Of a DNA stretch of 64,000 bases, positions 1 through 64,000 are shown piece by piece; within the stretch, counting starts at the first letter, position 1; every line of letters starts with the position of its first letter. The notes under the pieces are model-generated. The model did no database searches. It worked only from the letters and a program-made list of their open reading frames with translations, and was not told the origin of the DNA. The position numbers were made by a program, and so were the translations under genes. Location: NCBI GenBank assembly GCA_002700385.1, contig PADC01000006.1:124001-188000 (forward strand), read 5' to 3'. This DNA is from Cycloclasticus sp. GTDB lineage: Bacteria > Pseudomonadota > Gammaproteobacteria > Methylococcales > Cycloclasticaceae.

Positions 1-583
1 TGAGGCGCTGATCAATGGCCTCATCAAAACTAATGCGAGGATAAAATTTTGCTTCCGGGTTCTTCACAGGGTCTTCAGAATAGATGCCATCAACTTTTGT
101 CGCTTTAATTAAAATTTCAGCTTCCACTTCAACACCTCTAAGGCTCGCCGCCGAATCGGTTGTAAAAAAAGGATTACCTGTCCCTGCCGCAAAAATAACC
201 ACACGGCCTTTTTCGAAATGCCTGATCGCACGACGACGTTTAAAGCTTTCACACACCTGGTTAATTTGAAGAGCCGACATAACGCGAACAGCTTGACCTA
301 ATGATTCAAGTGAATCTTGCATGGCCAGTGCGTTAATAACCGTTGCCAGCATGCCCATTTGATCACTGGTTACGCGATTTAAAGTATCTGAAGTTATCTC
401 AGAACCACGTAAAATATTACCACCGCCAACCACTAATCCCACCTCAACGCCCACATCACAAAGTTCTTTAACTTCTTTGGCCAGCCTTAATACTACTTCA
501 CTATCAATACCGCTAGCGGAGTCGCCCATCAGGGCTTCCCCGCTAAGTTTTAGTAATATGCGTTTGTATCTCAAAGCGCTCAT
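1..583 (-). CDS. pyrH: UMP kinase (uridylate kinase), 3' end outside window
   Basis: Phosphorylates UMP to UDP in cytoplasmic pyrimidine nucleotide synthesis. The N-terminus reads [20 protein letters not shown], the amino-acid-kinase start typical of PyrH, followed by a glycine-rich [10 protein letters not shown] segment. The frame is open to the left edge, giving about 194 of the roughly 240 residues usual for the family. The start ATG (581-583) lies 3 bp after the tsf stop, so the gene is co-transcribed with rpsB and tsf, as in most gammaproteobacteria. Identity is certain from sequence and synteny; only the C-terminus is missing. Confidence 0.95.
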
Positions 584-586
584 TAA

Positions 587-1471
587 CTATTCGCCTCGTA
601 CTTGAGCCATCACCTCAGATGCAAAATCCTCTTCTTTCTTCTCAATGCCTTCTCCTACTTCAAAGCGAACAAATGAAAGCACCTTTGCATTATTAGATTT
701 CAATAATTGCTCAACAGTCACATCACCATCTTTAACAAAGGGCTGGCCTAACAATGTCACTTCTTTCAAGAATTTTTTAATTTTGCCACCGATCATTTTC
801 TCTACAATCTCTGCGGGTTTGCCGCTTTCAGCAGCCTGACTTTTAAAAATTTCTTTTTCCTTTTCAACTTCTTCTGCAGGCACTTCCGCTTCTGAAATAC
901 ATAACGGATTTGTAGCTGCTACATGCATAGCAATATCTTTAGCCAATTCAACTGAACCGCCTTCCAATTCAACTAACACACCGATACGCAAGCCATGCAA
1001 ATACGAGCCGACAATACCGTTACTGGGCTTGATTGTTTTAAAACGTCTGACGTTAATGTTTTCGCCAACTTTTGCAATAAGGGCACGTCTTTTTTCATCT
1101 ACAGTAACGGAGTCAGCCTTAACGATTGCGTCGTTAAGCGCATCAACATCACTGATATCACCGTTAACAATCGTGTCGGCCACGGCTGAAGCAAAATCAT
1201 TAAAATCATCGCCTTTTGAAACAAAATCAGTTTCACTGTTGATTTCAACTATTGTTGTTGATGACCCATCGCCAGATGTTGCCACTTTCAAGACGCCTTC
1301 GGCAGCAATACGGCCGGCTTTTTTATCGGCTTTTGCCATACCTGATTTGCGCATGTTTTCAATCGCAAGCTCGAGATCACCACCCGTTTCAACCAACGCT
1401 TTTTTACACTCCATCATGCCAGAACCCGTTCTTTCACGTAATTCTTTCACCATTGCAGCTGTTACACTCAT
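587..1471 (-). CDS. tsf: Translation elongation factor Ts
   Basis: Guanine-nucleotide exchange factor for EF-Tu; 294 residues, normal for the family. The N-terminal UBA-like segment contains the signature [16 protein letters not shown], and the dimerisation domain contains [10 protein letters not shown], which contacts EF-Tu. A purine-rich ribosome site (GATAGAGG) sits just before the ATG. It follows rpsB after 82 bp that hold a terminator-like hairpin, and pyrH follows after 3 bp. This is the conserved rpsB-tsf-pyrH order. Confidence 0.98.
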
Positions 1472-1505
1472 TTTATAAACCTCTATCTATCAATTCGTTA
1501 ATTAT

Positions 1506-1528
1506 AAAAACGCCCCCATCAGGAGGCG
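1506..1528 (-). terminator. Rho-independent terminator or attenuator between rpsB and tsf
   Basis: On the minus strand CGCCTCC pairs with GGGGGCG around a TGAT loop and is followed by TTTTT. A partial terminator between rpsB and tsf is known in E. coli, where it lowers tsf relative to rpsB expression. The same role is inferred here. Confidence 0.75.
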
Positions 1529-1553
1529 CTCATTATGTCATTCAAAGGGGCAA

Positions 1554-2336
1554 TTAACCTTCTTTACTGGCTGCGTCAGCCGCTTCTTTTTTTACGACTG
1601 GTTTTTTAGAAACCGCTTTAGCCACTTCTTTATTTTCCACCAATTCTTTAATAACGCTTGCTTTACCTTCAAGAATTGCGCCAGCAAAACTTTGACAATA
1701 CAGCGTCAAAGCTCTGATCGAATCATCATTGCCAGGAATAATGTAATCCACATCATTAGGCTTATTATTTGAATCAACAACACCAATAACAGGTATACCT
1801 AATTTGGCCGCTTCCTTCACCGCAATTTTTTCATAGCCTACATCCATCACGACGATGGCATCAGGTGGGCCTTTCAATTCTTTAATACCGCCTACGCTGC
1901 GTTCCAGCTTTTCAAGCTGGCGCATAAATTTTAGCCCTTCTTTTTTGCTAAAACGATTTAAACTGCCGTCTTCGCGCATCGTTTCAAGCTCTTTTAAACG
2001 GTTAATTGATTTTTTAATTGTACCGAAGTTAGTTAGCATGCCGCCTAACCAGCGGTGATCCACGTAAGGCATGCCACAACGTTTCGCTTCTTCAGCAACC
2101 GTTTTACGGGCGGCTTTTTTTGTTCCAACGAATAAAATCGTTCCTTTATTTGACGCTAGTTTATTAACGAAATTTAATGCATCGTTAAATAAGGGAACTG
2201 TTTTTTCTAAGTTAATAATATGAATCTTGCCGCGCTCACCGAATATGTAAGGGGCCATTCTTGGGTTCCAGTATCTCGTTTGGTGACCGAAATGGACACC
2301 GGCTTCGAGCATTTCACGCATGGTGATTTTAGACAT
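1554..2336 (-). CDS. rpsB: 30S ribosomal protein S2
   Basis: Structural protein of the small ribosomal subunit; 260 residues. The N-terminus contains [20 protein letters not shown], and [12 protein letters not shown] and [12 protein letters not shown] are S2 signatures. The C-terminal tail is Lys/Ala-rich. A GGAAG ribosome site precedes the ATG. A strong promoter lies about 155 bp upstream, leaving a long leader that may carry S2 autoregulation. Confidence 0.98.
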
Positions 2337-2484
2337 TTTTTACTTCCTTCTCATGTTATAGCCAATCAGTTTTCTGATGTGACTCGGGTTAATAACTACC
2401 ACGCATCCCAAACGGTAACCTGATAAAAAAACCAAGCACCCTACCGGATGTGTTGATGCATGTGATCGTTGTTGCCAAAAGTGG
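2337..2484 (-). promoter_or_regulatory. rpsB 5' leader, candidate S2 autoregulatory region
   Basis: About 145 nt lie between the predicted start site and the rpsB ATG. The leader contains GGGATGCGTGG on the minus strand, which resembles a conserved GGGATACGTGG block I recall from the E. coli rpsB leader, where S2 represses its own mRNA. A 75-codon open frame here looks fortuitous: it matches no family I recognise and overlaps the leader. The regulatory role is inferred. Confidence 0.4.
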
Positions 2485-2490
2485 CGACGC

Positions 2491-2519
2491 TTTATACCAT
2501 ATTTGGAGTCAAACAGCAA
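2491..2519 (-). promoter_or_regulatory. rpsB promoter, sigma70 type
   Basis: On the minus strand TTGCTG (2514-2519) and TATAAA (2491-2496) are 17 bp apart. The GC-rich discriminator GCGTCGCC that follows is typical of stringently controlled ribosomal promoters. Confidence 0.7.
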
Positions 2520-2633
2520 TTTATACCCTTGAAATCTGATATTGACCTTCGCATAAAAAAAACGCATTTCACCACTGACACGTTATACTGCCCTTGTTAG
2601 ACAACTCACATAATAATTTTTGCCAAATAACCC

Positions 2634-3437
2634 ATGAGTATTACTTTAAAAACACCCTCTGAAATTGAAAAAATGCGCGTTGCCGGGCGCTTAGCTGCGG
2701 ACGTTCTTGAAATGATCGCAGACTATGTGGTACCGGGTGTAACAACAGATGAACTGGATCAACGTTGTCATGATTTCATGGTCAATACTCAACAATCAAT
2801 CCCTGCGCCTTTAAATTACCATGGCTTTCCTAAATCCATTTGCACTTCGGTTAATCACCAAGTTTGCCATGGCATTCCTAACCATAAAAAATTAAAGAAA
2901 GGCGATATTCTGAACATTGATATCACGGTTATTAAGGATGAATTTCATGGCGACACCAGTGAAATGTTCGTCGTGGGAGAGCCCAGTATTTTGGCTAAAC
3001 GACTGATTGATACAACTCAAAAAGCCTTGTATTTAGGCATTAGCATGGTTAAGCCAGGGGCAAAACTTGGTGATATTGGTCACGCCATACAGAAGTTTGC
3101 TGAAAGTAAGCGATATTCGATCGTGCGGGAATATTGTGGTCACGGTATTGGCCGTGTTTTTCACGAAGAACCTCAAGTCTTACACTACGGTTTGCCTGAT
3201 ACCGGCCTTACACTGGAAGAAGGCATGACATTCACCATTGAGCCCATGATTAATGCTGGAAAAAGAAACGTCAAAACATTACCGGATAACTGGACCGTGG
3301 TAACAAAAGATCGAAGCCTGTCGGCACAGTTTGAACACACCTTAGCGGTCACGTCAACCGGCTTTGAAATTTTTACAGTGCGAGAAAATGAAGCCATTGA
3401 AGCAACCCATATTCCACCCGAGTTATTTAAGTCATGA
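2634..3437 (+). CDS. map: Methionine aminopeptidase, type I
   Basis: Removes the initiator methionine from nascent proteins. It has 267 residues, the usual type I length, without a long N-terminal extension. All five metal ligands of the pita-bread fold are visible: Asp in NIDITVIKD, Asp in HGDTSEMF, His in CGHGIGRVFHEEP, Glu in FTIEPMIN and Glu in FEHTLAVT. It is divergent from rpsB, as in E. coli. The last 4 bp overlap glnD (ATGA), so the two are translationally coupled. Confidence 0.97.
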   Translation: MSITLKTPSEIEKMRVAGRLAADVLEMIADYVVPGVTTDELDQRCHDFMVNTQQSIPAPLNYHGFPKSICTSVNHQVCHGIPNHKKLKKGDILNIDITVIKDEFHGDTSEMFVVGEPSILAKRLIDTTQKALYLGISMVKPGAKLGDIGHAIQKFAESKRYSIVREYCGHGIGRVFHEEPQVLHYGLPDTGLTLEEGMTFTIEPMINAGKRNVKTLPDNWTVVTKDRSLSAQFEHTLAVTSTGFEIFTVRENEAIEATHIPPELFKS

Positions 3438-6055
3438 GCCTTAACAAAGCCCTTCAAATTGACCCATCGCTTAACGTAACCGATGTTAAAAAGCGCATCC
3501 AATCTTTTCATGACAACCTGCTGGAACGGGCCACATCCGATGAAACCATTGAAACGCTTATAGAAGCCCGAAGTCACTTCATTGATCAGCTTTTAATAGA
3601 CTGCTGGCATCACCTTCTAAAGCAGCATGCCGGTGAATTAGCCCTTATAGCAACCGGGGGTTATGGACGTGAAGAACTTCACCCGTATTCTGACATTGAT
3701 TTACTGATTATTTTTGATGAATCAAAACTTGATCAATATAAATCAGAACTGGAATCATTCTCCACCTTTCTCTGGGATATTGGTCTCAAGCCCGGGCTGA
3801 GTGTCCGAACGATTTCAGACTGTGTGGAACAGTCCAAATTAGATATAACCGTCATCACCAATTTGATGGAAGCCCGGCTTATTACAGGATCGGACGCCTT
3901 TTTTGCTGACATGCAAAATCAAATTAGTATCAACCATTTATGGTCACCTGCTGAATTCTTTCACGAGAAAGTTGCAGAACAAGAAAAGAGACACCTGAAG
4001 TTTGGCAACACGGCTTACAATCTCGAGCCCGACGTTAAAGAAGGGCCCGGTGGCCTCCGTGACATCCAAACGATCCAGTGGGTCACACAGCGCTATTTTG
4101 GCTCTAACTCGTTAGGTGAATTGGTCAACCATGCTTTTCTAACGAAAAGCGAATACCGCACGCTAATTAAAGGGCAGCGTTTTTTATGGAAAGTGCGCTT
4201 TGAATTACATCTACTCGCAAAACGTCCGGAAAATCGCCTGCTTTTTGATTATCAAAAAAACCTTGCTTTAGCCTTTGGCTTTGAAGACGGCGAAAATAAC
4301 CTCGCGGTCGAGTCCTTTATGCAACAGTACTATCGCACTGTTATGGATCTTGAACGCACGAATGAACTTATCCTGCAAATATTCAATGAAGCGCTCGAAA
4401 ATAAAGTCATGGATGTTGTCCCCATTAATGAATCGTTTAGAGTCATTAATAACTACATTGAAGTGACTCATCCTGATACATTCAAACAAGACCCAACAGC
4501 CTTGCTGGATATCATCCTTCAATTACAGAAACACGATGATATCAAAGGCGTTCGTTCTGCCACTATTCGTTTAATTCGTGAATCGTTACATTTAATTGAT
4601 GACGAGTTCAGATCTAACCCGCGGGCTCAACGCTTGTTCTTAGATATTATTCGCCAACCCCACGGTATCACCCATCAATTCCGCCGTATGAATCGCTACG
4701 GCTTGTTAGCAGCGTATATTCCCGCCTTCAATGACATTATTGGTCGCATGCAATATGATTTATTTCATGCTTACACGGTGGATCAACACACTCTCTTTAT
4801 AGTTCGAAATTTACGGCGCTTTGCCTTAGAAAAGCACAAAGATGAACTCCCTCATTGCTTTGAAGTTTTTCAAATCATACAAAAACCCGAACTGCTTTAT
4901 TTAGCCGGTTTGTTTCATGATATTGCGAAAGGACGCGGTGGCAATCATGCCGAGCTTGGCATGCATGACGCCATCGAATTTTGTCAACAGCACGGCTACA
5001 ACGCCTACGATACCAAATTGGTAGGCTGGCTCGTTCAAAACCATTTAATTATGTCCATGACGGCACAGCGTAAGGACATTAATGATCCCGCTGTTGTTCG
5101 CAAATTTGCTTCAAAAATCGGCAGTTTGGAGTACTTGGACTACCTCTACCTGCTCACCGTTGCTGACATAAGAGCAACCAACCCAACACTTTGGAACGAC
5201 TGGAAAGGCTCATTACTCAAAGAACTCTACAACAACACGCAGCAACTCTTACGCCGTGGCTTGCAGTCAACTGATCAAGAAAATAAGACCGACGTCAGTG
5301 ACATGCAATATCAAGCGCGTCAAGGACTCAATATTCGCGGCCTAAATGATGAAAAAATTGATCAGGTTTGGCGACACATCAGTGAGGATTATTTTTTAAG
5401 GTTCTCTGTAGAAGACAGCATCTGGCATACCCTCGCCATTTCATCATGTCAAAAAGAAGACATGCCACTGGTTCTTCTGCGCCCTCAAACTCACCGAGGC
5501 GGCGCAGAAATTTTTATTTATGTTGATGATCAACCGGGCATGTTTGCCGTTTGCACCGCTACTTTAGACCAGCTTGGGCTGAATATTTTAGATGCCCGAA
5601 TCATTACAACAAATGAAAACCTGGCACTTATCAGCTTTCACGTATTAGAAGATAACGGCAATCCAATTCCCGACTTATTTCGCGAACAAACCATCGCCAA
5701 TGTGTTACGAGCCAACCTAATTACGCCAGATCAAACGGTGTTGTCGGTTGATCGACATAAAACACGTCAATCCAAGCATTTTAATGTTAAAACAACGATC
5801 AGCTTTAAAGATGATCAGCAAAAGCGATACACGATTCTGGAAATACACACACATGACCAACCGGGCGTCTTATCCACTATTGGCCAATGCTTTAGAGCCT
5901 GCGAGGTGAACGTCAGGAATGCAAAAATTGCTACCTTAGGCACCACTGCGGAAGATATTTTCTATATCACAGACAGCAATAACAACATGATAGAAGACAC
6001 AGCCCTGTTGAAAAAACTGGAAGAAAAACTGCTGCAAGCGCTGTCTAGCGACTAA
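3434..6055 (+). CDS. glnD: PII uridylyltransferase/uridylyl-removing enzyme
   Basis: Bifunctional nitrogen sensor that uridylylates PII at low glutamine and removes UMP at high glutamine. It has 873 residues, close to the E. coli length. The nucleotidyltransferase motif GGYGREELHPYSDIDLL lies near residues 75-91 with its metal-binding DxD. An HD hydrolase motif LFHDIAKGRGGNHAE lies near 494. Two C-terminal ACT domains (about 695-770 and 805-873) bind glutamine. The gene overlaps map by 4 bp. About 235 bp of non-coding sequence follow before the convergent helicase gene, and no clear terminator is visible there. Confidence 0.96.
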   Translation: MSLNKALQIDPSLNVTDVKKRIQSFHDNLLERATSDETIETLIEARSHFIDQLLIDCWHHLLKQHAGELALIATGGYGREELHPYSDIDLLIIFDESKLDQYKSELESFSTFLWDIGLKPGLSVRTISDCVEQSKLDITVITNLMEARLITGSDAFFADMQNQISINHLWSPAEFFHEKVAEQEKRHLKFGNTAYNLEPDVKEGPGGLRDIQTIQWVTQRYFGSNSLGELVNHAFLTKSEYRTLIKGQRFLWKVRFELHLLAKRPENRLLFDYQKNLALAFGFEDGENNLAVESFMQQYYRTVMDLERTNELILQIFNEALENKVMDVVPINESFRVINNYIEVTHPDTFKQDPTALLDIILQLQKHDDIKGVRSATIRLIRESLHLIDDEFRSNPRAQRLFLDIIRQPHGITHQFRRMNRYGLLAAYIPAFNDIIGRMQYDLFHAYTVDQHTLFIVRNLRRFALEKHKDELPHCFEVFQIIQKPELLYLAGLFHDIAKGRGGNHAELGMHDAIEFCQQHGYNAYDTKLVGWLVQNHLIMSMTAQRKDINDPAVVRKFASKIGSLEYLDYLYLLTVADIRATNPTLWNDWKGSLLKELYNNTQQLLRRGLQSTDQENKTDVSDMQYQARQGLNIRGLNDEKIDQVWRHISEDYFLRFSVEDSIWHTLAISSCQKEDMPLVLLRPQTHRGGAEIFIYVDDQPGMFAVCTATLDQLGLNILDARIITTNENLALISFHVLEDNGNPIPDLFREQTIANVLRANLITPDQTVLSVDRHKTRQSKHFNVKTTISFKDDQQKRYTILEIHTHDQPGVLSTIGQCFRACEVNVRNAKIATLGTTAEDIFYITDSNNNMIEDTALLKKLEEKLLQALSSD

Positions 6056-6292
6056 AAAGTCGCCTTGCTTAATACTTTTTTCATTTATTTAAAAGTCATT
6101 AAAAACAATGTGTTATAAATCATTTTTAATGTGTATTATTTATAGATAACACGCCTCTCTGACCGCTAACCTTGCGGTTAAAATGCTTTCTATTCAGGCT
6201 CGTTAATTATTAATCACCGATCTATTTAGCAACATAATAGCCTGTATGACTCGCGCCTTATCTTCAATTCAGTTGCAGCAATAATTTTGGTC

Positions 6293-9200
6293 TCAAACAT
6301 CTTCATATTGCCAGCTACGCCAACCCCCAAACTCAGGGTAATACAGCCCTAACATCATCGGTGTCGAGTCAATCCCTTTCATTAACCTCGCATAGTGTTC
6401 TAATTGCGATTTATAGCGAATCACTTCGTTATCCAAAAATTGCTCTTTATCATCGTCATTATGGCGACTGGTCTTGTAATCAATAATCCAACGCTTGCCT
6501 CCCTCAATAAACGTGCGGTCTAGCCGAACGTGAGTCACTTTTCCATCAATAACGCCCGATAATGGGTATTCAAATTGGCTGTTTTCATGTTGGTTGCTCA
6601 ACACCCATTGGCCTCGCTTATCTTTCACGCAACATAAAAGCACCTCAATCACTCGCTCAACGGCTTGTTCTACATATTGAGGCAACACACCCGTTTCTAA
6701 TAATTGATGCCGGATCATCTGCTGTTTCATCTTGTCATAATCAACAATCAATTCTCCGCGTTCGCCCATGATTTGCATCCATTGGTGACAAACGGTACCA
6801 ACCGACGCGGCTACATCGGTCGCCCAATCAAATTCAACCACATTGGTTTGTGGCCTAATAAAACGGTCAGACTCATGCTGATAATCAAATGCCGAAAGGT
6901 CCGTTTTTTTTAATTTATTTATATCTAATTTTTTTATAAAGCAATTAGTTAATGGCACATCCTCATCTAATTTATTATCAATAAAACCCATATCCACTTC
7001 ATCTTTTATGCTCGGCCATAACAGACCTAACAAGGTGTTTTTTGCTGGTGTTTTAGCTTCCTGTGTTTTCTCATTTCGTTTTACACAAAAACTTAAATGT
7101 AATTGTTGTTTTGCCCGAGTAGCCGCCACATACAATAAACGCTGACTCTCATGGCTGGCTTTTTCTTTCTCGACCCGGTTTAAATACTTAGCAATCGCAT
7201 CATCTTCATCAGAGCCGGTTTCTTTCATCGGCGCTATCATTAATTCGCTTTCTCCCGGTTTATCTGAAGGGCGTTCCAACCACGCCAATAAACGCTTATC
7301 ATCACTACCCGCCTTTCTGTCTAATCCAGGCAAAATAACATGATCAAATTCCAAGCCCTTAGCCTTATGGATTGTCATTATTTGCAACGTATCCGATGCA
7401 CTGGCATCGGGAGCGGCATATAATTTTTCAACCTGTTCTTGCAGTAGATTAAGATCAACCGCTCCTCTATCAGACTCTAGCGCCACCAAACAATCAAAAA
7501 AGCGTTCACTATCGACTAACTCTGCTGGCGACATTAAACACTCAGGGCCCAATAACTGACTCCACAATCCCCTTATTGACTCGGCGACACTCATCCTCTC
7601 TCTTTGAGCGATAGCAACCGCAAACTGAGAAACCACATGTGCAACGCTCTCTTGCCCCTGCGTGCTTAAAGACTCCAGTCGATGCTTGTTTTGCATTAAC
7701 CGCCAAACACTGTCCTCCGGGCAACCCTTAAGCAAGTGATGCATGTCCACAAGACTTAAAGCACACCAGGGTGCGCGCAATACTGATAGCCAAGCCACCC
7801 GGTCGGCTGGCTGTAAATAAGCACGCGTAAGTGACATTAAATCAACGACTGTTTGTCGTGTATTGAGTGGATCAATATCGCTGGCCTGGTAGGCAACACC
7901 CGCCCCATTTAAAGCGCTTACCAAGTCTGTTAGGTGTTTTCTTCCACGTACTAACACGCCCATTGTTTCATTGGGTTTGTTCAGTTTTATTTGCTGAATT
8001 AAGTGCAATACACCCTTGCCCTCATCCACCGTGTTTTCATATGGGTAGCAATGAACCGCCTTATCGACCAACTCATCCGTTTTAAACGGTATTGACGGTT
8101 TATAGGAAATAGCCCCGCTGAAGATATTATCTGTTATTGGCATAATGCGGCTAAACGCTTTATTGACCCAATCTACGATGCCCTGTTGTGAACGAAAATT
8201 AACCGAAATATTCACCGGTGTAATGTTTCTAACTTCGCCCAGCCCCTCTTGTTGGGTTTTTAAGAACAAACCAACCTCTGCTTGACGGAATCGGTAGATT
8301 GATTGCATGGGGTCACCAACCAAAAAGAGCGTGCGCCCATCACCTTCTTGCCAGCCCGCGACCAAATCCTTAAGCAGGAAAAACTGGGTTTCGGAGGTAT
8401 CTTGAAACTCATCCACCAAGATATGTTGCAACTGATAATCCAATCTCAAACCAATGTCTGTCATGCCTGTGGTGTCGTGTATGGCATGTCTCGCCGACAG
8501 CGACACCTCACAAAAATCAACACAGCCCATTTGCTGAAACACCAATCTTAAATGCGCTACGGCTTGCGGTAACACCAATAATAAAGCCTGAATAATTTGC
8601 CATTGCTGATCGCTATATGTCGGGGTTGGCAAACAGCGCAACCAAGTGATCGCCTCGGTTAATGCGTCATTTTCTTGCAGCTCTAAAAGAAGCGCTTTGT
8701 AATCATTTTTCTTTTCGCTAAATAACGCTTTTTCTTCTTTATTGTTTGCCTTATTCTGCGCAGGAAAACCTATCTCGGCATCTACCCGTTTACGCCACGT
8801 ACCGCCACCCGTTAGTAAAAAATCACCGAGCGCCAACCACATAGGTAATGAACTAGCCGATGAATCTGTTAAATCCAATTGATCAGCTAAGCCACAAATA
8901 GTTGATGTTTTATCGTCTAAATTCGACGATGCAAACCGTAACAACTCATGTATTAATTCAGCTTGTGGCTGGCTGATCTGCATGGCAATATCCGCTAAAA
9001 CCGACTCTACTGTTCGCGTTAAAACGCGTTCTAACACCTCACGTTTAGCACTATCGGAGTCGCCCATCATCAGCACATGACGCAGCCACTGATCTCTGGA
9101 TGCCAGCATGGATGACAATAAGCCTTCAGCCCGTGTTAATTGATTATCCACATGCGCTAGCAGTAAACGAATGGCCTCACCCACTGCATCGTTATCTTCA

Positions 9201-9679
9201 AGTGCTTTCAAACAGTTTCTAGCTGCTTCTTTATATAAGGAACTGGCGTCTGGTTGTACGCTAGGCTGCGAACCAAATCGTGCCGTTATCGGCATTTGCT
9301 GGGTCAAATGAGCACATAAAGAATCAATTGTTTGCACTCGCAAGCGGTTTGGATTTTGCAACAAATGCCATTGATTATCGGCATCGCGCTGTAAGACCTG
9401 CGTTGCCACAGCCCATGATTGTGCTTCAAACTCATTATCGGGGCACGGCTTTGTCGCCAGTTTTATCGACTCAATAATGCGTTGATGCATTTCTGCCGCC
9501 GCCTTTTTTGTAAACGTAATGGCTAAAATATCTTCGGGATTATTGACAATGGTCAGCAAGTGTAAAAAGCGCTGAGTCAGCAAACTGGTTTTACCTGAAC
9601 CCGCAGGCGCTTGTACGATAAAAGACTGGCTTACATCCAGTACGTCCAGCCGTTGCGCAGCGTCTTGTGGTTTACTCAT
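6293..9679 (-). CDS. AddA/RecB-like UvrD-family helicase-nuclease subunit
   Basis: Predicted ATP-dependent DNA helicase with a C-terminal RecB-type nuclease domain, acting in double-strand-break repair with its upstream partner. Walker A is APAGSGKTSLLTQRFL near residue 24; Walker B is LVDEFQDTSETQFF; helicase motif TIHKAKGLEFDHVILPG is present; the nuclease motif is RWIIDYKTSRH near the C-terminus. I use the ATG at 9679 (MSKPQDAAQ, 1128 residues), because an ATG 30 bp upstream would extend far into the previous gene. It overlaps that gene by 8 bp. Similar gene pairs replace or accompany RecBCD in many gammaproteobacteria. I assign AddA-like rather than true RecB from the partner's Fe-S nuclease. 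Confidence 0.88.
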   Translation of the reverse strand: MSKPQDAAQRLDVLDVSQSFIVQAPAGSGKTSLLTQRFLHLLTIVNNPEDILAITFTKKAAAEMHQRIIESIKLATKPCPDNEFEAQSWAVATQVLQRDADNQWHLLQNPNRLRVQTIDSLCAHLTQQMPITARFGSQPSVQPDASSLYKEAARNCLKALEDNDAVGEAIRLLLAHVDNQLTRAEGLLSSMLASRDQWLRHVLMMGDSDSAKREVLERVLTRTVESVLADIAMQISQPQAELIHELLRFASSNLDDKTSTICGLADQLDLTDSSASSLPMWLALGDFLLTGGGTWRKRVDAEIGFPAQNKANNKEEKALFSEKKNDYKALLLELQENDALTEAITWLRCLPTPTYSDQQWQIIQALLLVLPQAVAHLRLVFQQMGCVDFCEVSLSARHAIHDTTGMTDIGLRLDYQLQHILVDEFQDTSETQFFLLKDLVAGWQEGDGRTLFLVGDPMQSIYRFRQAEVGLFLKTQQEGLGEVRNITPVNISVNFRSQQGIVDWVNKAFSRIMPITDNIFSGAISYKPSIPFKTDELVDKAVHCYPYENTVDEGKGVLHLIQQIKLNKPNETMGVLVRGRKHLTDLVSALNGAGVAYQASDIDPLNTRQTVVDLMSLTRAYLQPADRVAWLSVLRAPWCALSLVDMHHLLKGCPEDSVWRLMQNKHRLESLSTQGQESVAHVVSQFAVAIAQRERMSVAESIRGLWSQLLGPECLMSPAELVDSERFFDCLVALESDRGAVDLNLLQEQVEKLYAAPDASASDTLQIMTIHKAKGLEFDHVILPGLDRKAGSDDKRLLAWLERPSDKPGESELMIAPMKETGSDEDDAIAKYLNRVEKEKASHESQRLLYVAATRAKQQLHLSFCVKRNEKTQEAKTPAKNTLLGLLWPSIKDEVDMGFIDNKLDEDVPLTNCFIKKLDINKLKKTDLSAFDYQHESDRFIRPQTNVVEFDWATDVAASVGTVCHQWMQIMGERGELIVDYDKMKQQMIRHQLLETGVLPQYVEQAVERVIEVLLCCVKDKRGQWVLSNQHENSQFEYPLSGVIDGKVTHVRLDRTFIEGGKRWIIDYKTSRHNDDDKEQFLDNEVIRYKSQLEHYARLMKGIDSTPMMLGLYYPEFGGWRSWQYEDV

Positions 9680-12377
9680 CGCCACCACCCGCCAAAGCAG
9701 TGTGTTCATTTATGCGGCATAAACTGGTTAAATCACAAAACTGACAGGCTTTATCGGTTGGACTAATACGTGCGTCGCCCGTCACAAACTCAGCCGATAA
9801 CGCGCCCAATGTGGCCCTCCAATGATTCATTTGACCTGCCCAATCATCGAACTCAGCCTTTACATGATGATCACCCAAACTTTTTAAACCCGAAAACAAA
9901 TCGGTTCTATCACTTAAGCCTTCGTATTTAATGCGGCCCTTTTTTATTTGTGCAAAGCCCATGCTGTTTACAGCACCAAACGCTTGGCTTCCAAACACGC
10001 TGTATAGCGGTAATTGAGGCTCTTCCGGCCGATCACCAAACCACCCATTCACATTGCAATCACCCGTTTTATAATCAACAACCGCCACCGAGCCATCTTG
10101 TAATGTATCCACTCGGTCAATCGTTGTATTCAGTTGTAATTGACCCACTGTTATGGTTTGAGGCAATTCTGTTTCTATCACGTCAAACGGTTCCCGTTCT
10201 CGGTCAACCGCCAACCAATCCAGTAGTAAAGTTGTTATTCGTTGGCTTTCTAACTGCCCAAAAGCGTTCTTTAAAATGGGCGTACGCTGGCTTTCATGCT
10301 GAATAACTCGCTGTACAATGCCCTCAACCAAGGCCTGTTCTTCATCGCTCGTCAAGTTACATAAAGCCTGATGCGTTTTGAGCTTTACCCATAGCTTCTC
10401 TAAACAGCGGTGCACAAGCCGGCCCCGCAACCGCGCATCAAGGCCCGGTTCTGGCTCTTCCATCGCCTTTGCGCCAAGGCGATAATGCGCAAAAGCCTTA
10501 AATGGACACGCGGCTTGATCTTTTAACACCGCCACACCACCACGGACAACAGCACCTTTTTCCAATACCGGCCCCGTTAGGTCCTCTATTAAGCTCAAGG
10601 CGTCGCTGGCTAAGCGTTGTTCTAGCCGATTGATGGGTTGTTGCTTCAGTAATTGCTCCTTACTCACAAGGGGGTAATCCGCAATTAACGGGCTAACGGC
10701 TTGCGAGGTGCCGTTTTTAGATTGTGAAAAACTCAACACAACCGAAGGCGCTGAGCGGGCCCAATGTTGCGTTACCGTTTTCGCATAATCATATTGATGC
10801 TCGGCAGATGATTGAACCAAACCTTGCTGGCGTTGCTCAACAATCGGCAAAAATGGGTTTGGTCTTGGCGCGGGTGGCCACGTTTTATCATCTAAACCAC
10901 ACACCCATAAAGCATCAAACGTATGGCCAGACGCTTCCATTAAACCCATAATTTGGATCGGTGCCGAAGGCGTTTCCGGTTGAAAAACTCGATCGTCCAG
11001 TAATCTACGTAACGTGCTTAAGGCCGTATTCGCATCCAACACATCATACACCGTATCCAAGGTGGCAAAGTTTTTTAACACATCATCCCAGGCTTGAAAC
11101 ACTTGGTATTCGGTTGAACTTAATTCGCGATCACCCTGCACACCCGCCGATGTTAATAATGCTCTAAACAAGCCAGCCCACGTAGATGGATTCGTCCGAC
11201 GAGGTTGTCCCTCCAATTGCTCAATCACCTTATTTAGTGACTGCAACAACAGAGGACATAAGGGCTCTTCCTGTTCAAACGGTTGAAGAGCATTGCGCAG
11301 TTGTTTCACCGAACACGTCAACAGGCCTTTTTTACGCAACATCACTTCCAGCCGTGCGCGGCCTTCCCACTCAGCTTGCCCCGCCGAAATAAACGGCGAA
11401 CGCAACAATAAACACAACTCACTTAATGCCAACGGTTGATAAAAAAACTGCAATAAACGCAGGCTTTGTTGTACCGGCAAATAAGCTGATAAGGGCAAAC
11501 CCAACGACACGTTATACGGCTTTTCAAACGGCACATCCACAGCGTATGCCACACTGGGGTAAAAAGCATTTTTAAACGCCGTTTCAATGGTTTCTCGCAT
11601 GGCCTCTAACTCGGGCACCACAATACCAATGACCTCGTTGGGTTTGTCGTTTAAACGCTCCCTCGCCCACTGCGCCATTAGCGCAGCTTGTTCCTTATCA
11701 TCCGTCGCCGCCACTCGTTGAGTGTGACTTGTTTGCAAATAAGGAGAAAATTCATTCACCACACACCCCTTAGACTCCAACAACGCCCAACATGCTTTTT
11801 GTGTCGGTGTGTACACATCAAACCCCGTTAAAATAAGCTGTTGAGGGCAATCCAAATAAGATTGTTCTATCCACTCACCAATCAGCGCTAATAGCTGCAC
11901 CCGATCAACCCAATCTCCTTTTTGCAATACCGCTTTATACTCGGCATGCCATTGCCTAAAAACCGACACATCAAGGTTCATGGCAACATCATTTAGCTGA
12001 CCATCACTAATCGCCCATTGCTCCCCCAACTGCCGGGCTTTACTCGCCGCCTTTGCAGTGGCCGGTACATTCAACAATTCAGCACCCGACGTACGCCGAA
12101 TAACACCTTCCCAAAGCACCCATGTTTGTTCCGGCGTTAATAGCGTCTTATTCATCAGTCGATGCACCTTCGCACCCTCTGCTCGATTAAAACGTTGCTG
12201 CCAGCATTGTAACAACCAGGCATCCAACGAAATAATTGTTGGCGAAACCCAAGCCACACATCCCTCTTCAATATAGGCCTGCTCAACCTTATTCAATAAA
12301 TGACGCGCCAAACGCTGATTCACCGTGATAACCACAGCACCCTTTTTAATCGCTTCAAAAACATCTGAAAAATTCAT
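9672..12377 (-). CDS. AddB-like exonuclease subunit with Fe-S nuclease domain
   Basis: 901 residues, partner of the downstream AddA-like helicase. The N-terminal two thirds resemble an inactive helicase fold and lack a proper Walker A. The C-terminal third is a PD-(D/E)XK nuclease with SVAVVDYKTGDC. Four cysteines are placed as in AddB-type iron-sulfur nucleases: one in AACPFKAFAHYRLGA and three in CQFCDLTSLC at the end. It is often annotated simply as a probable DNA repair protein. The stop overlaps the helicase start, indicating translational coupling. Confidence 0.83.
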   Translation of the reverse strand: MNFSDVFEAIKKGAVVITVNQRLARHLLNKVEQAYIEEGCVAWVSPTIISLDAWLLQCWQQRFNRAEGAKVHRLMNKTLLTPEQTWVLWEGVIRRTSGAELLNVPATAKAASKARQLGEQWAISDGQLNDVAMNLDVSVFRQWHAEYKAVLQKGDWVDRVQLLALIGEWIEQSYLDCPQQLILTGFDVYTPTQKACWALLESKGCVVNEFSPYLQTSHTQRVAATDDKEQAALMAQWARERLNDKPNEVIGIVVPELEAMRETIETAFKNAFYPSVAYAVDVPFEKPYNVSLGLPLSAYLPVQQSLRLLQFFYQPLALSELCLLLRSPFISAGQAEWEGRARLEVMLRKKGLLTCSVKQLRNALQPFEQEEPLCPLLLQSLNKVIEQLEGQPRRTNPSTWAGLFRALLTSAGVQGDRELSSTEYQVFQAWDDVLKNFATLDTVYDVLDANTALSTLRRLLDDRVFQPETPSAPIQIMGLMEASGHTFDALWVCGLDDKTWPPAPRPNPFLPIVEQRQQGLVQSSAEHQYDYAKTVTQHWARSAPSVVLSFSQSKNGTSQAVSPLIADYPLVSKEQLLKQQPINRLEQRLASDALSLIEDLTGPVLEKGAVVRGGVAVLKDQAACPFKAFAHYRLGAKAMEEPEPGLDARLRGRLVHRCLEKLWVKLKTHQALCNLTSDEEQALVEGIVQRVIQHESQRTPILKNAFGQLESQRITTLLLDWLAVDREREPFDVIETELPQTITVGQLQLNTTIDRVDTLQDGSVAVVDYKTGDCNVNGWFGDRPEEPQLPLYSVFGSQAFGAVNSMGFAQIKKGRIKYEGLSDRTDLFSGLKSLGDHHVKAEFDDWAGQMNHWRATLGALSAEFVTGDARISPTDKACQFCDLTSLCRINEHTALAGGGDE

Positions 12378-12659
12378 CGAACTAGCGTATCAAAATCCTT
12401 CCATTAAATCCTCATTACAAACCATTTAAGAATGTTTAATGGATGACAAAACACCCATCGCTTGAGGGCAAAAGATAGATACAGTAAACTCAATAGGCAA
12501 CGGAAGCATATCGAACATATTTGTCCATGTTTAGACTGTTAATATCACAATACATGGATATAACTTCCATATATATACAATCAATACGTGGAACAATACT
12601 TCCGCTTATTAATACTGTTATGCAAAAAGACACTTAGCGAGGAAGCTACCTTAAAAAGC

Positions 12660-13442
12660 ATGAAGGTTACAATTTTTTTAATCATCTTCTCCACACTATT
12701 CGGATGTGCAAACTATTACGCAAGAGCAACGTATGAATTTGAGGAGATTGACTCTAATGTATCAATCTATTACGACGAAGGCGCAGAAGATATAGCGAAC
12801 AAAGTAGCTGATTCAATTACAAATAGTATAGATATAGTATCCAAAAGTTTGTATGTAGAATTTAAGAATATCGAAGAGATAAAGATCTACATTTTCGAAG
12901 ATAAATCCAGATATGCAAAGTTTTCTGGTGCCAGCGAAAAAACTCGAGGAAGCGCAACAAAGAACGAAATTTATATTTCACCTGTTATTCGAGATCGAAT
13001 CGACACCTTGCCACTAATACTTATCCATGAATTAGCTCATGTCCATTTACGGCAATATATCGGAACTTGGGATTATTGGGTAGATGTTCCTGGGTGGTTT
13101 CACGAAGGGCTTGCGGTTGAAGTGTCAAAAGGAGGTGGAGCTGAAAAAATCACTGATGAACAAGCGTATAAGGCTATATTGGCTGGTAAACACTTTACTC
13201 CAAGAGAGAGTAGCGGAATTCTTGGTCATAAATATGCACATGACTATGGTATTGATCCCCAATTATACTACCGACAAGCAGGTTTATTTATACGATTTCT
13301 AAAGGATAAGAATCCAGCAGGCTTTGAAAGTTTATACCTTGCGCTGATTAATGGTGCTAGTTCCAAAGGCATTTGGGAACTATATTTTGGTAATTCCCTA
13401 GCTAAACTTTGGAATGATTTTTTAGAGGGTATCAATGCATAA
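12660..13442 (+). CDS. Lipoprotein with gluzincin metallopeptidase domain (Peptidase_MA_2-like)
   Basis: Predicted envelope zinc peptidase, 260 residues from the ATG at 12660. I chose this start because MKVTIFLIIFSTLFGC is a clean lipoprotein signal with lipobox LFGC; an ATG 72 bp upstream would place 24 odd residues before it. The zinc site is HELAH near residue 123, and WFHEGLAVEV about 20 residues later supplies the third ligand Glu, as in gluzincins. This is a family resemblance, not a known gene, and the substrate is unknown. The stop codon lies inside the R'' box of an attC site, so this is the gene of cassette 1. Transcription may depend on an upstream promoter. Confidence 0.75.
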   Translation: MKVTIFLIIFSTLFGCANYYARATYEFEEIDSNVSIYYDEGAEDIANKVADSITNSIDIVSKSLYVEFKNIEEIKIYIFEDKSRYAKFSGASEKTRGSATKNEIYISPVIRDRIDTLPLILIHELAHVHLRQYIGTWDYWVDVPGWFHEGLAVEVSKGGGAEKITDEQAYKAILAGKHFTPRESSGILGHKYAHDYGIDPQLYYRQAGLFIRFLKDKNPAGFESLYLALINGASSKGIWELYFGNSLAKLWNDFLEGINA

Positions 13443-13553
13443 CAAAAAGTTGCACGTGGACCCAAAAAGTCAGCCGCAATTTGTGTGTTCGCTAGTGCTC
13501 ATTATCACACAAATCACAGCTAACTTTTCGGTCCAGTGAACTTGGCGTTAAGT
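13437..13553 (+). other. Integron attC recombination site 1
   Basis: The R'' box GCATAAC (13437-13443) contains the TAA stop of the preceding gene, and the R' box is GTTAAGT (13547-13553), fitting GTTRRRY. The arms pair over about 45 bp: AAGTTGCACGTGGACC on the left against the complement AAGTTCACTGGACC on the right. The left arm carries two extra G bases, matching the extrahelical bases that orient folded attC sites. A variable loop lies near 13488-13505. At 117 bp it is as long as Vibrio-type repeats. Confidence 0.85.
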
Positions 13554-13596
13554 TTATGTAGTAATACGGTTCATTTTAAATAAATATGGAAATCAA

Positions 13597-15489
13597 ATGA
13601 AAGATACACGTTTATTGGCCTCAGCAGCATTGTTTCGCGAACTGTATGATAATGATAAAGATATATACGATGTTATTTCTGAATTTATAAGAGCATCTAT
13701 CCTCCTGAATTCAAATTGGTCATTTAATGCTACTGAGTGTGCGCATGACCTAGAAACAACATTCGGTTTTCAGATACCTGATGCGGTAATAAATACATGC
13801 CTCAGAAACAGACTAAAAAAGAACGGCGAACTCTCCTTAGAAAAAGGGATGTATTCTGTTACTGATAAGCTTGATAGAGGAAAAAGCATTCAGACTGAAT
13901 ATGATACGACTAAAGATGAATATGATGAAATCACAAGAGATTTAGTCAAGCACGTTAGAAAAATAACTCTGGTTGAAATTGATGGTGCCGAAGAAGAAAA
14001 AATTATTTCATGTTTCAATGAGTATCTGTTAGATGAAAACGTTTCAAGCGAATATGCCGATTATATAAGTCATTTTTTATTATCTAATCAAGGGAATGAA
14101 GACTTCAAGAAAAAGCTAAATCAAATTGAAGAAGGCCTTGTGCTGTATGCAGGGATAAAATATTCAGGAGATTTATCTACTCTTGGCATGTGGAATGGGA
14201 ACTTAATTGTTTTCCTCGATACTGAACACCTTTTTAGCGCAACTGGTCTAAATGGCGTTTTATATAAAAAGATTTTTGATGACTTTAATGCGCTTATTAA
14301 AGAAGTTAATGCTAATAAACGCAAAAGCGGTACGATTTCATTACGATACTTCGATGAAACCAATAAAGAAGTAGAAAGCTTCTTTTATGCGGCTGAAAAA
14401 ATAGTAGAAAACCATAAAATGGTTGATCCATCAAAAACGGCAATGAGATCCATAATAAATGGGTGTAAAAACAAAAGTGACGTATTAATAAAAAAAGCAA
14501 ATTTCCTTGAGGACTTAAGAAAGTTAAAAATAGAAAGAGAGGACTCAAAGAACTATTACGAAAACACGGAGTACAATATTGAAAGCTCGGATATAATCAC
14601 GAAGCTTCATGAAAGATTTAGCGCTGACATTGAAATTGAAAAGTATAGCCGCATCTTAAAGCTGTTTACTAAAATCAATAATCTGCGAAGTGGGAAAAAT
14701 GATGTTGGTGTTGAAAGCATAGCTGCAATATTTATGACAGAGAATCATTTAACACAGGCTGTTGCGTTCTCTGATGAAGTTTATCTTGGAAAATACAATG
14801 TCCCATTTTCTACAAATATTGAGTTTTTAACCGAACGATTATGGTTTAAGTTAAATAAAGGCTTCGGTAAAGATAAAAATACACCGTCCTCTTTCAATGT
14901 TATTACAAAAGCTAAACTGGTTTTATCATCACAAGTAAGTAACGCTGTATCTGAATCATACAAGGATTTAAAAAATAAATATGAAAAAGGAAAGATTAAC
15001 AAAGAACAAGCAGCTCTATTAATAAACGAACTAAGAAATAAAATTTCAAAACCAGAAGATTATACAATTGACAATATTGATGACTCAATTGACTTTTTAA
15101 GTGAAGACCTTATTGGCGATGTACTCCGTGAGAAGTCAATATTAGAAAAGAAGTCAAGAGACGGTGACCGAGCTATAGAAGAGTTACGAAAAATAAAAAG
15201 AAAGCAATATTCTGATGCCATAAGTCCATACAAAAAGACTGCTATACGACAGTATTGTGCGTTATTCTCAATAATTTATTTAGCTATTCCCATTTTGATT
15301 CTAGCCTTGCTAGGCTACTTCTACACAGATAGAGACTCAACGTTATCAGTAATCTTTGGCGTCGTTTCTTTGGGTGGCTTTCTTATTACAATAGTTAAAA
15401 TTAAATCCGTTAATCATTATATAAGGATGTTAGTAAGAAAATATTACAAAAATAGTTTATTACGCATTAAAAAAGAACTTAACAATTAG
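13597..15489 (+). CDS. Cassette-borne membrane protein of unknown function, 630 residues
   Basis: I do not recognise a named family. The N-terminal 130 residues look helical. Near residues 205-275, NLIVFLDTEHLFSATGL followed by regularly spaced acidic residues and helices is reminiscent of a PIN-like nuclease core; this is a weak pattern-based guess. The middle is charged and probably coiled (about 300-500). Two hydrophobic segments near 548-570 and 578-598 form a C-terminal membrane hairpin, followed by a short basic tail. The TAG stop touches the R'' box of attC site 2, making this the gene of cassette 2. It is AT-rich compared with the backbone. Its neighbourhood suggests a possible defence effector, but no function is shown. 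Confidence 0.7.
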   Translation: MKDTRLLASAALFRELYDNDKDIYDVISEFIRASILLNSNWSFNATECAHDLETTFGFQIPDAVINTCLRNRLKKNGELSLEKGMYSVTDKLDRGKSIQTEYDTTKDEYDEITRDLVKHVRKITLVEIDGAEEEKIISCFNEYLLDENVSSEYADYISHFLLSNQGNEDFKKKLNQIEEGLVLYAGIKYSGDLSTLGMWNGNLIVFLDTEHLFSATGLNGVLYKKIFDDFNALIKEVNANKRKSGTISLRYFDETNKEVESFFYAAEKIVENHKMVDPSKTAMRSIINGCKNKSDVLIKKANFLEDLRKLKIEREDSKNYYENTEYNIESSDIITKLHERFSADIEIEKYSRILKLFTKINNLRSGKNDVGVESIAAIFMTENHLTQAVAFSDEVYLGKYNVPFSTNIEFLTERLWFKLNKGFGKDKNTPSSFNVITKAKLVLSSQVSNAVSESYKDLKNKYEKGKINKEQAALLINELRNKISKPEDYTIDNIDDSIDFLSEDLIGDVLREKSILEKKSRDGDRAIEELRKIKRKQYSDAISPYKKTAIRQYCALFSIIYLAIPILILALLGYFYTDRDSTLSVIFGVVSLGGFLITIVKIKSVNHYIRMLVRKYYKNSLLRIKKELNN

Positions 15490-15555
15490 CTCAACATTGA
15501 CCATTTTATACGCCGCTCCGTTTCACTACGCGTCATATAAAATGGCAAGTTAGCA
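15489..15555 (+). other. Integron attC recombination site 2
   Basis: The R'' box GCTCAAC (15489-15495) fits RYYYAAC exactly and begins at the last base of the previous stop codon. The left arm AACATTGACCATTTTATA pairs with the complement of the right arm, AACTTGCCATTTTATA, with two extra A bases on the left. The R' box is then GTTAGCA (15549-15555). A second candidate, GTTAGCC at 15560-15566, would lengthen the site to 78 bp but pairs less well. Confidence 0.75.
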
Positions 15556-15621
15556 AAGCGTTAGCCATTCAAGTTAAGTTATAATCGTCGTCATAAAAAA
15601 GAATAAGGAACTCTTGAATTA

Positions 15622-16623
15622 ATGAAAAAAAAATTATACGAGACTAATTATGGAAAATTACTTGTGGGCGATTCATTAGAAATAGCGAAAAGCTATTTAA
15701 AACGATACTACAAAAATAAATTTCAATTAATTATTACTTCCCCTCCATTTCCTCTAAATGCGAAAAAAAGGTACGGAAATTTAAATGGCGATGATTATTT
15801 ACAATGGTTTGTTAATTTAGCGCCCATTTTTGATGACTTATTAACTGATGATGGTTCATTGGTTATTGAAATTGGGAACGCTTGGGAAGAATTTCGCCCA
15901 GTACAATCTTTACTTCACCTAGAATGTTTATTCGGGATGGTGAATAATCCTGATTCGAATTTAAGATTAATTCAAGAATTTATTTCATACAACCCTTCTA
16001 GATTACCTTCACCTGCCCAATGGGTAACAGTAAATAGACTTCGTACAGTTGATAGTTATACGCATGTGTGGTGGATGTCGAAATCGGACTATCCTAAAGC
16101 GGATAATTCAAAAGTGCTACGCCCCTACAGTAAAAGTATGAAAAAATTATTGAAAAATCAAAAGTTCAATGCCGGAAAACGTCCTTCTCAGCATCATATT
16201 AGTGAAAAAGCTTTTGCAAAGGATCACGGGGGAAGTATTGCCCATAATTTGTTTGAACTGGAATCTATTGATGATAAAAGAGAAGTGAGGCTACCTCATA
16301 ATGTATTGAGTTTTTCAAATACGAATTCAAATGATTACTTCTTAAGAAAATGTAGAGAAGAAAAAATTACACCTCATCCTGCGCGGATGCATGGTGGTTT
16401 GATTAACTTTTTTACAGAATTCTTGACTGATAAAGGAGATTATATTTTAGACCCCTTTGCAGGTAGTAATACTACTGGTTATGTTGCTGAAAAACTAAAG
16501 AGAAATTGGGTTTCAGTAGAAATTAACGAAGATTATGCTTACGATTCAATCATAAGATTCGATGACCCTGACTTGGAAACAATTTTAAAAATTAACCCAA
16601 CAAAATTACGAGGAGTTGCTTGA
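15622..16623 (+). CDS. DNA methyltransferase, N4-cytosine/N6-adenine beta class
   Basis: Predicted SAM-dependent DNA methylase, 333 residues. The catalytic motif IV is TSPPF near residue 40, a form common in N4-cytosine enzymes. The SAM-binding motif I DPFAGSNTTG lies near 276. Motif IV before motif I gives the beta-type order. Between them is a long variable stretch (about 110-250) suited to target recognition. The TGA stop shares one base with the ATG of the HerA-type gene (TGATG), and an AGGAG lies just inside the end of this gene, so the two are coupled. It is the first gene of cassette 3. No restriction endonuclease is adjacent, so HerA-NurA may supply the discriminating activity (inference). 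Confidence 0.85.
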   Translation: MKKKLYETNYGKLLVGDSLEIAKSYLKRYYKNKFQLIITSPPFPLNAKKRYGNLNGDDYLQWFVNLAPIFDDLLTDDGSLVIEIGNAWEEFRPVQSLLHLECLFGMVNNPDSNLRLIQEFISYNPSRLPSPAQWVTVNRLRTVDSYTHVWWMSKSDYPKADNSKVLRPYSKSMKKLLKNQKFNAGKRPSQHHISEKAFAKDHGGSIAHNLFELESIDDKREVRLPHNVLSFSNTNSNDYFLRKCREEKITPHPARMHGGLINFFTEFLTDKGDYILDPFAGSNTTGYVAEKLKRNWVSVEINEDYAYDSIIRFDDPDLETILKINPTKLRGVA

Positions 16624-18662
16624 TGCTGGAACATCATCTTAAAGAGATAGCAAATGTTGATATTTTTAAAAAAGGAAGAAATAACGCTCTATTTGTTGGC
16701 CGTCCTTTTTATCTCGATTACGATAAGGCACAAATTTTAATTTCAGATGCCTGGAAAAATGAAGTTAAAGGCATACCTCAAGGCACCTTTCTGTTGGCAT
16801 TTTATGATGGTGAAGAGAATGTTCAAGAGGCTGTTTTACTCAGAGCATTAACTCCTTCGAAACTACCCACGGATAACGATGTTGTCAGTTCAATGATTGA
16901 ATATTACAAAGACGGTTCTGATATAAGCGGTCTGGCTGGTAGTAAAGATAAAAGCAAATTGGACGATTTGACCCGTTATGAATTTAGTTTTTCAGGACTT
17001 GAATGCCGTGTTTTAGGTTCATTCTATAAAATAGAAGAAACAGTACTGGAAGATGGCGATCAGAAAACTAAAGAACTCGTTGAGTTTGGAGCTGATTTAG
17101 AAAATTTTTATTCCGCAAATAACTACAGTGTATATAAAGCAACGGATGAAGTATTACACCAGATAGTTAATCAAAGAGATGGTGATGTCATCGCGGGTAA
17201 TGAAAATGAATTCAAAATCGGCCATGTGCGCTACAGTTCAAGTAGGCGTTTTCAAGTTAAACAACGCAACGTAGATGTTTTTATCAGTCCTGGGGATTTT
17301 ATTGGTAAAAGAACTGCCTTGTTTGGAATGACCAGAACAGGTAAGTCGAATACAGTCAAAAAAATTATTGAAGCAACTGCTGAAATTTCTAAAAAAGCAC
17401 CATCAACATCCTTTATTAAAACTACCGAATTGATTGAGCCTTTTACCGATTCAGGCGCTCCTGAGTTTCCCGTCGGACAAATAATTTTTGATGTCAATGG
17501 TGAATATGCAAACCCTAACTTGCAAGACAAAGGAACTGCGATTTTTGAGCTTTATAGTTCAGATGTAACGAGGTATAGCGTATTGGACAAGCCTGGCTTT
17601 AAAGTAATGAAAGTCAACTTTTACAAGGAAATTGAAAATGGCTTTGAATTAATTAAAAGCTATTTTGATGCAAACCGGGTGACTGGTGATTACGTCAATA
17701 ATTTTGCTGCTGTTGATTTGTCTGAACCTGAAGATAACAGTCCTTTTGGCAGTGCAATGACAAGATATGATCGAGTTAAGGCTGCTTATCTATGTTGCTT
17801 GCATAAAGCCGGTTTCCCCTTGCCTAATAGTTTCAATATTAAATTTAAAGGAAATAAAGAGATTAATGACGGGATTGATCCATCTAAAGGTATAACTCCA
17901 CAGCAAGCAACTTCGTGGTTTGAACGAATCTGGAAAATATACAAAGAAGATAATTTTTTTAGTAAGTACGAAAAAGATAAAGGCCATGAATGGGCTGATG
18001 ATGATTTAAAGTCTCTCATCATCTTTCTTACTGGCTTTAAACAACCAGGTGAAAAAAACTCTGTTAGTGGATATAAAAAATTGCGAGTAAAAGAACTTCA
18101 TGATTTACACACAAATGTTGTAGATAAGTCATTTGAAGAGGAAATTCCTGATTTATTAAGGAAAGGAAAAATTGTTATAGTTGATCTTTCACAAGGTTCA
18201 CCAGTAGTCCAAAAGTTATTTTCTGAAAGAATCTGCAAAGCTATTTTTAATAACTCAATGGCAAGATTTGTTGAAAACACACCTAACAACTTTATTCAGT
18301 TCTATTTTGAAGAAGCACATAATTTATTTCCTAAAAAAGATGAGAAAGATTTAACTGATGTTTATAACCGACTTGCTAAAGAAGGGGCAAAGCTACACTT
18401 GGGTATGGTCTATGCTACGCAAGAAGTGAGTTCAATCAGCTCAAATATTCTAAAAAACACGCAAAACTGGTTCATTGCTCATTTAAATAACGATGATGAG
18501 ATGAAAGAACTAAAAAAATATTATGATTTTTCAGATTTTACATCGTCATTGTTGAAATTCAGTTCGGGAAATGACAAAGGTTTTGTCCGTATGAAAACCT
18601 ACACAAACCCTTTCGTTGTTCCAGTACAAATTGATCGATTTCTTGCTAATAAAGGGATGTAG
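16623..18662 (+). CDS. herA: HerA-type hexameric ATPase/DNA translocase
   Basis: Predicted FtsK/HerA superfamily ATPase. Walker A GMTRTGKSNTVKKI lies near residue 235, after an N-terminal region suited to a HAS-barrel. The Walker B-like FYFEEAHNLFP lies near 560, where the usual Asp is replaced by Glu before the EAH. I use the ATG at 16623; the TTG 3 bp upstream is an alternative, but the AGGAG at 16611 spaces better to the ATG. The protein is 679 residues, longer than archaeal HerA (about 500), with an insertion of about 150 residues between the Walker motifs. It is coupled to the methyltransferase before it and to the nuclease 2 bp after it. HerA is known to partner NurA in DNA end processing; here the cassette context suggests defence. 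Confidence 0.85.
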   Translation: MLEHHLKEIANVDIFKKGRNNALFVGRPFYLDYDKAQILISDAWKNEVKGIPQGTFLLAFYDGEENVQEAVLLRALTPSKLPTDNDVVSSMIEYYKDGSDISGLAGSKDKSKLDDLTRYEFSFSGLECRVLGSFYKIEETVLEDGDQKTKELVEFGADLENFYSANNYSVYKATDEVLHQIVNQRDGDVIAGNENEFKIGHVRYSSSRRFQVKQRNVDVFISPGDFIGKRTALFGMTRTGKSNTVKKIIEATAEISKKAPSTSFIKTTELIEPFTDSGAPEFPVGQIIFDVNGEYANPNLQDKGTAIFELYSSDVTRYSVLDKPGFKVMKVNFYKEIENGFELIKSYFDANRVTGDYVNNFAAVDLSEPEDNSPFGSAMTRYDRVKAAYLCCLHKAGFPLPNSFNIKFKGNKEINDGIDPSKGITPQQATSWFERIWKIYKEDNFFSKYEKDKGHEWADDDLKSLIIFLTGFKQPGEKNSVSGYKKLRVKELHDLHTNVVDKSFEEEIPDLLRKGKIVIVDLSQGSPVVQKLFSERICKAIFNNSMARFVENTPNNFIQFYFEEAHNLFPKKDEKDLTDVYNRLAKEGAKLHLGMVYATQEVSSISSNILKNTQNWFIAHLNNDDEMKELKKYYDFSDFTSSLLKFSSGNDKGFVRMKTYTNPFVVPVQIDRFLANKGM

Positions 18663-18664
18663 AT

Positions 18665-20026
18665 ATGGGGACAACAAGTCGCAGTCATAAGCCTAATGAA
18701 TGGGCGGCAAAAATTAATCATACTCACGTTATTAAAGATCCATTTATTCAAAAGTTTTTAGATAATTGTGATACTCCAAAAGATGCAGAAGACATAGAAG
18801 AAAAAGATAAAAATCTGATTTTTAAGTTAGATGAAAATATCGAAAATCCTATTCATCATATTCTAGCCGTTGATGGTGGATACACGACTGTTGAAGTTAA
18901 AAAAAGCTTTCCCTCATCACAAATAGCTTTCTTTCAATTTGGAGCGTTATTGTTTAAAAAAGATGATCTTGATTCACTTTCACAAAAGTCCTTTATCTTT
19001 CCTGAAGATATGCAGAAACTGCATAATTTACATCGTTTTAAATTAGCGATTCCAATACGAAACATAATTTCAAAGGATCAAAAATCGCTAACGGGTTCAG
19101 TTAGAAAGATCATTTATGATTTTTTTATGCAGCAACGAGAAAGTAGTTCATTTATGGAAACACTCTCTTGGTTTATTTTTGAAGAGTATAAAAGTAATTC
19201 GCTTCAATCATATGTTCTATCAAATGACCCCAATAAAGGCGTAGGAAGCGGAAAAGTAGAGCTCAAAAAAAGTGATATGAGCAAAGATTACACTTTTGAC
19301 TTTGGGGCTGGCATTATCTATTTAACAGATATTTTTCGTTTAGATGAAGCTATTGATGATGAACAAGGAGCGGGAGGCATTTTAGGTTATTTAACAAGGC
19401 TTATTGAGCAAATTATTCTTGTTCATTTCATTCGTTCTATTTTGAAATTACAACCCGCATTATTAAAAAAGTTTCTATTTATCACTGATGGCCCGCTTAG
19501 TTTTTCAGGTCAAACAGCCAACATGCATAAACCGATGCGCGAACTTTGTAATTATTTATTAGATAATGAAACATTATTTCTTGTTGGCTTAGAAAAGAGC
19601 GGTGCATTTGTAGAGCATGCACATGAAATAAGTTTACCTAAAGAAGGAAAAGTAATATTAAACACAGGAAACTTTATTTTATTAAGCAACGAATATATCT
19701 ATAAATATATTGTTCCTGGTGACCACAATAATATGCATTATGGAAGTACATCGTATTATGGGGGAAAGGTTATTTATCATTCAGCAGATGGTCAGGTTAT
19801 AGTTTTATCTGTTCCTGTTAGTAACAAAGAAGTTATTAAAAATCCTGAATTGAATTTTTACCTGAATCTAGAAATGATTTTGGTAAATATACAAAAGCTG
19901 AAATGTGATATGTATGACGATTCAATAATACCAGTTGCCTTGGCTAACAAACTGGTTTCACTTGCAAACCATCCAAGTAAAATTTTGTTGGAAAAGTTTG
20001 CGGCAAATGGTGTAAATCATGGCTAA
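18665..20026 (+). CDS. nurA: NurA-type 5'-3' nuclease
   Basis: Predicted Mn-dependent nuclease of the NurA family, 453 residues. ILAVDGGYTTVEV near residue 64 carries the first catalytic Asp, and LFITDGPLSFSGQ near 270 the second conserved Asp motif. A YGSTSYYGGK segment follows near 358. NurA forms a complex with HerA, and the gene starts 2 bp after HerA behind a GGGATGTAG ribosome site. The stop codon TAA lies inside the R'' box of attC site 3, so this is the last gene of cassette 3. The assignment rests on motif spacing and on pairing with HerA. Confidence 0.8.
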   Translation: MGTTSRSHKPNEWAAKINHTHVIKDPFIQKFLDNCDTPKDAEDIEEKDKNLIFKLDENIENPIHHILAVDGGYTTVEVKKSFPSSQIAFFQFGALLFKKDDLDSLSQKSFIFPEDMQKLHNLHRFKLAIPIRNIISKDQKSLTGSVRKIIYDFFMQQRESSSFMETLSWFIFEEYKSNSLQSYVLSNDPNKGVGSGKVELKKSDMSKDYTFDFGAGIIYLTDIFRLDEAIDDEQGAGGILGYLTRLIEQIILVHFIRSILKLQPALLKKFLFITDGPLSFSGQTANMHKPMRELCNYLLDNETLFLVGLEKSGAFVEHAHEISLPKEGKVILNTGNFILLSNEYIYKYIVPGDHNNMHYGSTSYYGGKVIYHSADGQVIVLSVPVSNKEVIKNPELNFYLNLEMILVNIQKLKCDMYDDSIIPVALANKLVSLANHPSKILLEKFAANGVNHG

Positions 20027-20101
20027 CAATCGCATTCACTCAGACCGCCAAAAGCGCCGCTTCGCTCTGCTTTTGGCGTCTGGTGATGCGAAGCGTTATG
20101 C
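20021..20101 (+). other. Integron attC recombination site 3
   Basis: The R'' box GGCTAAC (20021-20027) contains the nurA stop, and the R' box is GTTATGC (20095-20101). The right arm GCTTTTGGCGTCTGGTGATG pairs fully with the left arm once three one-sided extra bases (T, T and C) in the left arm are looped out. This gives a helix of more than 20 bp with extrahelical bases and a GC-rich terminal loop. It is the clearest attC of the three and sets the right end of the array. Confidence 0.9.
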
Positions 20102-20214
20102 CATAAAAGAAAAATTTGAATGAAATCAATTTTTATTAAAAGCTAGCGCTCCCTTTGATTTGGTTAAAAAAAACAGGCCCGACTTTTTATTCATTTAAGT
20201 AAAACGTAAATAAT

Positions 20215-20248
20215 AAAAAACCGCTTGCAGTGATGTAAGCGGTTTTTT
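20215..20248 (-). terminator. Bidirectional rho-independent terminator
   Basis: CCGCTT (20221-20226) pairs with AAGCGG (20237-20242), flanked by six A on the left and six T on the right, so it can act on both strands. It lies downstream of the minus-strand glutaredoxin gene and also seals the cassette array. Confidence 0.85.
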
Positions 20249-20269
20249 AATTTTTGTTCAGCATCTAAC

Positions 20270-20644
20270 TTAAGTCGCTTTTACTGCAAAGCGATCTTCT
20301 AAATAGTTAATAATGTCAGAAGACTCGTACATCCAAGAAACCTTACCATCTTCTTCAATGCGTAAGCAAGGCACCTTTAATTTGCCGCCGCCCTCTACGA
20401 GCTCGTCACGGGCATTATCGCAGCGTTTAGCATCACGGGTTTCAATGTCTAAGGTATTGCGTTTCATGGTGCGACGTACTTTTACGCAAAATGGGCAGGC
20501 TTTATATTGGTAAAGAGTAAGGTTTGCGGTTTGCGCATCAACCTGTGCTTGAATTTCCGTTTCACGCTTTACGCCTTTTGGGGTAAATACCCAGTTAAAG
20601 AACAAAATTAGCGCACCCAGTGCCCCGCGAATAACACTTAACAT
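20270..20644 (-). CDS. Membrane-anchored glutaredoxin-like protein
   Basis: Predicted thiol-disulfide oxidoreductase, 124 residues. The N-terminus has one hydrophobic stretch (about residues 5-22, VIRGALGALILFFNWVF) that may anchor it in the inner membrane. The glutaredoxin domain follows with active site CPFC in YQYKACPFCVKVRR, the cis-Pro segment KVPCLRI and a GST-N-like C-terminus. An AAGGTGG ribosome site precedes the ATG. It is a single-gene unit ending at a strong terminator. The physiological partner is unknown. Confidence 0.88.
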   Translation of the reverse strand: MLSVIRGALGALILFFNWVFTPKGVKRETEIQAQVDAQTANLTLYQYKACPFCVKVRRTMKRNTLDIETRDAKRCDNARDELVEGGGKLKVPCLRIEEDGKVSWMYESSDIINYLEDRFAVKAT

Positions 20645-20757
20645 ATAACCACCTTGAATATTAAATAGTAAGAATAATTCATCGATTATATATAAACAGG
20701 CTTGATAGGGCTAATACTGCGATTGCCCTAATTTCCAGTTTATGAAATTAAGGGGGC

Positions 20758-20802
20758 AGCCAACTTGACCAATTAATTCTTAAGGGTGAAGTAATCTCCT
20801 GA
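20758..20802 (+). repeat. 45-bp direct repeat, copy 1
   Basis: Matches 22478-22522 at 41 of 45 positions in the same orientation. It begins AGCCAACTTGACCA and ends GTGAAGTAATCTCCTGA. It lies immediately left of the RAYT-type element, and the two copies bracket the element and a membrane-protein gene. Confidence 0.85.
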
Positions 20803-20805
20803 AAC

Positions 20806-21602
20806 CAATGGGGTCAGACTCGATTGATTTAGCCTATTGCTTGGCTTGTACTCATTGTTTTTTCTTAGAGTGTGCATAATGGCGCGTCTTCCCCGTTTTG
20901 TTTTAATTGGTCTCCCCCAGCATGTCATTATTTGAGGAAATAACCGAGAGCCTATTTTTTATGCAGAGGCAGACTACCAGTTTTGTCTCGACAAGCTTAA
21001 AAAAGCGTGTGATAAGCACAGTTGTGATGTTCATGCTGATGTCGTGATGACCAACTATGTGCATTTATTGATAACGCCGCATAAGACGGATGGCCTATCA
21101 AAAGTCATCCAAATGTTAGGGCGGTATTATGTTCAGTACTTCAACGTCACTTATCAGCGAACGGGAACGCTTTGGGAAGGCCGTTATAAAGCAACGTTGA
21201 TAGACAGCAAGCACTATGCTTTAGGTTGTTATCGTTATATTGAGCTTAATCCTGTTCGGGCCAATATGGTTGAACACCCTGCTGAGTACCCCTGATCCAG
21301 CTACAAATTTAATGCTTTGGGTGAGCCGAATCAGTTAGTTGTACCGCATGAGTTATATAAGCAACCAGGCAAAAATTCCAGTGATAGGCGCGAGGCTTAC
21401 CGCGACTTATTTTCTGTGAATGTGCCGAGAAAAACAGTAGATGAAATTCGTGAAGCGACTAATAAATCCTGGATACTGGGTAGTGAATATTTTAAAGACA
21501 TGATTGAAGATAAAATTAACCGTCCCTTGAATCCACGGGCAAGAGGCGGTGATAGGAAGTCAGAAAAATTTAAAAAAAAATCAATCGAGTCTGACCCCAT
21601 TG
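20806..21602 (+). mobile_element. Degenerate RAYT/IS200-like element with terminal inverted repeats
   Basis: A 25-bp exact inverted repeat bounds the unit: 20806-20830 (contains GGGGTCAGACTCGATTG) and 21578-21602 in opposite orientation. Between them lies one Y1-transposase pseudogene, and the right repeat encodes part of its C-terminal frame. Elements of this kind are linked to REP-like palindromes in gammaproteobacteria. Confidence 0.8.
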
Positions 21603-21619
21603 ATTTCATTGATTTTTAA
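20879..21619 (+). pseudogene. REP-associated tyrosine transposase (Y1_Tnp), inactivated
   Basis: The frame starts MARLPRFVLIGLPQHVII, then TGA replaces an expected Arg codon before GNNREPIFYAEADY. It reads on through MTNYVHLLITPHKTDGLSK, LWEGRYKATLID and YRYIELNPVRANMV to AEYP, where a second TGA replaces the expected Trp before SSYKFNALG. It ends near 21619, within and just past the right inverted repeat. The catalytic HUH motif of the family (TNHVHLL) reads TNYVHLL, so the first metal-binding His is lost as well. The frame is otherwise intact over about 245 codons. All three lesions can be explained by single C-to-T or G-to-A transitions, suggesting recent decay. Confidence 0.88.
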
Positions 21620-21648
21620 TTGACATGAGTTGTATTTGCAAGCATATT
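21620..21648 (+). promoter_or_regulatory. Candidate sigma70 promoter of the small membrane protein gene
   Basis: TTGACA (21620-21625) and CATATT (21643-21648) are separated by 17 bp, about 70 bp before the start at 21721. The -35 hexamer is perfect and the -10 weak. Confidence 0.5.
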
Positions 21649-21720
21649 TAGGCAAATGATAATCAAGTTTACATACTTAATTCTGCAGAATGTGCGAATT
21701 GATCAAGGAAGGTCTAAATT

Positions 21721-22290
21721 ATGAGTAGAAAATATGCGCTAATTTTAGCTTGCACAACATTATACGCCATTATCCGTTATATAGTCTTCGGGCATGTTTC
21801 AACAAACAACCTGCCAATTTACGTTCTGAATAAATCTCTCTCGATGACCGCTGTATTTTGCTTAATGATGGCAGGTATATGTTACGCAAAAAAAGAAATA
21901 AACAAAGTCAAGTTTTGGGGCTCCACTTCATTACAAAGTGCATACGTCCATATTCTGTTGTCTTTGGCTATTCTATCAAAAGACTACTACCCAAAGTTTT
22001 TTGCAATCGAAAAAATGAACTTAACAGGCGAGATCACTATATTATTTGGTGTTTTAGCGGCTTATTGTTACTGGTTACTACGTCAAATTCGCTCAGATGG
22101 CGCGCACAGATTTCTTCAGATTTTCTCTTGTGTTTTTATAACTTTGCATCTTGTGGCAATGGGTTTCTCTGGATGGCTGAAAGTATCAGGATGGTATGGT
22201 GGTTTACCACCTATTTCATTACTTAGCTTTGTTTTAACAATAATTAGTCTGGTGCTTTTTTCGAAAAAGCAGGAAGAGTTTTCTAAATAA
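21721..22290 (+). CDS. Small polytopic membrane protein, unknown function
   Basis: 189 residues with about five hydrophobic segments (roughly 5-25, 40-58, 72-90, 103-122, 132-152, and possibly 162-182) separated by short basic loops, ending in KKQEEFSK. It has no catalytic motif I recognise. An AAGGAAGG ribosome site lies just before the ATG. It stands alone between the dead RAYT element and the second copy of the 45-bp repeat, in AT-rich DNA, so it may have arrived with accessory DNA. Confidence 0.65.
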   Translation: MSRKYALILACTTLYAIIRYIVFGHVSTNNLPIYVLNKSLSMTAVFCLMMAGICYAKKEINKVKFWGSTSLQSAYVHILLSLAILSKDYYPKFFAIEKMNLTGEITILFGVLAAYCYWLLRQIRSDGAHRFLQIFSCVFITLHLVAMGFSGWLKVSGWYGGLPPISLLSFVLTIISLVLFSKKQEEFSK

Positions 22291-22590
22291 AAATACTCAG
22301 GATAGCAAGGAGTCAGATAAAGTTCGTATTTCAGAGTGTTAAAATAAGGGGCAGACTCTAATCTGAACCATAGAACTGTAATGTTCAAACCTCATTTGCA
22401 GTGTCTTTACCCCTTTATCTAATCTTTATTGAATAATGTAAATCACTAAGATTTATTTATGCACTTTGTAAGATACAAGCCAACTTGACCACTTAATTCT
22501 CCAGAGTGAAGTAATCTCCTGAATAATTCTGCCCATAACCTGCTATTGGCTTTTACTTGCTGTGCAGCCTCGCTAGGGCCACGCTTAAAT
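22291..22590. other. 300-bp gap with repeat-element debris
   Basis: No gene is visible. At about 22348 the sequence AGGGGCAGACTCTAATCTGA resembles a diverged end of the RAYT-type inverted repeat (GGGGTCAGACTCGATTG). The second copy of the 45-bp direct repeat lies at 22478-22522. Confidence 0.5.
22478..22522 (+). repeat. 45-bp direct repeat, copy 2
   Basis: Same orientation as 20758-20802 with four mismatches, clustered in the centre where TTCTTAAGGG becomes TTCTCCAGAG. It lies downstream of the membrane-protein gene. Confidence 0.85.
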
Positions 22591-24084
22591 TTAAGCCTTC
22601 CTGAGGTGATAATTATTAAAATTTGGCTGCTTCATTTCTTTTGCATATCGTTGGGGTGACCATGGCCAGAGTAACGGAACGCCTTTATCATCTAAATACC
22701 AGCTTTGGCAGCCAGTGGTCCAGATGGTGCCGGGTAATGCTTCATGGACGGTTTGGTAAAAGTCGTCTACGGCTTTTTGTTTGGGTTCGATATAATCAAA
22801 ACCACCTTCCATGTATTTTTGTATGCACTGCATAATGTAGGTTGCCTGTGTTTCTGCAATGGCAATGAGGGAATAGTTTCCAATTGGGCTACTGGGGCCA
22901 TTCAGCATGAAGAAGTTAGGAAAACTGGGAATGGTTATTGCGCGAAAAGCTTTCGGGCCATTTTTCCAAGCCTCTTCTAATGTGAGGTTATCCGCGCCGG
23001 TCATGGTCATGGGGCGCATGAATGCAAAGCCATCAAAACCTGTTGCTTTGACGATAATATCCAGCTCATGCAATACACCGTCTTTGGTTCTAATTCCCTT
23101 GGCTTCAATTTTATCAATGCCTTCTGTTATTAGATCGGTATTGGGCTTTTGCATGGCAGGGTAAAATGACGTTGACATAACCAATCGCTTACAACCCGGT
23201 TCATAATTTGGCGTTAATTTTGCGCGTAAGACTGGATCTTTGACTTTGTTCAAATTCCATTGGCATAACTTGTTTAAAAAGGAGCGATTCCAGCCGGGTT
23301 TAACGGTGGCAACCCCCACTGTTCTTTCTTGCATCACTTTATATAGCCAATATAACAGCTTACCCAGGCTGGGAAATCGTTGCACAGATTTAATCCATAA
23401 TTTGGAGTATGCCTTATCTGGCATGGGAAAAATCCATTGGGGCGTGCGTTGGAACAACGTGAGTTTTTGGGCTAAATTAGACAACGGCTCAAACATTTGG
23501 GTTCCTGTTGAACCGCCGCCAATAATGCCTATTTTTTTACCTTTTAGCTCAACATCATGATTCCATCGTGCGGTATGAAACGTATCCCCTTCAAAGTTTT
23601 CTATCCCTTCAAACTCTGGCTCATTAATTTTATGTAATACGCCGGTTGCTGCCACAACAAAATCGGCCGTCTCTACCTGACCACTGGCCATTTCGATATG
23701 CCATTGGCCTTCTTTATGTTCGGTATTAATAATTTCTTCGTTGAAGGTGGTGTAATCGGCTAGTTGATATTTAGCAAACACCCGCTCAAAGTACGCTTGA
23801 ATTTCAGCGCCGGATGGAAAGCGCCTTGTCCAATACGGATTAGGCTCGAAACTGTAGGTGTAAAAATAAGAGGCAATGTCACAGGCTATGCCTGGGTAGG
23901 TATTTTCACGCCAGGTGCCGCCGATGGTGCTTCGTTTTTCGTAAATTTTAAAATTTGTTAACCCTGCTTTGACTAAATTAATGCCCATTAAGATACCCGA
24001 CATCCCGGCACCCATAATGATGATACGTGGTTCTCTTGCGCCATTCTTTTTTAAGGTTTTAATTGTTTTTTCTATTGATGACAT
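22591..24084 (-). CDS. Flavin-containing monooxygenase, Baeyer-Villiger type
   Basis: Predicted FAD/NADPH enzyme inserting oxygen next to a ketone to give an ester or lactone; 497 residues. The FAD Rossmann motif GAGMSG lies at 25-30 and the NADPH motif GGGSTGTQM near 190. Between them, FEGDTFHTARW matches the Baeyer-Villiger fingerprint FxGxxxHxxxW. GGTWRENTYPGIACD is also typical. It is divergent from an esterase gene 180 bp away, so the pair could oxidise a ketone and hydrolyse the resulting ester. The substrate cannot be read from sequence. Confidence 0.9.
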   Translation of the reverse strand: MSSIEKTIKTLKKNGAREPRIIIMGAGMSGILMGINLVKAGLTNFKIYEKRSTIGGTWRENTYPGIACDIASYFYTYSFEPNPYWTRRFPSGAEIQAYFERVFAKYQLADYTTFNEEIINTEHKEGQWHIEMASGQVETADFVVAATGVLHKINEPEFEGIENFEGDTFHTARWNHDVELKGKKIGIIGGGSTGTQMFEPLSNLAQKLTLFQRTPQWIFPMPDKAYSKLWIKSVQRFPSLGKLLYWLYKVMQERTVGVATVKPGWNRSFLNKLCQWNLNKVKDPVLRAKLTPNYEPGCKRLVMSTSFYPAMQKPNTDLITEGIDKIEAKGIRTKDGVLHELDIIVKATGFDGFAFMRPMTMTGADNLTLEEAWKNGPKAFRAITIPSFPNFFMLNGPSSPIGNYSLIAIAETQATYIMQCIQKYMEGGFDYIEPKQKAVDDFYQTVHEALPGTIWTTGCQSWYLDDKGVPLLWPWSPQRYAKEMKQPNFNNYHLRKA

Positions 24085-24262
24085 TTTTTACCCTGAATTG
24101 CTTTTAAATTTTTATTAAAAATAACTAACGTTTATTATTAAACAATTTTTCAGTTAAAGATATTAAATATTAGCAAGGCGTTATACTTTGATTTAAAAAA
24201 TGCTAAAGTCTTGAAATAAAATTTTGATATTTATAGCTAAACTCAGCCTCAGGAGGGCATCC

Positions 24263-25153
24263 ATGGCCAGTGTACGAAGTCAATTATTAGCCGCATTCCT
24301 ACGGTTAACGGTTAAAAAAGCCTTTACGAAAAGCGGCGATTTAGTAAAAGAACGCAAAACCATGGACAGGATGTCTGCCATGAGCGTTAAGAGCGGTGCC
24401 CGTCGGTTGGACGCGCTGGGTGGTGTGCCCGGTGAGTGGCATGAAGCCCAGTTAGGTTCAAAAGAAACGGTTATTTTATACCTGCACGGTGGGGGTTATG
24501 TATTAGGGTCTCCCGTCAGTCATCGAGGGTTGGCTTCCCATCTGGCTAACTTAGCTCAGGCCAGAGTGTTTATTTTAGACTACCGCCGAGCCCCAGAACA
24601 CCCGTTCCCGTCTGCACTAGAAGATGCAATATCGGCCTATAAAGACTTACTGAAACAAGGTAAAAATCCAGAAAACATTGTTATTGCGGGTGACTCAGCC
24701 GGGGGTGGCTTAACTCTTTCACTGATGGTGGCTTTAAAGAAACAAGGCTTACCCTTACCCGCTGCCGGTGTTTGTTTATCTCCCTGGGTAGACCTGAGTT
24801 TTTCTGGGGACTCCATGGTCAGCAATGCGAAAGCAGACGCTATTTTAAGCAAAGCGTCTTTAGCCTGGTTAGCTGAACAATACCTTGGCGAGGTCGCTTC
24901 TGATGACCCGCAGGTTTCTCCCCTATTCGCTGATCTTAAAGGCTTACCCCCTTTATTAATTCAAGTCGGCAGTGACGAAGTGTTACTAGATGATGCTATT
25001 CGGCTTAATAAACAAGCAAAAAAAGCCGGTGTTGATAGTACGTTAGAAGTGTGGGATGGCCAAGTACATGTCTGGCAACTGATGTCTAAATTAATTCCAG
25101 AAGCTCATCAGGCTATGCGGTCTATAGGTACTTTTATTAAATTACAGACCTAA
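24263..25153 (+). CDS. Alpha/beta hydrolase, HSL-type esterase
   Basis: Predicted carboxylesterase of the hormone-sensitive-lipase family, 296 residues. The oxyanion motif HGGG lies at 75-78 (YLHGGGYVLGSPVSH), the nucleophile elbow GDSAGG at 143-148 (Ser145), the acid in GSDEVLLDD and the His in WDGQVHVWQLM near the end. I chose the ATG at 24263 because AGGAGG (24251-24256) sits 6 bp before it; an ATG at 24224 lacks this. It is divergent from the Baeyer-Villiger monooxygenase, whose ester product it may cleave. Confidence 0.9.
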   Translation: MASVRSQLLAAFLRLTVKKAFTKSGDLVKERKTMDRMSAMSVKSGARRLDALGGVPGEWHEAQLGSKETVILYLHGGGYVLGSPVSHRGLASHLANLAQARVFILDYRRAPEHPFPSALEDAISAYKDLLKQGKNPENIVIAGDSAGGGLTLSLMVALKKQGLPLPAAGVCLSPWVDLSFSGDSMVSNAKADAILSKASLAWLAEQYLGEVASDDPQVSPLFADLKGLPPLLIQVGSDEVLLDDAIRLNKQAKKAGVDSTLEVWDGQVHVWQLMSKLIPEAHQAMRSIGTFIKLQT

Positions 25154-25331
25154 TCGACTCAATATGGCTGGTCTATTTATTGTTCTGCCACCCAAAATGG
25201 CACCACAGTTCATGAGATAAAAAATGAATCACGTCAAGTTCGAAACCAGTTTAACCATTTGTAATTGACCTGATGAAAAATATAGTTTAGCTTTAGCTAA
25301 TATAATAAAAAGACCCACTAGAGGCTTCATA

Positions 25332-26660
25332 ATGAGTAATAAAAAACAACTCCATTTTGGCGCTTTCATGCGCCCTGCCAGTATTCATAGCTGCAGCTGG
25401 CGCTACCCTGAGGCATTTTCAGATGCTAATTTTAACTTTAAGCACCATATCCGCTTCGCACAAACATTAGAGAAAGGGCTTTTTGATGCCCTCTTTATGG
25501 CCGACCATGTAGCCTTGTTGAATATGCCCGATGAAGCCTTAAAACGAAGTGCCACCGTTGTCTCGCTTGAACCACTCACCCTTTTACCGGCCTTAGCGGC
25601 TGTTACCGAACATATTGGTCTTATTGCAACCGCCTCCACCACCTACAACGAGCCTTATCATATAGCGCGTAAATTTGCTTCTTTAGATCACATCAGTGAA
25701 GGACGAGCAGGATGGAATGTTGTGACCTCTGCAAACCCGCTTGAAGCACTCAATTTTGGCTTGCAGCAAGCCGTTGAACACGATCTGCGCTACAAACGCG
25801 GGAGAGAATGCTACGAGGTCGTCACAAAATTATGGGACAGTTGGGAAGATGACGCCATTATCAGAAATAAAGAAAGTGGCATTTTTGCAGACCTTAATAA
25901 GTTACATCCGCCTAAACACAAAGGCGAATTTTACGCTGTTGAAGGGGCGCTTAATGTTGCACGACCTGTGCAAGGCTGGCCTCTTATTGTGCAAGCCGGA
26001 GCCTCTGAAGCCGGACGGCAGTTTGCCTCTGAAGTGGCAGAAATGGTCTTTTCCGCAGCCAGCACCATACCATCGGCACAAGAATATTATGCCGATATAA
26101 AAGCGCGCGCAAAAGCCTATGGCCGCAACCCCGTTCACCTTAAAGTATTCCCCGGTTGTTTTGTTATTATCGGTGACACACTGGAAGAGGCAAAAAGCAA
26201 AAAACGCCAATTAGACAGCATGGTTGACCCGAGTACCGGCATGGGTTCTTTATCTGTTCTATTGGGTTGTGATGCCAGCACATTTGAGCTGGATGCTCCG
26301 TTACCCGACATACCTGAAACCAATGCAGGACAAACGGGACGACAAAAACTGGTTGATATGGCAAGAGAAGACAATATGACGGTTCGTGAACTCGCTCAAT
26401 ATGTTGGCGGTTCTTTTGGCTGCCTGGAAATGGTTGGCACTGTCTCAATGATTGCAGACCAAATGGAAGAATGGTTGGAGGCTGACGCCTGCGACGGTTT
26501 TAACATCATGTTCCCTTATTTACCCCAAGGGCTTGATGATTTTGTTGACAAATTGGTGCCCGAACTTCAAAAACGAGGTGTTTACCGAACTCGCTACGAA
26601 GGTAACACCTTACGAGAAAACCTTGGACTACCTAGGCCGACGAACCAATATTGCAAATAG
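25332..26660 (+). CDS. FMN-dependent monooxygenase, NtaA/SnaA/DszA luciferase-like family
   Basis: 442 residues, normal for this family of two-component flavin monooxygenases acting on chelators, sulfur heterocycles or related substrates. Typical features are FGAFMRPASIHSCSWRYPE at the N-terminus, KGLFDALFMADH, the segment GLIATASTTYNEPYHIARKF, and SEGRAGWNVVTSANPLEALNFG. A flavin reductase partner is not encoded nearby. It has its own upstream gap of 178 bp and an AGAGG ribosome site. It converges on the next gene with 20 bp between stops. Substrate unknown. Confidence 0.88.
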   Translation: MSNKKQLHFGAFMRPASIHSCSWRYPEAFSDANFNFKHHIRFAQTLEKGLFDALFMADHVALLNMPDEALKRSATVVSLEPLTLLPALAAVTEHIGLIATASTTYNEPYHIARKFASLDHISEGRAGWNVVTSANPLEALNFGLQQAVEHDLRYKRGRECYEVVTKLWDSWEDDAIIRNKESGIFADLNKLHPPKHKGEFYAVEGALNVARPVQGWPLIVQAGASEAGRQFASEVAEMVFSAASTIPSAQEYYADIKARAKAYGRNPVHLKVFPGCFVIIGDTLEEAKSKKRQLDSMVDPSTGMGSLSVLLGCDASTFELDAPLPDIPETNAGQTGRQKLVDMAREDNMTVRELAQYVGGSFGCLEMVGTVSMIADQMEEWLEADACDGFNIMFPYLPQGLDDFVDKLVPELQKRGVYRTRYEGNTLRENLGLPRPTNQYCK

Positions 26661-26680
26661 GGCGTTAACTTACAGCCATC

Positions 26681-27541
26681 TCAAGATTGAGGCTTATTAA
26701 AAATTAACAATTGATTGGGCTCAGAAACGATATACAAACGGTTATCGGCTGATAAGGTGACCCCTTCTGGTTGTTCTATATAATCGTACCCTTTAAAAGG
26801 CTCGCTTATACGCCATTCAAATAACTTTTTAGATAAAACCTGCCCCTCTTTAGATAATTCAAGCAAGGTGCGTGACGCTTCACTTAAAAACAGTGTATTC
26901 CCGTTGCCAAGGCTATGCAGACCGGCAACATCCTCTAACGATTTTCTTTTTTTGGCATAGCTTAATAAGCTAGAGGCCTGTTCTTTGGCTGATTGTTCGT
27001 TAGATAATTGATACAGCTGCTCCGGTTCATCTTCTTTAGCAATTAACAATCCGTATTGCTGACTCCAGGCAACGCCTTCTAAGCCTTTGTTTTTCTCACC
27101 ACCCAAAGGCAGTGTATAGCTTTCCTGTGAACCACGTTTTATTTGGCGAGTGTGTGACGTTATCGATATAAAAACAACCTGCCGCTTACGCTCTTCAACA
27201 ACAGCAAAACGGTGATTGCTGATATGCGTTATCCCTTCTGTATCTTCAAACCCTGACAATGTGATTAATCGCTTAACGTTACCCTCTAGCGATAGTTCAA
27301 CGATTTGCGGCGGTTCATTGGTTACTGCGAATAAACTTTGGGTAACGGGGCTAAAGGTTATGCCCGATAAATCGTCTTGTATTTCAGCTAAATCAATACG
27401 AGACTCTAATTGATAATGGTTTAAATCGATAGACCCGGCTTTTACCTCAGCCGGTTTATGCTGCGCGGCCAGGGCAATAGAAGCCGTAAGAAACAGAATA
27501 AAAAAGACAATAAAAACATTATTTAATTTAATTTTATGCAT
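26681..27541 (-). CDS. Exported SdiA-regulated-domain protein
   Basis: 286 residues with an N-terminal signal sequence (about 8-25, VFIVFFILFLTASIALA, cleavage near AQH). The rest has a beta-propeller character with segments LSGITFSPVTQSLFAVTNEP, FEDTEGITHISNHRFAVVEE and PEGVTLSADNRLYIVSEPN, as in the SdiA-regulated family (YjiK-like). These proteins are periplasmic or anchored and of unclear function. Single gene, convergent with the luciferase-like monooxygenase. Confidence 0.78.
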   Translation of the reverse strand: MHKIKLNNVFIVFFILFLTASIALAAQHKPAEVKAGSIDLNHYQLESRIDLAEIQDDLSGITFSPVTQSLFAVTNEPPQIVELSLEGNVKRLITLSGFEDTEGITHISNHRFAVVEERKRQVVFISITSHTRQIKRGSQESYTLPLGGEKNKGLEGVAWSQQYGLLIAKEDEPEQLYQLSNEQSAKEQASSLLSYAKKRKSLEDVAGLHSLGNGNTLFLSEASRTLLELSKEGQVLSKKLFEWRISEPFKGYDYIEQPEGVTLSADNRLYIVSEPNQLLIFNKPQS

Positions 27542-27728
27542 TCATCCAATACGTTTGACAACTCATATTCGATGATACGTTTTACAGGTAACCTTTTTAT
27601 TACAAAACGATGAAGTTTGACATTAAAAGATCAAATAACCGTCTGTTTTATTAAAATAATCTCTATTTCTCTCGTCTGTTGTCTTCAACTCCTTTATTAT
27701 CTTGATAACGTGTTCATTTAGTCACCTC

Positions 27729-28073
27729 ATGCCAGTTTCCCAAACAGGGTTTACCTCCACATACCGCGAGGAGGCTCCCAGCCTTCAACAAATTAGTCAA
27801 CTTATCGGTTATGTCATTCTTGAATTTGGTGCGCCTTGGTGCGGACACTGTCAAACCGCTGAAGCGTTGATGAAAACAGCCTTATCCGAGCATGCTGAAT
27901 TACCGTATATTAAAATCTATGACGGTAAAGGCAAAAAGTTAGGCCGTTCCTTTAAGGTTAAGCTCTGGCCAACATTTATTTTGCTGCATCATGGCAAGGA
28001 AATTAAGCGACTTGTCCGGCCTACGGATAGCGATGATATCAAGCAACTACTGGCTGAGATCACATCATATTGA
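27729..28073 (+). CDS. Thioredoxin family protein
   Basis: 114 residues from the ATG at 27729 (MPVSQTGFTST); an in-frame start at 27702 would add nine residues with no better ribosome site. The active site CGHC lies in FGAPWCGHCQTAEAL, and WPTFILLHHGKEIKRLVRP provides the cis-Pro strand. It lacks a signal peptide and is presumably cytoplasmic. It converges on batD with 9 bp between the stops. Confidence 0.85.
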   Translation: MPVSQTGFTSTYREEAPSLQQISQLIGYVILEFGAPWCGHCQTAEALMKTALSEHAELPYIKIYDGKGKKLGRSFKVKLWPTFILLHHGKEIKRLVRPTDSDDIKQLLAEITSY

Positions 28074-28082
28074 CTTGCCTTT

Positions 28083-29834
28083 TCAAGACAACGGGTGAAG
28101 CGTTTCTAATTCATCGTCTGTCTTTTTCTGATCTTTTTCCTGCCATTGATGAGTATGCTGCTGTGCTAACACTGCCAAGCTGGCCCCGTCCCAGTTCGTT
28201 TTTTCTTTGGCATAAAGGGCTTTGTTTAACTGTTGTATTTCTGTTTTTAAAGAAGCATCACAATACAGGCTAATATGATCAATCTCCTTTGTGTGATGTA
28301 ACAAATAACCCCAATGGATTAGCGCTTTTTTTGCCTGTTTTGCCTCGTTGTTCTTGCAAGCCGTTTGTAAACTTTTTAACGCCGCTTTAATAGAATCACG
28401 ATTGTTGTCAGTCGTTTCTTTTGCGGGCCGTTCAACTGGCTTTTTTATCAGCAAATAAGCTATCGTCAGCAACCACCCGAAACCCAAAAAGATGGATAGC
28501 CCTTTCCAATACCCACCCACCGCATCAACCGGTATTTTCTGCTCAATGCCTATAACGTCTGTTGCCGGTTTTTCTTTTATATCAGTCATGACCTTTGGTC
28601 TTTCTACTGCAGCTTGAGCGACAACCGTTATAACGGCTGCTGGAAGGAATGCCCTTTCAATGGTTTGAGTCTTCGTATTAAACCAAGGCACCTCGATGGC
28701 TGGCAGACGATAGTCACCCGATTCAGATGGAATAATGGCTAACTTTTGTTCTCGCATGCCCGTGACGCCCGATGATGCTAACTGGTTTTTTAATGTCGGT
28801 TGATCGGGATACACTTTAATGGCCGATGAAGGAATCTTTTGCTCCAGTTCAGGCAGTTGACTGGCCGACACACCATTCGCGAGTAGCGTTATCGTTCGAG
28901 TGATCGGCTCACCCACAGCCACAGTTAAATCTTTTACTGACCACGTTTGTTGTAATTGCACACTTTCTGCAGCCAACCAATGATCGCCTATAAAATCATC
29001 AACGGCTGGCAGCACGTCTAACTGAATGGCTTTTGATTGGACTCGTCGGGTTTGTGTTCGTTGGGTACTAAACAAACTGCCGTAACGGGAGGACGGTGAA
29101 CCTGTTACAACTTGTGCCGTTAGCGTAACGGGTGGGATTTCCAATAAGCCACTTTGCTGCGGAAAAATAGCGTATTGACGCTCAAAGACTGAATAATTAA
29201 CACCGTTTACGTTTGTCTGGTATTGGCTATCTTCGCCAATTTTTTCAACAATGGCATTCACGGGTGCTGGTTCCGATAACGATGCTTGTGATATTTGAAC
29301 GCGTTGAAATAATCGAATTGTATACAGGAGCTGTGACTGAACATAGGGCTGATCAGGAGAGACATTAACCTGCAGATACAGCTCATCATCCACACCCATT
29401 TTTGTGTTGGCCGCAGCAGCCAGTACATTTATTTGAAGTTCTGCAGAAGCATCATCACCAAATGCAATGCGTGGGATAGTTAATGACCCCGCTTTTTTTG
29501 CCATGACATCTAACGTCCAAGTAATAAGCGTTGTTGATTGACCATTGACCCAAGATGATTGGCTGTTTTTTTGTTGGTTTAGCACCTGAAACGTTTTATC
29601 CAAAGGGCGAAAATCGGGGTCATCATCCGGTGACTCAGTCGCACTAAAAATGATTCTAAACGACTCATTAAGACTCACCGGATTTCTATCCACCGAAACC
29701 TGAATGTCTGCGGCTAAACTGTCTACACTAAAAACCATTCCCAAGAATAAACCGCAGAGCCAAGAAAAGATCTGCTGGCGCTGACATTTGTTCACCTTCA
29801 CTCCCTTTTGATTAATCACGTTGCCGTTGTCCAT
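28083..29834 (-). CDS. batD: BatD family protein
   Basis: Last gene of the moxR-bat operon, 583 residues. A signal peptide (QIFSWLCGLFLGMVFSVDSLA) is followed by BatD-type immunoglobulin-like beta domains starting ADIQVSVDRNPVSLNESFRI. One C-terminal membrane helix lies near 445-465 (GLSIFLGFGWLLTIAYLLI), followed by a cytoplasmic domain. Bat proteins are linked to aerotolerance and envelope stress, but their molecular action is not settled. It overlaps the preceding gene by 23 bp. Confidence 0.88.
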   Translation of the reverse strand: MDNGNVINQKGVKVNKCQRQQIFSWLCGLFLGMVFSVDSLAADIQVSVDRNPVSLNESFRIIFSATESPDDDPDFRPLDKTFQVLNQQKNSQSSWVNGQSTTLITWTLDVMAKKAGSLTIPRIAFGDDASAELQINVLAAAANTKMGVDDELYLQVNVSPDQPYVQSQLLYTIRLFQRVQISQASLSEPAPVNAIVEKIGEDSQYQTNVNGVNYSVFERQYAIFPQQSGLLEIPPVTLTAQVVTGSPSSRYGSLFSTQRTQTRRVQSKAIQLDVLPAVDDFIGDHWLAAESVQLQQTWSVKDLTVAVGEPITRTITLLANGVSASQLPELEQKIPSSAIKVYPDQPTLKNQLASSGVTGMREQKLAIIPSESGDYRLPAIEVPWFNTKTQTIERAFLPAAVITVVAQAAVERPKVMTDIKEKPATDVIGIEQKIPVDAVGGYWKGLSIFLGFGWLLTIAYLLIKKPVERPAKETTDNNRDSIKAALKSLQTACKNNEAKQAKKALIHWGYLLHHTKEIDHISLYCDASLKTEIQQLNKALYAKEKTNWDGASLAVLAQQHTHQWQEKDQKKTDDELETLHPLS

Positions 29835-31548
29835 ACTGATATTTGAACTTTCGTTTTAACAAACCCGCTGGATCGTCTTGAATCCGATTTAACCATTGTT
29901 CAGCCGCTTGCTGCTCTTCTTCAGAAAGCTTGTTGATTGCGGCTTGGTGTTGATTGTCGTTATTCTCACTGGGTTTATTGTCTATATCGCTTAATGCTGT
30001 TGGCGCGTTTTCATCTGAAGAGGGCTTCCCTTGTTGAGGGTTTTGTTTCGCCGATTCGTTTGTAGAACCTTCAGTATTTTTTGGCTTATCCTTGTGTTGT
30101 TCTTCGCCCTGCTGATTCCCCTCTTCGGTATTTTCAGACGATTGATCACCTTGTTGATTTTTTTCTGACTGCTGATCACCCTGATGTTGTGCCTCTTTTT
30201 TCGCCTTTTCCACAACCTTAAGATTATGCTGGGCATCCTCATGAGTTGGCTCCAAACTTAACGATTTTTTATACGCCTGTTCTGCTTTATCAAACTGACC
30301 CAGTTGTGCATAACTATTACCGAGATTATAAAAGCCATCTGCCGTTTCAACGCCTTTTAATAAATCGGCCGCTTGTTGATACCGCCCTGCTTTATATTCG
30401 GCGGCCGCTTTCCATTCAACCGAGTCAAATTGTTCTGCCGCTTGTTCAAATTTTTTATCATGAAACAGTTGCTGGGCTTGTTGGTTGTTATTTAGCCATA
30501 ATGCGTTCCAATCATAGGCATAGCTGGTTTCTGGTAGCGGTAAAATAAACAAAAAACTAATGATTAATAACCCTTTTCTAAAGCTTAGGGCCGCCAGCGG
30601 TAACACCCATAATAACAGCCAAACACCCCGATCATTCCATTGTTCAATCAAGCCGTTGTTTTCATCGTTTTTTGAGTCGGCCGCGGGGCGATCAATGCTC
30701 GATAACAGCTGTTTTATGTCGCTATCATTCGCGGTGGTTGTGATGTATGTACCGCCGAGTTTTCTTGCCAATGAGGCTAATTCCTGGGCGTTTAGCTTTG
30801 GCACAAGAATATCACCCGATGTGTTTTTTAAAAATCCACCGGATGCTAATTTCACGGGCCCACCGCCTGCTGTGCCTACGCCTAAAATGGACACCTTGTA
30901 ACCCTTTAGATGATCCTTTAGGCCTTCAACATTTCGCTTAATCCCATCGGTAATAAGAAAGATATTGCCTTGCTTTTGCCCTGCCTGTTGGAGCAGTTGT
31001 ATCGCCAGGGCTATTGCGGATTCTGTGTTTTTTCCCTGACGTGGCATGATGTTGCTCTTAAGTGCTTGAAGCTGATTCTCAATTGTCGCCACATCGCTGG
31101 TGAGCGGTGTCACCGTATACGCATCAGCAGAATACACAATCAACGCTGTGACACCCTCCTTTCGTTGCCTTAATATATCGGCTATTTTATAGCGCGCCCG
31201 ACTTAAACGACTTGGTTGAATATCTGATGCATTCATTGTTTGAGACAGGTCTAACGCAATCACTAAAGCAGCATCGCTCTTGAAGACTGGCGTTTCCAAT
31301 CTGTCCCAGGTTGGCCCGGCCAATGCCATTATTGATAATAAGGCTGCTACTGATAAGGTACCTAAAAACCATTGGCTTTGTTGCCCCTTTCCTTCCTCTA
31401 AAATAAAGGGCAGTAAGTCCGCATCGCAAACCGTTGCCCACTCCCCTTTATTTAATTTTCTTCTCACTGAAAAAATAATGACTGCAAGGGCAGGAATAAG
31501 CGCCAACAACCAATAGGGACGAATAAAATGGAAATCAGCCCAATTCAT
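29812..31548 (-). CDS. BatB/BatC fusion: von Willebrand A domain plus TPR protein
   Basis: 578 residues from the ATG at 31548, chosen because MNWADFHFIRPYWLLALIP is the usual BatB start and it overlaps the batA stop by 4 bp (ATGA). N-terminal membrane helices flank a VWA domain with metal-site motif DLSQTMNASD, and another helix follows near 300. The C-terminal half holds TPR repeats (FYNLGNSYAQLGQFDKAEQA) and then a long Gln/Asn/Lys/Glu-rich low-complexity tail. Fusion of BatB and BatC is common in gammaproteobacteria. Probable partner of BatA and BatD at the inner membrane. Confidence 0.88.
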   Translation of the reverse strand: MNWADFHFIRPYWLLALIPALAVIIFSVRRKLNKGEWATVCDADLLPFILEEGKGQQSQWFLGTLSVAALLSIMALAGPTWDRLETPVFKSDAALVIALDLSQTMNASDIQPSRLSRARYKIADILRQRKEGVTALIVYSADAYTVTPLTSDVATIENQLQALKSNIMPRQGKNTESAIALAIQLLQQAGQKQGNIFLITDGIKRNVEGLKDHLKGYKVSILGVGTAGGGPVKLASGGFLKNTSGDILVPKLNAQELASLARKLGGTYITTTANDSDIKQLLSSIDRPAADSKNDENNGLIEQWNDRGVWLLLWVLPLAALSFRKGLLIISFLFILPLPETSYAYDWNALWLNNNQQAQQLFHDKKFEQAAEQFDSVEWKAAAEYKAGRYQQAADLLKGVETADGFYNLGNSYAQLGQFDKAEQAYKKSLSLEPTHEDAQHNLKVVEKAKKEAQHQGDQQSEKNQQGDQSSENTEEGNQQGEEQHKDKPKNTEGSTNESAKQNPQQGKPSSDENAPTALSDIDNKPSENNDNQHQAAINKLSEEEQQAAEQWLNRIQDDPAGLLKRKFKYQYGQRQRD

Positions 31549-32531
31549 CTGACCCTCATTCGCAGTAAAACTGTCAAGCCAGCGAATAACAAACTCAGTG
31601 CTAAAGGCCATGGGTAAAGCTCTTTCATCGGACGATAGAATTGTTTGTTTTTTTCAATGGGCTCAAGCTCGTCTATCAATGCATATATCTCCTGGAGTTC
31701 TTCTTGGTTTCTAGCCCGAAAGTAGCGCCCCTTGGTTAATTCAGCGATCGCTGTCAGGGTTTTTTCGTCTAAGTCGCGTGATGGATTCACCGTGCGGTTT
31801 CCAAAGAAACTTCGTACCAGCATTTGATCAGCACCAATACCAATTGTGTAAATTTTAAGTTCGTGATCAGCGGCTATTTTTGCTGCCTGAAGCGGCTCTA
31901 TAGCCCCCGCCGTATTAGCGCCATCGGTTAGTAAAATTAACACACGACTGTCGGGCTGTTCATTCTTTAAATGCTTTACTGCCAACCCAATGGCATCACC
32001 AATCGACGTTGCCGGTTCATCATCCGTGATACCTATAAACGATTCATCTAATAATGTGGCAACCGTTTTTCGGTCGAATGTTAACGGCGTTTGCAGATAA
32101 GCTGTCGTGCCAAAAAGAATTAAACCTAACCGATCACCTGTGCGGCGTTCAATAAACGCAGTTGCGACCTGTTTTGTTGCCGTTAAACGATCAACCTGCA
32201 CACCCTTAATAAAAAAATCTTTTTCATCCATGCTGCCAGAAACATCGACGGCCAGCATTAAATCACGGCCACTAACGGCCTGTTCAATGGGTTCGCCTAG
32301 CCATTGCGGCCTTGATGAGGCGATCACTAATAGAACCCATGCCATCACTGCAACCCCTAATAACCAAGGACGTTGCTCAGAAACGCCACCTGTTTTTGCC
32401 GAACCAAAATCTTCTATAAATGGGACTTTAAGCGCTGCCAGCACGGTGGGCGCTTGTGCAGGTAAAAGCCAACGGACTAACAACGGTAAAGGGAGTATAA
32501 AAAAGAGTTCAGGCCACTCAATATGAATCAT
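31545..32531 (-). CDS. batA: BatA, von Willebrand factor A domain membrane protein
   Basis: 328 residues from the ATG at 32531 (MIHIEWPELFFILPLP), which overlaps the previous stop by 4 bp; an ATG 21 bp upstream is less likely. Hydrophobic helices lie near the N-terminus and at 48-65 (LLGVAVMAWVLLVIASS). The VWA domain contains the MIDAS motif DVSGSMDEKDF and LILLTDGANTAGA. A C-terminal helix ends the protein. The tight 4-bp overlaps on both sides mark translational coupling in the operon. Confidence 0.9.
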   Translation of the reverse strand: MIHIEWPELFFILPLPLLVRWLLPAQAPTVLAALKVPFIEDFGSAKTGGVSEQRPWLLGVAVMAWVLLVIASSRPQWLGEPIEQAVSGRDLMLAVDVSGSMDEKDFFIKGVQVDRLTATKQVATAFIERRTGDRLGLILFGTTAYLQTPLTFDRKTVATLLDESFIGITDDEPATSIGDAIGLAVKHLKNEQPDSRVLILLTDGANTAGAIEPLQAAKIAADHELKIYTIGIGADQMLVRSFFGNRTVNPSRDLDEKTLTAIAELTKGRYFRARNQEELQEIYALIDELEPIEKNKQFYRPMKELYPWPLALSLLFAGLTVLLRMRVR

Positions 32532-32992
32532 TTCTTCTGCCCTTTTAACCACAATTCACATAAATCAATGAGCGCCTCTATATCCAATTCTTCAGGGGCT
32601 TCGCGACGATACGGCGCGTCAGATAAATAGCGCCCTACGCCTTTAGTAAAAGGCATTCCATCCATTGATTGATCCAGATAGCTTAACCATTCTTCGCCAA
32701 TTAAACTCGCTGCCTGAGATCGAGAATCGAGGCTGATAGAGACGCGTCGGATACAGGCGGATAATTGCTTTAACGTGTCTAAATGATCATCACTTGTTGT
32801 GTGCTTAATAGCCAATAGAATTTTTTGTGCACTTTTTACGGCTGTTTTTCGTGTTATTTTTTTATATAGCCAATAACCGCCCAAAATCGACACAACCATC
32901 ACCAACAATAAAAGCCACCAACCCATGGCTAAAGGCCACCAGCTAACGGCATCGGGTAGCTGAATATCTCTTAACGGAAGCGCTTGATTCAT
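32528..32992 (-). CDS. DUF4381 membrane protein of the bat operon
   Basis: 154 residues with one strong membrane helix near 22-45 (MGWWLLLLVMVVSILGGYWL) and a soluble C-terminal helical domain. DUF4381 proteins regularly sit between the DUF58 and batA genes of moxR operons. The start overlaps the DUF58 stop by one base (TAATG) and the stop overlaps batA. No enzymatic motif is visible. Confidence 0.82.
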   Translation of the reverse strand: MNQALPLRDIQLPDAVSWWPLAMGWWLLLLVMVVSILGGYWLYKKITRKTAVKSAQKILLAIKHTTSDDHLDTLKQLSACIRRVSISLDSRSQAASLIGEEWLSYLDQSMDGMPFTKGVGRYLSDAPYRREAPEELDIEALIDLCELWLKGQKK

Positions 32993-33882
32993 TAACGCAA
33001 TACCTCAAAAGGATCGTCAGTGGTTCTACACTCAACAAGGGTCATTCGCCATTTATGGCACATTGTTCTCAACTCTTCTTGCCGCTGCTGAAAAAGCTGT
33101 TGATACGCTAATACTCGCTGCCGCTCAGCCGTATCAACGACTGTTTCTCGCTCACCATTAGTAAAACGATATTGACCTTTTTTTGGCAACTCACATTCTA
33201 ATGGGTCATAAACATGCACTAATTGAAGTTCACAGTGTTTCGCCAATAAGGATAACTGTCTTTCTACTGAGTTATTCAAACCACGAAAATCACTGATAAG
33301 GTAAAGCAGACTTCCTGGGCGAGCATGCTGTGCGAGTCGTTTTAGCACCTGATGCAAAGACAGCGGTTGAGGCTTCTTAATCGGCGGTTTTACCAAGGCA
33401 TTTAAAAAATGCAAAACGGCGCCTCTGCCCGATGCCGGTTTTAACTCTTGACAGCCCTGCTCATTAAAAACTTGCCCGCCCACTCTATCGCCATTGAGTT
33501 GCGCCGACCAAGCGAATAAAGCGGCCAATTTTGACGCTTGAACCGATTTAAACGCCCCACGTGTAGCAAAATTCATCGTGGGTCTCAAATCTACAGAAAT
33601 AAAAATGGGACGCTCTCTTTCTTCACGGAAAACTTTACTGTGTGTCTTGTTAGTGCGTGCGGTCACCCGCCAATCAATACACCTGATATCATCGCCGGGC
33701 TGGTACACGCGGACTTCTTCAAAGGCCATGCCACGCCCTTTAAAGCCAGAAACATAAGCACCGCTTTGTGATGATTGAATACGTTGGCGACGGTGACTCA
33801 ATAAACCGGCTTTTTTAGCCAGATCGACCATCGGCTTCAGTTGAACCGACACCCGTTCGTCTTGTGAAACCCTTGCCGTCAT
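32992..33882 (-). CDS. DUF58 domain protein of the MoxR-bat operon
   Basis: 296 residues. The hallmark of the family is GSYVSGFKGRGMAFEEVR type sequence followed by YQPGDDIRCIDWRVTARTNK; here residues 47-83 match. The C-terminal part has a VWA-like fold (FISVDLRPTMNF). It is cytoplasmic by prediction and likely works with the MoxR ATPase encoded directly before it with no spacing. Confidence 0.9.
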   Translation of the reverse strand: MTARVSQDERVSVQLKPMVDLAKKAGLLSHRRQRIQSSQSGAYVSGFKGRGMAFEEVRVYQPGDDIRCIDWRVTARTNKTHSKVFREERERPIFISVDLRPTMNFATRGAFKSVQASKLAALFAWSAQLNGDRVGGQVFNEQGCQELKPASGRGAVLHFLNALVKPPIKKPQPLSLHQVLKRLAQHARPGSLLYLISDFRGLNNSVERQLSLLAKHCELQLVHVYDPLECELPKKGQYRFTNGERETVVDTAERQRVLAYQQLFQQRQEELRTMCHKWRMTLVECRTTDDPFEVLR

Positions 33883-34866
33883 TTAAGGCACAGCCACTCG
33901 GGCAATCAACTCCTTGATAAATCGATCGCTTGTGATACCTTCTGCCTCAGCTTCATATGACAAGATTAAACGATGGCGCAGCACGTCGTAGGCAATTTGT
34001 TGAATATCCTCAGGCGTTACAAAATCACGTTGTTGTAGCCATGCCCTAGCCCTTGAGCACCGATCCAAGGCGATACTCGCCCGAGGGCTTGCGCCGTATT
34101 GAATCCAAGCGGCCAAATCCTCGCCATACACTGTCGGTTCACGTGTTGCTAAAACAAGCTGTAGCAGATAATCTTCCAGCTCATCGCTCATGTACACATC
34201 CAATATCTCGTGTCGTGCACGAGTGAGTTGTTGTTGCGAGATGGGCTGAGGTTTTACTTGTTTAAGGTCGCTGGTTTTTTCTTCAGCGCGCGCTAGCTGC
34301 AGTATTTCTTTTTCATGCACTGCTTTTGGGTAATCGATTTTGACATGGAGTAAAAAGCGATCCAGTTGTGCTTCAGGTAACGGGTATGTCCCTTCTTGCT
34401 CAAGCGGGTTTTGGGTTGCCATTACCATAAATAAACCGGGTAATTTGTACGTAGCACCGCCAACGGTTATCTGCCGTTCTGCCATTGCTTCTAAAAGTGC
34501 CGCTTGAACCTTTGCCGGCGCACGGTTTATTTCATCGGCCAGAATCAGGTTATGAAATAGAGGGCCCTTTTGAAATTCAAACACACCTTGTTCAGGTCGA
34601 TAAATGTCGGTGCCTGTTAAATCCGAGGGCAATAAATCTGGCGTAAATTGTACGCGATGAAAATCGGCTTCAACACCTTGACTCAGTGCATTGATGGCTC
34701 GCGTTTTAGCTAAACCGGGTGCGCCTTCGACTAAAATATGGCCATCAGCCAATAACGCAATGAGCATTCTTTCTACTAAAAGATCTTGCCCAATAATTTG
34801 CTCATTAATGCTTGATTTAAGTTGCTGGATAGCCGTTTTAGAATCGTTCGAACTTCCTTCTGACAT
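33883..34866 (-). CDS. MoxR family AAA+ ATPase
   Basis: First gene of the moxR-DUF58-DUF4381-batA-batB/C-batD operon; 327 residues. Walker A is VEGAPGLAKTRAI, Walker B LILADEINRAPAKVQAAL, and sensor 1 lies in VMATQNPLEQEGTYPLPEAQLDRF. MoxR ATPases act as chaperones that help VWA-domain partners mature, and two such partners follow in this operon. The intergenic space to the divergent flavoprotein gene is about 170 bp and should hold both promoters. Confidence 0.93.
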   Translation of the reverse strand: MSEGSSNDSKTAIQQLKSSINEQIIGQDLLVERMLIALLADGHILVEGAPGLAKTRAINALSQGVEADFHRVQFTPDLLPSDLTGTDIYRPEQGVFEFQKGPLFHNLILADEINRAPAKVQAALLEAMAERQITVGGATYKLPGLFMVMATQNPLEQEGTYPLPEAQLDRFLLHVKIDYPKAVHEKEILQLARAEEKTSDLKQVKPQPISQQQLTRARHEILDVYMSDELEDYLLQLVLATREPTVYGEDLAAWIQYGASPRASIALDRCSRARAWLQQRDFVTPEDIQQIAYDVLRHRLILSYEAEAEGITSDRFIKELIARVAVP

Positions 34867-35038
34867 CGTTTAATTATCCTTTTTTTCTCTGAGGTTTTAT
34901 ACAATACGCTGTTAAGATTCAGCTCTCATGGCAAACTCGCTATAAAATATCGGGTCAATGCAAAAAAAATCAACCTTTGCGCTGTGACGCTTCATCTTAA
35001 ACTCATTCTTTTTTAACTTTCGACTATCTTGAAACTCA

Positions 35039-36220
35039 ATGAATACACTCAAAGACGTTATCATCATCGGTGCCAGCGCGTCTGGTTTAATGTGTGCCAT
35101 TGAAGCTGGAAAAAGGGGTCGTAAAGTATTGGTACTCGATCATGCTAACAAAGCCGGAAAAAAAATTTTAATGTCTGGCGGTGGTCGATGTAATTTCACC
35201 AACATGGCGGTTGATGCTGATCACTATATTTCTAATAACCCTCATTTCTGCAAATCAGCGCTTAGCCGTTATACACAATGGGATTTTATTTCCCTGGTGA
35301 GCGACTACAACATTCCATATCATGAACGTCAACATGGACAATTATTTTGTGATGAAAGTTCCAAAGACATTTTAGATATGCTGTTATCTGAATGTACCCA
35401 TGCCGGTGTAGACATTCAGCTTAATTGTTCCATAAATCAAATTCATAAAGACCACACGACTTACCACCTTGACACCACTTTAGGTCATTATGCTGCCCAC
35501 TCTCTGGTTATTGCCACGGGTGGGTTGTCCATACCCAAAATGGGCGCAACAGGTTTCGGTTATCAAATCGCCAAACAATTTGGCCATACGGTACAACCGA
35601 CTAGGGCAGGTCTGGTGCCATTTACTTTGCAAGAAAAAGAGAAAACGTGGCTTGCCGACCTGTCTGGCATTGCGATTCATTGTCTTGTAAGCAATCAACG
35701 AAACCGCTTTAAGGAAAACATGCTATTAACGCACCGAGGGTTGAGTGGGCCGGCCATCTTACAGATCTCCTCGTATTGGCGAGCGGGTGAAACGATAACA
35801 ATAAACTTAATACCTGACATTGATCTCCAGACGCTTTTTAAAGAGAAACAAGAGGCGCAACCTAAAACGCAGTTAAAAGCCCTACTTGCTGACTTTTTAC
35901 CCAAGCGCTTTATCAGTGCTCTACTGGGTAATGCAGTGGTTCTTCAACCCCTGCAATCGATTTCTTTCGAGCGTTTTAAAGTCATTGCAAAACAACTACA
36001 GCAATGGCAGATCAAACCCAATAACACGGAAGGCTATCGAACAGCTGAAGTGACGCTTGGTGGCGTTGATTGTAATGAATTGTCATCTCAAACAATGGAA
36101 TCGAAACATTCATCCGGGCTCTATTTTATAGGCGAAGTCGTCGATGTCACAGGCTGGCTAGGTGGCTATAACTTTCAGTGGGCCTGGTCATCTGGCTGGT
36201 GCGCTGGACAAGTGGTTTAA
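35039..36220 (+). CDS. HI0933/YhiN-family FAD-dependent oxidoreductase
   Basis: 393 residues. The FAD-binding N-terminus reads DVIIIGASASGLMCAIEAG; the usual GxGxxG is GASASG here, with Ser at the second Gly position. The family signature GKKILMSGGGRCNFTN follows, then LVIATGGLSIPKMGATGFGY and, near the C-terminus, EVTLGGVD and GEVVDVTGWLGGYNFQWAW. The enzyme class is abundant in bacteria with poorly defined substrates. Single gene, divergent from moxR. Confidence 0.9.
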   Translation: MNTLKDVIIIGASASGLMCAIEAGKRGRKVLVLDHANKAGKKILMSGGGRCNFTNMAVDADHYISNNPHFCKSALSRYTQWDFISLVSDYNIPYHERQHGQLFCDESSKDILDMLLSECTHAGVDIQLNCSINQIHKDHTTYHLDTTLGHYAAHSLVIATGGLSIPKMGATGFGYQIAKQFGHTVQPTRAGLVPFTLQEKEKTWLADLSGIAIHCLVSNQRNRFKENMLLTHRGLSGPAILQISSYWRAGETITINLIPDIDLQTLFKEKQEAQPKTQLKALLADFLPKRFISALLGNAVVLQPLQSISFERFKVIAKQLQQWQIKPNNTEGYRTAEVTLGGVDCNELSSQTMESKHSSGLYFIGEVVDVTGWLGGYNFQWAWSSGWCAGQVV

Positions 36221-36255
36221 ACTGTTTCTCAACCCTTAACCTGATATAAGCTATC

Positions 36256-37203
36256 TTATGACTCATGACGGCTTGCATCCAGCAACAGCTTTTCAGCTTT
36301 TGCGCCTAAATAAACATAAATACCCAAGCCAATCAACAAGCCAACGGCTGGCAGCATAACCCAGGTTGCCGACATTAATAAAGCATGATCAGCGTTGAGC
36401 GCAGCTTTAAAGATCAGCATTAAGGACTCAATTGAAATAGCGATCAGTATGGCCGCTATAAAACGAGTAATCGTACGTCGAGTGGAACTATGACGAAAAA
36501 CATCCTTACCCAGTAAAACTTCTTCCTCAAAGGTTGTTTTTCCCAAATCAAAGATGGCCAGTGCTAACGTTAAATAGATCACAACCCCAAATATTTGTTC
36601 TGTCGCCACCTGCCCGGTATTGCCCAGCACGGGTATTAATTGCCCTGCGGCTTGCCAAAGTAAAGCACCCACAACCAAAAACAAAACCGCAGATATAAAG
36701 CCATACACAATTTTAAATAGCGGTTCAATATGCCGCTGGCGTTCATCGCCCATAAAAAAAGAAATGAGCTTTTTTAAATCCACATCCATCACGATATAGC
36801 CATCTTGCTCGCCATCAATCGCAATGACTTGAGAAATAGCCGATAAGCACAAAGCCTGATTATTAATCGACAAATAGGGCTCCGTTACCGCATATTCTGC
36901 ATGACTTTTCAGTTGTTTGAAATATGGCCGATGACTTCGATCAGCGCCATCACCATTGGTTGAATACCCTTGAGCATCTGGGCTGATTAATGTCTCACCT
37001 TGCTGTTTTCCACGCATATCAAGACGGTACACAGTACTGATAAATGGAAACTCTCGAGCAATTTGCTCTAATGACCGAAGCCTGCTTTCTTGGTTAATCC
37101 CCTGGCGCCACTCCTCTGCCAAGCTTCTCACGGTCGTCGATAACAAATCATGTATCGCTGAACGATAATCTTGGTAACGTTGTACTGTGTTGATATGATT
37201 CAT
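36256..37203 (-). CDS. PDC-type sensor membrane protein
   Basis: 315 residues. The N-terminal half resembles a PDC/Cache sensor (FPFISTVYRLDMRGKQQGE, RSHRPYFKQL, AVTEPYLSINNQALCLSAI, GYIVMDVDLKKL). At least four hydrophobic segments follow (about 167-185, 205-222, 245-265, 280-300). It lacks a histidine kinase, GGDEF or chemotaxis output domain, so any signalling role must be indirect. About 230 bp of non-coding DNA lie between it and copB, and I see no recognisable element there. Confidence 0.72.
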   Translation of the reverse strand: MNHINTVQRYQDYRSAIHDLLSTTVRSLAEEWRQGINQESRLRSLEQIAREFPFISTVYRLDMRGKQQGETLISPDAQGYSTNGDGADRSHRPYFKQLKSHAEYAVTEPYLSINNQALCLSAISQVIAIDGEQDGYIVMDVDLKKLISFFMGDERQRHIEPLFKIVYGFISAVLFLVVGALLWQAAGQLIPVLGNTGQVATEQIFGVVIYLTLALAIFDLGKTTFEEEVLLGKDVFRHSSTRRTITRFIAAILIAISIESLMLIFKAALNADHALLMSATWVMLPAVGLLIGLGIYVYLGAKAEKLLLDASRHES

Positions 37204-37433
37204 TGAACAGTCTCATTAAAAATTGCGTATGTTATTGAACATGCAAGGTCTAGTCCAGATAGCGATAAGTTCTTTTTTATTAAGTCGTTAGCGAGCGAGG
37301 TTATGCTTGTTGTGTTGGCTTTTATAAACCAAACGCCCTCTAGTGCTGCGTGATCTGTCTTGCTGACCGCCCTCCTACTGCAACGACGGTTCTTTTTTCA
37401 ACGGATGAAGCGTTATAACAACTGCTCTTAAAT

Positions 37434-38117
37434 TTAAAATGACGCTTTTACACCCAGTACCAAAGCACTCTCTTCATCTTCTCCATCCGCGTAATCAGCC
37501 GTTTCACCATATAAAGCTGACCATTTAACACCTGCATAGGGTGCCACTTGTGGATGAATGTTATAACTTAACAAAAGGCTCGCTTCAATTTTTGATAAGC
37601 CTGCCCCTACTCGTATTGCTTCATCACGCTGGCCGGTGACATAAATTTCTACTTCTGGTGTTAATGTCCAACGATCTGACAAAGCCATTTCATACTCCAG
37701 TTCTAATCTGGCAGCCGTATGCGCACCTTCACCCAAAAACACCGACGCCGTCATCTCAATAAAGCCAGGCGCTAACCCATCTAAACTTAACACACCCCAT
37801 GTTCGGCTGTCGGGCTTAAAGTCTTTTCTTACACCGGCATAAACGTCCCAGTAGCTTGAGATAGGTACACCATATAAAAACTGGACTTCAGATTCATGTG
37901 TATTTCCATTTTTCCGTTCAATTTCAGTTTTAAGGGCTACGATATAAGCATCTTGGCTTAGGTAAGCGTCCCCCTCTAAAATAAAAATATTGTCATCTTC
38001 TGGGTTATAAAACTCAAAACGATCAATATCTATTCCCATTATGACAGGGTCTTGTTTTGAATCGGCCTGCACTGCTGGCATAAAAAAAATAAAACAAAGA
38101 ATCAAGCGAACAAGCAT
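37434..38117 (-). CDS. copB: Copper resistance outer-membrane protein CopB
   Basis: 227 residues with a signal peptide (LVRLILCFIFFMPAVQA) and a C-terminal beta-barrel ending in Phe (LVLGVKASF). CopB features include DGLAPGFIEMTASVFLGE, ELEYEMALSDRWTLTPEVE and an APYAGVKW segment. It lacks the long Met/His-rich N-terminal region of plasmid CopB. It follows copA by 8 bp in a DUF411-copA-copB operon for periplasmic copper handling. Confidence 0.9.
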   Translation of the reverse strand: MLVRLILCFIFFMPAVQADSKQDPVIMGIDIDRFEFYNPEDDNIFILEGDAYLSQDAYIVALKTEIERKNGNTHESEVQFLYGVPISSYWDVYAGVRKDFKPDSRTWGVLSLDGLAPGFIEMTASVFLGEGAHTAARLELEYEMALSDRWTLTPEVEIYVTGQRDEAIRVGAGLSKIEASLLLSYNIHPQVAPYAGVKWSALYGETADYADGEDEESALVLGVKASF

Positions 38118-38125
38118 AAAATCAC

Positions 38126-39904
38126 CTAACTAACCTGAATGATCCTGAACATACCGGGCATGTGATAAAGCAAATGACAATGATAGGCCCAAGAACCCAT
38201 CGCATCTGCACTCACTAAATAGCTGATTTTTGAACCGGGCTGCACAATGACCGTATGTTTTCGTGGTAAGTATTCACCATCACCTGTTTCCAATTCGCTC
38301 CACATACCATGTAAATGAATGGGGTGTGTCATCATGGTATCGTTCACTAAAGTAAAGCGAACTCGTTCATTAAATTTTAATTCAATTGGCGAAGCCTCGG
38401 AAGCCGCCAAACCATTGATAGACCACATATAACGGTGCATATTGCCCGTCAAATGTAGCTGTATTTCACGTGAAGGCTCTCGCTGATCTATGGTTGGAAA
38501 AGCATTACGAAGGTCTGCATACGTTAAAACACGTCGTTGATAAAGGTGCTGATGATGGCGCAGCCCTATGCCAGGGTCATTAACGCCATTTGCCGGATTT
38601 TCAGCACGCATATCAACCTGATATCCAAACTCCGTATCCGCATGCTGGATACCCTGAAAGCTCCCTTCACCTGCCTTTGCCAAAGGCTTATTATGATCAC
38701 CTTCAGGTTTATCTTTCGCCAACCTTTCATGATGCTGATGTGCCATTTTTTCATGATCAGCCATGCCCATATCACGGTGCGATAAAATGGGTGCCGGGTC
38801 CATCTGAGGCGGCGGCGCAATGCGCTTAACATCATTGGATAAAGTACCACAGGTATAACCACTTCGATCAATACTTTGAGCAAAGATGGAATAGGCGTGA
38901 TCGGCGTCAGGTTCAACAATCACATCATAGGTTTCCGCCGTTGCTATCCGAAATTCGTCTACCGTTACAGGTTGAACCGCCTGTCCGTCTGCCGATACGA
39001 CGGTCATTTTCAAACCAGGGATCCGCACATCAAAAATACTCATTGCTGCCCCATTAATAAACCGCAATCGTATTTTTTCATGTTGCTGAAATAAGCCAAA
39101 CCAGCTTTGTTCAGGCGGCATACCATTCATTAAAAAGGTATACGTTTGTCCAGTGACATCTGCAATATCTCTATCACTCATCCGCATTTCATTCCACATG
39201 GCCCGGTCTTGCCATGTTTGTCTAATGCCTTTGCTCTTGATATCGCGCCAAAGGTCTAGGACCGTACGCTTATTAGTCACATAAAACTCAGGATTTTTTT
39301 TTAAATTTTTATAAATAATTTCTGGTGCTGTATCTGACCAATCAGACAGCATCACCACATAATCACGGTCGTAAGAGAATCCTTCTGGCTCTTTAGGAAG
39401 CACAACAATCGCACCGTACAAGCCCGTTTGTTCTTGAAAACCTGAGTGACTGTGGTACCAATATGTGCCACTTTGTTGAACGTTAAAACGATAAGTGAAC
39501 GTTTCGCCGGCTTCTATGCCATCAAAACTGACACCCGGCACCCCATCCATGTCTGTCGGTAAAATAATGCCATGCCAGTGGATAGATGTTTTAACAGGCA
39601 ATGTATTGTTAACATGGACCGTCACCTCGTCGCCTTCCTGCCAAAACAAGGTTGGCCCAGGAACCGAGCCATTTACCGTTGTCGCCACCCGTTCAGCGCC
39701 CGAAAAATTAACCGCTGTGTAACCAATTGTTAGATTAAAAACCTTACCATAAAGGGTGCCATTTTTTTTGAGCTTTGATCGGGCATAAAGCAGCGACGGA
39801 ACCAACTGTAACCCGGTCAACAGACCGGTGGCACCCACTCTCTTTAAGAACTGGCGACGCAAAGAAGAAAAATGAACAGCGGATACTCCTGTTTTTTTCA
39901 CCAT
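38126..39904 (-). CDS. copA: Multicopper oxidase CopA, copper resistance
   Basis: Periplasmic cuprous oxidase or copper sequestration protein, 592 residues. A twin-arginine signal SLRRQFLKRVGATGLLTGL lies near the N-terminus. All four copper-ligand blocks are visible: HWHGIILP, WYHSHSGFQEQTGLYG, HPIHLHGMW, and HCHLLYHMPGMFRI at the C-terminus. A His/Met-rich stretch near 375-405 (HRDMGMADHEKMAHQHHE) is typical of CopA. It stands between the DUF411 gene and copB. The operon's own metal regulator is not adjacent. Confidence 0.95.
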   Translation of the reverse strand: MVKKTGVSAVHFSSLRRQFLKRVGATGLLTGLQLVPSLLYARSKLKKNGTLYGKVFNLTIGYTAVNFSGAERVATTVNGSVPGPTLFWQEGDEVTVHVNNTLPVKTSIHWHGIILPTDMDGVPGVSFDGIEAGETFTYRFNVQQSGTYWYHSHSGFQEQTGLYGAIVVLPKEPEGFSYDRDYVVMLSDWSDTAPEIIYKNLKKNPEFYVTNKRTVLDLWRDIKSKGIRQTWQDRAMWNEMRMSDRDIADVTGQTYTFLMNGMPPEQSWFGLFQQHEKIRLRFINGAAMSIFDVRIPGLKMTVVSADGQAVQPVTVDEFRIATAETYDVIVEPDADHAYSIFAQSIDRSGYTCGTLSNDVKRIAPPPQMDPAPILSHRDMGMADHEKMAHQHHERLAKDKPEGDHNKPLAKAGEGSFQGIQHADTEFGYQVDMRAENPANGVNDPGIGLRHHQHLYQRRVLTYADLRNAFPTIDQREPSREIQLHLTGNMHRYMWSINGLAASEASPIELKFNERVRFTLVNDTMMTHPIHLHGMWSELETGDGEYLPRKHTVIVQPGSKISYLVSADAMGSWAYHCHLLYHMPGMFRIIQVS

Positions 39905-39919
39905 GACACAGACTTTTTA

Positions 39920-40429
39920 TTAATGCCTAATGCGCTCATAAACTGTCGATGACCCGTCTTTTTTTAATAATAAGACATCATAATCGTCACGTTTATTTCC
40001 CATTTCCATGCCCGGACTGCCTAAAGGCATTCCTGGGACAGCTAACCCTAATGCACCTTGTGGCTTCTCAGCCAAAAAGCGTTGCATCACAGGTGCTGGA
40101 ATATGCCCTTCAAAAACATAGCCTTCTGTTGAGACGGCCGTATGACAAGACTGATACTGCCGTTGTACCCCCAAGGTATGTTTGATTTTATTTAAATCTG
40201 CAGGGTGATGTGTTTTAGTGATAAACCCTAGCGACTCAATATGATCCATCCAAAGGCCACAACAACCACAGTCAGGGCTTTTATAAACAGCCAACTGCAT
40301 CGCTTCTTTTGTCCTAGCCAGCTTTGCATCAGGTTCTGTCTTTGTATCGTTAGAACAGGCTGTTAAACCAATAACGGATAAAAGAAGAATAAATAATGCC
40401 ATTTGTTGAAATTGCTTCATCATGTTCAC
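39920..40429 (-). CDS. DUF411 metal-binding lipoprotein
   Basis: 169 residues. The N-terminus is a lipoprotein signal (FILLLSVIGLTAC). The DUF411 core has YKSPDCGCCGLWMDHIES, a Cys-rich metal site, then QSCHTAVSTEGYVFEGHIPA and a Met-rich AVPGMPLGSPGMEMG loop. DUF411 proteins are regularly linked with copper or silver resistance genes, and this one leads the copA-copB operon. It is divergent from the FNR-like regulator across 202 bp. Confidence 0.88.
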   Translation of the reverse strand: MNMMKQFQQMALFILLLSVIGLTACSNDTKTEPDAKLARTKEAMQLAVYKSPDCGCCGLWMDHIESLGFITKTHHPADLNKIKHTLGVQRQYQSCHTAVSTEGYVFEGHIPAPVMQRFLAEKPQGALGLAVPGMPLGSPGMEMGNKRDDYDVLLLKKDGSSTVYERIRH

Positions 40430-40580
40430 ACCTTAAGTTTGGATAAAATATCCCATTTAGACTGATGATTCATTGTCTATAAATCAATCAGAACCTCTCG
40501 CCGGTTTAGCTTATCAATTTTTTACTCATTTTGTATAAAACCCAACTTAACAATACCCTGGCTAAACGTTTACATGAGTC

Positions 40581-40596
40581 GATAATATATATTATC
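40581..40596. promoter_or_regulatory. 16-bp perfect palindrome, candidate operator before fnr-like gene
   Basis: GATAATATATATTATC is a perfect palindrome 36 bp before the start of the Crp/Fnr-type gene. It overlaps a possible promoter with TTTACA (40569-40574) and TATTAT (40590-40595). The position fits an operator that blocks the -10 region, perhaps autoregulation. It does not match the FNR consensus TTGAT-N4-ATCAA. Confidence 0.5.
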
Positions 40597-40631
40597 ATTT
40601 GCTAATAAAAAGCCATTATTTATAAACAACA

Positions 40632-41339
40632 ATGTCTACAGATTGTAAGGAATGTTCATTAGCCAGTACTTGCTTGCCAAGTGCCTTCGAGGAAGGCGAT
40701 CGCTATAAATTAGATTCCATTATTTCATCTGCTAAAAGTTACTCTCGCCATCAAACTGTTTATCGACAAGCGGATAACTTTCAAGCACTTTATGTCGTTA
40801 AGTCGGGTGCACTTAAAACTTACATTACAAACACCAAAGGCAATGAAAATATTACCGGGTTTTACTTACCCGGTGATTTTATCGGCTTGGAAAGTATTTC
40901 GAAAAAACATTACCTTAGTACCGCTCAAACTCTGACCCCTAGCCTGCTGTGTAAAGTCAATTACCAAGAACTCGCCAATATGCGAAAAAGCACACCGTCT
41001 CTGTCTGATTGGGCCATCAATATGTTTAGTCACTCGCTGGCATCTGGGCACGATTTTTTTAGCTGCCTCTCTCAGCATACGGCCATTGCACGGTTAGCAA
41101 CCTTTCTTTTGGTTATTTCAAAACGCATGAGTCGTTCCGAGCATTACCAGATGAATTTTCACCTGTCGATGTCTCGACAGGATATTGCCGGCTATTTAGG
41201 TCTGGCAAATGAAACCACAAGTCGTGCCTTTACTCGCCTTGTTGAAAAAAAGTGTATTCAAAAAAGAAATAAGGACATTAAAATTATTGACTTGACTGGC
41301 CTAAAACAATGCTCGAATCTTGACTCAGCGTCTTTTTAA
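40632..41339 (+). CDS. fnr: FNR-like Crp-family transcriptional regulator with Fe-S cysteines
   Basis: Predicted oxygen-responsive regulator, 235 residues. Cys5, Cys8 and Cys14 plus Cys107 match the C-x2-C-x5-C plus one layout that holds the [4Fe-4S] cluster in FNR. The cyclic-nucleotide-type barrel spans about 25-145. The helix-turn-helix has MSRQDIAGYLGLANETTSRA, keeping the E-xx-SR residues that read TTGAT-N4-ATCAA in FNR. The N-terminus is shorter than in E. coli FNR. A near-consensus box lies before the dioxygenase genes downstream. It could be FNR or an Anr/FnrL relative. Confidence 0.85.
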   Translation: MSTDCKECSLASTCLPSAFEEGDRYKLDSIISSAKSYSRHQTVYRQADNFQALYVVKSGALKTYITNTKGNENITGFYLPGDFIGLESISKKHYLSTAQTLTPSLLCKVNYQELANMRKSTPSLSDWAINMFSHSLASGHDFFSCLSQHTAIARLATFLLVISKRMSRSEHYQMNFHLSMSRQDIAGYLGLANETTSRAFTRLVEKKCIQKRNKDIKIIDLTGLKQCSNLDSASF

Positions 41340-41353
41340 CGCGTTAATTCAAT

Positions 41354-41392
41354 AAAAAACCCAGCCTGATTGTTTAACCAGACTGGGCTTTT
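41354..41392. terminator. Bidirectional terminator between fnr-like and dioxygenase beta genes
   Basis: CCCAG-C-CTG pairs with CAG-A-CTGGG around a loop of about 10 nt, with an A-run on the left and TTTT on the right. It serves both convergent genes. Confidence 0.75.
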
Positions 41393-41416
41393 AGGTTTGA
41401 TTTCGCTATCTTATAA

Positions 41417-41956
41417 TTAAAAAAAGCAATGGATATTTTTATCCAATACAACACGTTGATCTAAGGTAATCACTCTTGAAGCCAGTTTCCATTGACCGTC
41501 TTCCTTTCTTAGCCTATCCATCCGCATACCGTAATGTGTCGCTTGATCTCTTTGCATACGACTACGAAATAAAATAAAGGCTGAACGCACATCAACTTCA
41601 CCCGCGGTCTCAGACCATTCAACATCAATATTGCTGATAATGCGGCGATTTCTTACCCGTGGATCTTCTGCCCATACAATACCGGTATCAAGCCTCGCGA
41701 CACGCATGCTCAACAGCGCAAAATTATCATTGTATAAATAAGTTGTTTGAGAGTTTCCCAGTACCTTGGTATCTTTCCGGTAACGCACCTCTTGTGTTGG
41801 CAACTGGTACGTAATGTCTTTTGTTAGCATCTGATGAAGCCAATCATTGAAACGTTCTTCATCGAGTGCCCTTGCTTCTTTGACCAGAAATCGTTCAACT
41901 TCAAAATGAGTGGACTGGTCGACGCTTTGCCCTGCTTGTTGATTATTATTACTCAT
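41417..41956 (-). CDS. Aromatic-ring-hydroxylating dioxygenase, beta subunit
   Basis: 179 residues, normal for the small subunit (SnoaL/NTF2-like fold). Family segments include EVERFLVKEARALDEERFNDWLH, a LLSMRVARLDTGIVWAEDP region and MRMDRLRKEDGQWKLASR. It follows the alpha subunit with 1 bp between them, and the two form the catalytic hexamer. Ferredoxin and reductase genes are not adjacent and must lie elsewhere. Confidence 0.92.
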   Translation of the reverse strand: MSNNNQQAGQSVDQSTHFEVERFLVKEARALDEERFNDWLHQMLTKDITYQLPTQEVRYRKDTKVLGNSQTTYLYNDNFALLSMRVARLDTGIVWAEDPRVRNRRIISNIDVEWSETAGEVDVRSAFILFRSRMQRDQATHYGMRMDRLRKEDGQWKLASRVITLDQRVVLDKNIHCFF

Positions 41957-41957
41957 T

Positions 41958-43286
41958 TTAGCCCCCTAATTTAGTTTGCTCTAATTGAGCCGTCGTTGAA
42001 AGTTCACTCCACGGTTTACCGTCCATAAATTCAGCCCAACGTCGATACATCCCCCTTTGTGGCGCCTCATTAACCCAACCCTTACTCACTAAGCCAGGCA
42101 ATTCGGGGTCAAGGTACTCGTGCCCTTGCCCCATACCAGCATAAAGCGTCCCTTGACGAGTGGAATAGCCTCTATTGGATTGCGTACATTGCTCCATATT
42201 CTCTCCATCATCACTTTCAAGAATACCTGCTGTTCCAAAAGTCAGCATATTATCAGCATGGATCATTTGTTTAAGGTCTTCAGGCATTTCTTTTTCTACT
42301 AGCGTCCACGTAAACACCTCTATGCTATGAGGGCCACGCGGTTGCCACATTTTGAATGTATTTGTACCGTATAAAAATGAACAATTAGGAAAAATGGCAG
42401 CATCCCAATGCCCCCGATAAAACTTCTCACGGTGTTCACCCATTTTTTCTTTGATCAAAGGCGACCTTTCATCCAACCACTTTTGATAAGCCTCAAACAC
42501 TGGCCCCCCGTGAAGAGCCGCCGCCCCCTCCCAAATAACACCAAAACCATGGCCTTCGGGTACGGTGACTTGTAGACCTGATGTTTCAGCATCGTATACT
42601 GCGTTACCTTTGGCAATGGCCAACGGCCCGCCCGAAATTTCTAATGCTGAAGCATGCGCCCAACCCACATGATAACCATCACCAATAAAGTTTTCAGTTG
42701 GGTTTTTCCAGTTACAATCTAGAATGGATTTCATGGGTGGCCCAATCAGTTCACAGCCACCGGGCACATCCATAAATGAATCCATGTACCAAGCCATTCC
42801 GCCTAAATACTCTTCAAGTGATGGTGCTTCTTCATCGAAGGTTCCAAAGACGAAGCCTTTATAACTTTCCACCCTTACTTTCTTAAGAAACAACGCATCT
42901 TTATCAATTTCATTATGATAAGCCTGCTTTTCTAAGGGCACATCAACAAGGCTGCCATCCATCCCAAAAACCCAGCCATGATAAGGACAGGTAAATGACT
43001 TTGCGTTCCCCCCATCGGAAAAACAAACCACATTACCTCGGTGCGTACATGAATTAACAAACGCTTTAATACTGCCATCTTTTTGGCGTGCAACAACAAC
43101 AGAGTCTTCGCCCATTGTCGTCGCCTGATAGTCACCTTCATCAGGAATAATTGACTCATGCGTTAGAAATAACCAACATCTTGCAAAAATTTCTTCCATC
43201 TCTTTTTGATAGATATCTTCATCCCAAAAAATGGATCGATCTTGAATGGCACCTTCTTGCTGAATCAGCTGATTAACCGGTTTCAT
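41958..43286 (-). CDS. Aromatic-ring-hydroxylating dioxygenase, alpha subunit (Rieske)
   Basis: 442 residues, catalytic subunit that adds O2 to an aromatic ring to form a cis-dihydrodiol. The Rieske [2Fe-2S] ligands are Cys80-x-His82 (CTHRGN) and Cys100-x2-His103 (CPYHGW). The mononuclear iron site is in GDGYHVGWAHAS with two His. The Asp bridging the sites is probably in NFIGDGYH. The substrate could be a polycyclic hydrocarbon, biphenyl or a benzoate-like compound; sequence alone does not decide. An FNR-type box lies about 80 bp upstream. Confidence 0.93.
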   Translation of the reverse strand: MKPVNQLIQQEGAIQDRSIFWDEDIYQKEMEEIFARCWLFLTHESIIPDEGDYQATTMGEDSVVVARQKDGSIKAFVNSCTHRGNVVCFSDGGNAKSFTCPYHGWVFGMDGSLVDVPLEKQAYHNEIDKDALFLKKVRVESYKGFVFGTFDEEAPSLEEYLGGMAWYMDSFMDVPGGCELIGPPMKSILDCNWKNPTENFIGDGYHVGWAHASALEISGGPLAIAKGNAVYDAETSGLQVTVPEGHGFGVIWEGAAALHGGPVFEAYQKWLDERSPLIKEKMGEHREKFYRGHWDAAIFPNCSFLYGTNTFKMWQPRGPHSIEVFTWTLVEKEMPEDLKQMIHADNMLTFGTAGILESDDGENMEQCTQSNRGYSTRQGTLYAGMGQGHEYLDPELPGLVSKGWVNEAPQRGMYRRWAEFMDGKPWSELSTTAQLEQTKLGG

Positions 43287-43365
43287 ACTGTCTCCTCTAA
43301 TTTATTGAATATTTTCACTTCAGATCAATTTCCGTGGACTTTACATTCTTCCATTGCAAATTAAA

Positions 43366-43379
43366 TTGATAACGGTCAA
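43366..43379. promoter_or_regulatory. FNR/CRP-type binding site upstream of dioxygenase genes
   Basis: TTGATAACGGTCAA matches TTGAT-N4-ATCAA at nine of ten defined positions. It lies 80-93 bp before the alpha-subunit start. An FNR-like regulator is encoded 2 kb downstream, so oxygen control of the dioxygenase is plausible. Confidence 0.55.
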
Positions 43380-43486
43380 TTTTATTTTTGACTTTTTTTT
43401 AGAATCTCTCAAAACATCATTATTTGCTAATTTAATGATCTAGATCAGATTTCAAGGCATGGATAAAACCCAATAAATGGACGCAT

Positions 43487-43511
43487 AAAAAAGGGTGCAA
43501 CATGCACCCTT
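43487..43511 (-). terminator. Terminator of a lost minus-strand gene
   Basis: On the minus strand AAGGGTGCA pairs with TGCACCCTT around a 3-nt loop, followed by TTTT. It lies 25 bp after the stop of a gene remnant and has no intact gene to serve. Confidence 0.8.
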
Positions 43512-43535
43512 ATACGATAGCCTTTTTAGTGATCC

Positions 43536-43664
43536 CTAAGCCGCTTCTTCACCTAACGCCTTTGCTAAATCTTCTGAGACGACACCATTAGGTTTAATAT
43601 CAGAAGTTTCAATACGGATATTGAGCAGATGAGGTGTTAAAAACCCCGGTAATGTTAAGCCTAA
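43536..43664 (-). pseudogene. 3' remnant of an unidentified gene
   Basis: About 43 codons read HLGLTLPGFLTPHLLNIRIE, then a tail with PNGVVSEDLAKALGEEAA and a stop at 43536-43538. The composition and following terminator look like a genuine C-terminus. I cannot name the family; the LLNIRIE pattern recalls ends of thiamine-diphosphate enzymes, but this is weak. The frame is cut at about 43665, where a Crp/Fnr remnant begins on the other strand. Confidence 0.5.
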
Positions 43665-43802
43665 ATGTTGGCATCTAGCCTGTCCATTAGACCTGAAACG
43701 TTTTCTAGAATTCTGAAACAGTTAACTCACGATAGACTTATCGAAGTAAAAGATAAAACCATGACGATTTTAGGTATAGACGCATTGCGTGTGAGGCTAT
43801 AA
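43665..43802 (+). pseudogene. C-terminal fragment of a Crp/Fnr-family regulator
   Basis: 45 codons read LASSLSIRPETFSRILKQL and then HDRLIEVKDKTMTILGIDAL, ending in TAA at 43800-43802. This is the recognition helix and C-terminal strand pair of a Crp/Fnr protein (PETFSR matches the E-xx-SR helix). The whole sensor domain is missing. The break coincides with the end of the opposite-strand remnant, pointing to one deletion that joined two genes tail to tail. Confidence 0.7.
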
Positions 43803-43850
43803 AGGAGTCGTCACCCTTAAGACAACAAAATACAACGAGACCAAAGCCTG

Positions 43851-44744
43851 TTAAGGCGCATCAGCATAAAACTCATCTCTTGCCATATCAACCAAGGCAA
43901 ATAAGTCAGCCTCTTGCCAACCTTCTTTCATCGCCTTCTCCAGGTAATTTAATAAGACAGTTGCCAAGGGTAACTGCAAATCCACATCTTGAGCACTATC
44001 TTTAACTGCTTGTAAATCTTTATGGCCTAATTTTAACGTTCCCCGTCCTTGATCAAAACGTTCATTTTCTGCCATCGGCAGCATAAAATCGATGACATGC
44101 CGTGGCGCCACACAATCGGCCAATACATCCAAAACCACCTTCGCCTGAATCCCACTTTTTTCTGCCAACGCAATCGCCTCCGATATACCGGTAATCGTCG
44201 ACACAAACGTGAGTTGGTGGCAAAGCTTTAATAATTGCCCATTTCCACTGGTTCCCAAGTAATGAATTTTATTTGCAAAACAACCTAAAATGGGCAGCAC
44301 CTTCGCATAAGCCGTTTGATCGCCAGCCACCATCATGGCCAGTTTCCCTTCATCAGCCCAAGGCGTCGAACCACTCACCGGTGCATCCAGAAAAAACATG
44401 CCCTTAGCGCTTGCTCGTTTAGCCCATTCACGGCATTGCCCACTTGGCGTTGTACCCAAATCAACGATGATTCCACCTTCATCCATGCAATCAAGTAAAC
44501 CTCCTGGATCACAGATTAACTGTTCGGTGATATCGGCATGAGAAACGCTTATAAAAACAAGGTTCTTTCCAGTACCCAAGGCAACATTGCCCTCAAATGG
44601 CTCGGCACCGCGTTTGACCATCGTATCAACTGCCTGCCGGGATAAATCATGCACCTGAAGTGCGTGGTTGGCCTGAATAATTCTTGTAGCAATCGCCTGC
44701 CCCATGGCACCCAGTCCCACAAACCCTATGTTAAATTTAGTCAA
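43851..44744 (-). CDS. NAD(P)-dependent dehydrogenase, 3-hydroxyisobutyrate dehydrogenase family
   Basis: 297 residues. The dinucleotide motif GFVGLGAMGQAIATR opens the protein. DAPVSGSTPWADEGKLAMM is the substrate-binding signature of beta-hydroxyacid dehydrogenases, and the catalytic Lys sits in GNGQLLKLCHQ. The C-terminal helical domain contains LKLGHKDLQAVKD. Substrate candidates are 3-hydroxyisobutyrate, tartronate semialdehyde or a succinic semialdehyde relative. It is a single gene beside the dioxygenase region; co-function is possible but not shown. Confidence 0.88.
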   Translation of the reverse strand: MTKFNIGFVGLGAMGQAIATRIIQANHALQVHDLSRQAVDTMVKRGAEPFEGNVALGTGKNLVFISVSHADITEQLICDPGGLLDCMDEGGIIVDLGTTPSGQCREWAKRASAKGMFFLDAPVSGSTPWADEGKLAMMVAGDQTAYAKVLPILGCFANKIHYLGTSGNGQLLKLCHQLTFVSTITGISEAIALAEKSGIQAKVVLDVLADCVAPRHVIDFMLPMAENERFDQGRGTLKLGHKDLQAVKDSAQDVDLQLPLATVLLNYLEKAMKEGWQEADLFALVDMARDEFYADAP

Positions 44745-44853
44745 TACTAAACACCTTAATTTATCTCATTATCATAGAGATTATAAAACGTCCCCCAAAA
44801 AAACATAGCGTTAATAATAGACACAAGGGCATAGGGTTTATATCTTCTATTAA

Positions 44854-45290
44854 AAGCTAAATCCAAAGCGCAAGCCGTACTAGCACAAACTGGGAAAGGG
44901 CTTTTACCTAGAGTTTAGAAAAAACAAAGACGAACAGGGTACGAGCTCAAAAAGGGCGAATGAAAAATACGAAACCTTAGGCTTGTAAGCAACCTAACTT
45001 TCGAAGGAGCCACCACACAATTACTTAAGTGGTTTAGAAGTTCACCTTTTGACGTCCTCCCGACCAAACAAAATTACACAATTAGCGACGCTGTTAATGA
45101 TCACATAAACCACCTGAAAGCCTATAAATCTGATGACTCAGTGAAAACAGCAAAGGATGCACTGCATAGACATCTAACCCCGAAACTTGGTAGCACGAAT
45201 CTTGATACGTTAAAAACTATTGAATTAAAGAATTGGCTCAATAACTTAGTCAAATCAAGAAACCTTAAAAAATCTTCTCCAAACCGGGTA
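44854..45290 (+). pseudogene. Tyrosine-recombinase (phage integrase) N-terminal remnant
   Basis: The frame reads KLNPKRKPY, then TAG (44881-44883) where this integrase group has Trp, then HKLGKGFYLEFRKNKDEQG up to KYETLGL. There a stop and frameshift occur near 44990, and a second frame continues LTFEGATTQLLKWF, then TISDAVNDHINHLKAY and LTPKLGSTNLDTLKTIELKN, the SAM-like core-binding domain. It ends at about 45290, where the next gene begins, so the catalytic domain with the R-H-R-Y residues is missing. A stop, a frameshift and a truncation make it non-functional. Confidence 0.75.
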
Positions 45291-45776
45291 CTAACTATTT
45301 CTTCTTGGTTTTTTACTGCTCTTCTTTTTTTTAGCCGCTTTACTGCTGGCTTTTTTCGCTTTATCTTTAACTGCTTTTTTAGCTTTTAACTTAGCAACTT
45401 TCTTGGCTAATTCTTTCACCGCTAACTTTAATTTCTTTTTTTCTGCTTTCTTATCTTTATTTTTAGCCTCTTGCTGACCTTTATTCTGACTTTCCTTTGG
45501 TGTTTTTTTATTCTTCATCGGTTTTTTAGAAACTGCTTTTTCCTTATTCACCATCGAATCACTCACTTTTTCAGCAGCCTGCACATCAGCTGCTTTAAGT
45601 AGATCCTTTGCCTTCTTAATCGTCTGAAGCGATCGAGCACTAGCGAAGCCTGGTACCCCTGATAAACTTTCAACGCTCGCATTTGCTACATCAGCCACTG
45701 TTTTAAAACCATGTTTATTCAATACAATTGATGTTGCCTGACCAATTCCCGCTATTTCAATAACTAATTGTTCCAT
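45291..45776 (-). CDS. Helix-hairpin-helix protein with histone-like Lys/Ala tail
   Basis: 161 residues. The first 65 residues form helix-hairpin-helix-type motifs (IAGIGQATSIVLNKHGFKTV and LSGVPGFASARSLQTIKKA), a DNA-binding fold as in RuvA or PolX tails. From about residue 80 the chain is Lys/Ala-rich with KELAKKVAKLKAKKAVKDKA, resembling histone H1-like bacterial proteins. Predicted nucleoid or DNA-binding protein; the family is not one I can name. An AAGGAGT ribosome site precedes the ATG. It cuts into the integrase remnant, so its 3' end may mark a recombination junction. Confidence 0.7.
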   Translation of the reverse strand: MEQLVIEIAGIGQATSIVLNKHGFKTVADVANASVESLSGVPGFASARSLQTIKKAKDLLKAADVQAAEKVSDSMVNKEKAVSKKPMKNKKTPKESQNKGQQEAKNKDKKAEKKKLKLAVKELAKKVAKLKAKKAVKDKAKKASSKAAKKKKSSKKPRRNS

Positions 45777-45903
45777 TCATTACTCCTTAGCCTGTATAAA
45801 AAAGTTTAATATGAATCAATCATTTTTAATCTCATTAAAATTCACCACACAATGTAAAAATAATTAACTTGAAAATAAATAATAAGAATCGTAGTATAGC
45901 AAC

Positions 45904-45917
45904 TAATGACGTCATTA
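45904..45917. promoter_or_regulatory. 14-bp palindrome in divergent control region
   Basis: TAATGACGTCATTA is a perfect palindrome between the HhH-lysine gene (minus strand) and the lysine-rich micropeptide (plus strand). ACGTAACAACGT follows at once. It could be an operator for either gene. Confidence 0.4.
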
Positions 45918-45966
45918 CGTAACAACGTATTAACATCATTATCACATAAATTATAAGGAACTAAAC

Positions 45967-46044
45967 ATGGCTAAGAAAAAAGATATCAAACTAAAAATCA
46001 AAAAATTAACTAAAAAAGTTAAGAAACTTAAAAAGAAAATCTAA
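45967..46044 (+). CDS. 25-residue lysine-rich micropeptide
   Basis: ATG at 45967, stop at 46042-46044. The peptide starts MAKKKDIKLKIKKL and ends KKVKKLKKKI; hydrophobic residues recur every three to four positions, fitting an amphipathic helix. ATAAGGA lies 8-14 bp before the start as a ribosome site, and a strong hairpin terminator begins 13 bp after the stop. These signals make a real small gene likely. Its Lys-rich helix resembles the tail of the neighbouring HhH protein. Possible roles are nucleic-acid binding or ribosome association; nothing is demonstrated. Confidence 0.6.
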   Translation: MAKKKDIKLKIKKLTKKVKKLKKKI

Positions 46045-46056
46045 TTTCTTTTTATT

Positions 46057-46093
46057 AAAGCCGCCTCACCCGTTTAGCTGGTGATGCGGCTTT
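46057..46093 (+). terminator. Terminator after the lysine-rich micropeptide
   Basis: AAAGCCGC-CTCACC pairs with GGTGA-TGCGGCTTT around a 9-nt loop, preceded by a T-rich run (46045-46055). The sequence is nearly symmetric and may act on both strands. Confidence 0.7.
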
Positions 46094-46161
46094 ACGCTTT
46101 ACTTCTCCGCTTAATATTCCTAAGATTATTAAATACTTTTATATTTGCTAGCCATGTACCA

Positions 46162-46359
46162 ATGAAAAACAAAAAAGAAGACTCTAAAAAAGAAAGCAAT
46201 GGCCCTAGCAAGGCAAAGAAAAGCACATCCCTTCGATTAGAAAAAAAGACCCTAAAGTCCTTAAAAATAATGGCAATTGAAAAAGACACCAGCTTACAAA
46301 AGCTTATTGAGGGGTTAATTGAAGATGCTCTGTTAAAACATAACAGTAGCTCTAAATAG
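46162..46359 (+). CDS. Small ribbon-helix-helix protein
   Basis: 65 residues from the ATG at 46162; an in-frame ATG at 46081 lies inside the preceding terminator and would add a hydrophobic stretch unlike the family. A Lys/Ser-rich lead is followed by STSLRLEKKTLKSLKIMAIE and a second helix SLQKLIEGLIEDALL, the pattern of RHH repressors or antitoxins. No toxin gene is adjacent, so it is an orphan. No clear ribosome site is visible. Confidence 0.6.
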   Translation: MKNKKEDSKKESNGPSKAKKSTSLRLEKKTLKSLKIMAIEKDTSLQKLIEGLIEDALLKHNSSSK

Positions 46360-46383
46360 TATCTTTATGATTAAACTGGGGCA

Positions 46384-47337
46384 TCAAACCAATTGGTAAG
46401 AGAGCTTATTACCCAACTTGGCCATCCATTTAGCTTCTTTATCTATATCAGCCAGATTCAACTCTTGTTCAAGAAAAAACGCCTTATCAATTGTCAACTG
46501 CATATGGCTCCCATCTGCTTTTAAGCTGAGTAAGTCAATCACTAATGGCTGCCGGTTATTATTTAGCAATATCGCTAAACGGAATAGACGAATTAAACGT
46601 GTTAATAATTTATGGCTAACATGACGAAGTAATGGCAGGCTTCGTCGCTTGAATTTTTTTCGACCATTACTCACCAATAAACCTAATAGTTGCTGCTCAT
46701 CTTGGTTATAACCAGGCAATTCGCTATTTGCCAAAATATAGCCCGAGTGTTTTTGAAAATCACTCACGCTAATTTGCTGGCCAACTTCATATAAATAAGC
46801 AGCTTCTTTTAATAATTCTTTTAATCCTGTCTGCTCTAAATGCCAATCTTCAGCTACCTGATTCCATAATAGCTCGCATGTTTCTGCCACTTGCTGTGCG
46901 TACTTACGATCAACATGGTAGCGCGCTTGCATGTTTTGACGGGTTAGTAGTCGTGTATTTTGCTCCTCATCCTGCTGCTCCATTTCATAGAGGACGCCTT
47001 CACGTAAAGCCGCACTGCAAAACTTGAGCTCGGTAATGCCTAGGCTTTTCATCACCGCGATCATGATGGCCACACCAGCAGGTAATACACTAGCTCGTGA
47101 TTCATCAATACCCACCCACGACAACTTTTCAAAACCAGCCTTCTGACATAATAAATCTTTTAACGCTAAAAGATCACTCAATAACAAGTGCTCGGTGTTC
47201 TCCCCCACTAAGCCAACCGTTTTAAAAAGCGCCTTAACTGTGCCGGAGGTGGCAAAGACGTTGTCCCATTCAAAGGCTTTAAAACGATGCGAACAAAACT
47301 CCAATTTCTGTAAGGCGGCTATTTCAGCTTTGTTAAA
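46384..47337 (-). pseudogene. ppx/gppA 3' part, separated by an IS30 insertion
   Basis: Continuation of the exopolyphosphatase/guanosine pentaphosphatase gene after the insertion. It reads FNKAEIAALQKLEFCSHRF, then SWVGIDESRASVLPAGVAI, which completes the Ppx/GppA catalytic module, followed by the HD-like helical C-terminal region to LGNKLSYQLV. Joined to the 5' part after removal of the element, it gives 504 codons, close to E. coli GppA and Ppx. On its own it lacks a start signal and the N-terminal active-site lobe. Confidence 0.88.
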
Positions 47338-47340
47338 TGC

Positions 47341-48417
47341 CGCAGATTTAATTCGCTAATGCGACACCGTTAGTTAAATGGGTCTTCGTTTTGAAGAATA
47401 CCTCGAAAGGTGTTTTATATCCAAGTATCTTTCGAGGGCGGTGATTTAGTCTATCCATCACCAATCGGGTTTCTTGTTGAGTCAGGTCATGTAATGAACG
47501 ATCTTTCTTTAAGTACTGCCGTATAAGCCCGTTCGTATTTTCATTAGTCCCTCGTTCCCATGAGGCATAAGGTCGAGCAAAGAAGACGGAGAGAGACAAG
47601 TTACTTTCAATCTGCTTATGCTGAGTAAACTCTTTACCATTATCGAGCGTGAGAGATCTGGCATATTGAGGATATTGACGGAGAGATTTTTCAATGGCTC
47701 TACGCGTGTTTTCTGCTGTACGTCGACCTAATGGCTCAATGAGGGTGAAACGTGACTTACGGTCAACCAAAGTGAGAGCAGCGCCTTGATGATTTTTACC
47801 AATAATCGTGTCACCTTCCCAGTGCCCTAAGCGCGAGCGGTTGTTAGCACCCACTGGCCGACGATCTAAGCCCTTTCTACCTTGCATTGTACCTCTGTGG
47901 TCTTTTGCTCCATACGTTTTCTTTCGCTGCTTCTGACAGCGAAGGTGTTTATGTAAGTTGCCACCTAAGATTCTGTCGTTCTGAACGTAATGATAAATCC
48001 ACACAGAACTGATTTGGATATACCGCTCTTTTGCAAGTCGCTGGCTAATTTGTTCTGGACTCCATTCTAAGCGTAATAGGCGCTCAACCTCTTGCCACAA
48101 GAGAAGCGTAATACGGTAATGCACTTTGTTGACCTGACGCGCCAGCGCTTTATATTGGGCTTGCTTAGGTCGATAACCTCGCATTCCTTGATTGCGGTTT
48201 ATCTCACGAGAGATAGTGGAGTGATGGCGGGCTAACGCCCGCCCTATAGCTCGATGACTAAGCCCTTGTTTCAATAAAGCGTGGATCTGGTATCGTTCTA
48301 TCTCAGTGAGTCGGCGATGTGTCATAACTACCTCTTTTTTGGCGATTAGAAATAGTGTGATTGTCGTCACTCACTACTTCTTTTCAAGAGGTGTCGCACT
48401 AGCGACTTAAATCCGCG
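47341..48417 (-). mobile_element. IS30-family insertion sequence, 1077 bp
   Basis: Bounded by 28-bp inverted repeats at 47341-47368 and 48390-48417 that differ at three positions and share TGCGACACC at their inner ends. A 3-bp target duplication, TGC, flanks it (47338-47340 and 48418-48420). It holds one transposase gene whose stop codon lies inside the inverted repeat. It splits ppx/gppA. Intact ends and an open transposase frame suggest a recent, possibly still mobile copy. Confidence 0.92.
47348..48325 (-). CDS. IS30-family transposase
   Basis: 325 residues from the ATG at 48325 (MTHRRLTEIERYQIHALL), preceded by AGAGG; an upstream in-frame start would add 15 residues without support. The N-terminal helix-turn-helix reads GLSHRAIGRALARHHSTISREI. 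The DDE catalytic core is visible as HWEGDTIIGK, TLDNGKEFTQH, and the Glu in ERGTNENTNGLIRQYLKK. The frame appears complete and undamaged. Confidence 0.95.
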   Translation of the reverse strand: MTHRRLTEIERYQIHALLKQGLSHRAIGRALARHHSTISREINRNQGMRGYRPKQAQYKALARQVNKVHYRITLLLWQEVERLLRLEWSPEQISQRLAKERYIQISSVWIYHYVQNDRILGGNLHKHLRCQKQRKKTYGAKDHRGTMQGRKGLDRRPVGANNRSRLGHWEGDTIIGKNHQGAALTLVDRKSRFTLIEPLGRRTAENTRRAIEKSLRQYPQYARSLTLDNGKEFTQHKQIESNLSLSVFFARPYASWERGTNENTNGLIRQYLKKDRSLHDLTQQETRLVMDRLNHRPRKILGYKTPFEVFFKTKTHLTNGVALAN

Positions 48418-48978
48418 TGCTTTTTTATTTAACTCTTTCAAAAAATAACGCTCAGTAAAGCTAATGCAGCCCATACTTTTACTTTCTCTGTATAGGGTGT
48501 CACAACCCTCACCCACGACTATTTCGGTACTGCCACCACCAATATCAATCACCAGGCTTCTATCGAGCAAGGCTTCACTACGCACCACGCCTTGGTAAAT
48601 AAGACGCGCTTCTTCACAGCCAGAAATAACCTCTATTGGAAAACACAAGGCTTGTTCTGCTAATGTTAAAAAGGCATTACGATTATTTGCCTCACGAATA
48701 GTATGTGTTGCTACAACCCTGACTTTTTCTACGTCACTTTCTTGTAATATATTGCCTAATTCCTTCAAGCTGGAGACAGCACGCAGAATTGCTTCGTAAT
48801 TCAACTCATTTTCTTTATTTAGCCCGGCTCTTAACTTAACGCGGTGCTTTATCTTTTTTACAGGTTCAAGCAGACCATTTTTCATACGAGCAATAATTAA
48901 ATGAAAGCTATTTGAGCCAAGATCTAATGCCGCTAATAACTCTGACCCATCACTTTTATTGCTCATTTTCTCTATCAT
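48367..48978 (-). pseudogene. ppx/gppA 5' part, exopolyphosphatase interrupted by IS30
   Basis: First 187 codons of the Ppx/GppA phosphatase, then 16-17 codons of IS sequence before a stop. The actin-like phosphate loop LAALDLGSNSFHLIIARM, the catalytic-Glu region VISGCEEARLIYQGV, and VIDIGGGSTEIVVGEG are all here. The gene would degrade polyphosphate or pppGpp. The ATG overlaps the ppk stop by 4 bp, the usual ppk-ppx coupling. The truncated product lacks the rest of the catalytic module and the C-terminal domain, so loss of function is expected. Confidence 0.9.
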
Positions 48979-51044
48979 ATTTTTTTACTTTCAATCGCTT
49001 TCAGGTAATCATATATGGCTACTTGTGAACGTATTTTGCGTTTATTGCCACGGGGCCTGTATTCATTAATTTGCTTCTTATCAAGCATTCTAGCTTTTGT
49101 TCTATCGCTCCATTGCACATTAAAAATATGGATAAGGCGTTGCTTAATATCCTCATCGTAAATAGGGCAACCCACTTCTATTCGGCGATCAATATTTCTG
49201 GTCATCCAATCGGCAGAACTAATAAAAACCTTCGGTTTACCGCCATTATGGAAAACACTCATCCGAGTATGCTCTAAAAAACGATCAACAATTGAAATAA
49301 TCTCAATATTCTCACTCTGGCCTTCCACTCCCGGTACTAATACGCACATCCCCCGAATAATCATACGAATTTTCACACCCGCACAACTCGCTTCATACAG
49401 CTTACTAATAATACTTTTATCATCGAGATTATTCACTTTTAATAGAATTTCTGCCTTATGGCCTTTTTTGGCCATTTTAATTTCATTTTCAATCGACCGA
49501 TTGATCCAATCTCGCGTGCTGATAGGCGAAACAATTAAATGCTTAAACTCTTTACTCTTATAGCTATGAACGATGAAATCAAAAACATCAATGACTTCTT
49601 TTGTAATGTCTTCATTACGGGTAAACAAGCTGAAATCGGTATAGATTTTTGCTGTTTTCTCGTGGAAGTTACCTGTACCAATATGAGCGTAGTACACGGC
49701 TTTATCCTTTTCGTGCCGCCCAATTAAACATAGTTTGCTATGGCATTTTAAAGAAGGAACACCAAATTCAACCTTTACCCCGCCTTCGGTTAACACCTTG
49801 GCCCACGCTATATTTGCCTGCTCATCAAACCGCGCATGTAGCTCTACAACAACCAATACTTTTTTACCGTTTCTTACCGCATTAATGAGTGATTTGATAA
49901 TACGGCTATTGCTTGCGACACGGTACACGCTAATTTTTATTTCAAAAACAGCCGGGTCAAAAGCAGCCTCACGGAGCATTTCTGTAAAATGACTAAATTT
50001 GTGATAAGGATAACTCAGCAGAATATCTTTCTTTTTAATCGCTTGAAAAACACTGGGGTAATTAGCGAAGTCCTGAGAGGTTATAGCTGGCATTTTAGGG
50101 TTTTCCAGGTACTTCCTCCCTACATTTGGAAAACTTATAAAGTCTCTAAAATTATGATATCGACCACCCGGTATAACGCTGTCATGCCTAGAAATACCCA
50201 GCTTACTTTTTAGCATGCCAATCGCTGTCGAAGACATATCACGCTCATATACAAAGCGAACTGGCTGCGAATTGAGTCGCTGTTTGAGCCCTACTGACAT
50301 TCTTTCTAACAAGGACTGGTCAATATCATCGGTTAAGTCAAAGTCCGCATCACAGGTCATTTTCATTGAATAAACATGGTGTTGTTTATAATCAAAGTAG
50401 GGGGAAAAAATGTCATCAAAACAGTAACGAATCACATTGTCTGACATAATAATATTTTTGCGCCGCTTACCTTTCTCACGCGGCAATTCAATAAAACGTG
50501 GCGAATCATTCGTTGGGATAGCTATCGCCGCATACTGAATTACATCCCCGTTTATCATTTCACAAATTAAGTACGTTAAACCATCTTTTAATAAGGGCGC
50601 TAAATCCGTTTCTTTATTAATGATGATTGGTTCTACATACCGCTTTAATTTAGTGTCAAAGTATTCCCTAAGCCAATGCCCTTGCTCTTCACTCAGCTGA
50701 TCTTCATTGATAAGAAAAATATGGTGCTCTGCAAGCCCTTTTAATACATCCAAATAAATAACATCAAAATCCTCTTGAAGCTTTAATACTTTTTTCTGAA
50801 TAGCGCGTAAGAGATTTTTTGTAGGTGTCTCATCCTCCAGGCTCTTCTCAATAAGCACCTTACGCTTAACATTAGCTACACGAACACGGAAAAACTCATC
50901 CAAATTATTAGAAAATATTCCTAAAAACCTTACTCGCTCCACAATTGGAACCGACTTATCTGCCGCCTCCTGTAGAACCCGTTCATTGAACGATAGCCAA
51001 CTGAGTTCTTTTTCAACATACTTATGCTCAACAATTTTTGTCAC
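48975..51044 (-). CDS. ppk: Polyphosphate kinase
   Basis: Makes inorganic polyphosphate from ATP at the inner membrane; 689 residues, the normal PPK1 length. The N-terminal domain starts with ELSWLSFNERVLQEA, where PPK1 proteins are highly conserved. The phospholipase-D-like C-terminal half contains the autophosphorylated His in YYAHIGTGNFHEKTAK and a second His in SVFHNGGKPKVFISSADWM. It is the first gene of a ppk-ppx pair whose second member is broken by an IS. Confidence 0.96.
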   Translation of the reverse strand: MTKIVEHKYVEKELSWLSFNERVLQEAADKSVPIVERVRFLGIFSNNLDEFFRVRVANVKRKVLIEKSLEDETPTKNLLRAIQKKVLKLQEDFDVIYLDVLKGLAEHHIFLINEDQLSEEQGHWLREYFDTKLKRYVEPIIINKETDLAPLLKDGLTYLICEMINGDVIQYAAIAIPTNDSPRFIELPREKGKRRKNIIMSDNVIRYCFDDIFSPYFDYKQHHVYSMKMTCDADFDLTDDIDQSLLERMSVGLKQRLNSQPVRFVYERDMSSTAIGMLKSKLGISRHDSVIPGGRYHNFRDFISFPNVGRKYLENPKMPAITSQDFANYPSVFQAIKKKDILLSYPYHKFSHFTEMLREAAFDPAVFEIKISVYRVASNSRIIKSLINAVRNGKKVLVVVELHARFDEQANIAWAKVLTEGGVKVEFGVPSLKCHSKLCLIGRHEKDKAVYYAHIGTGNFHEKTAKIYTDFSLFTRNEDITKEVIDVFDFIVHSYKSKEFKHLIVSPISTRDWINRSIENEIKMAKKGHKAEILLKVNNLDDKSIISKLYEASCAGVKIRMIIRGMCVLVPGVEGQSENIEIISIVDRFLEHTRMSVFHNGGKPKVFISSADWMTRNIDRRIEVGCPIYDEDIKQRLIHIFNVQWSDRTKARMLDKKQINEYRPRGNKRKIRSQVAIYDYLKAIESKKI

Positions 51045-51160
51045 ACTCTGTACTCCAAAATTTCATTTACCATTAACATAGACTAACTTAAAAACATGAC
51101 GCTTAAATTACAGTGGATGGGCATATGCAAGGCTTAGGGTGGGACACAGGGAGTCTCCAA

Positions 51161-51520
51161 TTAAGTCTCTTTTTCAAAAACAACATCAGCCCATTCAGAA
51201 AATCTACTTCTTACAACATTTGTAAGGTTGATACCTTGAATTCTAACGTGACTAGAGTTTTCTTTACCGCATTGAGACATCATAAATGTCAGCGCATTAG
51301 TGGCTTTACCTAAGTACGGGGTATCAATTTGATTATGACTGCCCACAATAATGAACTTATTGTCTTCATCATTACGTGACAAAATCGTTTTCATTGTGCT
51401 TCTACCCCAATTCTGAGATTCATCAAGTATAACAATTGAGCCCAGCCAAACGTAGTTCTTACCTGTACCTGCAGATATAAAAAAACAATTACGTTTCAAA
51501 GCATTGACTAATAACATCAC
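51161..51520 (-). pseudogene. PhoH-like ATPase remnant, internally deleted
   Basis: The frame begins near a Walker A remnant ISAGTGKN, where the usual GTGKT Thr is lost, and passes directly to GSIVILDESQNWGRSTMKTI, the Walker B part of PhoH proteins. The family normally has over 60 residues between them. FIIVGSHNQIDTPYLGKATN matches the PIN-PhoH (YlaK-like) motif TGD-xx-QID-PYLD. The PIN domain and N-terminus are absent, and an in-frame stop lies about 30 bp upstream of the first possible start. Likely non-functional. Confidence 0.6.
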
Positions 51521-51610
51521 TTGATATGTTGTTGCCTTTTTTATTTATGTTAAAAAGCATTGCTTCAGCTTAGTAAAACCACTTATCCGTCTATAAATCC
51601 GTACGGGCAT

Positions 51611-51646
51611 AAAAAAACCACTCACATAACTGCAAGTGGTTTTTTA
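51611..51646 (-). terminator. Terminator after tRNA-Glu
   Basis: AACCACT pairs with AGTGGTT around about 12 nt, flanked by A and T runs on the two sides. It lies 3 bp after the 3' end of tRNA-Glu on the minus strand and can act in both directions. Confidence 0.85.
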
Positions 51647-51648
51647 TA

Positions 51649-51724
51649 TGGCGTCCCCAAGGGGGTTCGAACCCCTGTTACCGCCGTGAAAGGGCGGTGT
51701 CCTAGGCCTCTAGACGATGGGGAC
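51649..51724 (-). tRNA. tRNA-Glu (UUC)
   Basis: 76 nt with encoded CCA. The acceptor GTCCCC pairs with GGGGAC; the anticodon loop CTTTCAC gives UUC; the T arm has GGTTCGAACCCC. It follows tRNA-Ala in one transcript. Confidence 0.97.
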
Positions 51725-51781
51725 TAAGTCTTTATTATACTTGTTAAGTGAATCGTCTAAATCACTTAAACACCAAAAAGT

Positions 51782-51857
51782 TGGTGGAGCCAAGCGGGAT
51801 CGAACCGCTGACCTCAACACTGCCAGTGTTGCGCTCTCCCAGCTGAGCTATGGCCCC
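51782..51857 (-). tRNA. tRNA-Ala (GGC)
   Basis: 76 nt with encoded CCA. It begins GGGGCCATAGCTCAGCTGGG; the anticodon loop CTGGCAG gives GGC; the T arm has GGTTCGATCCC. It lies 42 bp after gltX. Confidence 0.97.
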
Positions 51858-51873
51858 TCTTGGCAGGACGCGA

Positions 51874-51902
51874 ATTGTACTGAATGATGGCCTCAGTGTC
51901 TA
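51874..51902 (-). promoter_or_regulatory. tRNA operon promoter overlapping the gltX stop codon
   Basis: On the minus strand TAGACA (51897-51902) and TACAAT (51874-51879) are 17 bp apart. The -35 hexamer includes the gltX stop codon TAG. The following TCGCGTCC is a GC-rich discriminator typical of stringent stable-RNA promoters. Confidence 0.65.
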
Positions 51903-53318
51903 GCTTTCTTGCTGAAGAATTCTATTTTTTATGTAATCAATTCCACGATTAATATTTTTGATGCTTAACTCTTTCCCTAGCAAGAAAAGCGTCGCGTCTA
52001 ATGCTGGCGATACAGAGGTCCCTGACAAGGCGACTCGTAAAGGTTGCGCGACTTTGCCCAATTTTAATTCTAATGCTTCAGCTGTTCCTAAAATAATTTG
52101 GTGCAAGGGTTCTTTCGACCATTCGTCCAATGCTTTAAATTTATCCCGCATCATTTCTAATGGTTCTAAACTGGCTTCTTTTAAATTCTTTTTAGCGGCT
52201 TTCTCATCAAACTCATCATATTCCTTATAAAACATGAGGCTTTTTTCAGCCATTTCTTTTAGTGTTTTAGAACGTTCTTGCTGTGTTTTCACAATCTCAA
52301 TGAGTGATGGGCCTTTCTCCACATCGCAATCTAATGCCTTAAGTTGCTCAGCTAATGGCTCTACCAACCGTTGAGGGTCACTGTTAATAATATATTGTTG
52401 ATTAATCCAAAGCAGTTTCTCTGTATTAAACGCCGAAGCTGTACGATTGACGTCTTTGATATCGAACAACTCAATCATTTCGTCACGGCTAAAAAGCTCT
52501 TTATCGCCATGAGACCAACCTAAACGAACCAGATAGTTGAGTAAGGCTTCTGGCAAAAAACCTTCATCTCGGTATTGCATGACACTCACTGCACCATGGC
52601 GTTTAGATAAACGCGCGCCATCATCACCTAGAATCATTGGCACATGTGCAAAACGAGGAATGTTGCCTCCAAGAGCTTTCATGATGTTAATTTGCCTTGG
52701 CGTATTATTGATATGATCATCACCCCGTATAACGTGTGTCATGTTCATATCAAGGTCATCGACAACAACGGTCAAATTGTAAGTGGGCGTTCCATCAGAA
52801 CGCGCTATGATTAAATCATCTAACTCTTGATTAGCAATGGATATTTCGCCACGCACCAAGTCATCAAACACCACCTCTCCTTGCTCTGGGTTTTTAAAAC
52901 GCACCACAGGGGTCACCCCTTCAACCGGCTCGGTACGGTGACGGCATTTTCCGTTATATCGCGGTTTTTGCTTATTTGCTCGCTGTTCTTCTCGCATCGC
53001 CTCCACCTCTTCTGCTGAACAATAGCAATAATAGGCATCACCTTGTTTTAATAGCTGTTGAATAACGTCTAAATAGCGAGGAAATTGATCGGTTTGAAAA
53101 AAAGGGCCTTCATCATGTGTTAGGTCCAGCCAAGCCATTCCGTCGAAAATAGCTTGCACAGACTCTTCCGTGGAACGTGCACGATCGGTGTCTTCTATTC
53201 TTAAAATAAACTGGCCGTTGGTTTTTTTTGCATAAAGCCAAGAGAATAAGGCTGTTCTTGCTCCCCCAACGTGTAAATACCCTGTTGGACTTGGTGCGAA
53301 TCGTGTACGAACTGTCAT
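51900..53318 (-). CDS. gltX: Glutamyl-tRNA synthetase
   Basis: Charges tRNA-Glu; 472 residues, normal length. The class I signature is FAPSPTGYLHVGGARTALFS near residue 7, and the KMSKS loop is ARLSKRHGA near 240. The Cys-rich zinc segment YCYCSAEEVEAMR followed by CRHRTEP is present as in E. coli GltX. It is transcribed towards tRNA-Ala and tRNA-Glu, so an enzyme and its substrate tRNA are encoded side by side. Confidence 0.97.
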   Translation of the reverse strand: MTVRTRFAPSPTGYLHVGGARTALFSWLYAKKTNGQFILRIEDTDRARSTEESVQAIFDGMAWLDLTHDEGPFFQTDQFPRYLDVIQQLLKQGDAYYCYCSAEEVEAMREEQRANKQKPRYNGKCRHRTEPVEGVTPVVRFKNPEQGEVVFDDLVRGEISIANQELDDLIIARSDGTPTYNLTVVVDDLDMNMTHVIRGDDHINNTPRQINIMKALGGNIPRFAHVPMILGDDGARLSKRHGAVSVMQYRDEGFLPEALLNYLVRLGWSHGDKELFSRDEMIELFDIKDVNRTASAFNTEKLLWINQQYIINSDPQRLVEPLAEQLKALDCDVEKGPSLIEIVKTQQERSKTLKEMAEKSLMFYKEYDEFDEKAAKKNLKEASLEPLEMMRDKFKALDEWSKEPLHQIILGTAEALELKLGKVAQPLRVALSGTSVSPALDATLFLLGKELSIKNINRGIDYIKNRILQQES

Positions 53319-53456
53319 TTATTATTACCGCGTAAAAAAGGTCTATTTTAACAAAAAGTTTGGGTTATCGTTTTTTTTTAAATACCCTAATCGAATCAAA
53401 ATCCACGACTAACAAAAACTGTCGTATCAGCTTTAACAGCCTTTAGTAAAGGGTTA

Positions 53457-54161
53457 CTACTGGTTGATTTTTTCCCACACTGATTCACCACCGGATGCTT
53501 TATTAATGGCTTCAAGGCGCTGCGCATGTAAGTTTAATTCTTCTGCATTGGCTTTGATAACCGGTAAACGGGGTCTATTTTTATCCAACATTTTGGGTCT
53601 AAAGTCATTCTCCGTAGCCTGCTCATCGCCGAACAAAGAATCTTGGCCACCGGTCATCATTAAATAGACATCTGCCAGGATTTCAGCATCTAGTAGAGCC
53701 CCATGCAGAGTTCGTTGGCTATTATCTATTTCGTACCGTTTACAAAGTGCATCCAAGCTATTGCGTTGCCCGGGAAACATTTTTCTCGCCATATGAAGCG
53801 AATCGGTGATATCGCACCACGAGGCCATATCCGAGTGATCCGAACCCATTAACCTATATTCGTGATTAATGAAACCGACATCAAAAGCGGCATTATGAAT
53901 AATGACTTCTGCGCCTTTTAAATATTCATAAAGTTCATCGGCTATGTCTTCGTACAACGGTTTATCCGATAAAAAATCAGTCGTTAACCCATGGACTTCG
54001 ACTGCGCCTTCATCTATCTCGCGTTGCGGATTAAGGTAATAATGGAAGTTATTTCCAGTTAAACGTCGATTAATAACTTCCACACAGCCCACCTCAATAA
54101 TACGGTGGCCTTGCTTCGGCTCCAGACCGGTCGTTTCTGTATCTAAAATAATTTGTCTCAT
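53457..54161 (-). CDS. dnaQ: DNA polymerase III epsilon subunit, proofreading exonuclease
   Basis: 234 residues. Exo I is [11 protein letters not shown] (Asp7, Glu9), Exo II is [16 protein letters not shown], and Exo III is [15 protein letters not shown], the DnaQ-type H-x4-D form. The C-terminal tail that binds the alpha subunit ends [13 protein letters not shown]. The start overlaps the rnhA stop by 4 bp; rnhA and dnaQ are adjacent in E. coli as well, though divergent there. Confidence 0.96.
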
Positions 54162-54595
54162 AGCGAGTCTATGCCCAAGTTTGCTAGTTCATCGGCCCTT
54201 TCATTGCCTGCATTACCGCTATGCCCTTTTACCCAAACCCATTTGATCGTATGCGGCTGTGTCAGTGCATCTAATTGCTGCCATAAATCCACATTTTTAA
54301 CCGGCTTTCTATTCGCCGTTTTCCAATTTCGCTTTTTCCAATTAGGTAACCACTCATTAATACCACTTAACACATATTTAGAATCGCTATGTATTATTAA
54401 ATCACTGGGCTGTTTTAGCGCTTTTAACGCTTCAATAACAGCGGTTAACTCCATTCTATTATTGGTGGTATCTAATGCCCCACCATAGATTTCTTTATGT
54501 GTTCCGTTGTATCGTAAACTGGCACCCCAACCGCCAATTCCAGGGTTTCCACGGCATGCACCGTCAGTGTATATCTGCACGCTTTTTTTCAACAT
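54158..54595 (-). CDS. rnhA: Ribonuclease HI
   Basis: Degrades RNA in RNA-DNA hybrids; 145 residues. The catalytic carboxylates are Asp in [17 protein letters not shown], Glu in [14 protein letters not shown], Asp in [10 protein letters not shown] and Asp in [11 protein letters not shown]. The handle region [17 protein letters not shown] is present. It overlaps the upstream methyltransferase gene by 32 bp and dnaQ by 4 bp, so the three are coupled. Confidence 0.97.
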
Positions 54596-55349
54596 GTATC
54601 GTTTTTGTTGCTGGTTTGATTAAAGGTGGAATGAACCGCTTTTTTAAATCCTTTAAATGAAAGATAGACGTGCCACCTGAAACACGTTTTACGCCCATTA
54701 TAAAATAAGCGGCCGGAATAACAGGCACACAAGCTAACATTTTCTGGACAATTGACTGCGCCTCCATCGGTTGGTCTTTTTTGAGCAGCGGAAGCAAACA
54801 AACCCCTTTACTCACCTCAATTTCAAAGTTGAGTAGTTTCAACCAATCCAACACCCTGCGGCGACTGATGAAGTGGCCATTCCAAGGCGTTCTCCTTTTT
54901 GCGTTGGGTAAAAAACGTGGAAGGTGCCAAAACGCCCATGGGTTAAACCCCATTAACAGGATAATCCCTTCTGGCTTTAGGACTCTATTGACTTCACGTA
55001 AGACCTGATGCGGATTTTCTGCAAACTCCAAGGTATGCGGCATAATCACAATATCCACGCTGTAGGTATCTATGGGTAACTTATCGGCTTCGCCAACAAT
55101 TCTTGGATACTGAGTCGAATTGTTCCTGTCAAGATCTAAAATGGTATAGTGAGCAAATCGCATCGCTTCATGAAATGCCTCTTCCCAGCCAATAAAATCA
55201 AGCTGTAACACTTCCTTACGAAAGTTCTCTTTAAGCTTTGCTCTTAATAGTGCGGATTCGGCATGCCGATAGTTTTGCCCGATAGGTGTTTCAAACCAAT
55301 GGCGAAGCTCGTTTGCGCTATCAATAAATGAGTTTTTTTTATCTACCAT
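54564..55349 (-). CDS. yafS: YafS-like SAM-dependent methyltransferase
   Basis: 261 residues, class I methyltransferase fold. [20 protein letters not shown] is the SAM-domain middle, and [20 protein letters not shown] the post-II region. The position between mltD and rnhA-dnaQ matches E. coli mltD-gloB-yafS-rnhA-dnaQ, which supports YafS. The substrate is unknown. The canonical glycine-rich motif I is weak ([10 protein letters not shown]). The gloB gene present between mltD and yafS in E. coli is absent. Confidence 0.82.
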
Positions 55350-55404
55350 TACCTAAACAATCTATAATTGAAGAAATTAAGTCACTTCAACTCCTCATCA
55401 CTCA

Positions 55405-57000
55405 ATGCAACATTTAATCATAAATAAAACAATTCGTTTTATTTTATTAACCGCCTTTATCATGTTGTCATCCTGCACTACCGTGCAACATGAATCATCA
55501 AAAAATACCACTGCAATCAAAGACACGCAGTCTGAAACGGTCAATCGTCAACCACCTGAAAAGAAGCTGGAAAAGATAGAGGCTACTGCACCTGCGAAAG
55601 CAGAAAATATATGGCCGCGTTTATTCTCTTTGTACCAACTACCGGTCATTAACAATGAACGTATTCAAGCCGAAATCAACTGGTACAGCCAGCATCCCGC
55701 TTATATAAAACGTATTCAAGAAAATGCGGCGCCCTATCTTTTTCATGTTGTTAATGAAATTGAAAAACGAGGGATACCGGGTGAACTTGCCTTATTGCCT
55801 GTTGTTGAGAGCGCCTACCGCCCTTTTGCTTACTCACATGGAAGAGCCGCCGGATTATGGCAGTTCATCCCGTCAACAGGAAAAGCGTTCGGCTTAAAAC
55901 AAACGTGGTGGTACGACGGGCGACGAGATGTTTACGCCTCAACCAATGCGGCGCTTAATTATCTTACCAAGCTATCGAAGCGCTTTAATAATGATTGGTT
56001 ACTTGCCTTAGCTGGCTATAATGCCGGTGGTGGAAGTGTTTCATCTGCCATTAAAAAAAATAAGCGGCTCGGGTATAAAACGAATTATTGGGCGCTCGAT
56101 TTACGCAAGGAAACCCGACACTACGTCCCTAAATTGATCGCTATTGCAACACTTCTTGCGAATGCAGAAAAGTACAATGTTGAGCTTATTGACATCCCTA
56201 ATAAGCGTTTTTTTGAAAAAATAAATATCGAGAAACAAATTGATCTGGCCCGTGCTGCGGAATTAGCGGATATCACTATTGAAGAATTGTACGTTCTTAA
56301 CCCGCCTTTCAATCAGTGGGCAACAAGCCCAAATGGGCCACATTATTTATTAATTCCCGCCGCTAAAGCCGATACGTTCAAACAAAACCTCGCAACCCTG
56401 CCGGATACCCAGCGTTTAAAATGGGTCCGCCACAAAGTTAATTCTGGAGAAACACTCGGAGAAATTGCAAGGCGTTATCGAACCACAACCGCTCAAATAA
56501 AACAGGCTAATCCAATCAAAAACAATATAATCAGAGCCGGGAAGCACCTGCTTATACCCACGGCCAACTATAAAGACAGCCTATATGCCAGCAGTGTGTC
56601 TATGCGAAAAAATGCCATTTTGAACACGTCTAGACAAGGCCATAAGTTTGAATACCGCGTGCAATCCGGGGATTCATTTTGGCGCATTGCCCAACAGCAT
56701 AAGGTGGGGGTCCGTAACTTAGCGAAGTGGAACGCTATGGCACCTGGGGACACCTTGAAAATTGGTCAAAAATTGGTCATTTGGAGCAAAACGCCTCAAG
56801 CAGTTATCTCTAACCCCCTGGCCTCTACTCAGAAGCATCAAACCATTCGGTACACCGTCAGAAATGGCGACTCTCTCTATCGTATCTCTAAGAAGTTTAA
56901 TGTCAGTGTCGTCGATTTAAAACGCTGGAATACGTTAGATAAAAAGTACTTAAAGCCAGGGCAAAAATTAAAAATAGTCGTTGATGTGACCAAAACATAA
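55405..57000 (+). CDS. mltD: Membrane-bound lytic murein transglycosylase D
   Basis: Outer-membrane lipoprotein that cleaves peptidoglycan; 531 residues. The signal IRFILLTAFIMLSSC has lipobox LSSC. The SLT domain has the catalytic Glu in LLPVVESAYRPFAYS, then GRAAGLWQFIPSTGKAFGL and LALAGYNAGGGSV. Three LysM repeats follow, starting HKVNSGETLGEIARRY, YRVQSGDSFWRIAQQH and YTVRNGDSLYRISKKF. Divergent from yafS with 55 bp between. E. coli MltD has two LysM units; three are common in other species. Confidence 0.95.
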   Translation: MQHLIINKTIRFILLTAFIMLSSCTTVQHESSKNTTAIKDTQSETVNRQPPEKKLEKIEATAPAKAENIWPRLFSLYQLPVINNERIQAEINWYSQHPAYIKRIQENAAPYLFHVVNEIEKRGIPGELALLPVVESAYRPFAYSHGRAAGLWQFIPSTGKAFGLKQTWWYDGRRDVYASTNAALNYLTKLSKRFNNDWLLALAGYNAGGGSVSSAIKKNKRLGYKTNYWALDLRKETRHYVPKLIAIATLLANAEKYNVELIDIPNKRFFEKINIEKQIDLARAAELADITIEELYVLNPPFNQWATSPNGPHYLLIPAAKADTFKQNLATLPDTQRLKWVRHKVNSGETLGEIARRYRTTTAQIKQANPIKNNIIRAGKHLLIPTANYKDSLYASSVSMRKNAILNTSRQGHKFEYRVQSGDSFWRIAQQHKVGVRNLAKWNAMAPGDTLKIGQKLVIWSKTPQAVISNPLASTQKHQTIRYTVRNGDSLYRISKKFNVSVVDLKRWNTLDKKYLKPGQKLKIVVDVTKT

Positions 57001-57024
57001 GAACACGCCAGATACTGTTTCCTG

Positions 57025-59019
57025 TTAACGATACAACAAACAATTCACCCGGTGATTGCTGTTTAGAAAAACATCTGTTGGCGTTTTTTTACGGCATTCA
57101 GCCATAACATGCTCGCAACGTGTATGGAAATGGCAACCACTTGGTGGGTTAGCTGGCGATGGCATATCATCTGATAATTTAATCACTTTTTTTTCTTTTG
57201 GATCACTCCACGTCGGCACGGCCTCTATTAACGCACGCGTATAAGGATGAGCAGGGTGATTAAGCACCTCATCTACCGACCCGTATTCAACAATGCGCCC
57301 TAAATACATAACCGCCACGTTATCAGCCAGATAAGCCACAACGGATAAATCATGAGTAATAAATAGATAGCTCAAGCCCTGCTCATGTTGTAATTCCTTT
57401 AATAAATTCAATACCTGCGCTTGAACAGAAACATCCAAGGCGCTGGTTGGTTCATCACAAACAAGGATCGACGGGTTCACCGCCAATGCCCGCGCAATAC
57501 ATAATCGTTGGCGCTGTCCACCTGAAAACTCATGGGGATAACGCAGACGAACATCAGAATTCAACCCGACTCTTTTTAATAAAGCGTTACATTGTTGAGT
57601 AATATCGGCTTCGTTTAATTCCGGTTTTAATGTTCTAATGCCTTCTTCTAAAATATCGCCAACCAACATTCTGGGGTTCATTGAGGAAAACGGGTCCTGA
57701 AAGATAATTTGCAATTGTTTACGGTAAGACTGAAATGCCGTTTCCGATAAACCACTTAAGTTTTCACCTTGATAATGGACTTCACCCGATGAGATGGGTA
57801 AGAGTTGTAACAACGTCTTTCCCAAAGTTGTTTTGCCACACCCTGACTCCCCCACTAAAGCTGTTGTAGAACCGGCTAACAAATCAAAACTGACATCATC
57901 TACCGCTTTCACGTGACCCACCGTTCGTTTTAACAATCCCTTTTTAATGGGAAAATGAACTTTTAGCTGATTAACCTTTAAGACGATGTGATTAGAATTA
58001 ACAGGATGATCGTTTTTTCGTTCTTGGCTCGGTTTTTCAATTCCATCCACATCATTTAGTTTGATGCATCTCACCTGCTGTGTTCCAGAAACACGTTTCC
58101 ATTTTATAGCACCTGTTTCTATACAATCAGGTACTTTATAGTCGCATCGTTCAGCAAAGCGGCAGCCTGTAAAAGTCCTGGACAGTTTAGGCACAGAACC
58201 ACTTAACGTGACCAAGGGTTCGTGACGTTTTTCCATCGTAGGCACCGCGTTAAAGAGGCGCTGGCTGTATGGATGCAAGGGGTTTTTAAAAAAAGCATCG
58301 CGTGAGGCCACTTCGACCAGCTGCCCGGCATACATCACGGCTACTTTGTCAGCAATATCCAACACTATCCCTAAGTCATGTGTAATGATCCACAATGACA
58401 TGCCCATTTGACGTTGCAAGTCCTTAAGTAACTGTAAAATCTGTGATTGAATCGTCACATCCAGGGCCGTCGTCGGCTCATCGGCAATTAATAGCTCCGG
58501 CTCATTAGCCAAAGCAATCGCAATCATCACTCGCTGTCTCATACCGCCCGATAATTGATGCGGAAATGCGTCATAGCGCTGTTCTGAATCGGCTATACCC
58601 ACTTGTTTAATCAACTTAACAACACGCTCTTTAAGCTCTCCAGAAGATTGCTTTTTATGAGCTAAAATTGCTTCAGCGATTTGATCACCAATACTCATAA
58701 CCGGATTTAATGAGCTCATCGGGTCTTGGAAAATCATTGATATACGCAAGCCACGCACAGCGCGCATCTCTTGTTCAGTCACGCGTAATAGATCAGAGCC
58801 GCGATAAAGGACTTTCCCTTCAGTTATTTGTGCATTATTGGGCAGCAATCGGAGAACTGATAACGCTGATACTGACTTTCCACAGCCTGACTCACCTACC
58901 AGCGCAACGGCCTCTCCTTGCGCTATGTCTAAACTAATACCATCAACCGCCTTAATAATTTCATGAGACGGGTTGAATTGCGTTTTAAGCCCTTGAATAG
59001 ACAGTAGAGGGCTTGTCAT
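57025..59019 (-). CDS. Fused double ATPase of an oligopeptide ABC transporter (YejF/DppDF-type)
   Basis: 664 residues carrying two ABC ATPase modules. Module 1: Walker A GESGCGKSVSAL, signature LSGGMRQRV, Walker B ELLIADEPTTALD. Module 2: Walker A GESGCGKTTLGK, signature FSGGQRQRL, Walker B SILVCDEPTSALD. Each module ends in the Cys-rich oligopeptide/dipeptide C-terminal motif (CRFAERCDYKVPDC and CHFHTRCEHVMAEC). It powers the permeases encoded upstream, and serB sits between, overlapping this start by 4 bp. Confidence 0.93.
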   Translation of the reverse strand: MTSPLLSIQGLKTQFNPSHEIIKAVDGISLDIAQGEAVALVGESGCGKSVSALSVLRLLPNNAQITEGKVLYRGSDLLRVTEQEMRAVRGLRISMIFQDPMSSLNPVMSIGDQIAEAILAHKKQSSGELKERVVKLIKQVGIADSEQRYDAFPHQLSGGMRQRVMIAIALANEPELLIADEPTTALDVTIQSQILQLLKDLQRQMGMSLWIITHDLGIVLDIADKVAVMYAGQLVEVASRDAFFKNPLHPYSQRLFNAVPTMEKRHEPLVTLSGSVPKLSRTFTGCRFAERCDYKVPDCIETGAIKWKRVSGTQQVRCIKLNDVDGIEKPSQERKNDHPVNSNHIVLKVNQLKVHFPIKKGLLKRTVGHVKAVDDVSFDLLAGSTTALVGESGCGKTTLGKTLLQLLPISSGEVHYQGENLSGLSETAFQSYRKQLQIIFQDPFSSMNPRMLVGDILEEGIRTLKPELNEADITQQCNALLKRVGLNSDVRLRYPHEFSGGQRQRLCIARALAVNPSILVCDEPTSALDVSVQAQVLNLLKELQHEQGLSYLFITHDLSVVAYLADNVAVMYLGRIVEYGSVDEVLNHPAHPYTRALIEAVPTWSDPKEKKVIKLSDDMPSPANPPSGCHFHTRCEHVMAECRKKTPTDVFLNSNHRVNCLLYR

Positions 59020-59852
59020 TTTGATGACGCTTTCAATACATCAATAACCGCATCTAACCCACGATGGTTAATTTGTATATCGGTTTGCGCTTGCACCGTC
59101 GGCTTAGCATGATAAGCGACACTTAAACCAGCGCAGTCCATCATTCGTAAATCATTCGCGCCATCGCCCATGGCAATAACCTGCTGCGTTTCTATTTCAA
59201 GCGTTTTAGACAACTCTATCAATAAATCGGCTTTAGCCTGCGCACCCACAATATCGCCTTCCACCCGTCCGGTTAAACAGCCACCTTCAACGTCCAGGGT
59301 ATTGGCTAAAGTATAATCAATGCCCAATCTTTGCTTTAATTTATCGGTAAAGAAAGTAAACCCGCCAGAAACCAGGGCTAATTTAATGCCCTTTTGTTTC
59401 AAGTAATCGATCAGTTTTTCAGCACCTGGATTCAACCTTAAACGCTCATCATAGACCCTTTGAAGTTCACCAACGGGCAAACCCTTCAATAAAGCCACTC
59501 TCTGAGTTAAGGATTCTTCAAAGTTTAATTCACCTCGCATTGCCGCTTCAGTAATACGCGACACTTCTGGTTTAATGCCCAACATATCGGCTATTTCGTC
59601 AATACATTCAATCGAGATTAACGTTGAATCCATATCCGTGACCAATAGACGAAACTGCTGTCCATCGAAAGAATTTTTTAGAACACTGACATCACATTGC
59701 AACTGTTCTCGTACAGCCGATAAGTCGATGAGTTTAGATGTTTTAAGGCAGTAAAAACTGTCCTCCTTTTCAGCAAGCGCCTTAAAGCTTGCTTTTATAA
59801 AGGACTGTTCATCATCGGAAAGAATGTCTTTATGAAAAATATATTTATTCAT
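59016..59852 (-). CDS. serB: Phosphoserine phosphatase
   Basis: Last step of serine synthesis; 278 residues. HAD motif I is DMDSTLISIECIDE with Asp73 and Asp75; motif II is ALVSGGFTFF; motif III and IV are in AMGDGANDLRMM. The N-terminal 60 residues are shorter than an E. coli ACT-like extension. It is embedded between the second permease and the ATPase gene of a peptide transporter, with a 40-bp gap before it and a 4-bp overlap after it. Confidence 0.95.
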   Translation of the reverse strand: MNKYIFHKDILSDDEQSFIKASFKALAEKEDSFYCLKTSKLIDLSAVREQLQCDVSVLKNSFDGQQFRLLVTDMDSTLISIECIDEIADMLGIKPEVSRITEAAMRGELNFEESLTQRVALLKGLPVGELQRVYDERLRLNPGAEKLIDYLKQKGIKLALVSGGFTFFTDKLKQRLGIDYTLANTLDVEGGCLTGRVEGDIVGAQAKADLLIELSKTLEIETQQVIAMGDGANDLRMMDCAGLSVAYHAKPTVQAQTDIQINHRGLDAVIDVLKASSK

Positions 59853-59892
59853 TATTCAATGAGTTAAAAGATTTAGTTAATGTAAATAATCA

Positions 59893-61245
59893 TTATAATG
59901 ATCGTGGATCAAACGCATCGCGGACGGCATCTGCAAACAAATTAGCCGCTAGAACAAGCGTGAACATAAAAACAAAAGCCGCTGTCAAAGGCCACCAAAC
60001 AATTGGTTCACGAGCCATTTCTAACCGCGAGGTATTAATCATATTACCCCAGCTGTATGTCGACGGATCGACCCCAATGTTTATGTATGAAAGAACCGCT
60101 TCCGCTAATACCAGGCCACTGAAATCTAGCACAATGGTGATCATTACCAAGTGCATCACATTGGGCAGTACATGCCGTTTTAATACAGTCAAACGCTCTA
60201 CCCCCAAGGCACGTGATGCTACAACATATTCCATTTCTCGAATTTTTAGTGTTTCCGCACGTAATAATCGACACAAGCCTGTCCAACTGGTCATACCCAA
60301 AATCACACAAAGCAATAACAATCGCATATCAGCTCTATCTTCAACGGTAGTAAATAATTCAGGGTTGTTGGCCATATAAACCTGCGCCATCAAAATCGTC
60401 GCAGCTATGAGCAATACACCCGGTATTGAACTCAACGTGGTGTAAAGATATTGAATAACATCATCCACCCACCCTCGAAAAAAACCGGCCATTAAACCCA
60501 GTGTAATGGCAATAGGCAGCATAACAATCGTTGTCAGCGCGCCTATCACCAGCCCTGTTCTGATGCTTTTAATTGTCTGATAAAGCACATCTTCACCCAC
60601 TTTATCCGTCCCCAAAATATGATAATACGGCCCCAGTGTCGCAAAAACACCAACCAAACAAAAAATGCCTAAAGTGGTTAACAAGCTGTATTTAAGCGCT
60701 TTGGATTGAAAAACTTCTGTCCGCTTTGATAAAAATTTAATCATAAGAAATAAAACAGCCCAGGCCAAAAACCCATAGCCAAGACCCTGTATTGTCTTGA
60801 CGAAAATATCGCTCTTTTTATCCACCGAAGGATTTGCAAGGTGAGCCCCTCCGTGCGTTAGCCTCGGATAGAGCCAACGGGTCACCCCCTCTGCATCGGT
60901 GCTCATTTCTTTCGCATAGGCTGTATGTGCAAAAGGTTTTGAATAGGTTTTTTCAGTTTGCAAGCGCAACGGCGTCAACATAATATCTAACACACTTAAT
61001 AGGCTGGCATGTTCATTCACTTCGCCATTTGGTAAAACATCGTGATACCGGAGCCGTGTCGAATCCAAAAGACCAATCAATAAGAAAGCTAATATAACGG
61101 TAAAAGAGATAGCGCCCATTGGGCGATTAAAAACCTCTGACCAAGGTTCTCGCAGGTGCTTTTTTTTACTGATTCGCCAAATAGCCAGCATGCCGCCTAT
61201 AACAAGTGCAAATACAGCCATATCGGTCCATAACAAAGTCAACAT
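59893..61245 (-). CDS. Peptide ABC transporter permease, DppC/YejE-type, long form
   Basis: 450 residues. Membrane helices lie near 8-22, 47-62, 165-183, 200-220, 245-275, 320-345 and 415-440. The binding-protein-dependent permease loop EYVVASRALGVERLTVLKRHVLPN contacts the ATPase. YejE-like members also carry a long periplasmic segment between the first helices, here about 65-160. The start shares one base with the stop of the first permease. Confidence 0.88.
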   Translation of the reverse strand: MLTLLWTDMAVFALVIGGMLAIWRISKKKHLREPWSEVFNRPMGAISFTVILAFLLIGLLDSTRLRYHDVLPNGEVNEHASLLSVLDIMLTPLRLQTEKTYSKPFAHTAYAKEMSTDAEGVTRWLYPRLTHGGAHLANPSVDKKSDIFVKTIQGLGYGFLAWAVLFLMIKFLSKRTEVFQSKALKYSLLTTLGIFCLVGVFATLGPYYHILGTDKVGEDVLYQTIKSIRTGLVIGALTTIVMLPIAITLGLMAGFFRGWVDDVIQYLYTTLSSIPGVLLIAATILMAQVYMANNPELFTTVEDRADMRLLLLCVILGMTSWTGLCRLLRAETLKIREMEYVVASRALGVERLTVLKRHVLPNVMHLVMITIVLDFSGLVLAEAVLSYINIGVDPSTYSWGNMINTSRLEMAREPIVWWPLTAAFVFMFTLVLAANLFADAVRDAFDPRSL

Positions 61246-62222
61246 TATTCTAATCGAACCCTTGGATCCACTAATGTATAAGAAATATCAGTCATCAATA
61301 AACCGATGATGTATAAAAAAGAACCGAGAAACACCATGGATCGTACAATGGCAAAATCTTGACGATTAATGGCATCTATTGTGTAGCTTCCTAAACCGGG
61401 TATACCAAAAAATGATTCTGTGATTAAACTCCCCATAAACAACAAAGGCAATATAACGACAATGCCTGTTAGGATGGGGATCATGGCATTTTTTAACACA
61501 TGCTTAAAAAGCACTTGTAGATCGGATAATCCCTTTGCTTTTGCTGTTTTCACATAGTCTTTTGCAGCCTCTTCTAAAAACAAGGTCCGATACCAGCGCA
61601 CACCTGTCCCTAATCCACTCACAACCCCAATGAACACGGGCAAAAGAATAAATTTAAATGCCCCCAACCCGGGCGAATAACCAGAAATAGGCGTTAAAAC
61701 CAATAGTTTACCGATAAAATATTGCCCAATGATAATATAGAACAGCCCCGATATTGACATTAAGGTGATGCATAAAAATAAACCGCTGATTTCTAACGCA
61801 CTGCCTCGATAAAATAATAAAAGTAACGCAAAGGTTATGTTGGCTAATACACCAAAGATAAGGGATGGAATAGCAATGGCTAAGCTGGGCCACATGCGTT
61901 GCGAGATATCCGCAAGAATATCTCGACCACTGTCCGACAGCCCAAAGTCAAATACAAATAAGCCAACGGATTTTTCAAAAAAAATCGTTTTTGAGATGTG
62001 TTGTACCCCTGTTTCTGTTCCATTCCATAATAAGGGTAAATCGTACCCGCGTTGCTGTTTCCAGTTATCAATGGCTGCTTGGGTCACGTGCTTATCACCC
62101 AATTGCATACGTGCCATGTCGTCCGGTGAATTAACGACAAAAAAGAGCACGAAAGTCAGCACATTAACGCCAAGCAACACGGGGAACACGTAAAGTAATC
62201 GCCTGATAATATAATTGATCAT
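61245..62222 (-). CDS. Peptide ABC transporter permease, DppB/YejB-type
   Basis: 325 residues with about six membrane helices. It starts MINYIIRRLLYVFPVLLGVN, the typical N-terminus of DppB-family permeases. The EAA-type loop is AAKDYVKTAKAKGLSDLQVLFKHVLKN, and GSLITESFFGIPGLGSYTIDAI is a strong family signature. It overlaps the substrate-binding-protein stop by 4 bp and the next permease by 1 bp. Confidence 0.92.
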   Translation of the reverse strand: MINYIIRRLLYVFPVLLGVNVLTFVLFFVVNSPDDMARMQLGDKHVTQAAIDNWKQQRGYDLPLLWNGTETGVQHISKTIFFEKSVGLFVFDFGLSDSGRDILADISQRMWPSLAIAIPSLIFGVLANITFALLLLFYRGSALEISGLFLCITLMSISGLFYIIIGQYFIGKLLVLTPISGYSPGLGAFKFILLPVFIGVVSGLGTGVRWYRTLFLEEAAKDYVKTAKAKGLSDLQVLFKHVLKNAMIPILTGIVVILPLLFMGSLITESFFGIPGLGSYTIDAINRQDFAIVRSMVFLGSFLYIIGLLMTDISYTLVDPRVRLE

Positions 62223-64000
62223 AGAGCCGTGCTTCTCTCAATTCGCCGAAAAATCACATACGCTGGTATGGCCAAACAAGCTAACAGCAGTAAAATTAAA
62301 ACCAAAGGCCAATAAACGGGCTGATTCCATTGCTGTTGATATTGCTCTCGTTGTACTGGGTCAATATTTATATATTTGGTTTTATTATTTGCCATTAAGT
62401 TAGGATGGGCATTCTTATACCACCCGTGGTACAAAGAAAAAGCCTTCGGGTGAAAACCCCAAATCCACGGAGCATCTTGTTGAGCAATACTGACCATTTC
62501 ATTAATAAGAGCCTGCCTTTCAGGCGTGTTTTCCATGGTACTCACCTGCTCAAAAAGACGATCAAACTCTGCATTCTGGTAATTAGCCGCATTCTCTCCA
62601 CCATTAATGGCTTTTGCATTTTTTCCATACAGCAAAAACAAGAAGTTTTCAGGGTCTGGGTAATCAGCATTCCAACCCCACATAAACATTTGTGCACTGC
62701 CTGTTCGCATTTTTTCTTGGAAACGGTTGTAATCTGTTCCGCGGATAACCAATTGAATATTTAATTTATTAAATTGTTTGCGAAACCAATTTAATCGAGC
62801 CTTGCTGTCAGGGCCACTGTCCATGGTATCAAAGTATAATACCAATGGCTTACCTGTGGCTGGGTCAACGCCTTTAGGGTAGCCTGCTTCACTCAATAAG
62901 GCTTTTGCCTCAGTTATTGATCGCCTTTGCAACCCATCCTGCCAGGCATAGACAACGGGGTTCATCCCCTGCTCTCCAGCAAGGTGCCCAAAAATGCCTG
63001 GAGGAATAATCCCCTGTGCGGCAACTCCTCGGCCATTTTGAAAAATTGAAATATATTCTTCAAAATCAACCGCAATAGAAATAGCCTGGCGAAGTTTTTT
63101 AGTTTTTTCTGAGCGGCCTCCCAACACCTCATCCATCATATTAAAACCAAAATAATACGTAGATGTCGTAACGGCTGTTTGAAGACCAATCCCTCGATCA
63201 ATCATACGTTGAGTTAAGCCCACATCCCCCTCTGCCGAAAAGTTAACCGCTTGATCAAAACTATCTGAACTGACACCTGAAGCATCATAATAACCCTGTA
63301 AAAATTTATTCCAGTAGGGTATCGATTCTTTTTCAAGCGAAAAAATGACCTGATCTATTAATGGAAGGCGTTTACCAGCATCGTTTAGCAGGCCTTTTTC
63401 TTTTGCCCCTGCGTGCCCGTCGGATGGATAATAGTCGGCATGGAAATGGGGATTTTTTGTTAACACCATTCGCCGGTTAGGATTATTTTCCCGCAAATAA
63501 AAAGGCCCAGTACCAACTGGAAACCAGTCCAGTGTTATATTTTTCTCACGCAAGAACGGATGAGAATAAAATTCATCGGCCTCCCAAGGTATTGGGGAAA
63601 AAAACGGCATCGCTAACCAATTTATAAACTGAGGGTATTTACCCTTAATCCGAATTGAAAAAAAGTACTCATTTATCTTTTTAACACCCTCAAGCGACTT
63701 AGATTTTAAGCGCTGGCTCTTGGTAACGTCAGGAAATTGTTTTTTTAATGCCGATTGCTGATTGGCAAATTCAGCAAAACCAACAATATAATTGGCCATT
63801 AATCCTGCTATTGGTGATTGAGTTGCTGGATCAGCCAAACGTTTTATTTGATAAATAAAATCATCTACCGTTAGCGTTCGCGTTTTCAAAGGTAAGTCGT
63901 AAATCGATTTACCCTCCCATGTTTTCGGTAATGCCTTATGAAGCGCTAAATCAAAACTTGGGTGAGGCTGGAATTTAATACCTGGTTTAATAGAAAGTTG
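62219..64000 (-). CDS. Peptide-type extracellular solute-binding protein, 5' end outside window
   Basis: SBP_bac_5-family ligand-binding protein of the transporter. The frame is open to the right edge, giving about 593 residues without the N-terminus; an internal TTG at 63889 is not the start. Typical segments are PVGTGPFYLRENNPNRRMVL, ISIAVDFEEYISIFQNGRG and MFMWGWNADYPDPENFLFLLYG. Unusually, the C-terminus carries a membrane helix (WPLVLILLLLACLAIPAYVI) followed by a short basic tail, so the protein may stay tethered beside the permeases. First visible gene of the SBP-permease-permease-serB-ATPase operon. Confidence 0.88.
   Translation of the reverse strand, partial: QLSIKPGIKFQPHPSFDLALHKALPKTWEGKSIYDLPLKTRTLTVDDFIYQIKRLADPATQSPIAGLMANYIVGFAEFANQQSALKKQFPDVTKSQRLKSKSLEGVKKINEYFFSIRIKGKYPQFINWLAMPFFSPIPWEADEFYSHPFLREKNITLDWFPVGTGPFYLRENNPNRRMVLTKNPHFHADYYPSDGHAGAKEKGLLNDAGKRLPLIDQVIFSLEKESIPYWNKFLQGYYDASGVSSDSFDQAVNFSAEGDVGLTQRMIDRGIGLQTAVTTSTYYFGFNMMDEVLGGRSEKTKKLRQAISIAVDFEEYISIFQNGRGVAAQGIIPPGIFGHLAGEQGMNPVVYAWQDGLQRRSITEAKALLSEAGYPKGVDPATGKPLVLYFDTMDSGPDSKARLNWFRKQFNKLNIQLVIRGTDYNRFQEKMRTGSAQMFMWGWNADYPDPENFLFLLYGKNAKAINGGENAANYQNAEFDRLFEQVSTMENTPERQALINEMVSIAQQDAPWIWGFHPKAFSLYHGWYKNAHPNLMANNKTKYINIDPVQREQYQQQWNQPVYWPLVLILLLLACLAIPAYVIFRRIERSTAL

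Follow-up and report, generated by a model that had tools for sequence, protein, structure and literature searches.

An IS30-family element splits the ppx gene of a Cycloclasticus genome that also carries two PPK2 genes

The ppx gene of the Cycloclasticus genome analysed here (G000) is split by an insertion sequence of the IS30 family, which represents a real and ordinary IS knock-out and a new instance of a known mechanism. Taken as a whole, the sequence data are very probably best explained by a single recent transposition of this element, which would have inactivated the only gene of the Ppx/GppA family found in the genome. The intact polyphosphate kinase PPK1 would still make polyphosphate, and two kinases of the PPK2 family, as judged from the known members of that family, would spend it by transferring phosphate onto nucleotides instead of hydrolysing it to free phosphate.

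Results

The window, i.e., the whole stretch of 64,000 nucleotides that was analysed, corresponds to positions 124001-188000 of contig C12 of G000, a genome of 2,516,899 bp in 13 contigs that is listed as 99.99% complete. The IS30-family element of 1077 bp (47341-48417, no strand assigned), recognized by its terminal repeats, the empty site and its occurrence as a single genome copy, interrupts ppx at codon 187 of 504. Its left terminal inverted repeat of 28 bp (47341-47368, plus strand) is identical in 25 of 28 positions to the right one (48390-48417, minus strand; 28 bp), as shown by comparison of the repeats, and the target duplication TGC is present on both sides (47338-47340 and 48418-48420, both given for the plus strand). 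The extent of the element, its 28-bp ends and the 3-bp duplication had been proposed in the original prediction, and all of these coordinates were found to be correct. As had also been proposed, ppx is disrupted into two halves flanking the element, a 5' part with codons 1-186 and codon 187 at the junction (48421-48978, minus strand; match to positions 1-157 of PF02541, 7e-48), and a 3' part with codons 187-504 plus the stop codon (46384-47340, minus strand; PF21447, 3.9e-39, and PF02541, 6.3e-15). The open frame of the 5' part does not end at the junction but continues into the element for about 16 further residues (203-aa ORF, 48367-48978), and the first ATG, GTG or TTG codon in the open frame of the 3' part is a TTG at 47304 with no visible ribosome-binding site. 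The N-terminal product would retain about the first 187 of the 504 residues and the C-terminal part would lack a good start, so that a working exopolyphosphatase would not be expected from this locus.

If the flanks are joined with one copy of TGC, the resulting empty site of 1515 bp consists of 504 codons plus a stop codon with zero internal stops, which bears out the claim that removal of the element restores 504 in-frame codons; the reading frame is also preserved if both copies of TGC or none are kept. The rejoined Ppx and the intact Ppx of G007, the nearest relative, which also has 504 aa, align without gaps at 87.3% identity; identities to the Ppx proteins of five further genomes of the genus are 67-78%. 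A 3-bp match by itself has a chance of 1 in 64, and the case for an IS30 insertion is therefore made from the repeats, the intact IS30 transposase and the restored uninterrupted homology taken together. Directly upstream, the gene for polyphosphate kinase 1 (ppk1; 48975-51044, minus strand) is intact as expected from the original prediction, coding for 689 aa with matches to all four Pfam PPK1 domains and to TIGR03705 (8.3e-241). On the minus strand, ppk is followed by ppx, with an overlap of 4 bp between the end of the former and the start of the latter, and the window's ppk shares 80% identity with the ppk of Cycloclasticus sp. 46_120_T64.

Insertion sequences of the IS30 family are bounded by terminal inverted repeats, roughly 20-30 bp in length, and generate target duplications of 2-3 bp. 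The element in ppx has ends of the same kind, with 28-bp repeats (25 matches) and TGC flanking each side, and shares with the family the transposase architecture, the terminal inverted repeats and the 3-bp target duplication. The transposase gene (47348-48325, minus strand) codes for 325 aa from an ATG, or for 340 aa if a GTG at 48370 is taken as the start, and the product matches NF033563 over its full length (model positions 1-267 of 267; 5.9e-83, 278.6 bits at a cut-off of 80). It also matches PF13936 and PF00665, the HTH and rve (DDE) domains of the IS30 type being present, and residues 172, 228, and 262 are presumably the catalytic D, D, and E. Nothing close to the element was found in plasmids among the matches listed: the best of these are Acinetobacter IS30 transposases, several of them annotated as IS18, but even the best one listed is only 45.2% identical to the transposase analysed here. 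A pattern scan of viral contigs returned no relative, and in the 12 other genomes of the genus that were searched long matches did not exceed 43% identity, with one piece of 24 residues reaching 67%.

The presence of only one copy of the element in the whole genome also bears on the possibility that it was placed into ppx by an assembly artefact. The genome is a draft in 13 contigs, but the assembly holds no second copy, both junctions have exact element ends together with the target duplication, and the element lies well inside a contig of 811,841 bp. Repeat-driven misassembly is unlikely for an element that is single-copy and embedded in such a contig, and we consider an artefact of this kind extremely improbable.

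Neither of the two ppx halves contains a stop codon or frameshift of its own. The dN/dS values relative to G007 are 0.077 for the 5' part and 0.068 for the 3' part of ppx, compared to 0.052 for ppk, and of the sites that are invariant in the six other homologues, 11 of 263 are changed in the ppx of G000, the corresponding values for the other six ranging from 5 of 257 to 19 of 271. On the opposing side, with G008 as outgroup, two to three times more of the assigned amino acid changes in ppx fall on the G000 branch than on the G007 branch, namely 10 vs. 3 in the 5' part (9 unassigned) and 20 vs. 10 in the 3' part (11 unassigned), although ppk exhibits the same tendency, with 23 vs. 14 changes (18 unassigned). 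Because neither half has decayed, the insertion looks recent, and there is no clear sign of a long disuse of ppx, although the event is not datable because synonymous differences are near saturation in most other pairs. The loss of ppx is most likely young and possibly confined to the strain. It may even have occurred during laboratory or enrichment growth, in which case the insertion would be uninformative about the species. We regard such an origin as a real but less probable option, which is compatible with the preferred explanation of a recent inactivation of ppx. It agrees with the undecayed state of both ppx halves and the single copy of the element, and nothing speaks directly against it, but a single sequenced genome fits a natural loss equally well, the genome collection searched containing one genome per species. 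The open and conserved state of both halves might also be taken to indicate that these are translated separately and that the chains reassemble into a functional enzyme. This appears hardly credible, since some 1.1 kb of the element separate the halves, the 3' part starts at best with a TTG codon lacking a visible ribosome-binding site, and the recency of the insertion already accounts for the conservation.

The second ppx or gppA paralogue considered in the original prediction was not found in G000, as a six-frame search of the whole genome for further genes of the Ppx/GppA family with PF02541 yielded the two ppx halves only. The uninterrupted gene carries the domains of the Ppx/GppA family, as seen from the PF02541 and PF21447 matches of the halves and from the single-frame relatives in six genomes of the genus. 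The scores of the two halves with PRK10854 (ppx) vs. PRK11031 (gppA) are 184.3 vs. 180.8 and 202.7 vs. 190.6 bits, all of them below the cut-offs, as expected for halves. Among solved chains, the intact relative from G007 matches the exopolyphosphatases 8jgw (7.1e-100) and 1u6z (1.6e-99) best and the GppA 6pbz less well (1.7e-83), with 338 bits to solved Ppx and 284 bits to solved GppA. Gene order and domain content are like those of ppk-ppx operons with the exopolyphosphatase Ppx (1u6z, 2flo; we take both chains to be Ppx of E. coli), the difference in G000 being the interruption of ppx at codon 187 of 504. Because of the proximity of the G007 relative to solved exopolyphosphatases and the usual ppk-ppx order, the split gene is likelier to code for the exopolyphosphatase Ppx than for GppA. 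As for pppGpp turnover, which according to the original prediction may be altered if the gene is GppA-like, one RSH protein of 721 aa was found in G000, in which the motifs of both the HD hydrolase and the synthetase are present, as read by eye; since the HD hydrolase motif is kept, G000 can probably still hydrolyse ppGpp. The RelA/SpoT-type gene of G000 is located on contig C11 (locus L140, 231-2396); of the 13 genomes of the genus searched for such matches, 12 contain one each, one (73% complete) contains none, and none contains two.

A view on the genus shows that ppk (PF02503) is present in seven of 18 genomes, and the ppx matches that pass the cut-off come from the same seven, the split copy included. 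The ppk-ppx pair is intact in the six others, where ppx is a single open frame of 502-506 codons. The remaining 11 genomes lack ppk, and ten of them are devoid of any PF02541 match; G013 shows a weak one (8.2e-5) that is below the cut-off and was scored as absent. Because five of these 11 genomes are listed as 93-100% complete, the absence of ppk is not merely due to poor assembly. The neighbours of the operon differ among the seven loci (L091-L097), with a downstream helix-hairpin-helix gene common to G000 and G007. Together with the absence of the pair from 11 of 18 genomes, these varied neighbours point to repeated loss or movement of ppk-ppx, the two genes being gained or lost together within Cycloclasticus. 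A tRNA-flanked island holding ppk-ppx was also considered, with tRNA-Glu and tRNA-Ala genes on one side and an integrase-like fragment on the other, and was rejected: no exact repeat of 13 bp or longer links the tRNA stretch to the other parts of the window that were compared, its longest exact match near the integrase-like fragment is 8 bp, as against 8-15 bp for random pieces of the window, and in the six other genomes no tRNA gene was found within the 6.4-18 kb surrounding the operon. Two short frames of the window may be recorded as probable or possible remnants: a frame of 119 aa at 51161-51520, which adjoins two tRNA genes and whose match to PhoH is confined to the C-terminal part (5.5e-13), is probably a gene remnant, and one of 82 aa at 45141-45389, with a weak match to the N-terminal domain of phage integrases (3.5e-4, below the cut-off), is possibly derived from an integrase.

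Among the 18 genomes of the genus, PPK2 is restricted to G000, which contains two intact genes for it (312.5 and 243.8 bits with PF03976; cut-off 22.3), both on contig C3: PPK2a (locus L118, 8485-9228) and PPK2b (locus L119, 9010-9846). Both match solved PPK2 proteins and contain a Walker A motif. In comparison with the single-domain PPK2 proteins of the P. aeruginosa type (TIGR03707, cut-off 301.8 bits), PPK2a scores above the family cut-off (339.9 bits), but PPK2b below it (277.7 bits). The motif NRSW of PPK2a has an Asn at the place where PPK2b has an Asp, and this position presumably corresponds to the Walker B Asp site. PPK2a stands at the beginning of a stretch that runs from position 8473 of L118 to at least 18000. 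Two pieces of this stretch, about 9.2 kb in total, align with 99.2% identity to a plasmid of Methylophaga thalassica IOM01 from deep-sea sediment (NZ_CP143310.1, typed as non-mobilizable), the PPK2a protein itself being 98.8% identical to its counterpart there. Genes annotated in the plasmid for an ABC exporter and a cation:proton antiporter adjoin that counterpart, and one for an IS982 transposase immediately precedes it. The stretch in G000 carries the exporter and the antiporter as well and, going by the plasmid annotation, also a fatty acid cis/trans isomerase. The G+C content is 53% for the 18-kb stretch of L118, 46% for PPK2a itself and 41% for the window. The sequence between 8473 and 18000 appears to be DNA shared recently between the marine genera Cycloclasticus and Methylophaga. 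PPK2b is located among core genes, between those for a NUDIX and an HD-GYP protein (L119, 8482-11248). Relatives of the adjoining HD-GYP gene with 67-81% identity occur in eight other genomes of the genus, and no PPK2 gene accompanies them in the flanks examined.

Discussion

The disruption of ppx next to an intact ppk1 had led to the original prediction that the strain should make polyphosphate but degrade it less readily. The genetic basis of this claim stands, but the consequence is too strongly worded, as the two intact PPK2 genes had been overlooked and the encoded kinases could spend polyphosphate. According to a review, single-domain PPK2 enzymes work mainly in the polyphosphate-consuming direction; those tested phosphorylate ADP from polyphosphate, and PaPPK2 prefers polyphosphate use over synthesis with a ratio of 75 (PMC3163519). 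Polyphosphate can therefore probably still be consumed in G000, via phosphate transfer rather than hydrolysis.

An insertion sequence within a metabolic gene is commonplace, and it is the genomic setting that adds value to this case: among the 18 genomes of the genus, the single one that has ppk but no working ppx is also the single one that has PPK2. G000 is thereby a natural test case for whether kinases can take over from hydrolysis in drawing down polyphosphate. As an extension of the preferred explanation, it may be proposed that Ppx became dispensable once PPK2 had been acquired, one copy at least by recent import. Loss of Ppx would then have been tolerated or even favoured, and the role of polyphosphate would have shifted from a source of free phosphate to an energy store for ATP and GTP. 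One and the same genome among the 18 has both the broken ppx and PPK2, and both events look recent, as judged for PPK2a from the near identity with the Methylophaga plasmid. However, this is a single coincidence with a chance of 1 in 7 among the ppk-bearing genomes of the genus, and in 141 genomes of the class (minimum completeness 97) a missing Ppx does not go along with a higher frequency of PPK2. In this survey, in which PPK1 was scored by PF17941, unlike the genus count by PF02503, 91 of the 141 genomes have a strong match for PPK1. With G000 excluded, Ppx/GppA is kept in 81 of 90 and missing in nine, and PPK2 occurs in five of these nine genomes vs. 68 of the 81 with Ppx/GppA (Fisher p 0.06, in the opposite direction). 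Fourteen PF02541 matches below the curated cut-off and three weak PF17941 matches were dropped from the count, the latter from G073 (7.5e-7) and G075 (3.0e-6), which exceed the cut-off but lie far behind all other matches in strength, and from G147 (9.0e-4), which is below it. If G073 (with PPK2) and G075 (without PPK2) are kept, the values are 6 of 11 vs. 68 of 81, and the conclusion is unchanged. Genomes of the class that have PPK1 but lack Ppx are uncommon, though not rare, PPK2 is not enriched in them, and a class-wide replacement of Ppx by PPK2 is unsupported, the trend being opposite. The coincidence in G000 is for this reason a lead and not a demonstrated cause, and we consider the proposed dependence of ppx loss on PPK2 gain unlikely. 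A published survey of 944 genera gives ppk1 plus ppx as the most abundant pair, present in 627 of them (PMC5932413). Judged by titles and the beginnings of abstracts, the open-licence literature yielded no natural insertion sequence in ppx, and for Cycloclasticus in combination with polyphosphate neither term appeared in any title or abstract of the open-licence literature searched.

Somewhat more doubtful still is the idea that a swap of polyphosphate sinks is in progress, in which a plasmid-shared PPK2 was gained and the hydrolytic Ppx was then lost to an IS element. If it were true, polyphosphate in a marine hydrocarbon degrader would no longer act as a reserve of phosphate but as an energy store for the charging of nucleotides.
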